This document shows positions 1-46,155 of a stretch of DNA of 46,155 nt, piece by piece. Source of the DNA: Oscillospiraceae bacterium (GTDB lineage Bacteria; Bacillota; Clostridia; Oscillospirales; Acutalibacteraceae); contig CADAER010000006.1 in assembly GCA_902787025.1 (NCBI GenBank), positions 1-46,155 on the forward strand, written 5' to 3'. Every line of letters starts with the position of its first letter. Position 1 is the first letter of the stretch. The notes under the pieces were generated by a model, which worked only from the letters and a program-made list of their open reading frames with translations, ran no database searches and had not been told where the DNA came from. Both the position numbers and the translations under genes were made by a program.

Positions 1-140
1 AATTGAAGCGCCCCAAAGGATTGGGTTTTCCTTCAATCGTGGCTATATTTTATTAATTAATTTTGAAAATAAAAACTAAAATAAATAGAAAAAGACATTT
101 TTGGAAAATTTATATCATTTATAAAGAAAAGATAAGAAGC
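1..140. other. Left edge, AT-rich non-coding with a nested hairpin
   Basis: No gene is seen here. Positions 2-8 (ATTGAAG) pair with 31-37 (CTTCAAT), and inside that CCCAA (12-16) pairs with TTGGG (21-25), giving a two-part hairpin at the extreme left. The rest is AT-rich spacer downstream of the truncated gene that follows. What lies beyond the edge is unknown. Confidence 0.4.
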
Positions 141-152
141 CTACTTCTTATC
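119..152 (-). terminator. Rho-independent terminator overlapping the stop of the tocopherol-cyclase-like remnant
   Basis: On the minus strand GATAAGAAG and CTTCTTATC (131-152) form a perfect 9-bp stem around a 4-base loop, followed by TTTTCTTTAT. The TAG stop at 141-143 lies inside the hairpin. It fits the end of the minus-strand remnant. Confidence 0.6.
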
Positions 153-500
153 ATATTCTCCATATTCACATCCAACGTTTTCTGCGAGGATCTCATCAAC
201 GAGTTTGCCTTTATGGTATAACTTAATAGTTCCTTTGCCGGTTCCTCCATTCCATAAACGGTTATGAAGCTTTTTGCCGTTTGGTGCTTCGTAGTTAATT
301 AGAAGCATTTCTTTTTTATTACAAGATATATCCACGATAACTTTGTTATTCCAAGTTTTTTGTTCAATGTGCCATATCACTTCATCATCGGTTTCGTAAC
401 AATTGAACTTAGTTCTTGTATTAGTCCAGAACTTTGAGAAATTAAATTCGTATTCTTTACCTTCGATATAAAAAGCGGATAATAACTTACGATTTAAAGC
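141..500 (-). pseudogene. 5'-truncated tocopherol cyclase-like protein (C-terminal part only)
   Basis: The last ~115 residues read like the end of the tocopherol cyclase-like family of Firmicutes: a FYIEGKEYEF strand, then FSKFWTNTRTKF, and the closing ENVGCEYGEYDKK that is typical of the family's C-terminus. Family members I know of are roughly 300 aa, so about two thirds is missing. The open frame continues upstream to 749, but that part is low-complexity hydrophobic, Ser/Phe/Leu-rich sequence encoded by a pyrimidine-rich strand and does not look like protein. No ribosome binding site or credible start lies near 500. I read it as a decayed or broken gene. Reaction and substrate are unknown. 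The homology break is placed near 485-500 from the change in composition, so that boundary is approximate. Confidence 0.5.
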
Positions 501-695
501 GATAAAGCAATACGAGAAAGAGAGAAGAGCGCGGGTGTGGGGGAGAGACGACAGCGAGAAGGAGTCGTGAGGGTGAAAGAAAAAGTGTGCAAGCAGGAAT
601 GTTGTTGTCGGGAGAAAAGAAACAAGGGAAAGATTGAACGAAATAAGGCAAGGGGCAGTGTGGGTCGTTGCGGAGGAAAGAGTGCAAATGGAATA
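500..695. other. Purine-rich, strand-skewed non-coding stretch
   Basis: The plus strand is almost all A and G, with few C or T, for about 200 bases. An open frame of 74 codons from a GTG at 537 is very basic, has no ribosome binding site and runs into the following hairpin, so I do not call it a gene. Composition differs sharply from both flanks. Confidence 0.45.
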
Positions 696-732
696 AAACG
701 GAACAGGCAAAAGGCTTGTTCCGCTTTTTATT
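696..732. terminator. Bidirectional terminator hairpin
   Basis: GGAACAGGC (700-708) pairs with GCTTGTTCC (714-722), with one G-U. It is flanked by A-rich and T-rich runs on both sides. It lies about 60 bases downstream of the minus-strand hydrolase stop at 782 and probably ends that transcript. Confidence 0.6.
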
Positions 733-781
733 GTTTTGTGATAACTCATAGATTGTTATGAAGAGAAAGAATCCGGGATGT

Positions 782-2191
782 TCACATTATGAACTGAGGA
801 TATCGTGAATCCGAAAATACCGTAATGGTTTTATCCGCGAGCAAAAGGTCAACAATCAGGGAAAGATTGGTTTTATCCTTGCTGTATGTGCCGTGGTAGT
901 GGTCTTTTATGAACCATGTGCTGTCGGGAAGATAAGCGCAGGACGCATCAATTACAGAGTCTTTCGAAATATGGTTTTTACCGCAGCATTTATCAATCTG
1001 CTTGTAATTGCTGCCGAGAGTTTTGTTTACGGGAGCAATCTTTGCGCCGCTTTCAAGATAAGTTTCAATCAGAATGTCTCCTCTTTCGCTGCCGCCGAAA
1101 AGAGTGGGATAATCGGTGTAATTTGCTATTATTGAAATGTTTGTGCCGTTCTCTCTGCATTGTGCAAACGCTGATCTGAAGTTGGGCATAATGCTGTAAT
1201 GAAGTTCATCACTTTTTTCAATAATGTCGTTCGGGACATCGGGATAAGCAGTTTTCATCCTTTCATAATCATCTGTTTTCATCAGATCCCAGAAGCTTCC
1301 CCAAGAGAGAGTAATATCCGCTGTGTTTTCGGCAAATATCTTCACGGCTTTGTTGAAATTTTCAGCCCCGGGGAGATTTTTTGCAAAAGCAAGTCTTTTG
1401 ACATTAACTCTTAAACCTAACGCGTCGCCTGCAATATTGACAATTGTATTGCCTTGTATCTCCGGCTGCTCAAAAAAGTTTCCTATGGCTTCGGTGCCTC
1501 CGAGAGCGGGAACATCCAGCACGGCGTTTTTGATTTTGCCCTCGCTGCCGTATTTGCTGAGATACGCACCGGCAACAAGTCCGCCGAAGCTTAACCCGAA
1601 AAGGTTTATTTTTTCCGCTCCGGTGTATTCGATTACGCCATCAATAAAAATCTTCAGGGTTTCCACGGTATCTACAACATTATCCCGCCAGTCATATGCA
1701 AAGGTAAAGACATTGTCCGTGCCCTGTTTTTTGCCGAGTTCCAGGCTGAGGTCCTTGTCGATGAAACTCAATCCGTTGTTATTGTAGTATGTAAGACTTG
1801 CCTCCTGCGGCTTTTGGCTGCGCGTGTCATAGTCGTTGCTTCCTTTACTGAATTCAAACAATCTGTTGAATGTGTCCGCGGCGGCTTTTCCGCATATTTT
1901 TTCTCCTCCCGGAAACAGCAGCGCGGGAAGGGTTGGTACCGTGGCTGCCGCGACACCGAGAAGCTTCGGAAGTGTCTTTTTCATAGCCCAAACTTCTTTT
2001 TGGCGTTCCGTTCCGTAATCTGTATATAAACCCGGCAAAAAATAGCCTGTAATAATTATCGAAGGGCAATTCTTCGCATCGGAACTTCCGTTGTATTCCT
2101 CTGATTGGGCGAAGCAGGGGAAAGCAGGAGACAGAGCAAATATTGCCGATAAAATAATGCTGAGAATCCGGATTGAAAATGGTTTTTTCAT
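782..2191 (-). CDS. Secreted LCAT/lipase-like alpha/beta hydrolase
   Basis: The 469-residue protein starts with a Sec signal peptide (1-29, ending in CFAQS). It has an alpha/beta-hydrolase nucleophile elbow GLSFGG with Ser201 in the GxSxG context, preceded by FAYDWRD (164-170). That tryptic-like aromatic YDWR segment precedes the elbow in lecithin:cholesterol acyltransferase-like lipases. A late HYHGTY segment may supply the catalytic histidine. The natural substrate, an ester or lipid, cannot be read from sequence. The downstream partner of the pair at 2275-3699 is a paralogue: both share the YDWR, Ser-elbow and C-terminal TWF regions. The start is the ATG at 2191, with a modest GGGAG about nine bases upstream. 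The 83-base gap to the paralogue suggests co-transcription from the promoter at 3743-3771. Confidence 0.75.
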   Translation of the reverse strand: MKKPFSIRILSIILSAIFALSPAFPCFAQSEEYNGSSDAKNCPSIIITGYFLPGLYTDYGTERQKEVWAMKKTLPKLLGVAAATVPTLPALLFPGGEKICGKAAADTFNRLFEFSKGSNDYDTRSQKPQEASLTYYNNNGLSFIDKDLSLELGKKQGTDNVFTFAYDWRDNVVDTVETLKIFIDGVIEYTGAEKINLFGLSFGGLVAGAYLSKYGSEGKIKNAVLDVPALGGTEAIGNFFEQPEIQGNTIVNIAGDALGLRVNVKRLAFAKNLPGAENFNKAVKIFAENTADITLSWGSFWDLMKTDDYERMKTAYPDVPNDIIEKSDELHYSIMPNFRSAFAQCRENGTNISIIANYTDYPTLFGGSERGDILIETYLESGAKIAPVNKTLGSNYKQIDKCCGKNHISKDSVIDASCAYLPDSTWFIKDHYHGTYSKDKTNLSLIVDLLLADKTITVFSDSRYPQFIM

Positions 2192-2274
2192 GGTATTACT
2201 CCCGGTCGGTCAAGTTTTGTTTTACGATGTTCTGCCGCTGTCGGCAGGTTGTTTCAAGTTTATAACGCTGTTTG

Positions 2275-3699
2275 TCATTTAGAATCTGAGATGAACTCTC
2301 CCGCGTTTTCATCATAGAAAAGGAACTGAGGGGAGTCTTCAAATGTTTCAACCGTTGCCTGACCGTTGAAATAGAGCAGACGCGCGAACCAGTCGTGCAT
2401 ACAGCGGAAGGTCGGAATATGCGTGGCGTTGTTCAGGAACCAGGTCTGTTCGGGGAAGAGGCAGGTTGAGGCGTCAATATCGCCTTTCGGGGAAATGAGT
2501 TTCCCGCTCTTGCCGAGAGTCTCGCCGTAAAGCGCCGCCGTCGCGCCGAACGAGGAATATTTAAGGTCAACCGCCATATCGCTTTGAGTTTTCCACTCTT
2601 CCACAATAAACACCGTGCAGAAACCGTATCGGGCTAATACGTAGAGGTTGCAGTTTTCGTTGATGTTTTCAAGTATGCTCTGCCTGTTGACGCGGATTGT
2701 GTCCGTGTAGTTGTCAACCTTTTTCTGCAAAGCGGAGTAATCAAGTTTGTATTCGGGGCAGATTTCGTTGAATATATGGTTATATGCTTCGTCGTAGCAC
2801 TCGTCGCTCACCATTGACCATATGCTCGGCCAGCTTCCGAACATCGGCAGAAGGCAGTTCGCCATGGCGTCCTTACCGAGGCCTGCAGCTATGTCGTTGA
2901 CTTTGCCGCACAACCATCCGAGAACGCCTGTTTTGTAAAGGCCTCCGATAAGGCCGTTCAAGAGTTTTTCGGCGTTGCTGTAAGCCCAGACGCTTTTAAG
3001 ATATTCGACCGCGCCCTCGTCGTTTAAAACGATGTGACCAGCGCAGATTTCGCCGACAAAAGTTGTTCCGTAAACGGCGGCGGCGTTGAAAGCAACAGAG
3101 CGGACCTTCTCCGTGCCGTAGTTGTTCAAATAGGTGTATGTAACCACTCCGCCGTAGCTGTGACATTCGAGCACAACCTCGTCGCTGCCCGAGCAGTCGA
3201 GAACATAGTTTATGAAATCGTTCAACTGAGCGGCGAGTTCAACGGGGTCAAGCCGCCAGTCGTATTCGAAAATGAGGTAACTGTCCTTTTTTATTTCCTC
3301 CCTTGCGGGATATTTGAAAATTGAGCCGGAATTGTCCTGCACCTCGCCCGTGCCATACATATAAAGGGGAGCAAAAATATCATAAACAGCCGCGTAGAGC
3401 TTTTCGCCGAAACGGCTGTAATTCTTAGTAACCGCAAGCGCCGCGAGAGACGGCAGAAGCTTTAAGACATCCTTGACAACCAGCCCGACCTGAGGAGGCC
3501 AGACCGTGTCGGACGACGGGTCGTCCTTGTCAACATAAATATCGGTTGACATAAGCCCGAGCACCTTGATATAGGGGCAGTCGGCGGTGTAGCTTTTTTC
3601 TTCATCCGCGGCGGACGAGGGCACACACAGGACGGAGAAAAACATTACCGCGCACAGCAGAACAGCCGTTATTCTTCTGATTTCCGCTTTGAGTCTCAT
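2275..3699 (-). CDS. Secreted LCAT/lipase-like alpha/beta hydrolase, paralogue with CHSYG elbow
   Basis: This 474-residue protein has a signal peptide (ending near PSSAADE), FEYDWRLD and the nucleophile elbow CHSYGG (Ser181). The first Gly of GxSxG is therefore Cys, while the rest of the elbow is intact. THIPTF near the C-terminus is a candidate catalytic His region. It resembles the neighbour at 782-2191 along its whole length, so the two are a tandem duplication that has diverged considerably. I chose the ATG at 3699 rather than an in-frame upstream ATG at 3771. GGAGG stands seven bases before it, the signal peptide begins there, and a promoter (3743-3771) would start transcription inside the longer frame. 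Substrate unknown; an extracellular or cell-surface esterase/lipase is the likely role. Confidence 0.75.
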   Translation of the reverse strand: MRLKAEIRRITAVLLCAVMFFSVLCVPSSAADEEKSYTADCPYIKVLGLMSTDIYVDKDDPSSDTVWPPQVGLVVKDVLKLLPSLAALAVTKNYSRFGEKLYAAVYDIFAPLYMYGTGEVQDNSGSIFKYPAREEIKKDSYLIFEYDWRLDPVELAAQLNDFINYVLDCSGSDEVVLECHSYGGVVTYTYLNNYGTEKVRSVAFNAAAVYGTTFVGEICAGHIVLNDEGAVEYLKSVWAYSNAEKLLNGLIGGLYKTGVLGWLCGKVNDIAAGLGKDAMANCLLPMFGSWPSIWSMVSDECYDEAYNHIFNEICPEYKLDYSALQKKVDNYTDTIRVNRQSILENINENCNLYVLARYGFCTVFIVEEWKTQSDMAVDLKYSSFGATAALYGETLGKSGKLISPKGDIDASTCLFPEQTWFLNNATHIPTFRCMHDWFARLLYFNGQATVETFEDSPQFLFYDENAGEFISDSK

Positions 3700-3742
3700 C
3701 AAAAAACCTCCGTTTACGGTTGAAATAACTGTTACCTGTTTA

Positions 3743-3771
3743 ATAATACCACCGCCCTGAACTGTTTTCAA
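3743..3771 (-). promoter_or_regulatory. Sigma-A promoter of the two-hydrolase operon
   Basis: On the minus strand TTGAAA, a 17-base spacer and TATTAT are seen, with TGG just before the -10 (extended -10). Transcription would start near 3736, in front of the ATG at 3699. Confidence 0.65.
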
Positions 3772-3848
3772 TAATTATTGTTCTCTTTTTGCGCAAGATA
3801 TGTTATTATATGTTGAGAATTACTCAACCCGGCTCAACCGTGAGTATA

Positions 3849-3877
3849 TGTAAATTCTTTCTTTGCGGGTATATTAT
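3849..3877 (+). promoter_or_regulatory. Possible promoter of the CxxC protein/HTH-HD operon
   Basis: TATTAT (3872-3877) lies 17 bases after TGTAAA, a weak -35. It precedes the AGGAGG and ATG of the gene at 3900. The -10 is good and the -35 is poor, so this is tentative. Confidence 0.35.
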
Positions 3878-3899
3878 ACAGGCAAAGGAGGAATGAAAA

Positions 3900-4241
3900 A
3901 TGAAAAAGCACAAAAAAAGATGCAAAGCGTTCGACATCAAGGACCGCAACCGGCAATACCGTCATCTGTGCAAGCTCGTTCCCGTTGAGAAATACGGCAG
4001 TTTCTGCGGCGACAAGATGCTTTACACCTGGGATGACGGAGGCCGGATACTCTCCCGCTGTCCCGAGTGCGACGCGCTTGTGCTTATTCAACATTCCGAA
4101 TATCACGGCGCGGAGGACAGCTACTATTCGGATTATTTTGCGGTTGATTCGGTCGAAGAGGCGCATAAACTGAACAGAAAATACAACGGGTGGGAGATTG
4201 AAACCGATTACAAGGGCGAACGCATCTATTTCACCTTTTAA
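3900..4241 (+). CDS. Small CPEC-motif protein of unknown function
   Basis: The protein has 113 residues with a very basic start (MKKHKKRCK) and a CPEC pair in RCPECDALVLIQHSEYHG, which suggests a single zinc knuckle half or a redox pair. I see two further cysteines near the N-terminus (residues 8 and 24), enough for a four-Cys metal site. An acidic/aromatic C-terminal half follows. There is no signal peptide or membrane segment. AGGAGG stands seven bases before the ATG. The stop lies 16 bases before the start of the HTH-HD gene, so the two are probably co-transcribed. I do not recognise the family beyond small hypothetical proteins of gut Clostridia. Confidence 0.75.
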   Translation: MKKHKKRCKAFDIKDRNRQYRHLCKLVPVEKYGSFCGDKMLYTWDDGGRILSRCPECDALVLIQHSEYHGAEDSYYSDYFAVDSVEEAHKLNRKYNGWEIETDYKGERIYFTF

Positions 4242-4257
4242 AAAACGGAGGGGTATT

Positions 4258-5106
4258 ATGGATATGCAGTCAACCGGCAGAAAAATAAGCGAACAGCGGA
4301 AAAAACTCGGACTCACGCAGGAACAGCTGGCGGAAAAAGTCGGCGTTTCCGCGCAGGCGGTCAGCAAATGGGAAAACGGTCACAATCTGCCCGATATTGA
4401 AAACCTCATCGCGATAGCGGATATACTCAAACTGCCGCACTCGATGCTGATAACCGATGAAAAAAGCGGATATCCGCTCGATTTCAGACAGCGGCTTTTC
4501 AATGAGAACAATATGTATACAAGAGTGAAAACCATCGCCCAGATGGAAAATCTCAGCAACACTCTCATCGCGCTCGGCTATATGCGCGAAAAACACAGCG
4601 GGCAATACCGGAAGGGCTACACCTACGCCACCGAAAAGGTTGAATATATAAACCATCCGCTTATGATGGCCTGCCATGCCCACGCCATGGGCGTCAAAGA
4701 CGACGCTGTTCTTGCGGCGGTCCTTCTTCACGATGTTCTTGAGGACACCTCAGCGAATATCGACGACCTGCCCGTGAGCGATGAAACGAAAGAGATTGTC
4801 TCTCTTCTCACTTTCAGGGAAATACCGGGGAAGACAAAGGCGGAGAGCAAGGAAATCTATTACTCGAAAATAATCGAAAATAAAAAAGCCTGCGTAGTCA
4901 AGGTGATTGACAGGTGCAACAACATTTCCACAATGGCGGGCTGCTTCAAAAGAGAAAAAATCGTCGATTACATAAACGAAACAGAGAAATATATAATCCC
5001 GCTTCTCACAACGCTGAAAAACAGATATCCCGAATACGGAGACCTTGCTTTCCTCGTCAAATACCATATCATCAGCCTGCTCGAAAGCATCAAGGCGCTG
5101 CTGTGA
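4258..5106 (+). CDS. XRE-family HTH fused to RelA/SpoT-type HD hydrolase domain
   Basis: Residues 7-66 are a clear XRE helix-turn-helix (LTQEQLAEKVGVSAQAVSKW). Residues 105-230 match the (p)ppGpp hydrolase half of RelA/SpoT or Mesh1-type enzymes: RKG (118-120), HPLMMA with His133, LLHDVLEDT with His158-Asp159 and Glu162-Asp163, and VIDRCNN with Asp218 and Asn221/222. These correspond to the metal- and nucleotide-contacting residues of that family. No synthetase domain follows, so the length (282 aa) fits regulator plus small alarmone hydrolase. The inferred role is a DNA-binding protein whose activity is coupled to alarmone or another phosphorylated nucleotide. The substrate is not proven. 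The ATG at 4258 follows GGAGGGG at a good distance; earlier in-frame ATGs overlap the preceding gene. A strong terminator follows. Confidence 0.75.
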   Translation: MDMQSTGRKISEQRKKLGLTQEQLAEKVGVSAQAVSKWENGHNLPDIENLIAIADILKLPHSMLITDEKSGYPLDFRQRLFNENNMYTRVKTIAQMENLSNTLIALGYMREKHSGQYRKGYTYATEKVEYINHPLMMACHAHAMGVKDDAVLAAVLLHDVLEDTSANIDDLPVSDETKEIVSLLTFREIPGKTKAESKEIYYSKIIENKKACVVKVIDRCNNISTMAGCFKREKIVDYINETEKYIIPLLTTLKNRYPEYGDLAFLVKYHIISLLESIKALL

Positions 5107-5123
5107 AAAAACTCAACAAAACA

Positions 5124-5158
5124 AAAACCACCTTGTCGAAACAAGGTGGTTTTCCTTT
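5124..5158 (+). terminator. Rho-independent terminator after the HTH-HD gene
   Basis: ACCACCTTGT (5127-5136) and ACAAGGTGGT (5141-5150) form a perfect 10-bp stem with a CGAA loop, followed by TTTCCTTTTT. Confidence 0.9.
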
Positions 5159-5252
5159 TTGCTTTGTTTTGGCTCTATATTTCCGATTTGGAATTATAAA
5201 TCAAGGGAACTGCGGTCAATTTATGCGTGAAGCGCTTTTTCCGCGGTCCGAT

Positions 5253-7709
5253 TCACGCGAGGGGGAGTTTAACTGTTGCTTTGAACAGGTCGCCGTCGAT
5301 TTCGATGTCGAGGCTTCCGCCCTGGAGAGTCGCGAGGTCGCGGGCTATCGAAAGGCCGAGGCCGTTTCCGCCGTCCGTGCGGGAGGCGTCGCCTCTGACA
5401 AAGCGCTCGGTGAGTTCATCCGCGCTTATGTTGAGTTCGTTTTTCGAAATGTTCTTGATTTCGAAAACGCCGTTTGTTCCGTCTTCCGAGACCGTGATAT
5501 ATACCCTTGAGCCCGCCGCGGAATATTTCGCCGCGTTGCCCATAAGGTTTTCGAGAATACGGCAGGTCCTCAGCCCGTCCGCTTTTATCATAACGGGGGA
5601 GTCGGGGAAGGTCTGCTTGATTTCAAGTTGCGCCTTGTCGAAGTTTTCCTGCATTTCGCCCGCGGTCTGTTTAGCGAGTTCGGTTAAATCAAGCGTTTCG
5701 ATGTTGAGCGTTATCGCGCCGGATGAAGCCTTTGACGCCTCGACAAGGTCTTCGATAAGCACCTTTAATCTGCCCGAGCGCTCCGAGAGCACTTCGATAT
5801 AGCCCTTAGCCGTTTCGTCCTCAATGTCGCAGCGGCTCAGAAGATCGGTGTAGTTGATAATCGAGGTCAACGGGGTTTTCAGGTCGTGCGAAACATTTGT
5901 GATGAGTTCGGCGCGCATTCTCTCGTCCCTGACCGCCGCGTCAACCGCCTTTTCAAGACGGTCGCCCGTCACCTGCATACTGTCGCAGAGATTTCTAAGC
6001 GAGGAGGGGTAGCCTGTCGAATCTATATTGAAATTTCCGTCGTGCGCTGCCTGTATGACGGTGTCGAGCTTTCTGAAATAGCCGAGAACTTTTGTAAGCA
6101 CATAAGCGTTGAACGCCGCGAAAATGATTCCGAAGAACACGCTCGCCCCCGGTTCGTTTTCTGCGAAATTCACTATTCCGCAAAGGAGGAACAGGTCGGT
6201 TATGAGGGCGACGGTGCAGAATATCATTACATTTCTGCCGAGCTGTTTCGGCTTGTAGGTAAGTAGAGAGAGCAGCTTGCGGATTTTTCCGAAGAACCAT
6301 ACGAGAGGTCTGAAAATGATGAATTTTCCGAACCAGGACGCGCCCGATTTCTTTATTCTTATTACCGAATAAAGCCAGCATTCAAAAACTCCGAAGGCAA
6401 GAGCGGAGAACGCTCCCGCCGCGGCAAGCGCCGTTTTGTCGCAAAGAAGTCCGACGGCATCGAAACTGCTGATATCTCCGCCGAACAGGAAGGCGGCGGC
6501 AAAGCCGATTGCTCCGCCCGCGAAACAGACAAAGAAGAACAGCGCGAGAAGCAGACTTATATCGGTCGGGATTTTATCGTTCGGATGAAGGACTGTTTTG
6601 CCATCCTCGTTTGTGTGACCGGTTAAAACCGCGCCCGCGATAAGCAGAATAACAGCCGCTGCGAGGAAAACAAGCGCGATTATCGCCGCCTGCAGGGTCG
6701 GGAAACTGCTGTGCTCCCAGAAGTTCTGTATGGCAGAAGTGGTGCCGTTGAAGTAAATATACACAGTCGCTCCGTCTGCCCAGGAGCTTTTGTCCAGAGG
6801 GTTGTTGACGGGGTCGTAGTTATAGAAATAATCGTTGCCTGTCAGCGATTCAACGCCTTCACTCTCGATTCCGTTTTCCGTAACCGCTATAAATTTAACG
6901 TAAGGGGCGTTTTTCGCATCGGGGTTGTCGAAATAAGCCTTTGCGCCGCCGGAAACGGCTTTGAGAAATTCTTCCGGCTTTTCAATATCGGTAATTACCT
7001 TTTTGCTGTCTTTGCAGGAAATGTAATAATCAAATTCTTCAAGGTCTTTGAGACCGCCGGCCATCCAGCCGTAGTTTTCGCGGGAAAGGGCATCGACGAG
7101 TTTGTCATAGTATTCCGAAATCTTCTGTTTCGCGACATTTTCGTCATAGCCGAGATAGTCGAGATAATAGCCCTCCTCGCTGCCGAGACCGTCGATGAGA
7201 ATATCAAAACTTTCGTCGAAGGCCTCGTCGCGAACGAGATATTTGTATTTGAGAATATCTTTTCCCGCCGCCGAGGTCAGCGCCTTTTTGGCGGTTTTTA
7301 TGTTTTCTTCGCTGTAATTGTAGTATTCGTCGTCGTAATCGTATTCGCGAACGGCGCTTTTGAGTTCTTCCGTAATTATGGATGCCTGGCGCTCAAGATA
7401 TTCATCAAGCACCGCCTGCACGTTTTTATCCTTTTCGGCTGTGAATTTTGCCTGCGCTTTGCTGTTGCCGAGCACGCGGGTTATGCCCTGCGCGTAGGTG
7501 ACGGCGCGCATAAATCTTTCGTTGAGATATCCCGTTTCGGTATAATCGAGCGAGTCTATCGCGGTTATGTCGTATTTGCCGCCGATATGAATTCTCTGCG
7601 CCGTCAGTATTGTGAAGCAGGCGCTGAAAAAGATGCAGACTATGCTCAACAGCACGCATACCGCCTTGATGATTATTCTTGTTTTACTGTTTTTCGATTT
7701 TGTATCCAA
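5253..7709 (-). CDS. Multi-pass membrane sensor histidine kinase
   Basis: The protein has 818 residues. One N-terminal membrane segment (~11-33) is followed by a large, acidic, Tyr-rich extracytoplasmic region (~40-335). Five further membrane segments lie near 340-362, 384-410, 427-450, 495-516 and 522-542. A HAMP-like linker precedes the dimerisation/phosphoacceptor helix NVSHDLKTPLTS, with His608. The ATPase has an N-box (NLMGNAAKYS) and a G-box (GNGLGLSIARDL). It therefore autophosphorylates on His608 and should phosphorylate the adjacent response regulator. The start is TTG at 7707-7709 with GGGGA just upstream, inside the last codons of the regulator gene. The two reading frames overlap by 26 bases, which implies translational coupling. 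The signal sensed is unknown. The sensor is much larger than a typical two-TM kinase. Confidence 0.9.
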   Translation of the reverse strand: MDTKSKNSKTRIIIKAVCVLLSIVCIFFSACFTILTAQRIHIGGKYDITAIDSLDYTETGYLNERFMRAVTYAQGITRVLGNSKAQAKFTAEKDKNVQAVLDEYLERQASIITEELKSAVREYDYDDEYYNYSEENIKTAKKALTSAAGKDILKYKYLVRDEAFDESFDILIDGLGSEEGYYLDYLGYDENVAKQKISEYYDKLVDALSRENYGWMAGGLKDLEEFDYYISCKDSKKVITDIEKPEEFLKAVSGGAKAYFDNPDAKNAPYVKFIAVTENGIESEGVESLTGNDYFYNYDPVNNPLDKSSWADGATVYIYFNGTTSAIQNFWEHSSFPTLQAAIIALVFLAAAVILLIAGAVLTGHTNEDGKTVLHPNDKIPTDISLLLALFFFVCFAGGAIGFAAAFLFGGDISSFDAVGLLCDKTALAAAGAFSALAFGVFECWLYSVIRIKKSGASWFGKFIIFRPLVWFFGKIRKLLSLLTYKPKQLGRNVMIFCTVALITDLFLLCGIVNFAENEPGASVFFGIIFAAFNAYVLTKVLGYFRKLDTVIQAAHDGNFNIDSTGYPSSLRNLCDSMQVTGDRLEKAVDAAVRDERMRAELITNVSHDLKTPLTSIINYTDLLSRCDIEDETAKGYIEVLSERSGRLKVLIEDLVEASKASSGAITLNIETLDLTELAKQTAGEMQENFDKAQLEIKQTFPDSPVMIKADGLRTCRILENLMGNAAKYSAAGSRVYITVSEDGTNGVFEIKNISKNELNISADELTERFVRGDASRTDGGNGLGLSIARDLATLQGGSLDIEIDGDLFKATVKLPLA

Positions 7710-8373
7710 TTCCCCACACCACCTTTAAGTATTTCGGGTTTTTGGGATCGATTTCGATTTTTTCCCTTATTTTGCGTATATGTACGGTTACCGTTTTTTC
7801 GCCCGGAATTGTGGGCTCGTTCCACACAGCTTCGTAAATTTGGTCCGTTGAGAACACTCTGCCGGCGTTTTCCATAAGGAATCCGAGGATTTTATACTCC
7901 GTCGCGGTGAGTCTTACGGGTTCGCCGTCAACGGTTACCTCCTTTGTTTCCCTGTCGAGCTCAAGACCTCCGATGACGAGGCGGGAGTTCTTTTTCTCCA
8001 TACTTCCGAGAGCGACATACCGCCTTATCTGAGACCTGACGCGCGCTGTCAGTTCAAGCGGATTGAACGGCTTTGTGATGTAGTCGTCCGCTCCGAAGTT
8101 CAGCCCCGAAATTTTGTCGGTGTCTTCGCCTTTCGCCGAGAGCATAATTATCGGAATGTTCATTTTTTCGCGGATTTTCAGCGTAGCCGCCATACCGTCC
8201 ATAACGGGCATCATAATATCCATTATTATACAGTGAATCTCGTTTGCTTCGGCAAGTTCGAGCGCTTCTTTTCCGTTCTGCGCTTTGAGAACCTCGTAGC
8301 CCTCGAGCTTCAGGTAAACCTCGATGGAATCGAGTATGGGCTTGTCGTCGTCACAGACAAGTATGCGATACAT
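7684..8373 (-). CDS. OmpR/PhoB-family response regulator
   Basis: The protein has 229 residues. The receiver domain has the acidic pair Asp9/Asp10, phosphoacceptor Asp52 (IMDIMMP), Ser79 and Lys101 (TKPF). The C-terminal winged helix carries LTATEYKILGFL, VHIRKIREKIE and the terminal GIGYKIE hairpin typical of the OmpR/PhoB class. It is the first gene of a two-gene operon with the histidine kinase that follows and overlaps it. AAGGAGG stands before the ATG at 8373. Targets are not identifiable here. A possible promoter lies at 8444-8472. Confidence 0.95.
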   Translation of the reverse strand: MYRILVCDDDKPILDSIEVYLKLEGYEVLKAQNGKEALELAEANEIHCIIMDIMMPVMDGMAATLKIREKMNIPIIMLSAKGEDTDKISGLNFGADDYITKPFNPLELTARVRSQIRRYVALGSMEKKNSRLVIGGLELDRETKEVTVDGEPVRLTATEYKILGFLMENAGRVFSTDQIYEAVWNEPTIPGEKTVTVHIRKIREKIEIDPKNPKYLKVVWGIGYKIEKQ

Positions 8374-8443
8374 TTCAATCCTCCTTCATATACGCGTTAT
8401 CGGTCAAAATCCCTTTCCCGATGGTTACATTAAAACACCGGGA

Positions 8444-8472
8444 AGTAAAGATAAAGGAAATAAAATTGTTAA
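8444..8472 (-). promoter_or_regulatory. Possible promoter of the two-component operon
   Basis: On the minus strand TTAACA is followed after 17 bases by TTTACT. The -35 is close to consensus and the -10 is weak, which would suit an activated promoter. About 70 bases of leader follow before the regulator gene. Confidence 0.35.
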
Positions 8473-8503
8473 GATTCGGTAAATATTGCGGATAAAAACG
8501 GGT

Positions 8504-8560
8504 AAGGGCGGAGCCCTTCCTTAATTATTCATTATTCATTATTAATTATTAATTACTCAG
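8504..8560. repeat. Hairpin plus ATTATTC repeat element, copy 1
   Basis: AAGGGC-GGA-GCCCTT (8504-8518, three-base loop) is followed by CCTTAATTATTCATTATTCA and further ATTA repeats. The same order, hairpin then CCTTAATT and ATTCATT runs, recurs in the same orientation at 12700-12746. The two copies bracket the MoxR and LRR genes. No function is known to me. Confidence 0.55.
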
Positions 8561-8600
8561 GTAATTACTCAGGTTGTCCGCTTCTTCCGCGTTTCAAATA

Positions 8601-8624
8601 AAAAAGCGGGTTTCCCCGCTTTTT
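8601..8624 (-). terminator. Terminator of the MoxR operon
   Basis: AAAAAGCGGG (8601-8610) pairs with CCCGCTTTTT (8615-8624) across a TTTC loop. The minus-strand TGA stop of the MoxR gene touches the stem and a T-run follows on that strand. Confidence 0.85.
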
Positions 8625-10135
8625 CAGTCAAGATTCAGTTCCAGAATTTCGCGGGTGATTTCGTTGTGCCGCTCGCTTATCAGCAGTTCTTTATTGAACC
8701 TGAAATACTGCTCGCAGCCGTAGCGGCCTATGAATTTTGCGCACTGCTTCTGCGCGGTGAGCTCGGTGACGAGAAGGGAGATTTCCCTGTCGGCTCCGAA
8801 CGCTTTTTCGCAGAACAGCAACGCGTTGTTTATTTTCTCCTTCGTTTCTCCGGCGAGCGTTTTCAGTTCCGCTGTCATACCGTCGAACACGGTCTTTATC
8901 ACGATGAAAGCCGACGCGGAATCGGTTGCGTTTTCGCTTTCCGCCTTTTCGGCTGTGGCTCTGAGCGTTCCCGCCGCCTGCGTTATGCTGCGGATATCTT
9001 CCGCGCTGATCGCTCCGGAGCGTTTTGCCCTGTCGCACTCGTCAAGAAGGGCGGATGCCCTCGCTCTCATCGCCTGCGCGGGTTCAGTCATAAATTCAGG
9101 CGAGATACGGAGCTGTTTTATGTTGTTCATAAGCGCCGTCAGCGTGTTTTCCGCAGCGGATACATCACGCACGCCCGAGCAGATTGAGTCGAAAACAAGG
9201 CCGAGCAGGGAGAGTCTTTCGTCGAATTTCGCCGCCTTCGCGCGTTCGGTTATTTCTTCATCCGCCGTGCCCGCGAGGATTTTGTCAACCTGATAATCCG
9301 ACTTGTATTTGAGGAAGAGGTCGTAATATGTCGAAAAATCACGGGCGGTTTTCGGGCTCTGGAGATACTGTGCGATTAAATCGCGGTCAACCTTAAAGCC
9401 TTTTAGCTCGTAGAGTTTTATCATATCGCTCAGGTCAACCCAGCCTCTCGCGGTAATGAACTGCTTGCCGTCGGCCGTGGTCTCGACGCAGTAGAAATCG
9501 TCTTTCTTTATTTCAAGGTAGGTAACGACGGCGGGGTGAACGCCTTTTTCGAGGGCGTATTCCTTCCAGACCTCGAAATCGGGCTCGACATCTATTCTTT
9601 TAAGCCTGTCCCAGGTGACGATGTCGAACTCGCGCACGGAATTGTTGTATTCGGGAGGGTTGCCCGCCGTGACGACTATCCAGCCGTCGGGGACCTTATG
9701 GGTTCCGAAGGTTTTATATTGCAGGAACTGAAGCATTGACGGGGCGAGCGTTTCGGAGACGCAGTTTATCTCGTCGAGGAAAAGGATGCCTCTGTCCGCT
9801 CCGTCGTTTTCGATGCGCTCCCATACCGAGGCGATAATCTCGCTCATCGTGTATTCCGACACGCTGTATTCCTTTCCGCCGTATGTCTTTCTGACAATAA
9901 ACGGCAGACCGAGAGCGCTCTGCCTTGTGTGGTGGGTCATCGAATAGGAAACAAGCCCCACGCCGAGTTCGGAGGCTATCTGTTCCATGACCGCCGTCTT
10001 GCCTATGCCGGGAGGGCCTATCATGAATACCGGTCTCTGTCTTTCGACGGGTATAAGAAAACCGCCGTTCTCATCCGTTGTGAAATAGGACTGAGCGGCG
10101 TTTCTTATTTGTTCTTTTGCCTGTTTTATGTTCAT
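8624..10135 (-). CDS. MoxR-type AAA+ ATPase
   Basis: The protein has 503 residues. The Walker A motif GPPGIGKT (40-47), Walker B GILFLDEIN (116-124), a sensor-1 segment TAGNPPEYN and an Arg-rich WDRLKRID stretch make an AAA+ module of the MoxR class. The last ~200 residues are helical and poorly conserved, probably a partner-binding tail. MoxR ATPases act with von Willebrand A proteins as chaperone-like or metal-insertion machines. The VWA partner is present at 12751-14199 in the same direction, and two LRR proteins lie between them. Start: ATG at 10135, eight bases after the LRR gene's stop, with its GAGG overlapping that stop. It is cytoplasmic. The client protein is unknown. Confidence 0.85.
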   Translation of the reverse strand: MNIKQAKEQIRNAAQSYFTTDENGGFLIPVERQRPVFMIGPPGIGKTAVMEQIASELGVGLVSYSMTHHTRQSALGLPFIVRKTYGGKEYSVSEYTMSEIIASVWERIENDGADRGILFLDEINCVSETLAPSMLQFLQYKTFGTHKVPDGWIVVTAGNPPEYNNSVREFDIVTWDRLKRIDVEPDFEVWKEYALEKGVHPAVVTYLEIKKDDFYCVETTADGKQFITARGWVDLSDMIKLYELKGFKVDRDLIAQYLQSPKTARDFSTYYDLFLKYKSDYQVDKILAGTADEEITERAKAAKFDERLSLLGLVFDSICSGVRDVSAAENTLTALMNNIKQLRISPEFMTEPAQAMRARASALLDECDRAKRSGAISAEDIRSITQAAGTLRATAEKAESENATDSASAFIVIKTVFDGMTAELKTLAGETKEKINNALLFCEKAFGADREISLLVTELTAQKQCAKFIGRYGCEQYFRFNKELLISERHNEITREILELNLD

Positions 10136-10143
10136 TTCAAGCC

Positions 10144-10803
10144 TCAGACAAGTTCGAATTTAAGGTTGTATTCAAGCGCGTATTTCCACGCGGCGGAGCC
10201 TTTCTTGACGCAGAGGACAATTTCCGATTCCTCGTCAAAGGCGCCCGGATCGATTATCTCGACAGTCTTCGGAATGTAAATCTTTTTGAGATTCTCGCAG
10301 TTGCTGAACGCGAAAATGCTTATGTTGATGGTCTCCTCCGGCACGGCGAATTCCTCATCCTTCTTGCCGGCGGGGTAGTAGCGCAGCATAGCCTTGTTCT
10401 TTGTGAACATAACGCCGTCAACACTGCAATACTCTTCGTTGTTTTCATCGACATCAATGCTTTCGAGGTTGACGCATTTGCTGAAAACACGCCACTCAAT
10501 CATATTGACGCCCGCGGGGATTTTTATGCTTTTCAGGCTCTCGCAGTCATAGAACGCGCTGCTCTCGATGATGGTGACGCTGTCGGGAAGGCTGACCTTC
10601 TCAAGTTTCGCGCACATACTGAACGCGGAGTTGCCGATCTGGATGACTCCCTCGGGAACAACAACCTCCCTGATGGTCGGGCATTTGTAGAAAGCGCCGT
10701 CGTCAAGGCAGGTGATGCCGTCGGGGATGACGATTATCTCCTCGTCGCCCCTGTAATCGGTGAGCACATCGTCTTCGGTTACGAAAAATTCCGGTCTGTT
10801 CAT
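10144..10803 (-). CDS. Short BspA-type leucine-rich repeat protein
   Basis: The protein has 219 residues made of ~23-residue LRR_5 repeats: IPDGITCLDDGAFYKC, VPEGVIQIGNSAFSMC, LPDSVTIIESSAFYDC, IPAGVNMIEWRVFSKC and similar. A cap segment ends in KKGSAAWKYALEYN, the usual closing motif of these proteins. There is no signal peptide or membrane anchor, so it is likely cytoplasmic, unlike secreted BspA adhesins. It sits directly upstream of and is coupled to the MoxR gene. A scaffold or client-recognition role for the MoxR-VWA machine is inference. GGGGGA precedes the ATG. Its own promoter (11007-11035) and a leader with a hairpin array lie upstream. Confidence 0.85.
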   Translation of the reverse strand: MNRPEFFVTEDDVLTDYRGDEEIIVIPDGITCLDDGAFYKCPTIREVVVPEGVIQIGNSAFSMCAKLEKVSLPDSVTIIESSAFYDCESLKSIKIPAGVNMIEWRVFSKCVNLESIDVDENNEEYCSVDGVMFTKNKAMLRYYPAGKKDEEFAVPEETINISIFAFSNCENLKKIYIPKTVEIIDPGAFDEESEIVLCVKKGSAAWKYALEYNLKFELV

Positions 10804-10819
10804 CTTATTTCCCCCTTTT

Positions 10820-10919
10820 CCGGCGGTTTACTGCCGGAGAGTTTTGCGCAGCAAAACATATCGCGTTATGCAACGCATAATATATCGAGCCCGTCGGGCA
10901 TATCGAACACCGCAGGTGT
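10820..10919. repeat. Array of five short perfect hairpins with ATATCG spacers
   Basis: Successive hairpins are CCGGC/GCCGG (10820-10837), GTTTTGC-GCA-GCAAAAC (10841-10857), TTATGC-AAC-GCATAA (10866-10880), GCCC-GTC-GGGC (10889-10899) and ACACC-GCA-GGTGT (10907-10919). The last four have three-base loops, and the gaps after the second, third, fourth and fifth all contain ATATCG. The array lies in the predicted leader of the short LRR gene. The stems differ while the spacer is kept. Confidence 0.75.
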
Positions 10920-11006
10920 ATATCGCGGGAAAACCGATTCGTTTTTTCCGTCTCCGCGCGCATATAATTCGAAAACAGGCATCTGAAATCGGTGGTTATT
11001 TATTCA

Positions 11007-11035
11007 ATTATACCCTTTTTCCTTTAAATATACAA
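11007..11035 (-). promoter_or_regulatory. Promoter of the short LRR/MoxR genes
   Basis: On the minus strand TTGTAT, 17 bases and TATAAT are found just after the stop of the long LRR gene (11036-11038). Transcription would begin near 11000, giving a ~200-base leader that contains the hairpin array. Confidence 0.55.
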
Positions 11036-12613
11036 TTATAATTTTTGCATTTTGATAAAATCGTCCAAAATCATACATATCTCGGGGCAAAGGTCCGTGT
11101 TTCCTGCCTTATAGGCCCTTACGAGAGCGTAAATATAGAACTTTCTTGCTATATCGTCGCAGTTTTCAAACCATTTCGCGCTTTTCACGGCGAAATACTC
11201 GATGTGAAAACAGTCCGAAAACGCGCTGTCTTCAATCACAGCGACATTTTCGCCGATTTCCACCCTGTGCAGGTGTTTGCACGGGCTGAATGTGAACGCG
11301 CGGACATCAATATTGACGGAAATTTCCCGCACGGGCGTTCCGCCGATATAGAATTCGTCCGTCACGGGATTGGAGTCTCTGCGCTCAAACCGCACGCCCG
11401 CCCAGTCGTCGGCGCCGCCGTTGAAATAAACGCGTTCAATCTCGCAGAGATAGCCGAAGGCGTGCTTTTCGACATAGCGCAGATTCGCAGAGACGACGAG
11501 TGTTTTCAGGTTTCTGCAACGCTCGAACGCGCCCGCGCCGATGAATGTCACCGTATCGGGCAGAATGACGCTTTCGATATCCGTTCTGCCGAAAAACGCC
11601 TGCCTGCCGATTTTCGTGACGGGCAGACCGCCGATATAAGCGGGAATTTCAAGCGTTGGGGACGAGCCGAGATAGCTCGTAATCGTAACCGCTCCGCCCG
11701 AGACCGTGAATTCGAACACCCTGCGCCATTCGGTTTCCGAAAATTCGCGGATGCCGAGCTCCTTTTCGAATTTTTCGTTTTCCGCCGCTTCAAGCTCCTC
11801 GTGAGAATAGCCCGAATTCTTGTAGTCGAGGAGAAACGCCGTCATCTGAGCGAAATCCGACGCTCTTTCGATATATTCGTCGGCGAGAGCGGGCGAGGGC
11901 TTCCCCGTGAAGGCGAGCAGATTTTTCAGCGCGTCAATGTCGCCGTGTTCAAAAACCGCGTTTTCGGCAGCGAGAACGCATTTTTCCCTGTTCAAACCGA
12001 TATATTCCTCAACCGCGCCCGTGAGGTCGGCGGGGGCGGAGAGCCTGCCGCAGATTTTCGCCGCGCAGATATTTGTAAGATCAAAGCAGTTTTTTATGTC
12101 GATAAGGGCGGAAAAGCCGCCGTTGAATGTGAAATCCCGCAGCTTTCCGCAGAGGGCGAACGCGGACATTCCCGTGTTTTTCGGAGCGCCCCTGAATTCG
12201 AGTTTTTTCAGCGAATCACAGTGGCAGAACGCAGATTTGCCGATTGACCGCACGCCTGCGGGGATTGTGACGCTTTGCAGGGAACGGCAGAAATTGAACG
12301 CCTCCGCGCCTATGGAGACAAGGCTTTCGGGCAGTTCGACAGAGGGCAGGGACACGCAGTTCATAAACGCGCCCGAGCCGATTTCAACAAGACCCGCGGG
12401 CAGTTCGACGCTCACGAGTTCGCGGCAGAAGGAGAAGGCGGAATTCATAACGGCGGTGACGCCCTCGGGCAGAACAACGCTGCGGATGTTCTGCATAAAA
12501 AACGCCTTTTCGCCGATTACCGTAACCTCATCGGGCACGACAACATCGACCTTCCGCCCGACATATTCGGTCAGAACGCCGTTTCTGATTATAAACCCGA
12601 TGGTTTTGTTCAT
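11036..12613 (-). CDS. Long BspA-type leucine-rich repeat protein
   Basis: The protein has 525 residues. LRR_5 repeats at ~25-165 (VVLPEGVTAVMNSAFSFC, ELPAGLVEIGSGAFMNC and so on) are followed by a helical stretch (~200-290) with FLLDYKN. A second LRR block follows from ~320 (IPAYIGGLPVTKIGRQAFF) to ~490. There is no signal peptide or membrane segment, so it is probably intracellular. AAGGAGA precedes the ATG at 12613. It follows the VWA gene after 137 bases that hold a repeat element rather than a clear promoter. Placement between the VWA and MoxR genes suggests a shared system, with the LRRs as a recognition or scaffold element. That is inference. Confidence 0.85.
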   Translation of the reverse strand: MNKTIGFIIRNGVLTEYVGRKVDVVVPDEVTVIGEKAFFMQNIRSVVLPEGVTAVMNSAFSFCRELVSVELPAGLVEIGSGAFMNCVSLPSVELPESLVSIGAEAFNFCRSLQSVTIPAGVRSIGKSAFCHCDSLKKLEFRGAPKNTGMSAFALCGKLRDFTFNGGFSALIDIKNCFDLTNICAAKICGRLSAPADLTGAVEEYIGLNREKCVLAAENAVFEHGDIDALKNLLAFTGKPSPALADEYIERASDFAQMTAFLLDYKNSGYSHEELEAAENEKFEKELGIREFSETEWRRVFEFTVSGGAVTITSYLGSSPTLEIPAYIGGLPVTKIGRQAFFGRTDIESVILPDTVTFIGAGAFERCRNLKTLVVSANLRYVEKHAFGYLCEIERVYFNGGADDWAGVRFERRDSNPVTDEFYIGGTPVREISVNIDVRAFTFSPCKHLHRVEIGENVAVIEDSAFSDCFHIEYFAVKSAKWFENCDDIARKFYIYALVRAYKAGNTDLCPEICMILDDFIKMQKL

Positions 12614-12661
12614 CCGTTTCTCCTTTCTTATTGCGCTTATAAGATTTCCGTTTGAGATTAT

Positions 12662-12746
12662 TCCCCTGACAGGGAAAGCTGTTCCGTATATAATCGGGCA
12701 CGGGCAGAGCCCGTCCTTAATTTTTCATTATTCATTTTTCATTACG
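12662..12746. repeat. Hairpin plus ATTATTC repeat element, copy 2
   Basis: ACGGGC-AGA-GCCCGT (12700-12714, three-base loop) is followed by CCTTAATTTTTCATTATTCA, matching the element at 8504-8560. A CCCT-GAC-AGGG hairpin (12664-12674) just before it is the same module found in the repeats at 38.8 and 41.8 kb. Confidence 0.55.
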
Positions 12747-12750
12747 GGCG

Positions 12751-14199
12751 TCAGCTCGAAATGTCGAAATCCTCAAGCACGACCTTTATTGCCCAGGTCG
12801 GGACGGCGGGGGAATCGAAGGTGTTTCTCACGAACACGAACGCCGTTTCGTAGGCGGGCTTTTTTTCGGGGAAGGTTCCGTAGCCGTCGGTGAAATAAAT
12901 GATGCCTTTGAGATGGGTGAACTCCTTTTCGGCGACAAGGCGGTCAACCTCCCTGAAAACGGGGCGGAAATCCGTGCCGCCGAGCCCTTTGACAGTAAAG
13001 CCGTTTATATATGAGTCGAGTTCCTCACGGGTTGTTATCTTCACATGCTCCTGTATGGCGCAGTCGCACTGAATAATATGCAGGTTGATATGATTGAAAA
13101 AGCTCTCGGTGCTTTTGAAAATCGAATAGGTCTTTATGAGGAATTTTCTGACAAGCTCGCCGCTCGTGGAGCCCGATGTGTCAATGGCGACGACAAACTC
13201 GCGCACGCGGTTGTCCTCCTTGTATTCAAGCGGTTCGACAAGCGGCATATTCCCGAAAAGTCTCAGCCCGTATGTATAGAAGACATAGTCGAACTCGTCG
13301 TCGTTTATCTTCATCGTCTCGCCCGATACGGCGAATTTGCGGAGAAAGGCGGAATAGTCGTATCTGTCGCGGTTTGCTTCCTGCAGCTGTTTCGCAAGAC
13401 TGCCTGCGGCGTCTCCCTTTTCCTTCGAAAAGGTCTCCATATCCATCTGGACGGAGCGGGAAATCTCCTCCCATTCCTTCTCGATATCGCTTTTCGGGCT
13501 TGTCTGCGGGGGCTGTTGATCGCTGTCTCCCCCGCTTTCGCCGCCGTCGGTTCCGTCTTCGCCGCTCTCCCCTTCCTGCTCGGAGCTGCCCGCTCCGGGA
13601 GGGGGTGCGCCGCCGTCTTCGCTCTTTTCACCGCCGGTTTTTTCGTCTTCCTCCTGCGGCGCGCCGTCGTTATACCACGCGCTGTGGTCATCGCACGAAA
13701 AAAGGGTGTGAAGCTTTGACGCTTCTTCGAGCGAAATGTTTTTTTCCCTGAAATATCTGTAAAGCTTTTCGGCGGTGAGCGCGCCCGCTTCCGCTTCGAG
13801 TTTTTTCAGAGCATCCCTCTGCGCTTCGGCGTAGGGAGTCTGCAGGAAGTCGAGACCGAGGGAGGAAACAGTGTGTTCCGCCGCCGTGTCGCAGGCGAGA
13901 TCCCACAGCACGGGGTCGACTCCGCCGACGAAGGCGTGGCGGAAGATGCAGTGCATAATCATATGAAGCACATCGCGGGTTACCTGATTTCTGTCGGCGA
14001 GATATCTGTCGAGAACGAATCTGTCGCCGTAGAAAACGCTGTTTCCGTCAACCCTGTATGTCGTTTCCGACGGCGTGAAGGCAAGGCGCATCACAGCCGG
14101 ATCCATAAACCTGAGATTCAGCAGTATCGAGTTCTGCGCGAGCCGCATTATTTCGGCGGCGAGGGCCGCCGCTTTTTCGTTTTTTCCGCCGTCGGTCAT
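12751..14199 (-). CDS. VWA-domain protein with degenerate metallopeptidase-like N-terminus
   Basis: The protein has 482 residues. The N-terminal part (1-175) carries LHMIMHCIFRH: His79 and His83 are spaced as in HExxH, but the Glu is Met, so peptidase activity is doubtful. An acidic Gly/Glu/Ser/Pro-rich linker spans ~178-236. The C-terminal VWA domain has the MIDAS motif DTSGSTS from Asp340, and GGTDF supplies the later Thr. This is the DUF2201-type arrangement that goes with MoxR ATPases; the ATPase is at 8624-10135 in the same direction. It is cytoplasmic. The VWA domain probably binds the AAA+ ring or its client through a metal ion. The start at 14199 lies 7 bases after the stop of the glycosidase gene, so translation is likely coupled. 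Confidence 0.85.
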   Translation of the reverse strand: MTDGGKNEKAAALAAEIMRLAQNSILLNLRFMDPAVMRLAFTPSETTYRVDGNSVFYGDRFVLDRYLADRNQVTRDVLHMIMHCIFRHAFVGGVDPVLWDLACDTAAEHTVSSLGLDFLQTPYAEAQRDALKKLEAEAGALTAEKLYRYFREKNISLEEASKLHTLFSCDDHSAWYNDGAPQEEDEKTGGEKSEDGGAPPPGAGSSEQEGESGEDGTDGGESGGDSDQQPPQTSPKSDIEKEWEEISRSVQMDMETFSKEKGDAAGSLAKQLQEANRDRYDYSAFLRKFAVSGETMKINDDEFDYVFYTYGLRLFGNMPLVEPLEYKEDNRVREFVVAIDTSGSTSGELVRKFLIKTYSIFKSTESFFNHINLHIIQCDCAIQEHVKITTREELDSYINGFTVKGLGGTDFRPVFREVDRLVAEKEFTHLKGIIYFTDGYGTFPEKKPAYETAFVFVRNTFDSPAVPTWAIKVVLEDFDISS

Positions 14200-14205
14200 T
14201 TTTTA

Positions 14206-16872
14206 CTAAGCCTCTGCCCTGACAATTCCCTCTTTTACGCTTCCGTCAAGAGTGATTTCGAGAGCGCCCGCCGTGCGTTTCTTGAACGGCACGGGCTTTC
14301 CGTCGAGAGTGACGGAGGGTTTTTCGCACTCTCTGAGCGTGATTATAATTGTGTATTTTTCGTTCTTTCCGTAATATTTAAACTTAACCTCGGCGCTGTT
14401 TTCATCAGTCTTGCGGTAATCGGTCCATACATCGAAGCCCGTTGTTACCGAGCCGGGCTTGTAGTAGGCGTCCGCCCAGATGCAGACGGGAGCCGAGAGG
14501 CCGCCGAAGTTGTGGAACCAGCCCCCGCGCTTTGTCTTGATGCCGAAGCACTCATAGGTGAAATAGGAGAAATCGGTCTCGTTTTTCCAGATGCCGAGCG
14601 CTTTATCCGCGATTTCAAAGGCGAAATCGCTCTCGCCGAGGTCGAGCATCGTCTTCCAGAAAAACCACTGATGGCTCATCCAGACATTTCCGTTCCAGTA
14701 GCCGTCGTCGAAGTAGTAGGAGGCCGTCATATCGACCGCGCTCAGACCCGCCTCCGAGCGGATTTCGTCGGGATTTTTAAGGTGGGCAAGAAGCCTTTTT
14801 GCCCTTTCTTTGTCAACCGCTCCCGCGACGAGGGGATAAAGGCCGTCAAAGCCCTTATTGAAGTTTTCGCCTTCCTCCGTTGTCATAAGATAAGGCTTTC
14901 CGCCCTTGTCATAGACGGTGTAGCCGAAATAGCCGCACTCCTCATCCCATGCGAGGTCGTTGAGGGCTTTTTCGCTTTCCTCAATATCGCGGTCGTAAAC
15001 GGCGATGTCTTCCGTTTTACCGAGGTAAAGGGCGACAGCCTTCATAATCTTGCCCGCCCTTATTACCTGCGAGGTGGTGAGGCAGGGGCAGGAATAGCCC
15101 TCCGCCTTTCTGTTTATCATTTCAACCTGCGCGGGGTAGTCGTCCATTCCCGAGCAGGAATACCAGTAGTCGTAAGCGGTAAGCAGACCGTTGCCGAATT
15201 TCGCGAAGGTGGAGCCTGCCCGTCTTCCGCGAAGGAACTCGTAATAAATCTTCATTTTGGGATAGAGCGCGTCGAGGTCGTGTTTGTTTTCGGAGCGGTT
15301 GAGCAGTTCGTAATATTCCGCGAACTGCGTGGGCACGAGCGAGCCGTGAAGCAGGAAGGTGAAATCTTTGTTATCCTCGTCGCAGAGGTAGGTGTCGAGC
15401 ACATAGCGGCAAAGCTCGGGCGAGAATTCAAGCAGGCCGAGGCCGATAAAGCCGCTGTCCCAGGTGTAGAAGGAGTCCCAGCGCTTGCCGGGCGTGTGGT
15501 GAACGACATTTTCGCCTCTGCGGTAAACGGGATAAACCGCGTTTGTAAGCAGGGTCGATTTCATAATGTTTATGCTTAACTCGTATTTTTCGCCGTCGGA
15601 GTTGAATTTTACTCTCTGCGCGCGGCTTTTCGCGTTAAGATAAATGTTTTCATACTCTTCGTCGGAGAGAGGAGAGAAATCGCCGCCGGCAATAACGGCG
15701 TATTCAATGTGTTTTTCGCCCGGCTCAATGAATATCGCCTTGATGAGCGGGTTTACGAAAAAGCCCTCGTCGCTCTTTTTCGCGCTGAACGAGCGGGAAA
15801 AGGTCTCGCGCAGGCAGTCGTAGGTCGGGTCGCCGTTCGAGAGACGGTTGATGAGCGCGTCCTCAAGGCAGCCGCTGTCAAGCGTGCGAAGGCGGGTGTT
15901 TTTGTTGTGAGTGATTACCGTGTAACGGCAGTTTTCGTAACCGTAGTCGAGGGAGAGAGTCAGTCCCCTGCCGTTTTCTTTTCTGTCGATTTCGGGAACA
16001 TAGTTATATTTTTCGTTCTTTACGCTGACGGTTTCGCCTTTTTCGGTGGCGGCGAGGAAATCGAACTCAACGCCCGCTCCGCCTTTGCTGACGAAAACGG
16101 GGTTTTCCGAGAAAGGCAGGTAAGCGATTGTCAGTTCTTCGCTGTGCGGGAGGGTGATCAGGGCGCCGTTCATATCGAAAACGCCCTCGCCGTCCGTAAC
16201 GGTGCGGTATCTTACCGCGAGGACGGGGTTTTCAAAGCCCCGCGCTTCAAGTTTCCACGAAACCGTGTCGCCTTTTTCGCAGCCGAAAGGTTTTAAATTC
16301 AGGAAATGCACGTGGGCGGGGTCGCATCTGTCGCCGAGACCGCAGCCGAGCCAGAACGCCTTGTCGCGGAACATACCCTTGAACATACCGTCGGGGTTTT
16401 CGCCGTCCCACGGGCGCGCAACAGCGTAGGTGTATTCCTCGTAATCGTTCGCGTTTTTAATAATGTTCTTTGCGGGAAGAACGGGCTCGACTCTGTCGTA
16501 AAACGGCAGTTCGAGCGACGCGAAATAATTGACGATGCAGTTCTGAGAAAGTTCCGTGTTGTTTACGATTTCGCATCTCGCGAGATAAGCGTTTTCGTTT
16601 ATCTTCGAGAACGAAACGTCGGCGTAAACCTTATCCTTCCACATAAGCTCGTAGCGGAAGGCGTAATATGTGTAGTCGGGACTGCATTCCCAGAGATGAT
16701 AGGCGCTCGGCACCGTAACATTCGGCACGGGGGTGGAGGAGTTCCACAGCGTGGGATGAACGGTGAAATCGAAGCGGCCGCCCTCGGCGCGCAGGGCGGG
16801 GATTATCTGCGAAATGCCGAAATATTTTTTGGAATAGGGTCCCCACCGGGGCATTTTCATGGTTTCTTTCAT
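14206..16872 (-). CDS. GH63/mannosylglycerate-hydrolase-like (alpha/alpha)6 glycosidase
   Basis: The protein has 888 residues. An N-terminal beta-sandwich-like half is followed by an (alpha/alpha)6-barrel glycosidase module related to GH63, GH37 and bacterial MGH1-like enzymes. Visible landmarks are KRWDSFYTWDSGFIGLGLLE, SCSGMDDYPAQ, DMTASYYFDDGYWNGNVW, HQWFFW and FHNFGGLSAP. In this clan an Asp or Glu in the WDSG region and one in the GGLSA/C-terminal region do catalysis. The exact pair is not assignable by eye. There is no signal peptide, so it acts on imported oligosaccharide. I chose the ATG at 16872 because AAGGAAG precedes it; longer in-frame starts overlap the upstream glycosidase gene. 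It forms an operon with the propeller protein 14 bases upstream. Confidence 0.75.
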   Translation of the reverse strand: MKETMKMPRWGPYSKKYFGISQIIPALRAEGGRFDFTVHPTLWNSSTPVPNVTVPSAYHLWECSPDYTYYAFRYELMWKDKVYADVSFSKINENAYLARCEIVNNTELSQNCIVNYFASLELPFYDRVEPVLPAKNIIKNANDYEEYTYAVARPWDGENPDGMFKGMFRDKAFWLGCGLGDRCDPAHVHFLNLKPFGCEKGDTVSWKLEARGFENPVLAVRYRTVTDGEGVFDMNGALITLPHSEELTIAYLPFSENPVFVSKGGAGVEFDFLAATEKGETVSVKNEKYNYVPEIDRKENGRGLTLSLDYGYENCRYTVITHNKNTRLRTLDSGCLEDALINRLSNGDPTYDCLRETFSRSFSAKKSDEGFFVNPLIKAIFIEPGEKHIEYAVIAGGDFSPLSDEEYENIYLNAKSRAQRVKFNSDGEKYELSINIMKSTLLTNAVYPVYRRGENVVHHTPGKRWDSFYTWDSGFIGLGLLEFSPELCRYVLDTYLCDEDNKDFTFLLHGSLVPTQFAEYYELLNRSENKHDLDALYPKMKIYYEFLRGRRAGSTFAKFGNGLLTAYDYWYSCSGMDDYPAQVEMINRKAEGYSCPCLTTSQVIRAGKIMKAVALYLGKTEDIAVYDRDIEESEKALNDLAWDEECGYFGYTVYDKGGKPYLMTTEEGENFNKGFDGLYPLVAGAVDKERAKRLLAHLKNPDEIRSEAGLSAVDMTASYYFDDGYWNGNVWMSHQWFFWKTMLDLGESDFAFEIADKALGIWKNETDFSYFTYECFGIKTKRGGWFHNFGGLSAPVCIWADAYYKPGSVTTGFDVWTDYRKTDENSAEVKFKYYGKNEKYTIIITLRECEKPSVTLDGKPVPFKKRTAGALEITLDGSVKEGIVRAEA

Positions 16873-16886
16873 ATTGTCTTCCTTTC

Positions 16887-17852
16887 TTACAGCTGAGCGC
16901 TCGCGAAACCGATGCATTCGCGCCCTCTTATCATATCCGCGGTGTTTCGCGCGTTGAAATACAGCCGCAGTTCGTTGTTCCAAAGCACAAGATGGCTCGC
17001 GTAAACAAACTGATTCATCCACTGCGCTCCGCCGGGTTCAAGCAGGACCTTTTCAAAGCGGAAGTCCTTTCCGTCGGGCGAGGTCAGAAGAAGTATCGCA
17101 GAGTGGCTGTGGCCGTCCTTTTCGTAAATGCCGTTCTGTATGCCGATGTATCCGTCGCGCAGGCGGTAAACTTTCAGGCAGCCGCAGCAGAGATTGAGAT
17201 ATTCGCTCTCTCTGTCGGGTGAGAGAACGGGTTTTTCTGTCTTGACATATCCCGAAGCGGGATAATCGCTTTCGGCGTATGTTATGTAGGTAGGCTCGCA
17301 GAAGCCGCAGTCTTTTATGAAGGTGAGCCCGCAGGAGCAGTAAAGGCGGAATCTGCCGTTTTCGTTAAGCAGAAACGGGTTTGAGATTGAAACTCCCCGT
17401 TCGCTTTTTTCGATATCCTGCGAAAAATCAATAACCGTCCGTGCCTCTGACCAATTTACAAGGTCGTCGCTTGATTTCACGGCGATTTCCGACCGCCATT
17501 TCGCGAGATTGACAAGAGTCAGCGCGTTCATAATAAGCGGGCGGGTTCTTTCGTAAAAGAGATAATATTTCCCGTCAATGAGGTTTATGTCGGGGCGCAT
17601 GCCTCTCGACGCTACCTTTACGGGTTTTCCGAATTTCACTCCGTCGTCGGAGGCGAGCATATACACGCCGAACTGCGTGTGGCAGAACAGCCGCCATTTC
17701 CCGTCGGGGGTGAGGTCGGGAGTCAGCAGGGAGGGGTCCGCCGCGGCGAGAGCGCCGCCGAAAGGTTTTATCACCGGGCTTCTCCCGTCCACGCGGAAAT
17801 CCGCGTTTATTACCTGCTCAATATTCAGTTCTTCGAGCCGTTGAATTGTCAT
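16887..17852 (-). CDS. Five-bladed beta-propeller glycosidase-like protein (GH43/GH130 clan fold)
   Basis: The protein has 321 residues with the repeating sheet motifs of the five-bladed propeller glycosidases: AAADPSLLTPD, GMRPDINLIDGKYYLFYE, SSDDLVNWSEA, SISNPFLLNENGRFRLYCS, CLKVYRLRDGYIGIQNG and YASHLVLWNNELRLYFNAR. An Asp early in the chain (ADPS) fits the catalytic position of such enzymes, but I cannot assign the family number or substrate. There is no signal peptide. It lies between the lipoprotein gene (9 bases) and the GH63-like gene (14 bases), so the three probably work on the same glycan. GGAG is about ten bases before the ATG. Confidence 0.7.
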   Translation of the reverse strand: MTIQRLEELNIEQVINADFRVDGRSPVIKPFGGALAAADPSLLTPDLTPDGKWRLFCHTQFGVYMLASDDGVKFGKPVKVASRGMRPDINLIDGKYYLFYERTRPLIMNALTLVNLAKWRSEIAVKSSDDLVNWSEARTVIDFSQDIEKSERGVSISNPFLLNENGRFRLYCSCGLTFIKDCGFCEPTYITYAESDYPASGYVKTEKPVLSPDRESEYLNLCCGCLKVYRLRDGYIGIQNGIYEKDGHSHSAILLLTSPDGKDFRFEKVLLEPGGAQWMNQFVYASHLVLWNNELRLYFNARNTADMIRGRECIGFASAQL

Positions 17853-17861
17853 CAGCAGTCT

Positions 17862-18803
17862 TTACTCCGCTTCCTGCAGTTTGAACGAACCGCTGTAATA
17901 ATAGCTTTCCCAGTCGTATTCCGTCTTCCAGTCGTCAAGCACGGGCAGAAGGTTGGGTTTGTCGTTTTCATCCGAGCCCGTGTAATAGAACGAGAGACAG
18001 GGCGTTTCGGTTGTTTTGTCGCCGTCGTGTTCGATCAAAACGGAAACGGACGTTGAATAAACGGTGTGGCCGCCGTCTTTTTCGGCAACAAGCTGATTTA
18101 TGTCGTTGAGCCGCACATCCCAGCTTTCGCCGCCGGATGTAAGCTTGCCGTTTTCTATTGTTATATCGCCTTTGTCGGAGGTCCAGGTTCCGTCAAAAGC
18201 GCTTATGTCATACAGGTTCGCAGCGAGGGAATCGACAATGTTTCCGTCCGCGTCGTTGCGGTATAAAGCGAGAAGAGCGCTCTGCGAAGATGTGAAATCG
18301 GGATTCCTCTCCTCGACCGCGACCATATAGAGAGCGTCATTCTCAATGGTGTATGCGAAATATGAAAGCGCCGTTGTTCCTTCCTCGACATCGCCGAGCA
18401 TTTCGGATTCGTTGCATACAATACTGACATCCCCCGCCTTTATGCAGGTGAAGTCAAAGGCGTTCTCGCCGTAGCTGTCGGTAACGGATTTCGCCGTTCC
18501 GTCCTCGTTGTAAATATAGGAATTCATTCCGTCCGCCGTGGTCCAGCTGCCGATAAGAGCGGGGTCGACCGAGCCGTCGGTTATGTCAACCAGGCTTTTG
18601 TATTTGCCCGCAATGCCGAGTTCCTCATCATTAAATGTGAGAGCGCTGAGTTTTTCAAGCGGATTCACCTTCTGCGCGGCGGGTTCAGCCGCCTGCGTGA
18701 CCTCTTCGGGAGTTTCCGTCTGTTTTGCCTGACATCCCCACAATGACACAACCATAAACGCGCAAAGGATAAAGCATACGGTTTTTATGATTCCTTTTTT
18801 CAT
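17862..18803 (-). CDS. Lipoprotein with beta-rich domains, first of the glycosidase operon
   Basis: The protein has 313 residues. A signal peptide ends in the lipobox LWGC (Cys24), so the mature protein should be lipid-anchored outside the membrane. A Thr/Glu/Ala-rich linker follows, then beta-rich repeats with GSWTTADGMNSYIYNEDGTA and FDGTWTSDKGDITIENGKL. This is the pattern of small domains that test 'expected versus observed' structure in Clostridia lipoproteins of unknown function. It does not look like an ABC substrate-binding protein. GGAGG precedes the ATG. It is followed after nine bases by the propeller glycosidase. Function unknown; surface binding of the glycan cleaved by the operon is a guess. 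Confidence 0.8.
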   Translation of the reverse strand: MKKGIIKTVCFILCAFMVVSLWGCQAKQTETPEEVTQAAEPAAQKVNPLEKLSALTFNDEELGIAGKYKSLVDITDGSVDPALIGSWTTADGMNSYIYNEDGTAKSVTDSYGENAFDFTCIKAGDVSIVCNESEMLGDVEEGTTALSYFAYTIENDALYMVAVEERNPDFTSSQSALLALYRNDADGNIVDSLAANLYDISAFDGTWTSDKGDITIENGKLTSGGESWDVRLNDINQLVAEKDGGHTVYSTSVSVLIEHDGDKTTETPCLSFYYTGSDENDKPNLLPVLDDWKTEYDWESYYYSGSFKLQEAE

Positions 18804-18899
18804 TTTGTCTGCCTCCGTTTGTTGTTTGTTTTATTTCAGAACAGTATGGCCGCGGCACACCGTTTTTTCGCGGTTTTCAACGCCGTTGCGGAGCGGTCG

Positions 18900-19220
18900 T
18901 CACAGGCTCTCTCTCACATAATATGTCCTGACCGCGTTCGTCGTAATCATGACCGTCTCCTGGTGAAAGAACGCGCACAGGTCGCGGGCGATTTCGTCAA
19001 CCGTTCCCTTTTTGGTGTCGACAAGCGAGATTATGAGGGAGTTTTCCTGGGTGTATGCGCCGTCCTCGTGAATATATCCGCCCTGTGCGACGGAAAAGGA
19101 GAACGCGACCTTATAACTTTTGCAAACGCCTTTCAGAATGTTTATGTATTTTTCGGTTTCAAAAAGCTGTCTGCCCGTTTCCGGGTCGTTGAGCCCGACA
19201 TAAATTTTCGTTTCGGTCAT
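18900..19220 (-). CDS. Small cytoplasmic protein of unknown function (106 aa)
   Basis: It starts TETKIYVGLNDPETGRQLFE and continues with alternating strands and helices. A central YIHEDGAYTQENSLIISLVD and the tail FFHQETVMITTNAVRTYYV suggest a small ferredoxin-like alpha/beta fold. There is no signal peptide, cysteine cluster or membrane segment. GAGGGA precedes the ATG, and a good promoter lies 42 bases upstream. The lipoprotein gene starts 96 bases downstream without a clear promoter or terminator between them, so this gene may lead the whole 19.2-8.6 kb minus-strand train. I do not recognise the family. Confidence 0.7.
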   Translation of the reverse strand: MTETKIYVGLNDPETGRQLFETEKYINILKGVCKSYKVAFSFSVAQGGYIHEDGAYTQENSLIISLVDTKKGTVDEIARDLCAFFHQETVMITTNAVRTYYVRESL

Positions 19221-19261
19221 AAAAATCCCTCAATCAATGATATGTTTTTGTATATAGTTCT

Positions 19262-19290
19262 ATTATTTATTATATCAGTAGATTTGTCAA
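19262..19290 (-). promoter_or_regulatory. Promoter of the 106-aa gene and probably the following gene train
   Basis: On the minus strand a perfect TTGACA is followed after 17 bases by AATAAT. Transcription would start near 19255, about 35 bases before the ATG at 19220. Confidence 0.65.
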
Positions 19291-19291
19291 T

Positions 19292-19332
19292 AAAAAAAGC
19301 CCGACGCCCCGCAACAATCTGCGGGGCGTCGG
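19292..19332 (-). terminator. Strong 13-bp GC-rich hairpin with minus-strand T-run
   Basis: CCGACGCCCCGCA (19301-19313) pairs perfectly with TGCGGGGCGTCGG (19320-19332). On the minus strand it is followed by seven T. It would stop minus-strand transcription coming from the right and insulate the promoter at 19262-19290. No obvious minus-strand gene feeds it. Confidence 0.7.
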
Positions 19333-19560
19333 TATATAAAAGAAAGGAGTTGAAATGGATGATGTCATTTTAGTTTTGCGGACGCTTTGGGAGAAACGGT
19401 GAAAGTGAGGAAAGACCGGTTCTCCCGCATCCTGCAAATATATATGAAAGAGAGTGGTATGGGCTTGTTTTTCTTTTCACCTGTATAATACTCTCTGCGC
19501 TGTCCCATTGTTCGGACAGAAAAAGCGTTTTTCGGGCTTTTTTTGACAAAAATCCGCCTT
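19333..19560 (+). other. Intergenic stretch with two tiny overlapping frames and stacked hairpins
   Basis: No normal gene is seen. AAAGGAGT stands before an ATG at 19355 that encodes only 15 residues (MDDVILVLRTLWEKR, stop at 19402). The stop overlaps a GTG at 19399 opening a 29-residue frame to 19488 (VKVRKDRFSR...). Downstream CTGTCC/GGACAG (19500-19519) and AAAAAGC/GCTTTTT (19520-19542) look like a terminator. It could be a small peptide pair, a frameshifted remnant or a small RNA. The strong Shine-Dalgarno is the only coding evidence. Confidence 0.25.
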
Positions 19561-19574
19561 TTTTCGCGGATTTC

Positions 19575-19603
19575 TTGATTTTTTCGCTGTTTTTTTATAA
19601 AAT
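19575..19603 (+). promoter_or_regulatory. Promoter of the glycerophosphodiesterase operon
   Basis: TTGATT (19575-19580), a 17-base spacer and TAAAAT (19598-19603) precede the gene at 19637. GGAGG stands ahead of its ATG. Confidence 0.5.
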
Positions 19604-19636
19604 AATTCCGTAAAAATACGAAACGGAGGAGAAAAT

Positions 19637-20626
19637 ATGCACACATTTGTAATTATCCTTCTCACGCTGCTTGTTTTTCTGGTTCTCTGCCTGCTCGTTT
19701 TTGTGGTATGGCCGATTATCGCGGGGCTTTTCATCCCGAAAAACCTGCGCGGCGAGTTTAAAAACGAGGGCGCGATTTTCGCCGACGGCAAGGCGCAGAT
19801 AGGCGCGCACAGGGCGGGAGCGGGCATAGCGCCCGAAAACACGCCGCTCGCGTTCGACATCTGCCTCAACACGACCGAGTTCGACGTGCAGGAGCTTGAA
19901 TTCGACCTGCACCGCACGAAGGACGGAAAACTGATTATTCTTCACGACGGCACGCTCGACCGCACGACGGACGCCGCCGAGAAATTCGGCAGGGAGGGCA
20001 TCACTCCCGCCGACCTCACCTATGAGGAAATCCGTTCGCTCAACCCGGGCGAGAGCTTTGTGAACGACAAGGGCGAAATGCCGTTCAAGGGTCTGCGCGG
20101 AGCGGACATCCCCGACAGTCTGCGCGTTCCGCTTCTTGAGGAAATCATCGACAAAATCGAGGCTCACGGCGAGTATCTTTACAGCATAGACATAAAGGAC
20201 AAGGGCGAGCGCGGAAGAAAGGCCGCCGACGAGCTTATTGAACTCATCAACCGCAAGGGGATAGCGGACAGGGTGATTGTCGCCACATTCAACAACGACA
20301 TCACGAAGTATCTCACGAAAAAATACCCGAAGGTTCAGCGCTCGATAGGCGTTTTCGAAGGGCTGCTCTTCTATTTCTGCTACGCCTTCAATTTCAACCT
20401 GCAGAAAGAGGAGCTCGGCTTCAAGGCGGTTCAGATTCCTGCCAACCAGTTCAAGATTCTGCGGCCCGGCACGGAGAGATTCGTCCGCTACTGCCACAAG
20501 CACGGAATAGCGGTTCAGTATTGGACCATTGACGATGTCAAGGAGATAAAACGGCTGAGCGACATCGGCGCGGACTGCATCATCACAAACGTTCCCGACA
20601 AAATGTTCAATTTGCTTTACAGATAA
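19637..20626 (+). CDS. Membrane-anchored glycerophosphodiester phosphodiesterase
   Basis: The protein has 329 residues. One N-terminal membrane segment (~4-32) is followed by a complete GDPD TIM-barrel: AHRAGAGIAPENT, then QELEFDLHRTKDGKLIILHD with the metal-binding Glu/Asp and catalytic His pair, LDRTTD, YSIDIKDKG, and the late VQYWTIDD and CIITNVPD segments. It hydrolyses glycerophosphodiesters to glycerol-3-phosphate and an alcohol. With its anchor it may act on lipid head groups or teichoic acid fragments at the membrane face. Topology by eye is uncertain. GGAGG precedes the ATG. A small secreted peptide gene follows after 20 bases. Confidence 0.9.
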   Translation: MHTFVIILLTLLVFLVLCLLVFVVWPIIAGLFIPKNLRGEFKNEGAIFADGKAQIGAHRAGAGIAPENTPLAFDICLNTTEFDVQELEFDLHRTKDGKLIILHDGTLDRTTDAAEKFGREGITPADLTYEEIRSLNPGESFVNDKGEMPFKGLRGADIPDSLRVPLLEEIIDKIEAHGEYLYSIDIKDKGERGRKAADELIELINRKGIADRVIVATFNNDITKYLTKKYPKVQRSIGVFEGLLFYFCYAFNFNLQKEELGFKAVQIPANQFKILRPGTERFVRYCHKHGIAVQYWTIDDVKEIKRLSDIGADCIITNVPDKMFNLLYR

Positions 20627-20646
20627 AAAAAGAAGGGGTAATAAAA

Positions 20647-20883
20647 ATGATAGCATTGAAAAAAATAATCGCCGTTCTGCTCTGTATGATTATCGCTTTC
20701 GGATGCTTCGCCGTCGCGGCGGGGGCTGTTGTAAAAGATATGCCAAACAGGTATAGTCAGGAAGCGGACAAATATCAGGAAACGGCGCAGGAAAAACTTC
20801 TGAACGGCGATATATTCGGAGCGTTTATTTACTATATGCGGAGTGTTTATTACCGTATGTTAGCCATCACGATAAAAGCGTAA
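20647..20883 (+). CDS. Small secreted peptide (78 aa)
   Basis: The first ~28 residues are a strong signal peptide (MIALKKIIAVLLCM... ending AAGAVVKD). The mature ~50 residues are polar and Tyr-rich, with two short helices (YQETAQEKLLNG and FIYYMRSVYYRM). AAGAAGGGG stands before the ATG. It is in the same transcript as the glycerophosphodiesterase and is followed by a strong terminator. Similar short exported proteins occur in Clostridia, but I cannot name a function. A membrane-associated or envelope-stress role would be a guess. Confidence 0.7.
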   Translation: MIALKKIIAVLLCMIIAFGCFAVAAGAVVKDMPNRYSQEADKYQETAQEKLLNGDIFGAFIYYMRSVYYRMLAITIKA

Positions 20884-20897
20884 CAGAACAATAACGC

Positions 20898-20931
20898 AAA
20901 AAACTCACCGCTTCGCAACGGTGAGTTTTTT
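20898..20931 (+). terminator. Terminator after the small secreted peptide
   Basis: AAAAAACTCACCG and CGGTGAGTTTTTT form a perfect 13-bp stem around CTTCGCAA, ending in a T-run. Confidence 0.9.
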
Positions 20932-21014
20932 GTTTATTCACAGAAGAGGACATATAATGATCGTGTAATTCCTGATTCCGAATGCCGAATTATTAATTAA
21001 GGGACTTGCGGGCG

Positions 21015-21240
21015 GATCGGCGGGCGGATGATATCCGCCCCTACGCAAAATGTATGTTTATTATTTTGCGGGGACACCTCATCCGGTTTCGCTGCGCTCA
21101 ACCACCTTTTTTCTCCGAGGGGGAGGCTTGACCCTCTCCGTCGCCTTCGGCGACACCTCTCCCAAAGGGCGAGGCAAGAAAACTTCCTCCGTCACGGCTT
21201 CGCCGTGCCACCAAAGGAGGAGGCTGTAATAATGTGGGCG
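21015..21240. repeat. Mosaic hairpin repeat block A
   Basis: The block contains GGGCGGAT-GAT-ATCCGCCC followed by CCTACG (21022-21046), GTCGCC-TTC-GGCGAC (21148-21162) and CACGGC-TTC-GCCGTG (~21194-21208). The last is flanked by CCTCCGT and the CCACC...GGAGGAGGC context that recurs at 38.7-39.1 and 41.6-42.1 kb. The whole stretch 20932-21336 has no gene. Confidence 0.65.
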
Positions 21241-21336
21241 TTGTCCACACTGATTTTTATTTGGAACGCGAAAACGCGGTCTCTACGGTTTGTGCGGATT
21301 TCTGATTCCTGATTCCTGAAATCCGACACCTGACTG

Positions 21337-21513
21337 TTATGCGCCGAGCAGGCCGGAGACGAGGGAGATGAGTCCGCCGAGATTTTCGGAAGTCCAGCCG
21401 AGAAGGTCGGAAATCCATACCCAGCCGTCAACAAAAAGCTGAACATTGCCTGCGGCGAGAGCGATAATGCCCGAAAGATAGCCGAATGCTTCCATTAAAG
21501 TATCAAAATCCAT
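21337..21513 (-). CDS. Small hydrophobic/amphipathic protein (58 aa)
   Basis: The chain is MDFDTLMEAF, then GYLSGIIALAAGN, a Trp/Val-rich helix (QLFVDGWVWISDLLGW), and GGLISLVSGLLGA. It is mostly hydrophobic with acidic spots and no positive residue, and there is no classical signal peptide. I chose the ATG at 21513, six codons inside a longer frame, because AAGAGG stands seven bases before it. A near-consensus promoter and an operator-like palindrome lie upstream, so it is a deliberately regulated gene. It could be a membrane peptide, a toxin-like or surface-active peptide, or a leaderless bacteriocin. None is shown. Confidence 0.65.
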   Translation of the reverse strand: MDFDTLMEAFGYLSGIIALAAGNVQLFVDGWVWISDLLGWTSENLGGLISLVSGLLGA

Positions 21514-21540
21514 AATTAAACCTCTTTTCATATTTCTCTG

Positions 21541-21556
21541 GTTAGCGGCTGCTAAC
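21541..21556. promoter_or_regulatory. Operator-like palindrome GTTAGC-GGCT-GCTAAC
   Basis: A perfect 6-bp inverted repeat lies right at the expected transcription start of the small hydrophobic gene, just downstream of its -10. The same core recurs at 21634-21661. The size and position fit a dimeric repressor site, for example of the MarR type. No such regulator gene is in the window. Confidence 0.5.
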
Positions 21557-21564
21557 TGAATTGA

Positions 21565-21593
21565 ATTATACAGTCCGCGGGAGATAAAGTCAA
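21565..21593 (-). promoter_or_regulatory. Promoter of the small hydrophobic protein gene
   Basis: On the minus strand TTGACT, a 17-base spacer and a perfect TATAAT are found. Transcription would start within or next to the palindrome at 21541-21556. Confidence 0.8.
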
Positions 21594-21633
21594 AAAAAAA
21601 GCGGCGGAATTTTCAAATTCGGCGATATAAACA

Positions 21634-21661
21634 AAAACAGTTAGCGGTTGCTAACTGTTTT
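21634..21661 (-). terminator. 12-bp palindrome, terminator and possible second operator
   Basis: AAAACAGTTAGC (21634-21645) and GCTAACTGTTTT (21650-21661) form a perfect stem with a GGTT loop. On the minus strand a T-rich tail follows, so it can terminate the ADP-ribosylglycohydrolase transcript ending at 21706. Its core GTTAGCGGTTGCTAAC differs by one base from the site at 21541, so a shared binding protein is possible. Confidence 0.6.
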
Positions 21662-21705
21662 GCACATTTTTTATTTGTTTTCGGGTTGTTCTTTTGTTTT
21701 CGGGC

Positions 21706-22500
21706 TTATCCGATTCTTTCGTAAAACCTGTCAACAACCTCGAGCATATCCGCGGGGAGCATTTTCCTGCCCTCCTCTTTTATTTCATCGGGGATGCCGT
21801 AAAAAGCCTCCGCGATGCCTCCCGCTATGCAGGTAAGCGTGTCGCAGTCGCCGCCGAGAGAGACGGCGGTTCTTATGACATCCTCGAAATCTTCGCCCTC
21901 GAAGAACGCGGTGAGCGCTTCGGGAACGGTTTCCTGGCAGGATTCGACATGATGATAGCCGGGTCTTATTTCATCGCACGTGCGAGAGAGATTATAGCCG
22001 AACTCGTTTATGATATATTCCTTTATTTCCTCCTTGGTTTTTCCCGTTCTCGCGAGAAAAATCGCCGACGCGGTCGCTTCCGCGCCCTTTATTCCCTCGG
22101 GGTGGTTGTGAGTTACCTCCGCTGAGAGCCTTGCCGCCCTGCGTGTTTCGTCGAGCGTGTCATAAAGTCTGCCCGCCGCGGAAACGCGCATAGCCGAGCC
22201 GTTGCCGAAGCTGCCGTAGGGCTGCGGATTCGGGGAACGGAGCCAGTCGTAGAATCTTACGCCGTAACCCGCGCCCGGATATTTATGCCCCCATTTTTGC
22301 ATGGAGTCAACGGTTTTCGCTCTGATTTCATCATCGGAACAGCCTTCGCTGTCAAGCAGGGCCTCAGCCACCGCGACGGTCATGACCGAATCGTCGGTGA
22401 ACTCGCAGCCTCTTGAAAAAAGCGGGAAATCCTTCGTTTTGTTTCCCATATCGAACTCGTAGGGCGAGCCGATAATATCGCCGAGAATTGCTCCCAACAT
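21706..22500 (-). CDS. ADP-ribosylglycohydrolase family protein
   Basis: The protein has 264 residues with the DraG/ARH fold signatures: MLGAILGDIIGSPYEF, FTDDSVMTVAVAEALL (metal-binding Thr-Asp-Asp), GNGSAMRVSA, THNHPEGIKGA and the C-terminal LGGDCDTLTCIAGGIAEA with the second Asp cluster. It should remove ADP-ribose, from proteins or a small molecule, using two Mg ions in the cytoplasm. No dinitrogenase reductase or ADP-ribosyltransferase gene lies nearby, so the target is unknown. AGAGGGG precedes the ATG and overlaps the stop region of the upstream lipase gene 16 bases away. The two are co-transcribed. Confidence 0.9.
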   Translation of the reverse strand: MLGAILGDIIGSPYEFDMGNKTKDFPLFSRGCEFTDDSVMTVAVAEALLDSEGCSDDEIRAKTVDSMQKWGHKYPGAGYGVRFYDWLRSPNPQPYGSFGNGSAMRVSAAGRLYDTLDETRRAARLSAEVTHNHPEGIKGAEATASAIFLARTGKTKEEIKEYIINEFGYNLSRTCDEIRPGYHHVESCQETVPEALTAFFEGEDFEDVIRTAVSLGGDCDTLTCIAGGIAEAFYGIPDEIKEEGRKMLPADMLEVVDRFYERIG

Positions 22501-22516
22501 AATTTAAACCCCTCTT

Positions 22517-23674
22517 TCAGATTGAATTTATCATCGAAATATGTTCGATGTAGAAAAGCCGCACATTGTTGTTTTTCATAAGTCCGCCCTGGAGAGACAT
22601 ATGGTCGCCTCTGTAAACGGGCATAATGTTCCAAACGCCGGGCTCGATGCTGTTTTTGTCGAACTCCCTTTGGGGATCATTGAACGGGGCGAGGGCGGAA
22701 ATCGTGTTGACGAGGCCGTCGTTTTCCTGCCAGCTTTCATCAAGCACGGTTCCGTTTCCCGACACGCCCGTGTATTTGCAGATAAGCTTCGCGCTGTTGA
22801 CGAAAAGAGGCTCCATTCCGTCGGTGTCCGCCTGCCAGTTTCCGTTTTCGTCCTTTGACGACATACTGCACGCGTATGAGAAGTAGTAGATGCCGGGCAC
22901 GGTCCCGATTTTCTCGTTTAAAAGAGCCGCTCCGTCGATATCCATATCGTATGAGGCGGAATCCTCGAAAATTCTGCCGTCGGAGTTTTCGTGGGATGCC
23001 ATAAACATAATTTCGGTCTCGACCGCCTCGCCTATGGTGCCGCCGTTGTCGCGCACGCCGTGGCCGACGAGATATGCCGTCGTGCCGTTATGCGGGGAGG
23101 CGAGAGTGGTTATGCTGTAAATGTAATCCGCCTTGCCGCCCGTGAAAAGACCCGAGATTTCGGATTTATCCGTCGCCGCCTGCTCTTCGGGGCTTCCGTC
23201 CGCCATAAGCCTGGCGAGAAGCCTTATCGTCGCGCCGCCGAAGGAGTGCCCGAAAAGGTTTATCTTGTTTTCGGAATCCCATTTTTCAACAAGCGGTTTT
23301 TTTGAATAGTCCGTGCCGTATCTGTCGTGGCCGCACCGCGCGGAATGTTCTTTGCCGTAGTCAACCTTTGTTCCCGTCAGCTGGGCGTAAAGCTCGCAGG
23401 TGCGGTCCCATGTGCTGTCGGAGGGAGCGACCGATGCCGCGTGGCAGCTTAAACCGCGCGCGCTCAGATATTTCATAAGGTCGCCGCCGAAAATGCCCCA
23501 GTAGGGCATAATGTTGTAAACGAAATCGTAGCTGCCCCAGCCCGAAAGCCCGTGAACAAAAACATTTTCGTATTGCGTGTTCCACCCTTCGGTGTCAATC
23601 ACCGCTTTCGGAATGTTCGCCGTGGGAATGAAGAACATTATGACGGCAAGAAATACGGAAATTATACTCTGCAT
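22517..23674 (-). CDS. Secreted zinc-containing lipase (Geobacillus/Staphylococcus type, family I.5/I.6)
   Basis: The protein has 385 residues with a signal peptide (MQSIISVFLAVIMFF). The sequence follows thermoalkalophilic lipases closely: VFVHGLSGWG oxyanion region, YWG, WDRTCELYAQL, VDYGKEH then RCGHDRYG, and GHSFGG with Ser144. ENDGLVNT holds the acid residue and RGDHMSLQG the catalytic His. The zinc ligands of the Geobacillus L1 lipase (Asp61, His81, His87) have counterparts at Asp90, His110 and His116. It should hydrolyse triacylglycerols or short-chain esters outside the cell. I chose the ATG at 23674 because GGGAGG precedes it and the signal peptide begins there; the longer frame would start upstream of the promoter. 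It is followed directly by the ADP-ribosylglycohydrolase gene. Confidence 0.9.
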   Translation of the reverse strand: MQSIISVFLAVIMFFIPTANIPKAVIDTEGWNTQYENVFVHGLSGWGSYDFVYNIMPYWGIFGGDLMKYLSARGLSCHAASVAPSDSTWDRTCELYAQLTGTKVDYGKEHSARCGHDRYGTDYSKKPLVEKWDSENKINLFGHSFGGATIRLLARLMADGSPEEQAATDKSEISGLFTGGKADYIYSITTLASPHNGTTAYLVGHGVRDNGGTIGEAVETEIMFMASHENSDGRIFEDSASYDMDIDGAALLNEKIGTVPGIYYFSYACSMSSKDENGNWQADTDGMEPLFVNSAKLICKYTGVSGNGTVLDESWQENDGLVNTISALAPFNDPQREFDKNSIEPGVWNIMPVYRGDHMSLQGGLMKNNNVRLFYIEHISMINSI

Positions 23675-23709
23675 AAAACGGCCTCCCTGAATATTCTTAT
23701 ATCGAAACA

Positions 23710-23738
23710 ATAATACCATACTCACTCAAAAATGTCCA
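23710..23738 (-). promoter_or_regulatory. Promoter of the lipase/ADP-ribosylglycohydrolase operon
   Basis: On the minus strand TGGACA, 17 bases and TATTAT occur, with TGG forming an extended -10. The start would be near 23703. Confidence 0.6.
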
Positions 23739-23797
23739 CAGCGGAGAAGATAAGGGAGGGTCTTTGTTATATTGGTTATAATATATAATATTATTTA

Positions 23798-23826
23798 TTG
23801 AATTATTAAAGGCGGTGTGATATACT
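23798..23826 (+). promoter_or_regulatory. Promoter of the DUF951-prfA operon
   Basis: TTGAAT (23798-23803), a 17-base spacer and TATACT (23821-23826) with an extended TGA are seen. Transcription would start near 23833, about 47 bases before the first gene. Confidence 0.65.
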
Positions 23827-23879
23827 TTTATTTTGGATTGATATCTTTATTATTTCGGAACAAAACGGGAGAGACGGTT

Positions 23880-24074
23880 ATGGATGTTCGCACGGGCGAC
23901 AGACTTGTTATGAAAAAGAAACATCCCTGCGGGGCGGACACCTTTCTTGTGCTGCGCATAGGGGCGGATTTCAAGATCCGCTGCGAGGGCTGCGGCCGCG
24001 AGATTATGAACACCCGTGTAAAAGTGGAAAAGAACATAAAGAAAATACTGCGTGAGGAAAACGGAACAGACTGA
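23880..24074 (+). CDS. DUF951 family protein (YyzM-like)
   Basis: The protein has 64 residues. DVRTGDRLVMKKKHPCG, then LVLRIGADFKIRCEGCGR and VKVEKNIKKIL are the hallmarks of DUF951. This small, conserved Firmicutes protein has three cysteines (HPCG and CEGCG) that probably bind zinc. Its biochemical role is not established. I chose the ATG at 23880, preceded by GGGAGAG, because the family begins at this MDV motif; an earlier in-frame ATG has no ribosome site and lies upstream of the predicted transcription start. Two bases separate its stop from prfA. Confidence 0.85.
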   Translation: MDVRTGDRLVMKKKHPCGADTFLVLRIGADFKIRCEGCGREIMNTRVKVEKNIKKILREENGTD

Positions 24075-24076
24075 TT

Positions 24077-25150
24077 ATGCTCGACAAACTTAAAAACATA
24101 GAAGAAAAATTTGAAGAAATAGAAAGAAAACTCTTTGACCCGGATGTTGTCTCGGACATTGAGCAATACAGGAAGCTGCTCAAAGAGCAGAAGCGCATTA
24201 CGCCTGTTGTGGAGAAATTCCGCGAATACAAGAAGGCGAAAGAGGCTTTTGACGAGAGCAAAGCTCTGCTTGACGCGGGCGGGCTCGACAAGGATTTCCG
24301 CGAGCTGGTCGAGGATGAATACGAGACGGCGGGCGAGGATATAAAAAGGATAAACGAGGAACTGAAACTCCTGCTTCTGCCGAAAGACCCGAACGACGAG
24401 AAAAGCGTTATTGTAGAAATCCGCGCGGGCACGGGAGGCGAGGAGGCGGCGCTTTTCGCGGGCGACCTTTTCCGCATGTATTCGATGTATGCCGAGGCGA
24501 AGGGCTGGCAGGCGGAGATAGTAAACGCGAACGAGACGGAGCTCGGCGGATACAAGGAAATCACATTTACGATTGAGGGCGACGGCGCCTATTCGAGATT
24601 CAAGTTCGAGGCGGGCGTTCACCGTGTGCAGAGAGTGCCCGAGACCGAGAGTCAGGGAAGGATTCAGACCTCAGCCGTTACCGTCGCGGTGCTTCCCGAG
24701 GCGGAGGAGGTTGACATTGAAATCAATCCCGCCGATCTGCATATAGATTATTTCCGCGCAAGCGGAGCGGGCGGTCAGAAGGTAAATAAAACCTCGTCGG
24801 CGGTCAGACTTATCCACATTCCCACGGGAACGGTGGTCGAGTGCCAGGACGAGAGAAGCCAATACAAGAACAAGGACCGCGCGATGAGCATCCTGCGTTC
24901 ACGAATACTTGAGGAGGAGCGCAAGAAGAACAGCGACGCCATCGCGGGCGAGCGCGCGAGACAGGTGGGCTCGGGCGACAGGAGCGAGAGAATCCGCACC
25001 TACAACTACCACGAGGGCAGAGTGACCGACCACCGCATCGGACTGACGCTCTATAAAATTGACGCGATACTGAACGGAGACCTCGACGAGATAGTCGATG
25101 CTCTGATAACCGCCGACACGGCGGAAAAACTGAAAGCCGAAGAAGAATGA
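24077..25150 (+). CDS. prfA: Peptide chain release factor 1
   Basis: The protein has 357 residues, the normal RF1 length. The peptidyl-tRNA hydrolysis motif GGQ stands in ASGAGGQKVNKTSSAVR. The stop-codon reading tripeptide region is RVPETESQGRIQTSA, the PxT motif of RF1 (here PET), which distinguishes it from the SPF of RF2. GSGDRSERIRTYNYHEGRVTDHRI near the end is likewise RF1-specific in form. It recognises UAA and UAG on the ribosome. The methyltransferase gene prmC, often adjacent in Firmicutes, is absent here; the next gene is the Sua5-CoaE fusion, one base after the stop. Confidence 0.97.
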   Translation: MLDKLKNIEEKFEEIERKLFDPDVVSDIEQYRKLLKEQKRITPVVEKFREYKKAKEAFDESKALLDAGGLDKDFRELVEDEYETAGEDIKRINEELKLLLLPKDPNDEKSVIVEIRAGTGGEEAALFAGDLFRMYSMYAEAKGWQAEIVNANETELGGYKEITFTIEGDGAYSRFKFEAGVHRVQRVPETESQGRIQTSAVTVAVLPEAEEVDIEINPADLHIDYFRASGAGGQKVNKTSSAVRLIHIPTGTVVECQDERSQYKNKDRAMSILRSRILEEERKKNSDAIAGERARQVGSGDRSERIRTYNYHEGRVTDHRIGLTLYKIDAILNGDLDEIVDALITADTAEKLKAEEE

Positions 25151-25151
25151 T

Positions 25152-26777
25152 ATGAAAACTGAAATTCTGAAAATCGAAGACATAACAAAGGACGCCGCTC
25201 TCATTGAGAAGGCGGGGAAAACCCTGCGCGAGGGCGGGCTTGTCGCCGTGCCGACGGAGACGGTTTACGGGCTTGCGGCTAACGCGCTCGACCCCGCCGC
25301 CGTCAAAAATATTTTCGAGGCGAAGGGCAGGCCTTCGGACAACCCGCTTATTGTTCACGTGGCGGACAAAAGCGGAGCGGAGCGCCTTTTTGAGAAAACG
25401 GATGAGAGATTTGACGCTCTCGCGGAAAAATTCTGGCCCGGTCCGCTGACCGTGATTATGAAAAAATCGGATATTGTTCCCGATATCACAAGCGGAGGGC
25501 TTGACACGATAGCGGTTCGCTGTCCGTCTCATCCCGTGGCAAACGCGATAATCAGGGCGGCGGGCGTGCCGATAGCCGCTCCGAGCGCGAACACCTCGGG
25601 CAAGCCGAGCCCGACCACGGCTCAGCACGTGGCAGACGATTTGTCGGGAAAAATCGACCTTATTGTTGACGGCGGAAAATGCGAGATAGGCGTTGAGTCA
25701 ACGGTCATCACGCTCGCGACTCAGCCGCCGAGACTTCTGCGCCCGGGAAAAATCACGCCTGAGGAATTGCAGGAAATTCTGCCCGACCTCATAATCGACA
25801 ATGCGGTGTTCTCGGAACTCGCGAGCGGGGAAAAGGCGCAGTCGCCGGGTATGAAATACAAGCACTACGCTCCCGAGGCGGAGGTTGTTCTGCTCAGGGG
25901 CAGTCTCGAAAACGCGGTCAAATACATCAACAAATACGGCAACGCGGAGAGCGTGGCGGTCTGCTTCAGCGGAGAGAAGAACAACTTTGACATACCCGCG
26001 GTTGAATACGGACTTGAAAACGACGGGTTAAGCCTCGCTTCGAATCTGTTTTATGTGCTGCGCAAGGTTGACGACCTGGGCTTTTCGCGCGCTTTCGTGC
26101 GCTGCCCGAAGCCTGTGGGACTCGGGCTGGCGGTCTATAACAGGCTGCTTCGCTCGGCGGCGTTCCATGTGGTTGACGTTGACAAGCGTCTGCCCGTCAT
26201 AGGGCTTACGGGACCGACGGGAGCGGGCAAATCGACCGTCGCCAAATATTTTGTTGAAAACGGCTTTTATCTTATCGACGGCGATATTCTGGCAAGAGAG
26301 GCGGTAAAGAACAGCGTTGTTCTCGCCAATCTCGCGAAGGAGTTCGGTCAGGATATCATAAATGAGGACGGCAGTTTAAACCGCAGGCTTACGGCGGACA
26401 GGGCTTTCGCGACACCCGAAAAGACGAAGGCGCTCAACGCCATCACACATCCCGCGATTACGGCGCTGACCTATATTGAAATCACGAGGGCGGACAGAAG
26501 CGACTCGAAGGGCGTTATCATCGACGCCGCCGCTCTTCTGCAAAGCCCGATTATCAATATGTGCGATATGCTCGTCTGCGTTATCGCTCCCAAAGAGGAA
26601 AGGGTGCAGAGAATCGTTGAGAGGGACGGCATCACCGTCGAGCAGGCTCTCACGAGGATAAACGCGCAGAAGCCCGAACAGTATTACATTGACAACACGG
26701 ATTATATGATAAGCAACGCGAAGGGCGAGGATTTTCACGCGAAGGCGGATGAAATACTCGCACAGGCGCTGAAATAA
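25152..26777 (+). CDS. Fusion: threonylcarbamoyl-AMP synthase (Sua5) plus dephospho-CoA kinase (CoaE)
   Basis: The protein has 541 residues. Residues 1-335 form a full Sua5 protein: the YrdC domain (VPTETVYGLAANA, KGRPSDNPL, FWPGPLT, AAPSANTSGKPSPT), the interdomain SPGMKYKHYAP (231-241) and the Sua5 C-terminal domain. It makes threonylcarbamoyl-AMP from threonine, bicarbonate and ATP for tRNA t6A37. Residues 347-541 form a dephospho-CoA kinase: P-loop GLTGPTGAGKST (351-362), LIDGDILAREAV, a NAITHP region and a late QRIVERDG lid. It phosphorylates dephospho-CoA to CoA. The frame is continuous with no stop or internal ribosome site at the join, so one polypeptide should do both steps. It is cytoplasmic, directly after prfA and before a transglycosylase gene. 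Confidence 0.9.
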   Translation: MKTEILKIEDITKDAALIEKAGKTLREGGLVAVPTETVYGLAANALDPAAVKNIFEAKGRPSDNPLIVHVADKSGAERLFEKTDERFDALAEKFWPGPLTVIMKKSDIVPDITSGGLDTIAVRCPSHPVANAIIRAAGVPIAAPSANTSGKPSPTTAQHVADDLSGKIDLIVDGGKCEIGVESTVITLATQPPRLLRPGKITPEELQEILPDLIIDNAVFSELASGEKAQSPGMKYKHYAPEAEVVLLRGSLENAVKYINKYGNAESVAVCFSGEKNNFDIPAVEYGLENDGLSLASNLFYVLRKVDDLGFSRAFVRCPKPVGLGLAVYNRLLRSAAFHVVDVDKRLPVIGLTGPTGAGKSTVAKYFVENGFYLIDGDILAREAVKNSVVLANLAKEFGQDIINEDGSLNRRLTADRAFATPEKTKALNAITHPAITALTYIEITRADRSDSKGVIIDAAALLQSPIINMCDMLVCVIAPKEERVQRIVERDGITVEQALTRINAQKPEQYYIDNTDYMISNAKGEDFHAKADEILAQALK

Positions 26778-26788
26778 CGGGAGAAAAA

Positions 26789-27334
26789 ATGAAAAAAGCA
26801 GGCGCGGCGATACTCGCGCTCGTCATACTCGCGTGCGGAGTTCTGCTGTGCGCAAAGCCGTATGAGAGAGCGGTTGTATATCCGAAAAAATACAGCGATC
26901 TGATTGAAAAATACAGCGCGGAATACGGGTTGGAGGAAAATCTTCTTTATGCGGTGGTCTGCACGGAGAGCGGTTTTGACAAAGACGCGGTCTCGGACGC
27001 GGGGGCGATAGGTCTTACGCAGATAACGGAGGAGACTTACGACTGGATAAAATGGAAGCTCGGCGACGAAGGGCAGTTCAGCGACCTGTTCGAGCCTGAG
27101 ACATCGGTGAGATACGGCGCGTATTTTATGGGTTTTCTGCTAGCCGATTTCGGCGATTACCGGACTGCCGCGGCGGCTTATCACGCGGGCAGGGCGAAGG
27201 TTCACTCCTGGCTGGAAAACGGGGAGTATTCGTCTGACGGAGAGACGCTCGACGTGATACCGTCGAAGGACACGGCGCATTATGTCGCGAAAATCACGAG
27301 GGCTTACGAAAAATACAATTCACTTTATGAATAA
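26789..27334 (+). CDS. Membrane-anchored lytic transglycosylase (SLT family)
   Basis: The protein has 181 residues. An N-terminal signal/anchor (5-22) is followed by a soluble-lytic-transglycosylase domain: LLYAVVCTESGFDKDAVSDAG with the catalytic Glu in TESGF, AIGLTQIT, RYGAYFMGFLL, and AAYHAGRAKV, the family's AYNAG equivalent with His for Asn. It cleaves peptidoglycan between MurNAc and GlcNAc on the outer face. GGGAG lies ahead of the ATG, 11 bases after the fusion gene. It ends 13 bases before the aminopeptidase start. Confidence 0.9.
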   Translation: MKKAGAAILALVILACGVLLCAKPYERAVVYPKKYSDLIEKYSAEYGLEENLLYAVVCTESGFDKDAVSDAGAIGLTQITEETYDWIKWKLGDEGQFSDLFEPETSVRYGAYFMGFLLADFGDYRTAAAAYHAGRAKVHSWLENGEYSSDGETLDVIPSKDTAHYVAKITRAYEKYNSLYE

Positions 27335-27347
27335 AGGAGAACAAGCG

Positions 27348-28751
27348 ATGAGTAAAGAAAAGAACGCAACCGAAACGCTCAAGGAGGAGCTTTTCGCCGA
27401 CCGCAGAAACGGAGCGGTCAAAATGGGCGCTGAAATCAAAAAGGCGTTTGATTACTGCGGAGGCTACATTGATTTTATGAACGCCTGCCGCACGGAGAGG
27501 GAATGCGCCGCTTTTATTACCGCCGAAGCGGAAAAGAGAGGCTTTTCGCCTTTTGACAAAAGCAGAAAATACTCGGCGGGCGACAAGGTTTATTTCAACA
27601 ACAGGGGCAAGAGCGTCGTTCTCTGCGTTTTCGGAAAGAAACCGCTGAGCGAGGGCGCGAAAATCGTCGCCTCGCATATCGACTCACCCCGCCTTGATTT
27701 AAAGCCCAATCCGCTTTACGAGGATAACGAGCTTGCGTATTTCAAGACTCACTACTACGGCGGAATAAAGAAATATCAGTGGACGGTAATGCCTCTCGCC
27801 CTGCACGGCGTTGTCATGAAGAAAAACGGCGAAAAGGTTACGGTGCGCATAGGCGATTCCGACGGCGAGCCGAGGTTTGTAATCACCGACCTTCTGCCGC
27901 ATCTCGCGGACGAGCAGGAGAAGAGAACGCTCGCGGACGGCATAAAGGGTGAGGAGCTTAATATTCTCATCGGTTCCCTGCCGCTCAAGAACGGCGAGGG
28001 CGGAGACCTTGTGAAGCTCGCGATAATGAAGATAATCAACGAGAAATACGGTATAGTCGAGGACGACTTTATGACAGCCGAACTCGAAGCCGTTCCCGCA
28101 TACCCCGCCTGCGATCTCGGGTTTGACCGCAGCCTTGTGGGCGCCTACGGACACGACGACAGAGTCTGCGCCTACCCCGCTTTCACATCCCTGCTTGACG
28201 CGAAGGCGCCAAAATACACGGGAATAGCCGTTCTCACCGACAAGGAGGAGACGGGCAGCGACGGAGTTACGGGACTCAATTCCGCGTATCTCAAGCATTT
28301 TATTTATGACATCGCGGAAAATCAGGGGTTTGAAGGCAGGGACGTCATCCGCAGGTGCGAGTGTCTTTCCGCCGACGTTAACGCGGGCTTCGACCCCGTA
28401 TTCCCCTCGGTTCACGACAAGCTCAACGCCGCTTATCTCAACAAGGGCATAGTGCTGACGAAATACACGGGGGCGCGCGGAAAGGGAGGAACATCCGACG
28501 CGAACGCGGAATTCCTCGGAAAGGTTACGAAGATTTTCAACGACGCCTGCGTTCTCTGGCAGACGGGCGAGCTCGGAAAGGTTGACGAGGGCGGCGGAGG
28601 AACGGTAGCGAAATATCTCGCGAACACGGGTATTGAGGTAGTCGATGTGGGCGTTCCGATGCTCTGCATGCACGCTCCGTTCGAGGTCGCGGCGAAGATA
28701 GACATTTACAGCGCATACAAGGGCTTCAAGGCCTTTTTCGAACAGAAATAA
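27348..28751 (+). CDS. M18 family aminopeptidase
   Basis: The protein has 467 residues with the M18 (aspartyl aminopeptidase/aminopeptidase I) signatures: ASHIDSPRLDLKPNPL, GAYGHDDRVCAYPAF (metal-bridging Asp), TDKEETGSDGVTGLNS (catalytic and metal Glu), SADVNAGFDP and CMHAPFEVAAKIDIY with the last metal His. A di-zinc cytoplasmic exopeptidase taking N-terminal residues from peptides is expected. I chose the ATG at 27348 because AAAGGAGA precedes it; longer in-frame starts overlap the transglycosylase gene. Its TAA shares a base with the ATG of the TRIC gene. Confidence 0.93.
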   Translation: MSKEKNATETLKEELFADRRNGAVKMGAEIKKAFDYCGGYIDFMNACRTERECAAFITAEAEKRGFSPFDKSRKYSAGDKVYFNNRGKSVVLCVFGKKPLSEGAKIVASHIDSPRLDLKPNPLYEDNELAYFKTHYYGGIKKYQWTVMPLALHGVVMKKNGEKVTVRIGDSDGEPRFVITDLLPHLADEQEKRTLADGIKGEELNILIGSLPLKNGEGGDLVKLAIMKIINEKYGIVEDDFMTAELEAVPAYPACDLGFDRSLVGAYGHDDRVCAYPAFTSLLDAKAPKYTGIAVLTDKEETGSDGVTGLNSAYLKHFIYDIAENQGFEGRDVIRRCECLSADVNAGFDPVFPSVHDKLNAAYLNKGIVLTKYTGARGKGGTSDANAEFLGKVTKIFNDACVLWQTGELGKVDEGGGGTVAKYLANTGIEVVDVGVPMLCMHAPFEVAAKIDIYSAYKGFKAFFEQK

Positions 28752-29380
28752 TGGATGAAATTTATGTGCTCGCCTTCGAGCTTCTCGGGACGGCGGCTTT
28801 CGCCGTTTCGGGCGCGCTCAAGGCGGTCGGCAAAAAGATGGATGTTCTCGGAGTGATGATTTTAGGTCTCACGACCGCGGTGGGCGGAGGAATAATCCGC
28901 GACATCACTCTCGGATACACGCCTCCCGCGGCGTTCCGCAACCCGATATACTCGCTGGTCGCCCTGATAATTTCGCTTGTTGTTTTTCTGCCTCCGGTGC
29001 GGAAATCAATCGGCAGGCACGAGGCGGCGTTCAACAACATATTCACCGTGGTTGACGCGGTGGGTCTCGGCGTGTTCACGGTAATCGGCATACAGGCGGC
29101 TCACGCGGAGACGAACGCGCACGGGGTTTATCTCTACCTTTTCGTGGGCGTTGTAACGGGCGTGGGCGGCGGAGTTCTGCGCGACATTTTCGCGGGGGAA
29201 AAGCCCTCGATTTTCGTCGAGCATATATATGCCACCGCCTCGATTCTCGGAGCGACCGTCTGCATTATTCTTTGGGAGCCTGCGGGACGCGCCGTCGCGA
29301 TGCTGACGGGACTTGTTCTCGTTATTGTGCTGCGTGTGCTTTCGGCTTTCAACAAATGGAATCTGCCCAAGGCGGAATGA
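28751..29380 (+). CDS. TRIC-type cation channel family protein (UPF0126)
   Basis: The protein has 209 residues with six or seven membrane helices arranged as an internal duplication. The paired glycine signatures are TTAVGGGIIRDITLG in the first half and GVVTGVGGGVLRDIFAGEKP in the second, each with the conserved GGG-RD. Prokaryotic TRIC proteins are trimeric monovalent cation channels, and UPF0126 members have also been linked to glycine uptake in some bacteria, so the substrate is open. The start overlaps the aminopeptidase stop by one base (TAATG), implying translational coupling. Confidence 0.9.
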   Translation: MDEIYVLAFELLGTAAFAVSGALKAVGKKMDVLGVMILGLTTAVGGGIIRDITLGYTPPAAFRNPIYSLVALIISLVVFLPPVRKSIGRHEAAFNNIFTVVDAVGLGVFTVIGIQAAHAETNAHGVYLYLFVGVVTGVGGGVLRDIFAGEKPSIFVEHIYATASILGATVCIILWEPAGRAVAMLTGLVLVIVLRVLSAFNKWNLPKAE

Positions 29381-29436
29381 GGGGCGGAAAAAGACACAGG
29401 TAAGTTTTCAACCGACTGACAGGAGGGTATTGCAAT

Positions 29437-31440
29437 ATGATTAAATTATCCAAGCTCGGAACGGGATTTGAGCTGTCGCGAAACGGCAGGAGGCTCTTTT
29501 CCGCGACGCCGGGCACAGAAATTTTCAAGGTGGGCTCGGGAAAAAGCGAGTACACGATGAACCGCGGAAGTTTCTCGGTAAACGAGAAAATCCGCAACAA
29601 AAGGGGAGTTATCTTCAAAAGCGCGATGATAAGCGGCGACACCGCCGTGATGATTCTCTCCGAGGGCTCCGCGGAGCTGCGGGTGAACGGCGACAGAATC
29701 GAAGTGAGCTTCGAGGGCTTTGACGACTGCAACAGGATGTGGTTCAATCTTCCCGCGTCGGAGAACGAGCATTTTTACGGCACGGGCGAGATTTTCAGCG
29801 AGTTTGACCTGCGCGGAAAGAAAAGCGACGTATGGGTAAGCGAGCATATAAACGCGAAATCCATAGTCAAAAAGCTTGCCAAAATCGCGGTCGGAATGAA
29901 GGATTCCACGCGCAAGGAGGATTTCTCGCACTACGAGACATACTACGCGCAGCCGACTTATCTGAGTTCGGACAAATACTATTTTCACTCGTTCAACAAC
30001 GCGCGCACGCAGTTCGATTTCACGCCGAAAAAGCATGTCGTGATGAAGACCGACAGCATTAGTGGCTTCTGCATGGGCTGGGGGGACACCTTCGAGGATG
30101 TTCTCGCCGACCTTACGGAAGTTGTCGGCAGACAGCCCGAGCTTCCCGACTGGGTTTACGACGGTGAGATTCTGGGAATTCAGGGCGGCACCGATATTAT
30201 GATGAGCAAGGTGAAAAACACGCTCGACCACGGTATGAAGGTAAACGGCGTCTGGATTCAGGACTGGGAAGGCCGCCGTATTACAGCCGCGGGCAAGCAG
30301 CTTATGTGGAACTGGGAGTGGGACAGAGAGCTTTACCCCGGCCTTGACGAAAAGATTAAGGAGCTCAATTCGCAGGGAATAAAGGTTCTGGGCTACTGCA
30401 ACCCCTTCCTCGCCATTGAAAAACCGCTTTACAAGGAGGCGAGCGAAAAGGGATACTGCGTCAAGGACAAAAACGGAGCGGATTATCTCGTTAAAATCAC
30501 GACATTCCCCGCCGCGATGATAGACCTTACCAACCCCGGCGCGTGGGACTGGATGAAGGGCATAATCAAGAAGAATATGATTGAATTCGGCCTGTCGGGC
30601 TGGATGGCGGATTTCGGCGAGTATCTGCCGACGGACTGCGTTCTCTATAACGGAGCGGACGCCGAAATCATACACAACACCTGGCCCGCGCTCTGGGCGC
30701 AGCTGAACAGGGAGGCTGTCGAGGAGAGCGGAAAGCTCGGCGAGATTTTCTTCTTCACGAGAGCGGGCTACTCCGACACGCCGCGTTACTCGACGATGAT
30801 GTGGAACGGCGACAATCACGTTGATTTTTCGGTAGATTACGGTATGCCGTCGGTTATTCCCGCGATGCTCTCGCTTACCTGCATAGGTTTCGGTCTGAGC
30901 CATTCGGATATAGCGGGCTACACGACCTTCGGTATGCTCAGACGCAGCGAGGAGCTGTATATGCGCTGGGCGGAAATGAACGCTTTTTCGCTTCTGATGA
31001 GGGGACACGAGGGTCTCAACCCCGACCTGAACGCGCAGTTTGACGCGAGCGAGGAGGTTCTCAACCACTCGGCGAAGATGACGCAGCTTCACGCGATGCT
31101 GAAGCCCTACCTCAAAGAGGCGGTCAGACTCAACGCGGAAAAGGGCGTGGGAGTTATCCGTCCGCTGTTCTTCTACTATGACGAGGAGAGAGCCTACACG
31201 GAGGCTTACGAATACCTGCTGGGCAGGGACATTCTTGTAGCGCCCGTCATCCGTCCGAAGACGGCGACGAGAGAGGTCTGGCTCCCGAAGGACGAGTGGA
31301 TTCATCTCGAAACGGGCAAAATCTATTTCGGCGGCACGGTTACGGTCAACGCTCCCGTCGGTCAGCCGCCCGTATTCATTCGCAAAAACGCAGACAGCGC
31401 TCTGCTTGAAACAATCAAAAACATAAATTTCGGAGGATAA
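29437..31440 (+). CDS. GH31 sulfoquinovosidase-like glycosidase with R-to-Q change in the sulfonate pocket
   Basis: The protein has 667 residues. Compared from memory with E. coli YihQ, the functional residues line up at a constant offset of 13: Gln249 (YihQ Gln262, in GIQGGT), Gln275 (Gln288, in WIQDWEG), Trp291 (Trp304, in LMWNW), nucleophile Asp392 (Asp405, in GWMADFGEYLPTD), acid/base Asp459 (Asp472, in WNGDN) and Tyr495 (Tyr508, in IAGY). The exception is Arg301, which is Gln288 here (GKQLMW). YihQ-type enzymes release sulfoquinovose from sulfolipid head groups, and Arg301 contacts the sulfonate. The overall match supports a sulfoquinovosidase origin; the change leaves the present substrate open. 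There is no signal peptide, so it is cytoplasmic. AGGAGGG precedes the ATG. A transaldolase follows after four bases. Confidence 0.8.
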   Translation: MIKLSKLGTGFELSRNGRRLFSATPGTEIFKVGSGKSEYTMNRGSFSVNEKIRNKRGVIFKSAMISGDTAVMILSEGSAELRVNGDRIEVSFEGFDDCNRMWFNLPASENEHFYGTGEIFSEFDLRGKKSDVWVSEHINAKSIVKKLAKIAVGMKDSTRKEDFSHYETYYAQPTYLSSDKYYFHSFNNARTQFDFTPKKHVVMKTDSISGFCMGWGDTFEDVLADLTEVVGRQPELPDWVYDGEILGIQGGTDIMMSKVKNTLDHGMKVNGVWIQDWEGRRITAAGKQLMWNWEWDRELYPGLDEKIKELNSQGIKVLGYCNPFLAIEKPLYKEASEKGYCVKDKNGADYLVKITTFPAAMIDLTNPGAWDWMKGIIKKNMIEFGLSGWMADFGEYLPTDCVLYNGADAEIIHNTWPALWAQLNREAVEESGKLGEIFFFTRAGYSDTPRYSTMMWNGDNHVDFSVDYGMPSVIPAMLSLTCIGFGLSHSDIAGYTTFGMLRRSEELYMRWAEMNAFSLLMRGHEGLNPDLNAQFDASEEVLNHSAKMTQLHAMLKPYLKEAVRLNAEKGVGVIRPLFFYYDEERAYTEAYEYLLGRDILVAPVIRPKTATREVWLPKDEWIHLETGKIYFGGTVTVNAPVGQPPVFIRKNADSALLETIKNINFGG

Positions 31441-31444
31441 TAAA

Positions 31445-32134
31445 ATGAAGTATTTTCTTGACAGCGCGAAAATCGATGAAATCAGAGAGGCGTATTCGAC
31501 CTTCGGTATTGACGGTATCACGACAAACCCGAACCACATTATGAACTCGGGCAAGCCGTTTTACACCGTAATCAAGGAGCTCGCCGATTTCGTTAAGGAG
31601 AACGGTCTTGAGGGTTATGAGAAATTCCCCGTTTCCGTTGAAATCAACCCCCATTTCGACGACGTTGACGAAATGCTTGCCATGGCGCGCAAAATCAGCG
31701 GTATGAGCAAAAACTTCGTTATCAAAATTCCCTGCATTCCTTCGGGAATAACAGCCGCCCGTCTGCTTGAAAAGGAAGGCATCCGCACGAATCTCACCCT
31801 TGTTTTCTCGGCTTCGCAGGCGCTTATCGCGGCGAAGAACGGCTCGCTTTTCGTATCGCCTTTCATCGGCTGGAAGGAGCAGAGCGGCGAGGACTGCGCG
31901 GCTTACATCGCGGACATTGTTGACATTTACAAAAACTACGGCTACTACGGAAAGACAGAGATTATCTGCGCGGCTGTGCGCACGGGCAAGCAGATTGTTG
32001 ACTGCGCCGTCGCCGGAGCGGACATTGTCACCGCCGGCCTTCAGGTCTATAAAGACAGCATGTATCACCCCTTCACAGACCTCGGTCTCACCCGCTTCCA
32101 GAACGCGTGGGACAAGACCATTACGGAGGAATAA
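31445..32134 (+). CDS. Transaldolase family protein, sulfofructose-transaldolase candidate
   Basis: The protein has 229 residues, the short single-domain transaldolase/fructose-6-phosphate-aldolase class. Asp6 (FLDSAK), Asn28 (GITTNPNH) and Schiff-base Lys94 (NFVIKIPC) are placed as in this class, with TLVFSASQA, FVSPFIGWKE and a late AGADIVTAGLQVY. It directly follows the sulfoquinovosidase-like gene, its GGAGG overlapping that gene's stop. Firmicutes that use the transaldolase route of sulfoglycolysis cleave sulfofructose with such an enzyme to sulfolactaldehyde and a glycerone unit passed to a phosphosugar. That assignment here rests on context; an ordinary sugar-phosphate transaldolase or aldolase is the alternative. 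The isomerase and sulfolactaldehyde dehydrogenase/reductase are not in the window. Confidence 0.75.
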   Translation: MKYFLDSAKIDEIREAYSTFGIDGITTNPNHIMNSGKPFYTVIKELADFVKENGLEGYEKFPVSVEINPHFDDVDEMLAMARKISGMSKNFVIKIPCIPSGITAARLLEKEGIRTNLTLVFSASQALIAAKNGSLFVSPFIGWKEQSGEDCAAYIADIVDIYKNYGYYGKTEIICAAVRTGKQIVDCAVAGADIVTAGLQVYKDSMYHPFTDLGLTRFQNAWDKTITEE

Positions 32135-32140
32135 GCATAA

Positions 32141-32169
32141 TTGACAATTAAAGAATTGTCCTTTATTAT
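32141..32169 (+). promoter_or_regulatory. Transporter promoter with embedded palindromic operator
   Basis: TTGACA (32141-32146), a 17-base spacer and TATTAT (32164-32169) make a near-consensus promoter. The perfect inverted repeat GACAATT-AAAG-AATTGTC (32143-32160) covers the -35 and most of the spacer, so a bound repressor would block polymerase. The hairpin could also act as a weak terminator for the transaldolase. Confidence 0.7.
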
Positions 32170-32216
32170 ATAAAAAGCATCTTACATTCTTGAATAATTT
32201 AAAAGGAGAATTTGCT

Positions 32217-33839
32217 ATGGCTACAAACACTCCGAGCACGACCGCTTCCGACAAGCTCAATTATAAGCGAACTTTTCTTATTGGTTTTGGTTTTATGGGC
32301 TGTATGCTTATGTGGTCGGTTTATAATTCTTATGTTCCCGTAATATTCCGAGCTAAACTTACAGAGCTGACTGGAGGCAATCTCCCTGCATTCCTTTCTG
32401 TTGCTCTCTTAGTTAATGCTATAATGACAATCGACAATGTTTTTGGCGTAATTTTTCAGCCGTTTTTCGGTAAGAAGAGTGACCATACTCATTCAAAACT
32501 CGGCAAAAGAATGCCATATATCATTATCTGTCTGCCCTTATGCGCTTTGTTTTTCAGCTTTATACCCGTTGCGGCTACAGTTAAAGCGGCAGGCTTAAGC
32601 ATTGCGCTTATGATGAGTGTCATTATTTTCTTTAACTTTACAATGTCAGTATGGCGCTCACCTGTTGTTTCTCTTATGCCAGACTTCACTCCCTCTCACC
32701 TTCAGTCAGATGCAAACGCCGTTATCAATATTATGGGCGGAATCGGTCAGATGATTGGATTTGTCGTAGGAACAATCGCAACAGCTGTTGTCGGACTGCT
32801 CGGTTTTTCCGCATTACACGATGCCCTTAAAGCAAAGACAAACACCCTCGGTCAGATTCTTGCTCTTGATGAAGCAGGAAAGCCTGTAATTAATTATCTT
32901 GTTGATAAATCAACCATTGATGCTACCAGACTTGAAAACTTTATAGAAAGTGGACGTGACACACTTACAATTGACGGGAAAGTTGTCGCCGAAAAAGTTG
33001 CGGACCTTTCCAAAGGTTCGCCTCAATATGTCAATTACACTCCTATTTTTGTAATTTCGGCAATTATTGCCGTTCTTTGCCTTGTTGTGCTTGTTGCATT
33101 CTATAAAAAGAATAAGCAATATGACCTTTCCGCAAAAGTTGAGCTTGAATCGGCAGAGGAAAAGCCCAAAAAGATTAAGATTCATGACCTTCCCATTACA
33201 AAGGAAGAGAAGAGAAGCCTTTTGGTTATGCTTGCTTCTTTATTTTTAATCAATAATGCAACAGAGGCTATTGTTCCCAACTTTACAAACTTTGCCTTGG
33301 ATACGCTTGATGTTAAACCAATTTACTCAACCTTGATGATGGCAATTTTCGCTGTGTCACTGGCGGCATTTGGTATTCCTGCCGGTGCTATGGGACGAAA
33401 ACTGGGTCGCAAAAAAACAATTATTATCGGATTAAGCGTTATTGTTGTAATGTTCGCAATTTATCTTGCGGTTTCTCAATTTGTCAACAACAAAACATTT
33501 ACTTGGATTGTCCTTTGGATTGCACTTGTGGTCGGCGGCGCAGCTGTCGGTTGCATAAACATAAACACCCTTCCTCTTGTTCTTGCAATCGGTGGACGCG
33601 AATATGTCGGAACATTTACAGGCTATTACTACACCGCTACTTTTTCTGCAGCAATTACCGGTCCTATTCTTTGCGGTCTTGTTGTTGGTTTGTTCAATGA
33701 TGACTATAACTTTATGTTCCTTTTCTGTGCAATTATGTTTGCTCTTGGTCTTACCGTAATCACTCAAGTTAGACATGGCGAATCAAATGAGCTGAGTGAC
33801 AAAGAACTTGAGCAGATAAGAATGGAAAACGAAGACTGA
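32217..33839 (+). CDS. GPH/SLC45-like sugar:cation symporter (MFS)
   Basis: The protein has 540 residues and about 12 membrane helices. The cytoplasmic loop GKKSDHTHSKLGKRMPYI between helices 2 and 3 matches the SDRxRSxxGRRxPY motif of glycoside-pentoside-hexuronide symporters. A polar insertion (~residues 205-280) separates the two halves, and the second half carries AMGRKLGRKK. It should import a sugar or glycoside with H+ or Na+. Position right after the GH31 and transaldolase genes suggests it brings in their substrate. The codons are visibly AT-richer (TTT, ATT, GCA, AAT in place of the GC-ending codons of both neighbours), and it has its own promoter, so it probably arrived separately. 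AAAGGAGA precedes the ATG at 32217. Confidence 0.85.
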   Translation: MATNTPSTTASDKLNYKRTFLIGFGFMGCMLMWSVYNSYVPVIFRAKLTELTGGNLPAFLSVALLVNAIMTIDNVFGVIFQPFFGKKSDHTHSKLGKRMPYIIICLPLCALFFSFIPVAATVKAAGLSIALMMSVIIFFNFTMSVWRSPVVSLMPDFTPSHLQSDANAVINIMGGIGQMIGFVVGTIATAVVGLLGFSALHDALKAKTNTLGQILALDEAGKPVINYLVDKSTIDATRLENFIESGRDTLTIDGKVVAEKVADLSKGSPQYVNYTPIFVISAIIAVLCLVVLVAFYKKNKQYDLSAKVELESAEEKPKKIKIHDLPITKEEKRSLLVMLASLFLINNATEAIVPNFTNFALDTLDVKPIYSTLMMAIFAVSLAAFGIPAGAMGRKLGRKKTIIIGLSVIVVMFAIYLAVSQFVNNKTFTWIVLWIALVVGGAAVGCININTLPLVLAIGGREYVGTFTGYYYTATFSAAITGPILCGLVVGLFNDDYNFMFLFCAIMFALGLTVITQVRHGESNELSDKELEQIRMENED

Positions 33840-33860
33840 TTAAACCGGAAGGAGAGCCTT

Positions 33861-34826
33861 ATGGAAAGAAAAATGCCTAAGGGCTATGCGGTTTTATGGG
33901 CTGTTTTCGCCGCCGCCTACGGCGTGTGGATGACGGTCTTTATGCCGAAATATGTGCTTGACAACTATGAGAATATGCCGGCGGAAATGCTCGTTGACGG
34001 CAAGGTTTATCCGAATCTCAGCGGTATGGTCGGCGCTCACTGGCTTTATCCCCTGTGGGTTGTTTTCTCCGTCGCCGCCTTGCTGCTTTTCATCTTCTAT
34101 CTGAAAAAATTCCTCTACTGCGATACGCAGACGAAGGCGATGACGGTCGTTTCCGCGATACTTCTCGTGGCGGGCTGCGTTTTCGTGGTCGTTTACGGTT
34201 TTCTCGGTGAGGAGCCGTTCATCAACAAGGTGAAATTCGTCACCGCAAGCATGATAGGCCTTGAATTCCCCTGGCTTTTCAGAGTGTGGGGCGTGCTGGG
34301 CTCGGCGAGCGTGTTTGTAAACACGCTTTACTGCTACCGCAAATACGGCTATAACAGCAGGGCGGGACTTATCGCGGGCTCAATCGGCGCGTTCGCGATT
34401 TTCATAACAATCAACTGCCCCTCCGTCGGCTCTGACCCCGCGCCGTATTTCCCGAGACCGAGAATGCTCGGTCACTGGGCGGGCGCTCTGATTTTCGCGG
34501 TCGGCTGCGCCGCTCCCGTGGTGATATTCCTTTTCAGTACGGCGAAGAGATTCAAGGGCAGATTCGCCGTGACCGCGGTTGTGTTTGTCGGCCTGCTTCT
34601 TGTTATGCTTGTGCTTCTTGTGACGGTCGGAAAGAGCGCGATAATCGAAAATATTCCGATGGTAGCCGCTTACATTCTTTTGTTCCTGTTCAATTTCACG
34701 CATATCTACGACAGGGCGATAGAGGGCGCGTTCCCCGCGATGAGAAATGACACGGTGACTTATTACGGCTGCCCCAACAGCGAGAAAGCGGAAAAGCTTC
34801 AGACCGCGAAAACGGAAATGAAATAA
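33861..34826 (+). CDS. Polytopic membrane protein of unknown function (8 or so TM segments)
   Basis: The protein has 321 residues. Hydrophobic segments lie near 9-26, 62-82, 97-117, 136-155, 170-188, 209-229, 242-262 and 268-287. The polar tail (ca. 290-321) ends in many Lys/Glu residues. Short loops include YVLDNYENMPAEM and PSVGSDPAPYFPRPRMLGHW, the latter Pro-rich and perhaps functional. I recognise no family. It follows the transporter by 21 bases with a good GGAGAG ribosome site, so it is co-transcribed, yet its base composition returns to that of the surrounding genome. A role beside the transporter, such as accessory subunit or exporter, is only a guess. Confidence 0.75.
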   Translation: MERKMPKGYAVLWAVFAAAYGVWMTVFMPKYVLDNYENMPAEMLVDGKVYPNLSGMVGAHWLYPLWVVFSVAALLLFIFYLKKFLYCDTQTKAMTVVSAILLVAGCVFVVVYGFLGEEPFINKVKFVTASMIGLEFPWLFRVWGVLGSASVFVNTLYCYRKYGYNSRAGLIAGSIGAFAIFITINCPSVGSDPAPYFPRPRMLGHWAGALIFAVGCAAPVVIFLFSTAKRFKGRFAVTAVVFVGLLLVMLVLLVTVGKSAIIENIPMVAAYILLFLFNFTHIYDRAIEGAFPAMRNDTVTYYGCPNSEKAEKLQTAKTEMK

Positions 34827-34853
34827 TTGACATAATAAACTGCATATAAAAGC

Positions 34854-34883
34854 AAAAAGCACGGACGCCGTCCGTGCTTTTTT
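34854..34883. terminator. Bidirectional terminator between convergent operons
   Basis: AAAGCACGGACG and CGTCCGTGCTTT form a long perfect stem with A-runs before and T-runs after. It serves the plus-strand transporter operon and the minus-strand acyl-CoA synthetase gene ending at 34894. Confidence 0.9.
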
Positions 34884-34893
34884 ATGTTTGTTT

Positions 34894-37185
34894 TTAAAGT
34901 TTGCTTCTCTGGATTTTTCCGCTTATGCTCTTGGGGAGGGAATCGCGGAAAACGACGAGTCTCGGATATTTGTAGGGGGCGGTGTGCGCCTTAACGTAAT
35001 CCTGAATCTCTTTTTTGAGCTCCTCGGTGCCTTCGGTACCTTTGGTGAGAACGATGGAAGCCTTGACTATCTGGCCTCTGACCTCGTCGGGAGCGGCGGA
35101 GACGCCGCATTCGAGAACATAGGGGAGTTCCATGATAACGCTTTCAATCTCAAACGGACCGATGCGGTAGCCCGAGGATTTGATGACATCGTCAACTCTG
35201 CCGACATAGAAGAAGAAACCGTCTTCATCTCTGTAGGCGGTGTCGCCCGTGTGATACCAGCCGTTGCGCCAGGTTTCGGCTGTTTTTTCCTCGTCTTTAT
35301 AGTAGCAGACGGCGAGGCCATAGGGCAGGCCGTTTTTGATGTTTATGCAGATTTCGCCCGTTTCGCCCGCGGGGAGGGGTTTGTCGTCGGGGTCGAGAAT
35401 CTGGACGTCATAAATCGGGGCGGGCTTGCCCATTGAGCCGATTTTATGCTCGGCGCCGCGCATATTGCCGCAGATGAGGGCGGTTTCGGTCTGACCGAAG
35501 CCCTCTAAAATCTGAAGGCCTGTCGCCTGCTCGAAAAGTCTGTAAACCTCGGGGTTGAGCGCCTCGCCCGCCGTGGTCATATGCTGAATGGACGACAGGT
35601 CGTATTTAGTGATATCCTGACGGACCAGCATACGCAGAAGAGTCGGGGGAGCGCAGAAGGTCGTGATGTTATACTCCTTGAACATCGGAAGGATGTCCTC
35701 CGCGTGGAAGCGGATTTCGTCATAGACGAACAGGGCGGTTTCGCACATCCACTGGCCGTAGAGCTTGCCCCAGGCAGCCTTTGCCCAGCCTGTGTCGGAG
35801 TAGCTTAAATGCAGGCCGTCGGGGTCGACATCGTGCCAGTATTTAGCGGTGTGGAACTGGCCGAGAGGGTATTTGTAGCTGTGAACTGCGAGCTTCGGGA
35901 AGCCCGATGTGCCCGAGGTGAAATACATCAGCATATAGTCGTCGCCGCCGGGAGCGTCCGCGGGTTTTGCGTAGTGGGTGGAGAAGCGCATATACTCCTC
36001 GTTGAAGTCGCGCCAGCCCTCGCGGGTGCCGTTGACGATGAGCTTGTTGACCATTCCGTCGTAGCTTTTGAGAGCCTCTTCGACGTTGGGGCAGATTTCC
36101 TCGCCGTCTGCCGTGCAGATTATTGTTGTAACGCCCGCGAACTTGAATCTGTATTCATAGTCGTGCGGGAGAAGCTGGAAGGTGGCGGGAATCGACACGG
36201 CGCCGATTTTCTCGAGCGCGAGGGTCGCGAACCAGAACTGGTAGTTTCTTTTGAGAACGAGCATAACCCTGTCGCCGCGCTTTATGCCGAGCGAAAGGAA
36301 GTAGTTTACGCAGCGGTTTGTGTGCTGTTTAATCTCTTTCCAGGTGAATCGGGTGGGGACTTTGTCTTTCGAGACATAGACCATCGCGATTTTGTCGGGA
36401 TCCTTGTCGGCTATCTCGTCGATTATATCGAAAGCGTAGTTGAAGTGCTCCTCGTTTTTGAAGGTGACGGAAACGGGAGTGCCGTTTTCATCCTCGACGG
36501 TGTCGATGTATCTTTTGTAAATGCGGTCCTTCGTGTCGCGCATATGCTTCATCTGAGGGGCGCCGACTCTCTTTGTGGGCTGAAGCTCGGGTATCGGCTC
36601 GCCCGACGGATTGAGGACAATGGCGTAGAAGCTGCAGTCCTTTCCGCCGACGGCTCTTTCGCCGTGCGGTTTGCCCGAATCGAAATAGATGCTGTCGCCC
36701 GCGTTGAGTATCTCGCTGTGGCTGCCTACCTGGACCTCAAGCTGACCGTCGATGACGATGTCGATTTCCTGGCCCGCGTGAGTGGTCAGTTCGATGGGCT
36801 TCGACTGAGCCTCCTCGCTGTATTTGCTGATTACATAAAGCGGTTCGGAGATTCTGTTCTTGAAGCCGTAAGCCATATTGTAGTAAGTCATTCCGTGCGC
36901 GTCGGAGATTCTCGGCGCCTCGCCCCTGCGGGTTACGAAATATGAATAAAGCTTGGGCGATTTGCCTTCGATGAGGTTGGTGACATCGACCTGAAAAGCG
37001 CTCGCGCATCTGTAAAGGAAGGCGAAGTTGAGGTCGCTTTCCCCTCTTTCGCACGCGAGGTATTCGTCAACGCTCACGCCTGTTTTTTCCGCCATTTCTT
37101 CTACGGATATGCCCTCGATTTCACGCAGTTCGCGAATACGGGCAGCCATTTCGTGGATTTTCATATCCAGGTTGTTAAGTTGCAT
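34894..37185 (-). CDS. XRE-HTH + cupin + AMP-dependent acyl-CoA synthetase fusion
   Basis: The protein has 763 residues. Residues 15-73 are an XRE helix-turn-helix (IRELREIEGISVEEMAEKTG). Residues 115-195 are a cupin (GQEIDIVIDGQLEVQVG, LNAGDSIYFDSGKPHG). Together they form the usual HTH-cupin regulator. Residues ~240-763 are a complete ANL acyl-CoA synthetase of the medium-chain/acetate-like class: P-loop FTSGTSGFPK (422-431), EGFGQTETA, WYHTGDTAYRDEDGFFFYVGR, SSGYRIGPFEIES and catalytic Lys757 in PKSISGKIQ. It should activate a carboxylic acid to its CoA thioester with ATP while also being able to bind DNA or a ligand. The acid is unknown. GGAGG is nine bases before the ATG. The transcript has a T-box leader (37212-37480), so expression should rise when a certain tRNA is uncharged. 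Confidence 0.9.
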   Translation of the reverse strand: MQLNNLDMKIHEMAARIRELREIEGISVEEMAEKTGVSVDEYLACERGESDLNFAFLYRCASAFQVDVTNLIEGKSPKLYSYFVTRRGEAPRISDAHGMTYYNMAYGFKNRISEPLYVISKYSEEAQSKPIELTTHAGQEIDIVIDGQLEVQVGSHSEILNAGDSIYFDSGKPHGERAVGGKDCSFYAIVLNPSGEPIPELQPTKRVGAPQMKHMRDTKDRIYKRYIDTVEDENGTPVSVTFKNEEHFNYAFDIIDEIADKDPDKIAMVYVSKDKVPTRFTWKEIKQHTNRCVNYFLSLGIKRGDRVMLVLKRNYQFWFATLALEKIGAVSIPATFQLLPHDYEYRFKFAGVTTIICTADGEEICPNVEEALKSYDGMVNKLIVNGTREGWRDFNEEYMRFSTHYAKPADAPGGDDYMLMYFTSGTSGFPKLAVHSYKYPLGQFHTAKYWHDVDPDGLHLSYSDTGWAKAAWGKLYGQWMCETALFVYDEIRFHAEDILPMFKEYNITTFCAPPTLLRMLVRQDITKYDLSSIQHMTTAGEALNPEVYRLFEQATGLQILEGFGQTETALICGNMRGAEHKIGSMGKPAPIYDVQILDPDDKPLPAGETGEICINIKNGLPYGLAVCYYKDEEKTAETWRNGWYHTGDTAYRDEDGFFFYVGRVDDVIKSSGYRIGPFEIESVIMELPYVLECGVSAAPDEVRGQIVKASIVLTKGTEGTEELKKEIQDYVKAHTAPYKYPRLVVFRDSLPKSISGKIQRSKL

Positions 37186-37211
37186 AAGGGATTACCTCCG
37201 TTCCGGGGCCG

Positions 37212-37480
37212 AAAAAAACCCGCCCCAAAGTAATTGAACTTTGAGACGAGTATAAAAATCAATACCCGCGGTACCACTCAAATTGTGTTTACACACCACT
37301 CAGGCTCTGACAAGCCGTATGCATTTACGCAGCAATCACGGGGAGGTTCTACTTGCCTTTCGGGTTTCTTCCTCCCGGCTCGGAAGCTACAGATATGCAC
37401 CGCGCGCCGACAGCTCGCACCGGCCGCTGCCTCTCTTAAGACCGCAAATGCAATCACTCTTCGTCAAAGCCTTTTTTATG
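37212..37480 (-). ncRNA. T-box riboswitch leader
   Basis: Reading the minus strand 5' to 3': stem I starts near 37478 with GGCTTTGACGAAGAGTGATT, then AAGAGAGGC and the apical GGTGCGAG closed by CAGC/GCTG. The returning strand is GGTGC-ATATCTGTAG-CTTCCGAGCC. A GGGAGG/CCTCCC stem follows. The antiterminator carries the T-box TGAGTGGTACCGCGG (37266-37280). A terminator, GTCTCAAAGT pairing with ACTTTGGGGC then GGGTTTTTTT, ends at ~37212. The bulge TGGT should pair with ACCA, i.e. a tRNA with discriminator A. The specifier must lie in ATATCTGTAG: ATC (Ile), CTG (Leu) or TAT (Tyr) would agree with discriminator A, whereas TCT (Ser) and TGT (Cys) would not. The choice is unresolved. Confidence 0.85.
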
Positions 37481-37697
37481 GTAAACCCCGCTTTCCGCTT
37501 TAACGCAATCCCGACGGCTCTTTTCCCGCCGTGTTTTGCAAAAATACTCGGCAATAAACAAATTATTCCCTGCGTTTTTTGCTTCACCCGGACGAAAAAA
37601 TTTCTCGTCAGTCTCCGCGTCACGCGACAAACGGTGTTTACATTTTTTCTGCAAAGCGAAGTATTAAAAAATTAATTCCGTTTGCTTTGGCTTAGTT

Positions 37698-37726
37698 ATA
37701 ATAAACCATCTTTATTGTTTTGTCAA
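37698..37726 (-). promoter_or_regulatory. Promoter of the T-box leader
   Basis: On the minus strand TTGACA, exactly 17 bases and TATTAT are found. Transcription would start near 37691, giving about 200 bases before the T-box core and a ~500-base leader in all. The first 200 bases contain an ACGGC/GCCGT hairpin but nothing I can name. Confidence 0.8.
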
Positions 37727-37745
37727 ATGTTTTTTTATAGTGCGG

Positions 37746-38483
37746 TTAAACATTCGGAATTACGCTGAAGCGGATGATTCTCGAATCGTTTGCGAAAAAC
37801 TGGACAATTTCCTCCATGGGAAAATTCGACGGGGTTTTGATGACGACCTCGTAGTGGAATTTGCCGTCGTTGCTGTCGCCGTCGTTGTCGATTTCGATTT
37901 CCTCGAGCTGGGTGTTCCAGTTTTCGAGCCGCGCGAGGAATTCCTTCTGGAAGGTGCCGTCCTCCTGCACGTGGAAATCGAGCTTGTTGTCGGACCAGGA
38001 CTCGACGCCGAAATTGAATTTATGCATGACATACTGAACGACGACAACGACAATCATCGAGAAAAGACCGATTATATACATACCCGCGCCGATGGCAAGA
38101 CCTATGCCCGCCGTAGCCCAGATGCCCGCGGCTGTTGTGAGACCTTTGATGCTCGCGCCGTGCTTGAAGATGACGCCCGCGCCCAAAAAGCTTATGCCGC
38201 TGATGACCTGCGCCGCGATTCTGGCGGGGTCGGTGCCGTTTGTGCCGTTGAGATATCCGCCCGCCGCGTTTACAAGGTCCGCGAAACCGTATTTTGAAAC
38301 TATCATCATAAGCGCGGAGGCGCAGCAGACCATAATGTGAGTGCGCAATCCCGCGTTTTTAAGCCTGCGGCTGCGCTCAAAACCTATCGCCGCCCCGCAC
38401 ACGCAGGCAACGATTATCCTGATGAAAAAGTCGAGATATTGCGACGGGACTATCTGCCCGAAAAAATAATCGTGAAATGACAC
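37746..38483 (-). CDS. MgtC/SapB family membrane protein
   Basis: The protein has 245 residues. Four or five N-terminal membrane helices carry the family motifs CGAAIGFERSRRLKNAGLRTH, ALMMIVSKYG, RIAAQVISGISFLGAGVIFK and GLTTAAGIWATAGIGLAIGAG. A cytoplasmic ACT-like C-terminal domain (~155-245) follows. MgtC proteins act in low-magnesium or acid adaptation and inhibit F-ATPase in pathogens; many gut commensals carry them with unknown targets. The start is GTG at 38483, supported by AAAAGGAG seven bases upstream and by the promoter at 38551-38579. Confidence 0.92.
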   Translation of the reverse strand: MSFHDYFFGQIVPSQYLDFFIRIIVACVCGAAIGFERSRRLKNAGLRTHIMVCCASALMMIVSKYGFADLVNAAGGYLNGTNGTDPARIAAQVISGISFLGAGVIFKHGASIKGLTTAAGIWATAGIGLAIGAGMYIIGLFSMIVVVVVQYVMHKFNFGVESWSDNKLDFHVQEDGTFQKEFLARLENWNTQLEEIEIDNDGDSNDGKFHYEVVIKTPSNFPMEEIVQFFANDSRIIRFSVIPNV

Positions 38484-38550
38484 GGGACCACTCCTTTTGG
38501 GTAATCTTTCGCGGCGCCGGCCGTCACAGCGCCGTTTGATATATTAAAGG

Positions 38551-38579
38551 AGTATAATACATTTGCGCGCGATTTTCAA
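38551..38579 (-). promoter_or_regulatory. Promoter of the MgtC gene
   Basis: On the minus strand TTGAAA, 17 bases and TATACT are seen. The ~60-base leader contains a GGCGC/GCGCC hairpin; it is too short for a magnesium M-box. Confidence 0.75.
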
Positions 38580-38690
38580 GTTTTTTTGAAGATTTTGTAT
38601 AAAAAAGAGTGGGATTCGGCGGGATTTTTGGATATTTTAGGGATTGGATGGGGGGTTATTGTTTTATTTTCCCGGAGAGGTTTGTATCAG

Positions 38691-38905
38691 GGTGAGTTTT
38701 GCGGACTCCCTCCGTCACGGCTTCGCCGTGCCACCTCCCTCGATGAGGGAGGCTATACACCTCATCCGTCTTGCCTTTGGCAAGCCACCTTTTTTCTCCG
38801 AAAACGGGCACCCTTTTGTCGCTTACGCGACATTTCCCCTGACAGGGGAATAACCCAAAGGGCGAGCCGAGTAAACTCCTTCCGTCACGGCTTCGCCGTG
38901 CCACC
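38691..38905. repeat. Mosaic hairpin repeat block B (165-bp unit, copy 1)
   Basis: Positions 38691-38855 match 41651-41815 with three substitutions by eye. The unit strings together hairpins: CACGGC-TTC-GCCGTG, CCTCCCTC-GAT-GAGGGAGG, CTTGCC-TTT-GGCAAG, GTCGC-TTAC-GCGAC and CCCCT-GAC-AGGGG. A second CACGGCTTCGCCGTG unit lies at ~38885-38899. Open frames across it are translations of the repeat, not genes. The 947 bases between MgtC and the next gene hold only its promoter and these repeats. Confidence 0.75.
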
Positions 38906-39165
38906 GTCTCGCCTGCCGGCTCGGTCGGCGCTTCTGCCTTGCGGCTTTATAATGCCCTCAGAAATATGGTCGTTCTACTCACTGCCGTTCGCATTACTCC
39001 CTATTTCTTCACCTCAGCGCCTCGCTTCATCGTCCACCGGACGCGCTTCGGTGCTTCGCCCACCGGAGACCCGCGCCCCCAAAGGAGGAGGCTATAAGAG
39101 GGCGGAGACCCGCGCACTCGGAGGAGGCTATGCGCGAGGGGAGATTGCAAAGATAAAAAAGCGGC

Positions 39166-39240
39166 ACGGATGTATCCGTACCCTACGGGATTGTTTATAA
39201 ACTGAGGCGGGGTTGGCGGGCGGATGATATCCGCCCCTAC
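39166..39240. repeat. Two related hairpins ending in CCCTACGGG
   Basis: ACGGAT-GT-ATCCGT followed by ACCCTACGGG (39166-39189) and GGGCGGAT-GAT-ATCCGCCC followed by CTACGGG (39218-39243) look like two versions of one module. The outer stem bases changed on both sides so that pairing is kept. The second version also occurs at 21022, 41615 and 42023. Confidence 0.55.
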
Positions 39241-39370
39241 GGGAGGCGGGGGTTGGGAAGCAGGTAACAGGGGTCAGGAAGCCGGGGGCAGAAATTTGGA
39301 ATTGGGAATAATATATGTAAAACTTTTACAATTTACTTTAATAAACAGTTGTAATTTATCACTGCAAATG

Positions 39371-39399
39371 TTAAAATTATTCTGTTAAGGAATTATACT
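39371..39399 (+). promoter_or_regulatory. Possible promoter of the repeat surface protein
   Basis: TTAAAA (39371-39376), 17 bases and TATACT (39394-39399) are seen. A second TTAATTATACT follows ten bases later. The gene's GGAGG and ATG stand about 30 bases downstream. The -35 is weak. Confidence 0.4.
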
Positions 39400-39430
39400 C
39401 TTAATTATACTTTTACAAGGAGGATGTTTT

Positions 39431-41500
39431 ATGAAAACAGGAAGACGCATTTTGTCGCTTTTACTTTCACTGATGCTTGTGCTTTGCGCGGTGAGCGTCG
39501 GGGGGATAAGCGCGGCGGCGGCAGAGGAATATAATCTCTGGGTCGGCGGCGTGCGTGTAACAGACGACAATAAGGATGATGTGCTCGGTGACGGCACAGT
39601 AAGCTATGATCCTGTTTCCGGCACGCTGACTCTCGTTAACGCGACGATTCCCGGTGAATATAATGATTTCAAAATCTATTCAGGTGTCTCGAATCTTACC
39701 ATTGTGCCTATAGGAAATAATGTGATTGCCGACGGAAGCGTTTATGGTATTTTTACTTATGATGATGGGAACCTGAAAATTACGGGCAACGGAACTCTTG
39801 ATGTTTCCGCTGACATCCGTTCAATTCATTCAGACGGAACTTTGACTATTGAAAACGCCTCTGTTGTCGCAAAGTCAAACGGTGCTTATTCAATTAATTC
39901 AGATGGAAATATGACTATTGAAAACGCCTCTGTTGACGCAAAATCCAACGGTTATTATTCAATTAACAGTGACTCTGTCTTGACCATCACAAACAGTTAT
40001 GTTTCCGCGGAAAGCAATAATTGCCCCATATATGGCAATTCGCTGGTTCTGGGTGAGGGACTCGGTATTACAGAACCGATCGGCGGACAGAATAACGGAA
40101 AAAAAATAACACTGAACGGTCAAAATGTTCAAAAAGCAGTTATTCAGCCGGCATATTCTGTTAAGCTTTCCGCAAATCCGTCCGGCGGCGGAACCGTTTC
40201 GGGCAGCGGATTATATGCTAAAGACGGCTCGACGGCTACAGTCACCGCAACGCCCAATGAGCATTACAATTTTGTCAACTGGACCGAGAACGGCGATGAA
40301 GTCAGCACGGACGCCGAATACACATTTACCGTCTCGGGTGACCGTGAGCTTGTCGCAAATTTTGAAATACAGAAATATACTGTTCAATTCGTAAACGATG
40401 ACGGCACAGAGCTTCAGAGCAGACAGGTTATCTACGGCGGAACTCCTGCATATACAGGTGAAATGCCGACAAAAGAAGCAACGGCGCAATATACATATTC
40501 GTTCCTCGCGTGGACACCCGCAATCGTTCCGGTAACGGATGACGCAACCTACACGGCGACCTACACACAAGCGCCGAGAGAATATGAAATCAAATTCGTA
40601 AACGAAGACGGCACAGAACTTCAGAGCGGTCCGGTTGCCTACGGCGAAATTCCTGCATATACAGGTGAAGAGCCGACAAAAGAAGCAACGGCGCAATATA
40701 CATATTCGTTCCTCGCGTGGACACCCGAAATCAGCGAAGTTACAGGTGACGCGACCTACACGGCGACTTATACCTCAACTCCCGTTGATTACACACTTAA
40801 ATTCTGTGTTGACGGCGAGGTTTACAAGGAATCAACGGTTCCCTTCGGCACCGCAATCACCGGACCCGATGACCCCGTAAAGGATTATTACACATTTTCC
40901 GGATGGGACAAGGAAATCCCCGCGACAATGCCGGCGGAGGATGTAACAATCAACGGCTCTTTCACTCCGGTTGAATACACAGCGACATTCGTTGACGAAA
41001 ACGGCAAAACGGTGGAAGCGGTCAAATTCACGGTTGAAACCGACAGCATCAAAGAGCCTGCCGTTCCCGAAAAAGCGGGATACACGGGCGAGTGGGAGAA
41101 ATACACACTCGGCACAAGCGATATTACAATCAAGCCTGTTTACGAGAACATAACCTCAATCCGGATTGACGACTTTGAGGAGAATACCGAAATCGGCTAC
41201 AAGGAGAATATGATTTTCAGGGCGAGCGCCGCGGATATGCCCGAGGGCGCGGAGATTCACTGGTTTGTAAACGGTGAGGATGTCGGCACGGGCGAAGGTC
41301 TCGGCGTTGAAGAGCCGACCGAGGATTATACCGTTCAGGCGAAGGTCCTCGACAAGGACGGCAGTGTGCTTGCCGAAAGCGGCACGATGAATGTGAAGGT
41401 CAGAAACGGTTTCTTTGACCGCCTGCTCGCGTTCTTCTCGTCGCTCTTTGACAAGATTTTCGGAGGCGCTCTTTCCGACCTCTTCGGCAGTATCTGCTGA
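39431..41500 (+). CDS. Secreted InlB-like repeat surface protein
   Basis: The protein has 689 residues. A signal peptide (1-31, ending SAAAA) is followed by a region (35-235) with three ~20-residue strand repeats (SDGTLTIENASVVAKSN and variants) suggesting a short beta-helix or carbohydrate-binding fold. An InlB B-type repeat (243-312; ANPSGGGTVSG, FVNWTENG) comes next. Two near-identical 69-residue MucBP-like units start near 316 and 385 (FVNDDGTELQS, PTKEATAQYTYSFLAWTP), then a FSGWDKEIPATMPAEDVTINGSF repeat and Ig-like parts. There is no LPXTG; the chain ends in a hydrophobic/amphipathic tail (NGFFDRLLAFFSSLFDKIFGG) after a basic residue, perhaps a membrane-association signal. It is probably an adhesin or glycan-binding surface protein. 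GGAGG precedes the ATG, and a strong terminator follows. Confidence 0.85.
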   Translation: MKTGRRILSLLLSLMLVLCAVSVGGISAAAAEEYNLWVGGVRVTDDNKDDVLGDGTVSYDPVSGTLTLVNATIPGEYNDFKIYSGVSNLTIVPIGNNVIADGSVYGIFTYDDGNLKITGNGTLDVSADIRSIHSDGTLTIENASVVAKSNGAYSINSDGNMTIENASVDAKSNGYYSINSDSVLTITNSYVSAESNNCPIYGNSLVLGEGLGITEPIGGQNNGKKITLNGQNVQKAVIQPAYSVKLSANPSGGGTVSGSGLYAKDGSTATVTATPNEHYNFVNWTENGDEVSTDAEYTFTVSGDRELVANFEIQKYTVQFVNDDGTELQSRQVIYGGTPAYTGEMPTKEATAQYTYSFLAWTPAIVPVTDDATYTATYTQAPREYEIKFVNEDGTELQSGPVAYGEIPAYTGEEPTKEATAQYTYSFLAWTPEISEVTGDATYTATYTSTPVDYTLKFCVDGEVYKESTVPFGTAITGPDDPVKDYYTFSGWDKEIPATMPAEDVTINGSFTPVEYTATFVDENGKTVEAVKFTVETDSIKEPAVPEKAGYTGEWEKYTLGTSDITIKPVYENITSIRIDDFEENTEIGYKENMIFRASAADMPEGAEIHWFVNGEDVGTGEGLGVEEPTEDYTVQAKVLDKDGSVLAESGTMNVKVRNGFFDRLLAFFSSLFDKIFGGALSDLFGSIC

Positions 41501-41518
41501 GGGAAACTGAAAAACAGG

Positions 41519-41551
41519 AAAACGGCGGGGTGACAGCACCCCGCCGTTTTT
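41519..41551 (+). terminator. Terminator of the repeat surface protein gene
   Basis: CGGCGGGGTG and CACCCCGCCG form a perfect 10-bp stem with an ACAG loop, followed by TTTTT. Confidence 0.9.
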
Positions 41552-41564
41552 GTTGAGGTTGTAT

Positions 41565-41603
41565 GCGTGATAGATCACGCGCGATATATTTTGCGGGCAA
41601 AAT
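41565..41603. repeat. Two-hairpin array with CGATAT spacer
   Basis: GCGTGAT-AG-ATCACGC (41565-41580), spacer GCGATAT, then ATTTTGC-GG-GCAAAAT (41588-41603). CGATAT is the reverse complement of the ATATCG spacer of the array at 10820-10919, and ATTTTGC/GCAAAAT resembles one of its stems. This looks like a shorter, inverted member of the same family. Confidence 0.6.
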
Positions 41604-41614
41604 GTTAAGGTTGC

Positions 41615-42090
41615 GGGCGGATGATATCCGCCCCTACGGTTTGGTGTGGGGGTGAGTTTTGCGGACTCCCTCCGTCACGGCTTCGCCGTGCCACCTCCCT
41701 CGATGAGGGAGGCTATACACCTCATCCGCCTTGCCTTTGGCAAGCCACCTTTTTTCTCCGAAAACGGGCACCCTTTTGTCGCTTGCGCGACATTTCCCCT
41801 GTCAGGGGAATAACCTCAAGGGGAAGGCTTTTGCCCTCTCAGTCTCGCTTACGCTCGACAGCTCTCCCGGAGGGCGAGCCAAGTAAACACACTTTCGGCG
41901 ACATTTCCCCTGACAGGGGAATAACCTCGAGGGGAAGGCTTTTACCCTCTCAGTCTCGCTTACGCTCGACAGCTCTCCCACAGGGCGAGCCGGGACACAA
42001 GGACGGATTGCGGCGGGGTTGCGGGCGGATGATATCCGCCCCTACGGTTTGGTGTGGGGGTGAGATTTGCGGACTCCCTCCGTCACGGCT
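41615..42090. repeat. Mosaic hairpin repeat block C/D (165-bp unit copy 2 and tandem parts)
   Basis: GGGCGGAT-GAT-ATCCGCCC (41615-41633) is followed by the 165-bp unit (41651-41815). A ~94-base segment (41787-41880) is then repeated at 41898-41991. From 42023 the GGGCGGAT hairpin and the start of the 165-bp unit appear again and break off inside CACGGC near 42090. The gap between the surface protein and GH43 genes (about 700 bases) otherwise holds two terminators and a 12-bp AATGAAATAATC tandem near 42116. Confidence 0.75.
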
Positions 42091-42140
42091 GTATTGTTCT
42101 ATATTTATTTTTTAATGAAATAATCAATGAAATAATCAAT

Positions 42141-42172
42141 GAAAACCCCCGCTCGGTTGAGCGGGGGTTGGT
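42141..42172 (-). terminator. Terminator of the FemX-dut-hydrolase-GH43 operon
   Basis: AACCCCCGCTC (42144-42154) pairs perfectly with GAGCGGGGGTT (42159-42169), with TTTTC following on the minus strand. Confidence 0.85.
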
Positions 42173-42200
42173 GCTTTTATGCTGAAAATATTTTTGAAAA

Positions 42201-43049
42201 TTACGCTAATGATATTGTGCTGCCGGTGTCCTTAACTTTTATGAAAACGGGGTGTTCGGAGCCGGATGTGTTCGGTCGGTGGAAGGTGAGATAAAGCCCG
42301 TCCTCCGCTTCGAAAAGCATACCGTGCCCGCCGTCGTCGTTTGTGAGGGGGTCAAGGTGGGTGAAGGCGTTTTTAATCGAGCCGCCTTCAAATTCAACAA
42401 GACATTCGGCGTAGTTTCCGTCGGGGAAGGTGCTCCAGAGCATAAGCAGTTTGCCGCTTTTCGTTCTGAACATAAACGGACCGTCGGTCACGAAATGGTC
42501 GCCGCCGGACGATTTTTTTACATAGTGAGGCTCCGAGGCGGCAAAAAGGGTTACGGGCTCGCCGAGCGTCTTTTTAAGGTCGTCGCTCAGCCTCATATAG
42601 CAAATCGTGCCGTCAATAATCTGCGTGTGCTCGTGGCAGAAGACGATATAAGGCTCGCCGTTTTCGACATAGAAGGTGCCGTCGATGCACTCCCAGCCTT
42701 CGGGAACAGCCGCGCCCTCGCTGTGAGGTTCGAACGGACCCATCGGCGAATCGGAGCGCAGGATGTATGTGCCGCGCAGACCGTCGGGTTTCAGAAACGT
42801 TGCGAACATATAGTAGGCGCCGTTGTAAAAATGCACCTCGGGAGCCCAGTTTGAGCCCTTGTTGAGCCCGAACTGCGACGAGTCGAAAACCTCGTGCGGT
42901 TCGCTCCACTCGTCGAGGTCGGCGCTGATATAAACATCGAAGCCCGATGTTTTTATGCCGAAATCCTTCGCTCTCGTGCCATACATATAATAAACGCCGT
43001 CTTCATAGAGCACGAACGGGTCGCGGATGTTGATGTCGCTGCATTTCAT
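42201..43049 (-). CDS. GH43 family glycosidase (arabinofuranosidase/xylosidase type)
   Basis: The protein has 282 residues forming a single five-bladed propeller. INIRDPFVLYEDGVYYMYGT holds the catalytic-base Asp, WAPEVHFYNGAYYMF is typical, and CIDGTFYVENGEPYIVFCHE holds the pKa-modulating Asp. The third position, where a Glu acid usually stands, reads FVTDGPFMFRTKSGKLLMLWS, so the obvious candidate is Asp or the Glu lies elsewhere. There is no signal peptide, so it acts on imported arabino- or xylo-oligosaccharides. It lies 26 bases after the hydrolase gene; the ribosome site (AAAGGCTGG) is weak. No sugar-import genes accompany it. Confidence 0.85.
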   Translation of the reverse strand: MKCSDINIRDPFVLYEDGVYYMYGTRAKDFGIKTSGFDVYISADLDEWSEPHEVFDSSQFGLNKGSNWAPEVHFYNGAYYMFATFLKPDGLRGTYILRSDSPMGPFEPHSEGAAVPEGWECIDGTFYVENGEPYIVFCHEHTQIIDGTICYMRLSDDLKKTLGEPVTLFAASEPHYVKKSSGGDHFVTDGPFMFRTKSGKLLMLWSTFPDGNYAECLVEFEGGSIKNAFTHLDPLTNDDGGHGMLFEAEDGLYLTFHRPNTSGSEHPVFIKVKDTGSTISLA

Positions 43050-43075
43050 ATTACAACCAGCCTTTTTAAAAGTTT

Positions 43076-43990
43076 TTAAGCGTTTTCGATAAAGTCAACG
43101 CTTATCTGCACGAGCTCGTCGGCTCTGTCTTCGATGCACTGGTGGCCGCCGCCCTCGACAATATGTTTTTCCGCCTTCGGGAAGGCGTCGTAAAACTGCT
43201 GTCTCATATTGTCGTTTATGATTATGTCGCCGTCCGCGTTGACAAGCATGACGGGGCAGGAAATTTTATCCGTGTTTTCAAGGTCGGTTTCGCGCACGTT
43301 TACAAGCATATTGCACATTCCCGCGCCGATTCCCTCGTATAAAAACGGATCCGTTACGCCGTGGGTGTCGTATTCCATTGAGAATTTAAGATTCCTCGTC
43401 GCCGCGTAAACGATTATTCTGACGAGGGGCGTGATTTTCGTTCCGTATCTGAAAAACGCGTTCATTATCCACTGCATCGGTTTGCTTGTGACAATGCCCT
43501 CGAAGCCTTCGGGGCAGGTGCTCTGCGGAGCGGGGCAGAACAGGAGGAGGTCCTTTACGGGGAATTCCTCGGCGATGTTAGTCGCGACGCCGCCGCCCAT
43601 TGAATGACCCGCTAAAATCCATTCGCCGTCGGGGTCGATGCTCTTCATAAGTCCGATTATCAGTTTTTCGCGCTCGATGACATTTATTCCGTCGTATTCT
43701 CTTGTGCTGTATCCGAAATTCGGAAGGTCGGCGAGCACGCAGTCGTAGCCTCTTGCGGAAAGGCCCGCCGCCATATTGCGCCAGGCGTAGGTCGAGCACA
43801 TAAAGCCGTGAAGCATCATTATTCTGCCTTTAAAATCGCCCTCGTGCTCGATTATTCTGTAATGGATTTCATAGTCGCCCTGCGTGTAGAACAGGCTGTC
43901 GTCATAGGGTGTGTCGACCGCGCAGGCGGCGACGCTGACAACGCCGCACAACAGAGCGAAAACAAGAATTACGCTTAAAAATCTTTTCAT
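43076..43990 (-). CDS. Exported alpha/beta hydrolase
   Basis: The protein has 304 residues. The signal peptide ends near SVAAC-AVD; VAAC could be a lipobox, giving a lipoprotein. The fold is a classic alpha/beta hydrolase: MMLHGFMCSTYAW oxyanion loop, GHSMGGG with Ser130, VNADGDIIIND with the acid residue and GGGHQCIED with the catalytic His. Likely an esterase or lipase at the cell surface, the fourth such enzyme in the window. I chose the ATG at 43990 because TAGGAGA stands eight bases upstream; earlier in-frame starts overlap dut. It is ten bases after dut. Confidence 0.85.
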   Translation of the reverse strand: MKRFLSVILVFALLCGVVSVAACAVDTPYDDSLFYTQGDYEIHYRIIEHEGDFKGRIMMLHGFMCSTYAWRNMAAGLSARGYDCVLADLPNFGYSTREYDGINVIEREKLIIGLMKSIDPDGEWILAGHSMGGGVATNIAEEFPVKDLLLFCPAPQSTCPEGFEGIVTSKPMQWIMNAFFRYGTKITPLVRIIVYAATRNLKFSMEYDTHGVTDPFLYEGIGAGMCNMLVNVRETDLENTDKISCPVMLVNADGDIIINDNMRQQFYDAFPKAEKHIVEGGGHQCIEDRADELVQISVDFIENA

Positions 43991-44000
43991 AATCATTCTC

Positions 44001-44441
44001 CTATTTTGTGCCGGTCGAGCCGAATCCGCCCTCGCCTCTCGCGGTGTCGTCAAGATTTTCGACCTCGACGGGGTCAAGCGGGCAGACGGGCATAATGACA
44101 AGCTGGGCTATGCGTTCGCCCGGCTCAATGGTGTAAGGCTCGCTTATCTGGTTTATCACGCCGACCTTTATTTCGCCGCGGTAGTCGCTGTCGATTACGC
44201 CGACGGAATTGAGAAGGCCTATGCCGTGCTTTATGGCAAGACCGCTTCTCGCGAAAACGAAGGCGCCCATTTCATCCGAGGGCAGAGCTATCGCGATTCC
44301 CGTGGGAACAACCGCGGTTTCGCCGCCTTTAAGCGTGAGAGGGGAATCAATGCACGCGCAAAGGTCCATACCCGCGCTGCCTTTTGTCGCGCGGAAGGGT
44401 ATTTTCGCGTTTTCGTTTACTTTTTTTATTTTAAGTTCCAT
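44001..44441 (-). CDS. dut: Deoxyuridine 5'-triphosphate nucleotidohydrolase (dUTPase)
   Basis: The protein has 146 residues, the normal trimeric dUTPase length, with all five motifs: SAGMDLCA, ARSGLAIKHGI, NSVGVIDSDYRGEI, GERIAQLVI and the C-terminal RGEGGFGSTG that closes over the nucleotide. It converts dUTP to dUMP and pyrophosphate, keeping uracil out of DNA. It sits in one transcript with femX (nine bases upstream) and the exported hydrolase. AGGTG precedes the ATG. Confidence 0.96.
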   Translation of the reverse strand: MELKIKKVNENAKIPFRATKGSAGMDLCACIDSPLTLKGGETAVVPTGIAIALPSDEMGAFVFARSGLAIKHGIGLLNSVGVIDSDYRGEIKVGVINQISEPYTIEPGERIAQLVIMPVCPLDPVEVENLDDTARGEGGFGSTGTK

Positions 44442-44450
44442 ATTTTCACC

Positions 44451-45476
44451 TTATTTTCTCAGGAGTTTCGCGACCTTCTGAGCCGCCTCGACCATCTTTT
44501 TGCCTTTCGCGTCCGTGGTCAAATCCGCCTCGCCCATAAACTCGAGCATATCGCCCGAAAAGCCTTTTTTGAAGCGGTAGAGTCCGTTGTTCTCGTCAAC
44601 AATTCCCGATACTCCGCGGAAATCGTAGATATCGCAGCCCAGCGAAATCGCCCACTGAATGTTCGTCCACTGCAGAAGATAGTTCGGCATAACGTTTCGG
44701 TGCGAGTTGAGGGACGCGCCGTAGAAATACCAGACCTTGTTGCCCCAGTGAACGCAGAGCGTGCCCGCTATCGGCTGACCTTCGTAGTATGCCATATTCA
44801 GACGGCAGTCCTCACCGAAGGTGTCGATGATTTTCGCGAAATATTCCGCGGTGCGTATGGCGAAACCGTCGCGCTCGCCCGTTTCCTCCATAATGCGGTA
44901 GAAGTCCTCCGCCGCCTCGCTGCCGCAGCGTCTGATTTCAACATTGTGTTTGAGAGCGACGCGCACATTGTAGCGGTGCTTTGAGGCGAAAGCCGCGAAG
45001 ACCTCGTCCTCCGTCTTTCCGCTTATGTCAAGGCGGTAAACGAAACGGCACTGGTAGCCCTCGAAGTTCATAAACCTCGGCTGCTGGACAAAGCCCGCCT
45101 CTTTGATTATCCGCGCGTATTCCTCATCGGAGGCAAGGGCGTCGGTGTCGATTTTAAGCATATAGGCGTTTAGTTTTCTGCCCTCCGCTTTCGCCGCTTC
45201 GACAAGGGCGTTGAAGGTTTCCGCGTCGTGCAGATCGCACACGGGACCTCTCGGAGCGTAGAGCATATGATAGGGCAGTTTTGAAATGCGGCGCGCCAGC
45301 ACGGCGAGAGCCCCTTTTATCTCACCCGATTCGTCGCGGGCGAGGACGCCGAACCACTGCCAGTCATCCTTGACCTTTCCCCAGACGGAGGTTTGCAGAA
45401 AATGCCCTTTCGGATGAGAGGCGACAAAGGAGTCGAGCTCCTGCGCGTTGTCACGGTAAACAATTTCGGTTTTCAT
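44451..45476 (-). CDS. FemXAB-type peptidoglycan bridge aminoacyltransferase
   Basis: The protein has 341 residues. The two GNAT-like halves are seen: GHFLQTSVWGKVK and PYHMLYAPRGPVCD in the first, AFASKHRYNVRVALKHNVEIR and PNYLLQWTNIQWAISLGCDIYDFRG in the second, and GLYRFKKGFSGD near the end. These are standard FemX/FmhB motifs. It transfers an amino acid from aminoacyl-tRNA to lipid II for the peptide cross-bridge, on the inner membrane face. The coiled-coil insertion of some Fem proteins is absent. AGGTG precedes the ATG. It is the first gene of the minus-strand operon with its own promoter. Confidence 0.92.
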   Translation of the reverse strand: MKTEIVYRDNAQELDSFVASHPKGHFLQTSVWGKVKDDWQWFGVLARDESGEIKGALAVLARRISKLPYHMLYAPRGPVCDLHDAETFNALVEAAKAEGRKLNAYMLKIDTDALASDEEYARIIKEAGFVQQPRFMNFEGYQCRFVYRLDISGKTEDEVFAAFASKHRYNVRVALKHNVEIRRCGSEAAEDFYRIMEETGERDGFAIRTAEYFAKIIDTFGEDCRLNMAYYEGQPIAGTLCVHWGNKVWYFYGASLNSHRNVMPNYLLQWTNIQWAISLGCDIYDFRGVSGIVDENNGLYRFKKGFSGDMLEFMGEADLTTDAKGKKMVEAAQKVAKLLRK

Positions 45477-45549
45477 CTTTTCACCTGCGTAAAACGCATC
45501 CTTTCACGGCGGACGAAACAGCCCGCCGAAAATCAACATAACCTTATAT

Positions 45550-45578
45550 ATTATATACTTATTACATTCCTTTTTCAA
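45550..45578 (-). promoter_or_regulatory. Promoter of the femX operon
   Basis: On the minus strand TTGAAA, a 17-base spacer and a perfect TATAAT are seen. The ~65-base leader holds a CGGCGG/CCGCCG hairpin before the ribosome site. Confidence 0.8.
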
Positions 45579-45718
45579 GTGGCGCGGATATCCGGAGAGG
45601 CGACGGTTTTCTGTTGCTATTGCCTGCCGCGGTTCCGGCGGGGGATGAGGCGGATTTGATGCCCGCGGCACAGTATATATTATAATGTATATATAACAAT
45701 ACACAAGATGTTGGATAA

Positions 45719-46155
45719 ACCGCGGAAAAGAAACACCCGGAGGCAGCTTACAGGCTTGCGGAATGCCTCTGGAATGGAATAGGCGTAAGGAAAAACATTG
45801 GCCGGGCGGTGGAGGAATACCGCAATGCGGCGAAGTACGGGTGTGACGCGGCGAAGGACATGGTCGGGAAATTTGATTTTGCCGAGTACAAAGGATATGA
45901 CGACGGAGGGGGCAAGGCGACGTTCGCGGCGGTCCAAAAGGCGATTGGCGATGCCAAGAAGTTCGAACAATATCTTTGCGCCAAGTACAATGCCCGAGGC
46001 GCTATGTTGTTCTGGTCGGACGATGCATTGCCAGAATGGGGAACTCCGAAGGGGACGTCGATTATAATTGGTTCTTTCAAGTCTGAGAAAGACGTTCCCC
46101 GGGAAATGCTGAAAGAAATAGAGCATTTGATTGATAGACGTCTTTCCTATACTGG
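45719..46155 (+). pseudogene. 5'-truncated Sel1-repeat protein, running off the window
   Basis: After a TAA at 45716 the plus strand is open to the window end. It reads TAEKKHPEAAYRLAECLWNG, IGVRKNIGRAVEEYRNAAKYG and CDAAKDMVGKFDFAEYKGYD, which is one clear Sel1 (tetratricopeptide-like) repeat starting mid-unit, followed by a basic/aromatic region (AMLFWSDDALPEWG, REMLKEIEHLIDRRL). No ATG with a ribosome site precedes it; in-frame GTG (45809) and ATG (45860) lack one. The upstream half of the gene therefore seems lost at a break near 45715, next to AT-rich sequence. A sequencing or assembly join would look the same. Confidence 0.5.

Follow-up and report, generated by a model that had tools for sequence, protein, structure and literature searches.

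A T-box leader with a predicted valine specifier precedes a putative isobutyrate:CoA ligase gene in an Oscillospiraceae bacterium

T-box riboswitches respond to uncharged tRNA with increased expression of the genes behind them. The targets described in the main text of a genome survey are aminoacyl-tRNA synthetases and genes for amino-acid biosynthesis and transport (PMC3766115), whereas the target of the leader considered here would activate a fermentation acid. This leader lies in the window, the whole 46,155-nt stretch of DNA from an Oscillospiraceae bacterium that was analyzed in this study, and it raises the question of which amino acid an acyl-CoA synthetase under T-box control could serve. 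A preliminary description of this DNA had pointed out T-box landmarks behind a consensus promoter, with an acyl-CoA synthetase as the only gene downstream, and had suggested that branched-chain or aryl acids are salvaged by reductive carboxylation to 2-oxo acids. The features of the locus are collected in Table 1.

Table 1. Features of the leader and the synthetase gene, with positions in the window.
Feature	Position	Strand	Evidence
Promoter, sigma-70-like, TTGACA-17-TATTAT	37698..37726	minus	11/12 matches; identical hexamers in G030 and G013
Leader segment, promoter to stem I	37477..37697	minus	~180 nt more than in G030 (97% identical protein)
T-box leader	37239..37476	minus	RF00230, full model 1-219; 77.2 bits, E 6.1e-17; below gathering score 93
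Stem I basal helix, 5' strand, GAAG	37459..37462	minus	pairs with CTTC 37383-37386
Predicted specifier codon GUA (Val)	37388..37390	minus	Rfam alignment and 96 aligned leaders
T-box sequence UGGUACCGCGG	37266..37276	minus	UGGU complementary to ACCA of tRNA-Val (A73)
Intrinsic terminator, 14 pairs, then T run	37218..37251	minus	pair count; fold z -4.5
Likely ribosome-binding site GGAGG	37195..37199	minus	sequence
XRE-cupin-acyl-CoA synthetase, 763 aa, valine-type	34894..37185	minus	ORF, Pfam, NCBIfam, PDB
XRE-type HTH domain, residues 15-75	36961..37143	minus	PF12844, 1.3e-7
Cupin domain, residues 133-189	36619..36789	minus	PF07883, 1.8e-12
AMP-binding domain, residues 257-615	35341..36417	minus	PF00501, 3.8e-61
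Codon of Ala468, type-separating position	35782..35784	minus	comparison of 100 proteins
AMP-binding C-terminal domain, residues 679-757	34915..35151	minus	PF13193, 2.1e-19

On the minus strand, 37212-37480 is occupied by a T-box leader, although it scores below the Rfam cut-off. Similar to other members of the family (RF00230), it has a stem I with a specifier loop, AGAGAG and GGUG motifs, a UGGU bulge, and an antiterminator set against a terminator. The landmarks lie where they had been described, and the covariance model, a check proposed at that time, is matched from 37476 to 37239 over its full length, with 77.2 bits. Because the gathering score is 93, a scan of the window at gathering scores returned nothing. 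Eight RF00230 matches with E up to 0.001 were identified in the 2.26-Mb genome, and the window leader is the weakest of them. Homologs of the downstream gene are of a valine type, which includes the window gene, or an isoleucine type; when leaders from eight sources were rescanned, the gathering score was reached by one of seven valine-type and one of seven isoleucine-type leaders, and the valine-type leaders of G027 and G029 pass it.

Folds of overlapping stretches indicate that antiterminator and terminator are mutually exclusive, as is expected of a T-box. The stretch that contains the terminator has a predicted energy of -23.1 kcal/mol (z -4.5 against shuffles), and a shorter stretch without it folds as the antiterminator (z -1.6, with 11 of 200 shuffles as good). 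Stem I alone (101 nt) folds no better than its shuffles (z +1.2), and the position of the specifier was accordingly derived from the aligned leaders instead of from energy. The promoter-like sequence was also recovered, with 11 of 12 matches, about 220 nt before stem I. Since shuffles of the region contain on average 0.8 sites with at least 9 of 12 matches, this promoter-like site is weak taken alone; such sites precede 93 of 95 leaders examined, a figure without a shuffled control. The distances in the window and in the close relative G030 are 421 and 241, respectively, and by alignment the extra ~180 nt lie within 37490-37690. G030 lacks this stretch, and G013 has part of it. Parts of it recur elsewhere in the genome of the window species with 88% (contig C60) and 81% (C49) identity, so that it may be a small interspersed repeat.

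To read the codon in context, homologous genes were gathered from 46 loci of a named collection, 51 of 60 related genomes, and 143 of 293 genomes of the class. Upstream regions were read only where the gene start lay in the fetched locus, which yielded 124 rows, 104 of them distinct; a T-box motif, by the pattern used, is present in 96 of the distinct regions and missing from eight. In the Rfam alignment, GUA of the window leader occupies the columns of the specifier in known leaders such as that of B. subtilis glyQS. There, 54 valine-type leaders read GUA (50), GUC (3), or CUC (1), and all 42 isoleucine-type leaders read AUC (41 by column, and L137, off by one column, by eye). The gene type was assigned by the protein tree for 51 of the 54 valine-type and all 42 isoleucine-type leaders, and by similarity alone for L033, L072, and L078. 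One of the isoleucine-type genes behind an AUC T-box is that of strain KHP2 (L034).

The basal helix of stem I is paired in 372 of 372 cells across 93 leaders (three of the 96 are left out, two being cut or gapped and one misaligned). Both partners vary at each of the four pairs, and one helix sequence is common to 84 of the 93. If the partner strand is shifted by one or two columns, only 142-280 of 373 cells remain paired. Exactly one nucleotide separates the helix from the specifier codon in the aligned leaders, and the Val specifiers show synonymous variation (GUA, GUC). One step upstream, the frame reads the Cys codon UGU in valine-type leaders, except for L151 (GGU) and L032 (GCU), and a mixture of CAU (His) and UAU (Tyr) in the sister type; one step downstream, valine-type leaders mostly read the stop codon UAG. 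Specifiers in a T-box survey lie 1-5 nt before a conserved GAG (PMC2494555), compared with 6 nt in the window leader.

Among the 30 of 35 tRNA loci inspected in the genome of the window species are genes for tRNA-Val(UAC), (GAC), and (CAC); tRNA-Ile(GAU) was not among these 30. Both tRNA-Val(UAC) and tRNA-Val(GAC) end in A-CCA and thus match UGGU, and their A73 agrees with the discriminator A deduced in the preliminary description. Judged by its conserved place and the presence of the cognate tRNA, the predicted specifier is GUA, for valine. The Ile, Leu, or Tyr specifiers proposed earlier are replaced by this codon, and the isoleucine codon AUC belongs to the paralog.

The acyl-CoA synthetase is indeed the sole gene behind the T-box: the gene that follows it is convergent, and on its upstream side, in the same orientation, is an MgtC-family gene. 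The best PDB match of its product is 3etc (E 4.8e-165, residues 244-761), which we take to be the Methanosarcina acetivorans acyl-CoA synthetase acting on branched substrates. Different from the window protein, the 580-residue chain of 3etc has no HTH-cupin part in the match and carries Gly in place of Ala468. MbcS (NF047394) is the best of 108 NCBIfam families and covers residues 252-763, at 399.5 bits against a cut-off of 850. The window protein resembles MbcS of Staphylococcus aureus, an AMP-forming short branched acyl-CoA synthetase, but its score is less than half of the cut-off, and its N-terminus carries an additional HTH-cupin part. MbcS is selective for 2-methylbutyrate and isobutyrate and activates isovalerate poorly (PMC10026030); by analogy, isobutyrate would be the substrate of the valine-type enzyme.

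In both gene types the HTH and cupin domains (residues 15-189) are fused to the enzyme and keep their invariant residues. Near the promoters of 91 leaders that score 10/12 or more for the promoter, no conserved operator for the HTH domain was found; conservation there is limited to the hexamers, A- and T-rich tracts upstream, and a TG ahead of the -10. The fused part may add a second, protein-based control.

A protein tree (quick method, midpoint root) built from 101 proteins with 600 or more residues contains an AUC clade of 48 rows, in which 41 read AUC directly, one does so once its misalignment is allowed for, and six lack a T-box; the second clade holds 48 GUA, two GUC, one CUC, and two members without T-box. 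The specifier follows the gene type across the 96 distinct leaders. Comparison of 100 proteins with 700 or more residues gave four positions that distinguish the types under the criterion applied; of these, only position 468 is in the catalytic domain. Ala occupies it in 50 of 50 proteins with Val specifiers, and in 42 of 42 proteins with Ile specifiers it is Gly; the eight proteins without a T-box have Ala in the two members of the valine-type clade and Gly in the other six. G005, counted as valine-type, also has Ala. The gene behind the CUC leader (L032, cut by the contig end) likewise carries Ala468, a plausible finding if isobutyrate is also a source of leucine, as Val and Leu both come from 2-oxoisovalerate.

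The acyl-pocket residues of the 3etc enzyme presumably correspond to W450, W467, K469, W472, C511, and G564, all of which are kept in 100 of 100 proteins. Position 468 falls between these 3etc-aligned residues of the presumed pocket. Gly in the type with the larger acid and Ala in the other would be as expected of pocket size. Given that the codon co-varies with residue 468, the leader would state the substrate of the enzyme.

Gene neighborhoods in relatives provide a context for these acids. Isoleucine-type and valine-type genes often form tandem pairs in which each gene has a T-box of its own; directly behind these pairs lie genes for 2-oxoisovalerate:ferredoxin oxidoreductase (VOR; VorB, VorA, and VOR gamma) and branched-chain aminotransferase (IlvE). 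The fullest order, in L131, comprises a LeuA-like gene, a TIM-barrel acyl-CoA synthetase fusion, an amidohydrolase, the isoleucine-type gene behind its Ile T-box, the valine-type gene behind its Val T-box, IlvE, an ATPase-like gene (no family matched), VorB, VorA, and VOR gamma; at other loci the ATPase-like gene is first and IlvE last in the cluster. VOR and/or IlvE follow directly downstream on the same strand at 20 of 31 distinct valine-type loci (L013/L131 and L016/L130, being the same contigs, are each counted once), including L015 and L023, where IlvE is visible before the contig ends. The cluster is absent downstream at five loci (L009-L012, the nearest relatives of the window gene, and L029), and the contig ends too early at six (L014, L016, L027, L028, L031, and L032). 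G005 is one further valine-type locus with a VOR/IlvE cluster, beyond the 31. The linkage of 2-oxoacid:ferredoxin oxidoreductases, another check suggested earlier, is therefore found in related genomes.

In the genome of the window species the valine-type gene is detached; the VOR-IlvE cluster is found on contig C19, and C30 carries the isoleucine-type gene. Two of the encoded proteins exceed their NCBIfam cut-offs, VorB (NF005507, 519.3 vs. 399) and IlvE (NF009897, 482.5 vs. 307), and two fall below, VorA (beta; PorB_KorB, 126 vs. 261.9) and VOR gamma (PorC_KorC, 68.2 vs. 81.1); for the latter two, Pfam TPP_enzyme_C and POR pass. The isoleucine-type gene (C30; L125 6678-8045 and 8000-8737) appears as two overlapping ORFs behind an AUC T-box and is thus frameshifted or misassembled. 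Salvage of aryl acids by the window gene was considered and rejected: no aromatic specifier occurs in the 54 valine-type leaders, no aromatic gene was among the neighbors sought and found, which are VOR and IlvE, and among named families MbcS fits best.

Ketol-acid reductoisomerase (KARI) is required in the classical pathway to Val, Leu, and Ile. Neither KARI (PF01450) nor IlvD/EDD (PF00920) was found in the genome of the window species, which is 88% complete, so that these absences are weak by themselves. Across the class, KARI occurs in 0 of 18 genomes with a valine-type gene (the window species included) versus 169 of about 275 without one (Fisher 1e-7, ignoring kinship), a count that assumes both searches drew the same 293 genomes, as shared handles suggest. 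The corresponding figures for 60 close genomes are 0 of 21 (again including the window species) versus 15 of 39 (Fisher p 5e-4, ignoring kinship). KARI is present in 15 of 37 genomes whose only full-length fused gene is not valine-type. Two seeming exceptions were dismissed, since the 63%-identical partial gene of the KARI genome G128 carries Gly at position 468, which makes it isoleucine-type, and the gene of G014 is isoleucine-type too. The 17 class genomes with a valine-type gene span 11 families, in nine of which other members, G128 among them, possess KARI and lack a full-length valine-type gene; hence, the replacement seems to have taken place on more than one occasion.

Taken with the T-box itself, the match between specifier and gene type, the neighborhood in relatives, the missing classical enzymes, and the cognate tRNA genes, all of which were observed, these data make it very probable that a tRNA-Val-sensing T-box controls an isobutyrate:CoA ligase by antitermination and that VOR and IlvE then make valine. 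For tRNA binding, regulation in the cell, the substrate, and the direction of VOR, we infer the following course. When valine is short, the anticodon of uncharged tRNA-Val would pair with GUA and its ACCA end with UGGU, the terminator would fail to form, and the ligase would be made. The enzyme would convert isobutyrate, a common product of valine fermentation by neighbors, to isobutyryl-CoA, which VOR could turn into 2-oxoisovalerate by reductive carboxylation and IlvE into valine. The sister gene under the isoleucine T-box would likewise lead from 2-methylbutyrate to isoleucine. The idea of carboxylic-acid salvage in the preliminary description is retained in so far as the neighborhood fits reductive carboxylation, and is given up for aryl acids; at the level of sequence, the model hit is present and the specifier names an amino acid related to the presumed acid.

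Other readings of the locus were weighed. VOR enzymes are oxidative in peptide fermenters and can run both ways, and the cluster might accordingly oxidize 2-oxo acids derived from amino acids, with the synthetase or another enzyme handling the acyl-CoA. However, a T-box raises expression when its tRNA is uncharged, at which time breakdown of that amino acid would be harmful, AMP-forming synthetases spend ATP, and neither KARI nor IlvD was found in the 88% complete genome; such a role is highly improbable. The ligase could also feed branched-chain acyl-CoA primers to membrane fatty-acid synthesis, with the Val T-box merely reporting a shortage of the primer source. MbcS, the best-matching named family, makes such primers in Staphylococcus aureus and, in contrast to the valine route proposed here, serves lipid synthesis (PMC10026030). 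Nevertheless, the neighbors in relatives are VOR and IlvE and not lipid genes, KARI was found in none of the examined genomes with a valine-type gene, and primers would not need two specifiers matched to two gene types, which renders this function unlikely.

The codon and the state of the leader could be read differently as well. The loop UAUCUGUAG also contains AUC (Ile), CUG (Leu), UAU (Tyr), and UGU (Cys), and the 6 nt to GAG exceed the 1-5 nt surveyed (PMC2494555), so that the specifier might be one of these codons, or an aromatic one, and the acid another one. Yet the helix is fixed by paired changes, a single nucleotide leads from it to GUA/GUC here and to AUC in the sister type, AUC, CUG, and UAU are not kept across valine-type leaders, and the shifted frames give UGU against a CAU/UAU mix upstream and mostly the stop UAG downstream; there is hardly any likelihood left for another codon. 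Decay of the leader in the window species, with the gene having escaped its control, would agree with a score of 77 bits, the lowest of the eight T-boxes of the genome, and with the ~180 nt before stem I that G030 lacks. This stretch is outside the T-box, however, and the basal helix, the specifier, the T-box, and most of the terminator stem are identical in G030 and G013; we therefore hold decay to be very unlikely.

The rumen reductive-carboxylation pathway is known from labelling, and to our knowledge its activating genes and their control are unassigned. The proposed route resembles this pathway as established by Allison, Robinson, Peel, and others, in which isobutyrate yields valine and 2-methylbutyrate yields isoleucine. 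In rumen fermentation these acids are described as the Val and Ile precursors, respectively (PMC7356843, citing Allison & Peel, 1971; Robinson & Allison, 1969). Both the T-box class and, for decades, the rumen route from acid to amino acid (PMC7356843) are known; what appears to be new is the joint occurrence of a T-box codon that would name the amino acid made from the acid of the enzyme and a paralogous pair for two amino acids. The main text of one T-box survey (PMC2494555) does not contain "acyl-CoA", "AMP-binding", "oxidoreductase", or "CoA", and that of another (PMC3766115) does not contain "acyl-CoA", "CoA ligase", or "ferredoxin". Among the matches listed from open-licence literature outside the broad T-box surveys, no description of a T-box riboswitch with an AMP-dependent synthetase was present.

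Supplements of acids of this kind are fed to ruminants (PMC10311502). The locus offers specific genes for the activation step of the rumen pathway, together with a regulator that names the amino acid. A valine-type gene in the absence of KARI may serve as a genomic mark for predicting uncultured gut bacteria that may depend on these acids, and valine auxotrophy inferred from the genomes of such species could be mistaken. The locus further represents a case in which an RNA codon would predict the substrate of an enzyme, with a single-residue specificity switch that can be tested.

T-boxes that read CUC (Leu) precede LeuA-like genes in L125 (2461-6599, on C30), L123, L127, L128, L131, and L132; by eye, CUC stands above the helix in six of seven such leaders, and the T-box of L130 is upstream of the stretch read. 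The LeuA-like gene combines HMGL with a LeuA dimerization domain, scores below 2-isopropylmalate synthase cut-offs, and is followed by the unusual gene in which a TIM barrel is fused to an acyl-CoA synthetase. It is fairly likely that T-boxes with Val, Ile, and Leu specifiers run a whole regulon that replaces the classical branched-chain pathway in many families of gut Clostridia, with the codon co-varying with the pocket residue (GUA-Ala468, AUC-Gly468). Distant relatives of the synthetase (43-45% identity, with stops inside the match) lie at most ~40 nt from a POR-family gene in G046:C2:132990-135754, G022:C22:147-2903, G011:C23, G008:C31, G002:C79, and G028:C22; these may be counterparts for other acids that work with an indolepyruvate-type oxidoreductase.

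Elsewhere in the window, the ORF at 25152-26777 looks, by eye, like a fusion of threonylcarbamoyl-AMP synthase (TsaC/Sua5) and dephospho-CoA kinase. The ORFs at 38586-39200 and 41621-42115 have long peptide stretches in common (GEFCGLPPSRLRRATSLDEGGYTPHP), which by eye look like a repeated non-coding element read as protein.
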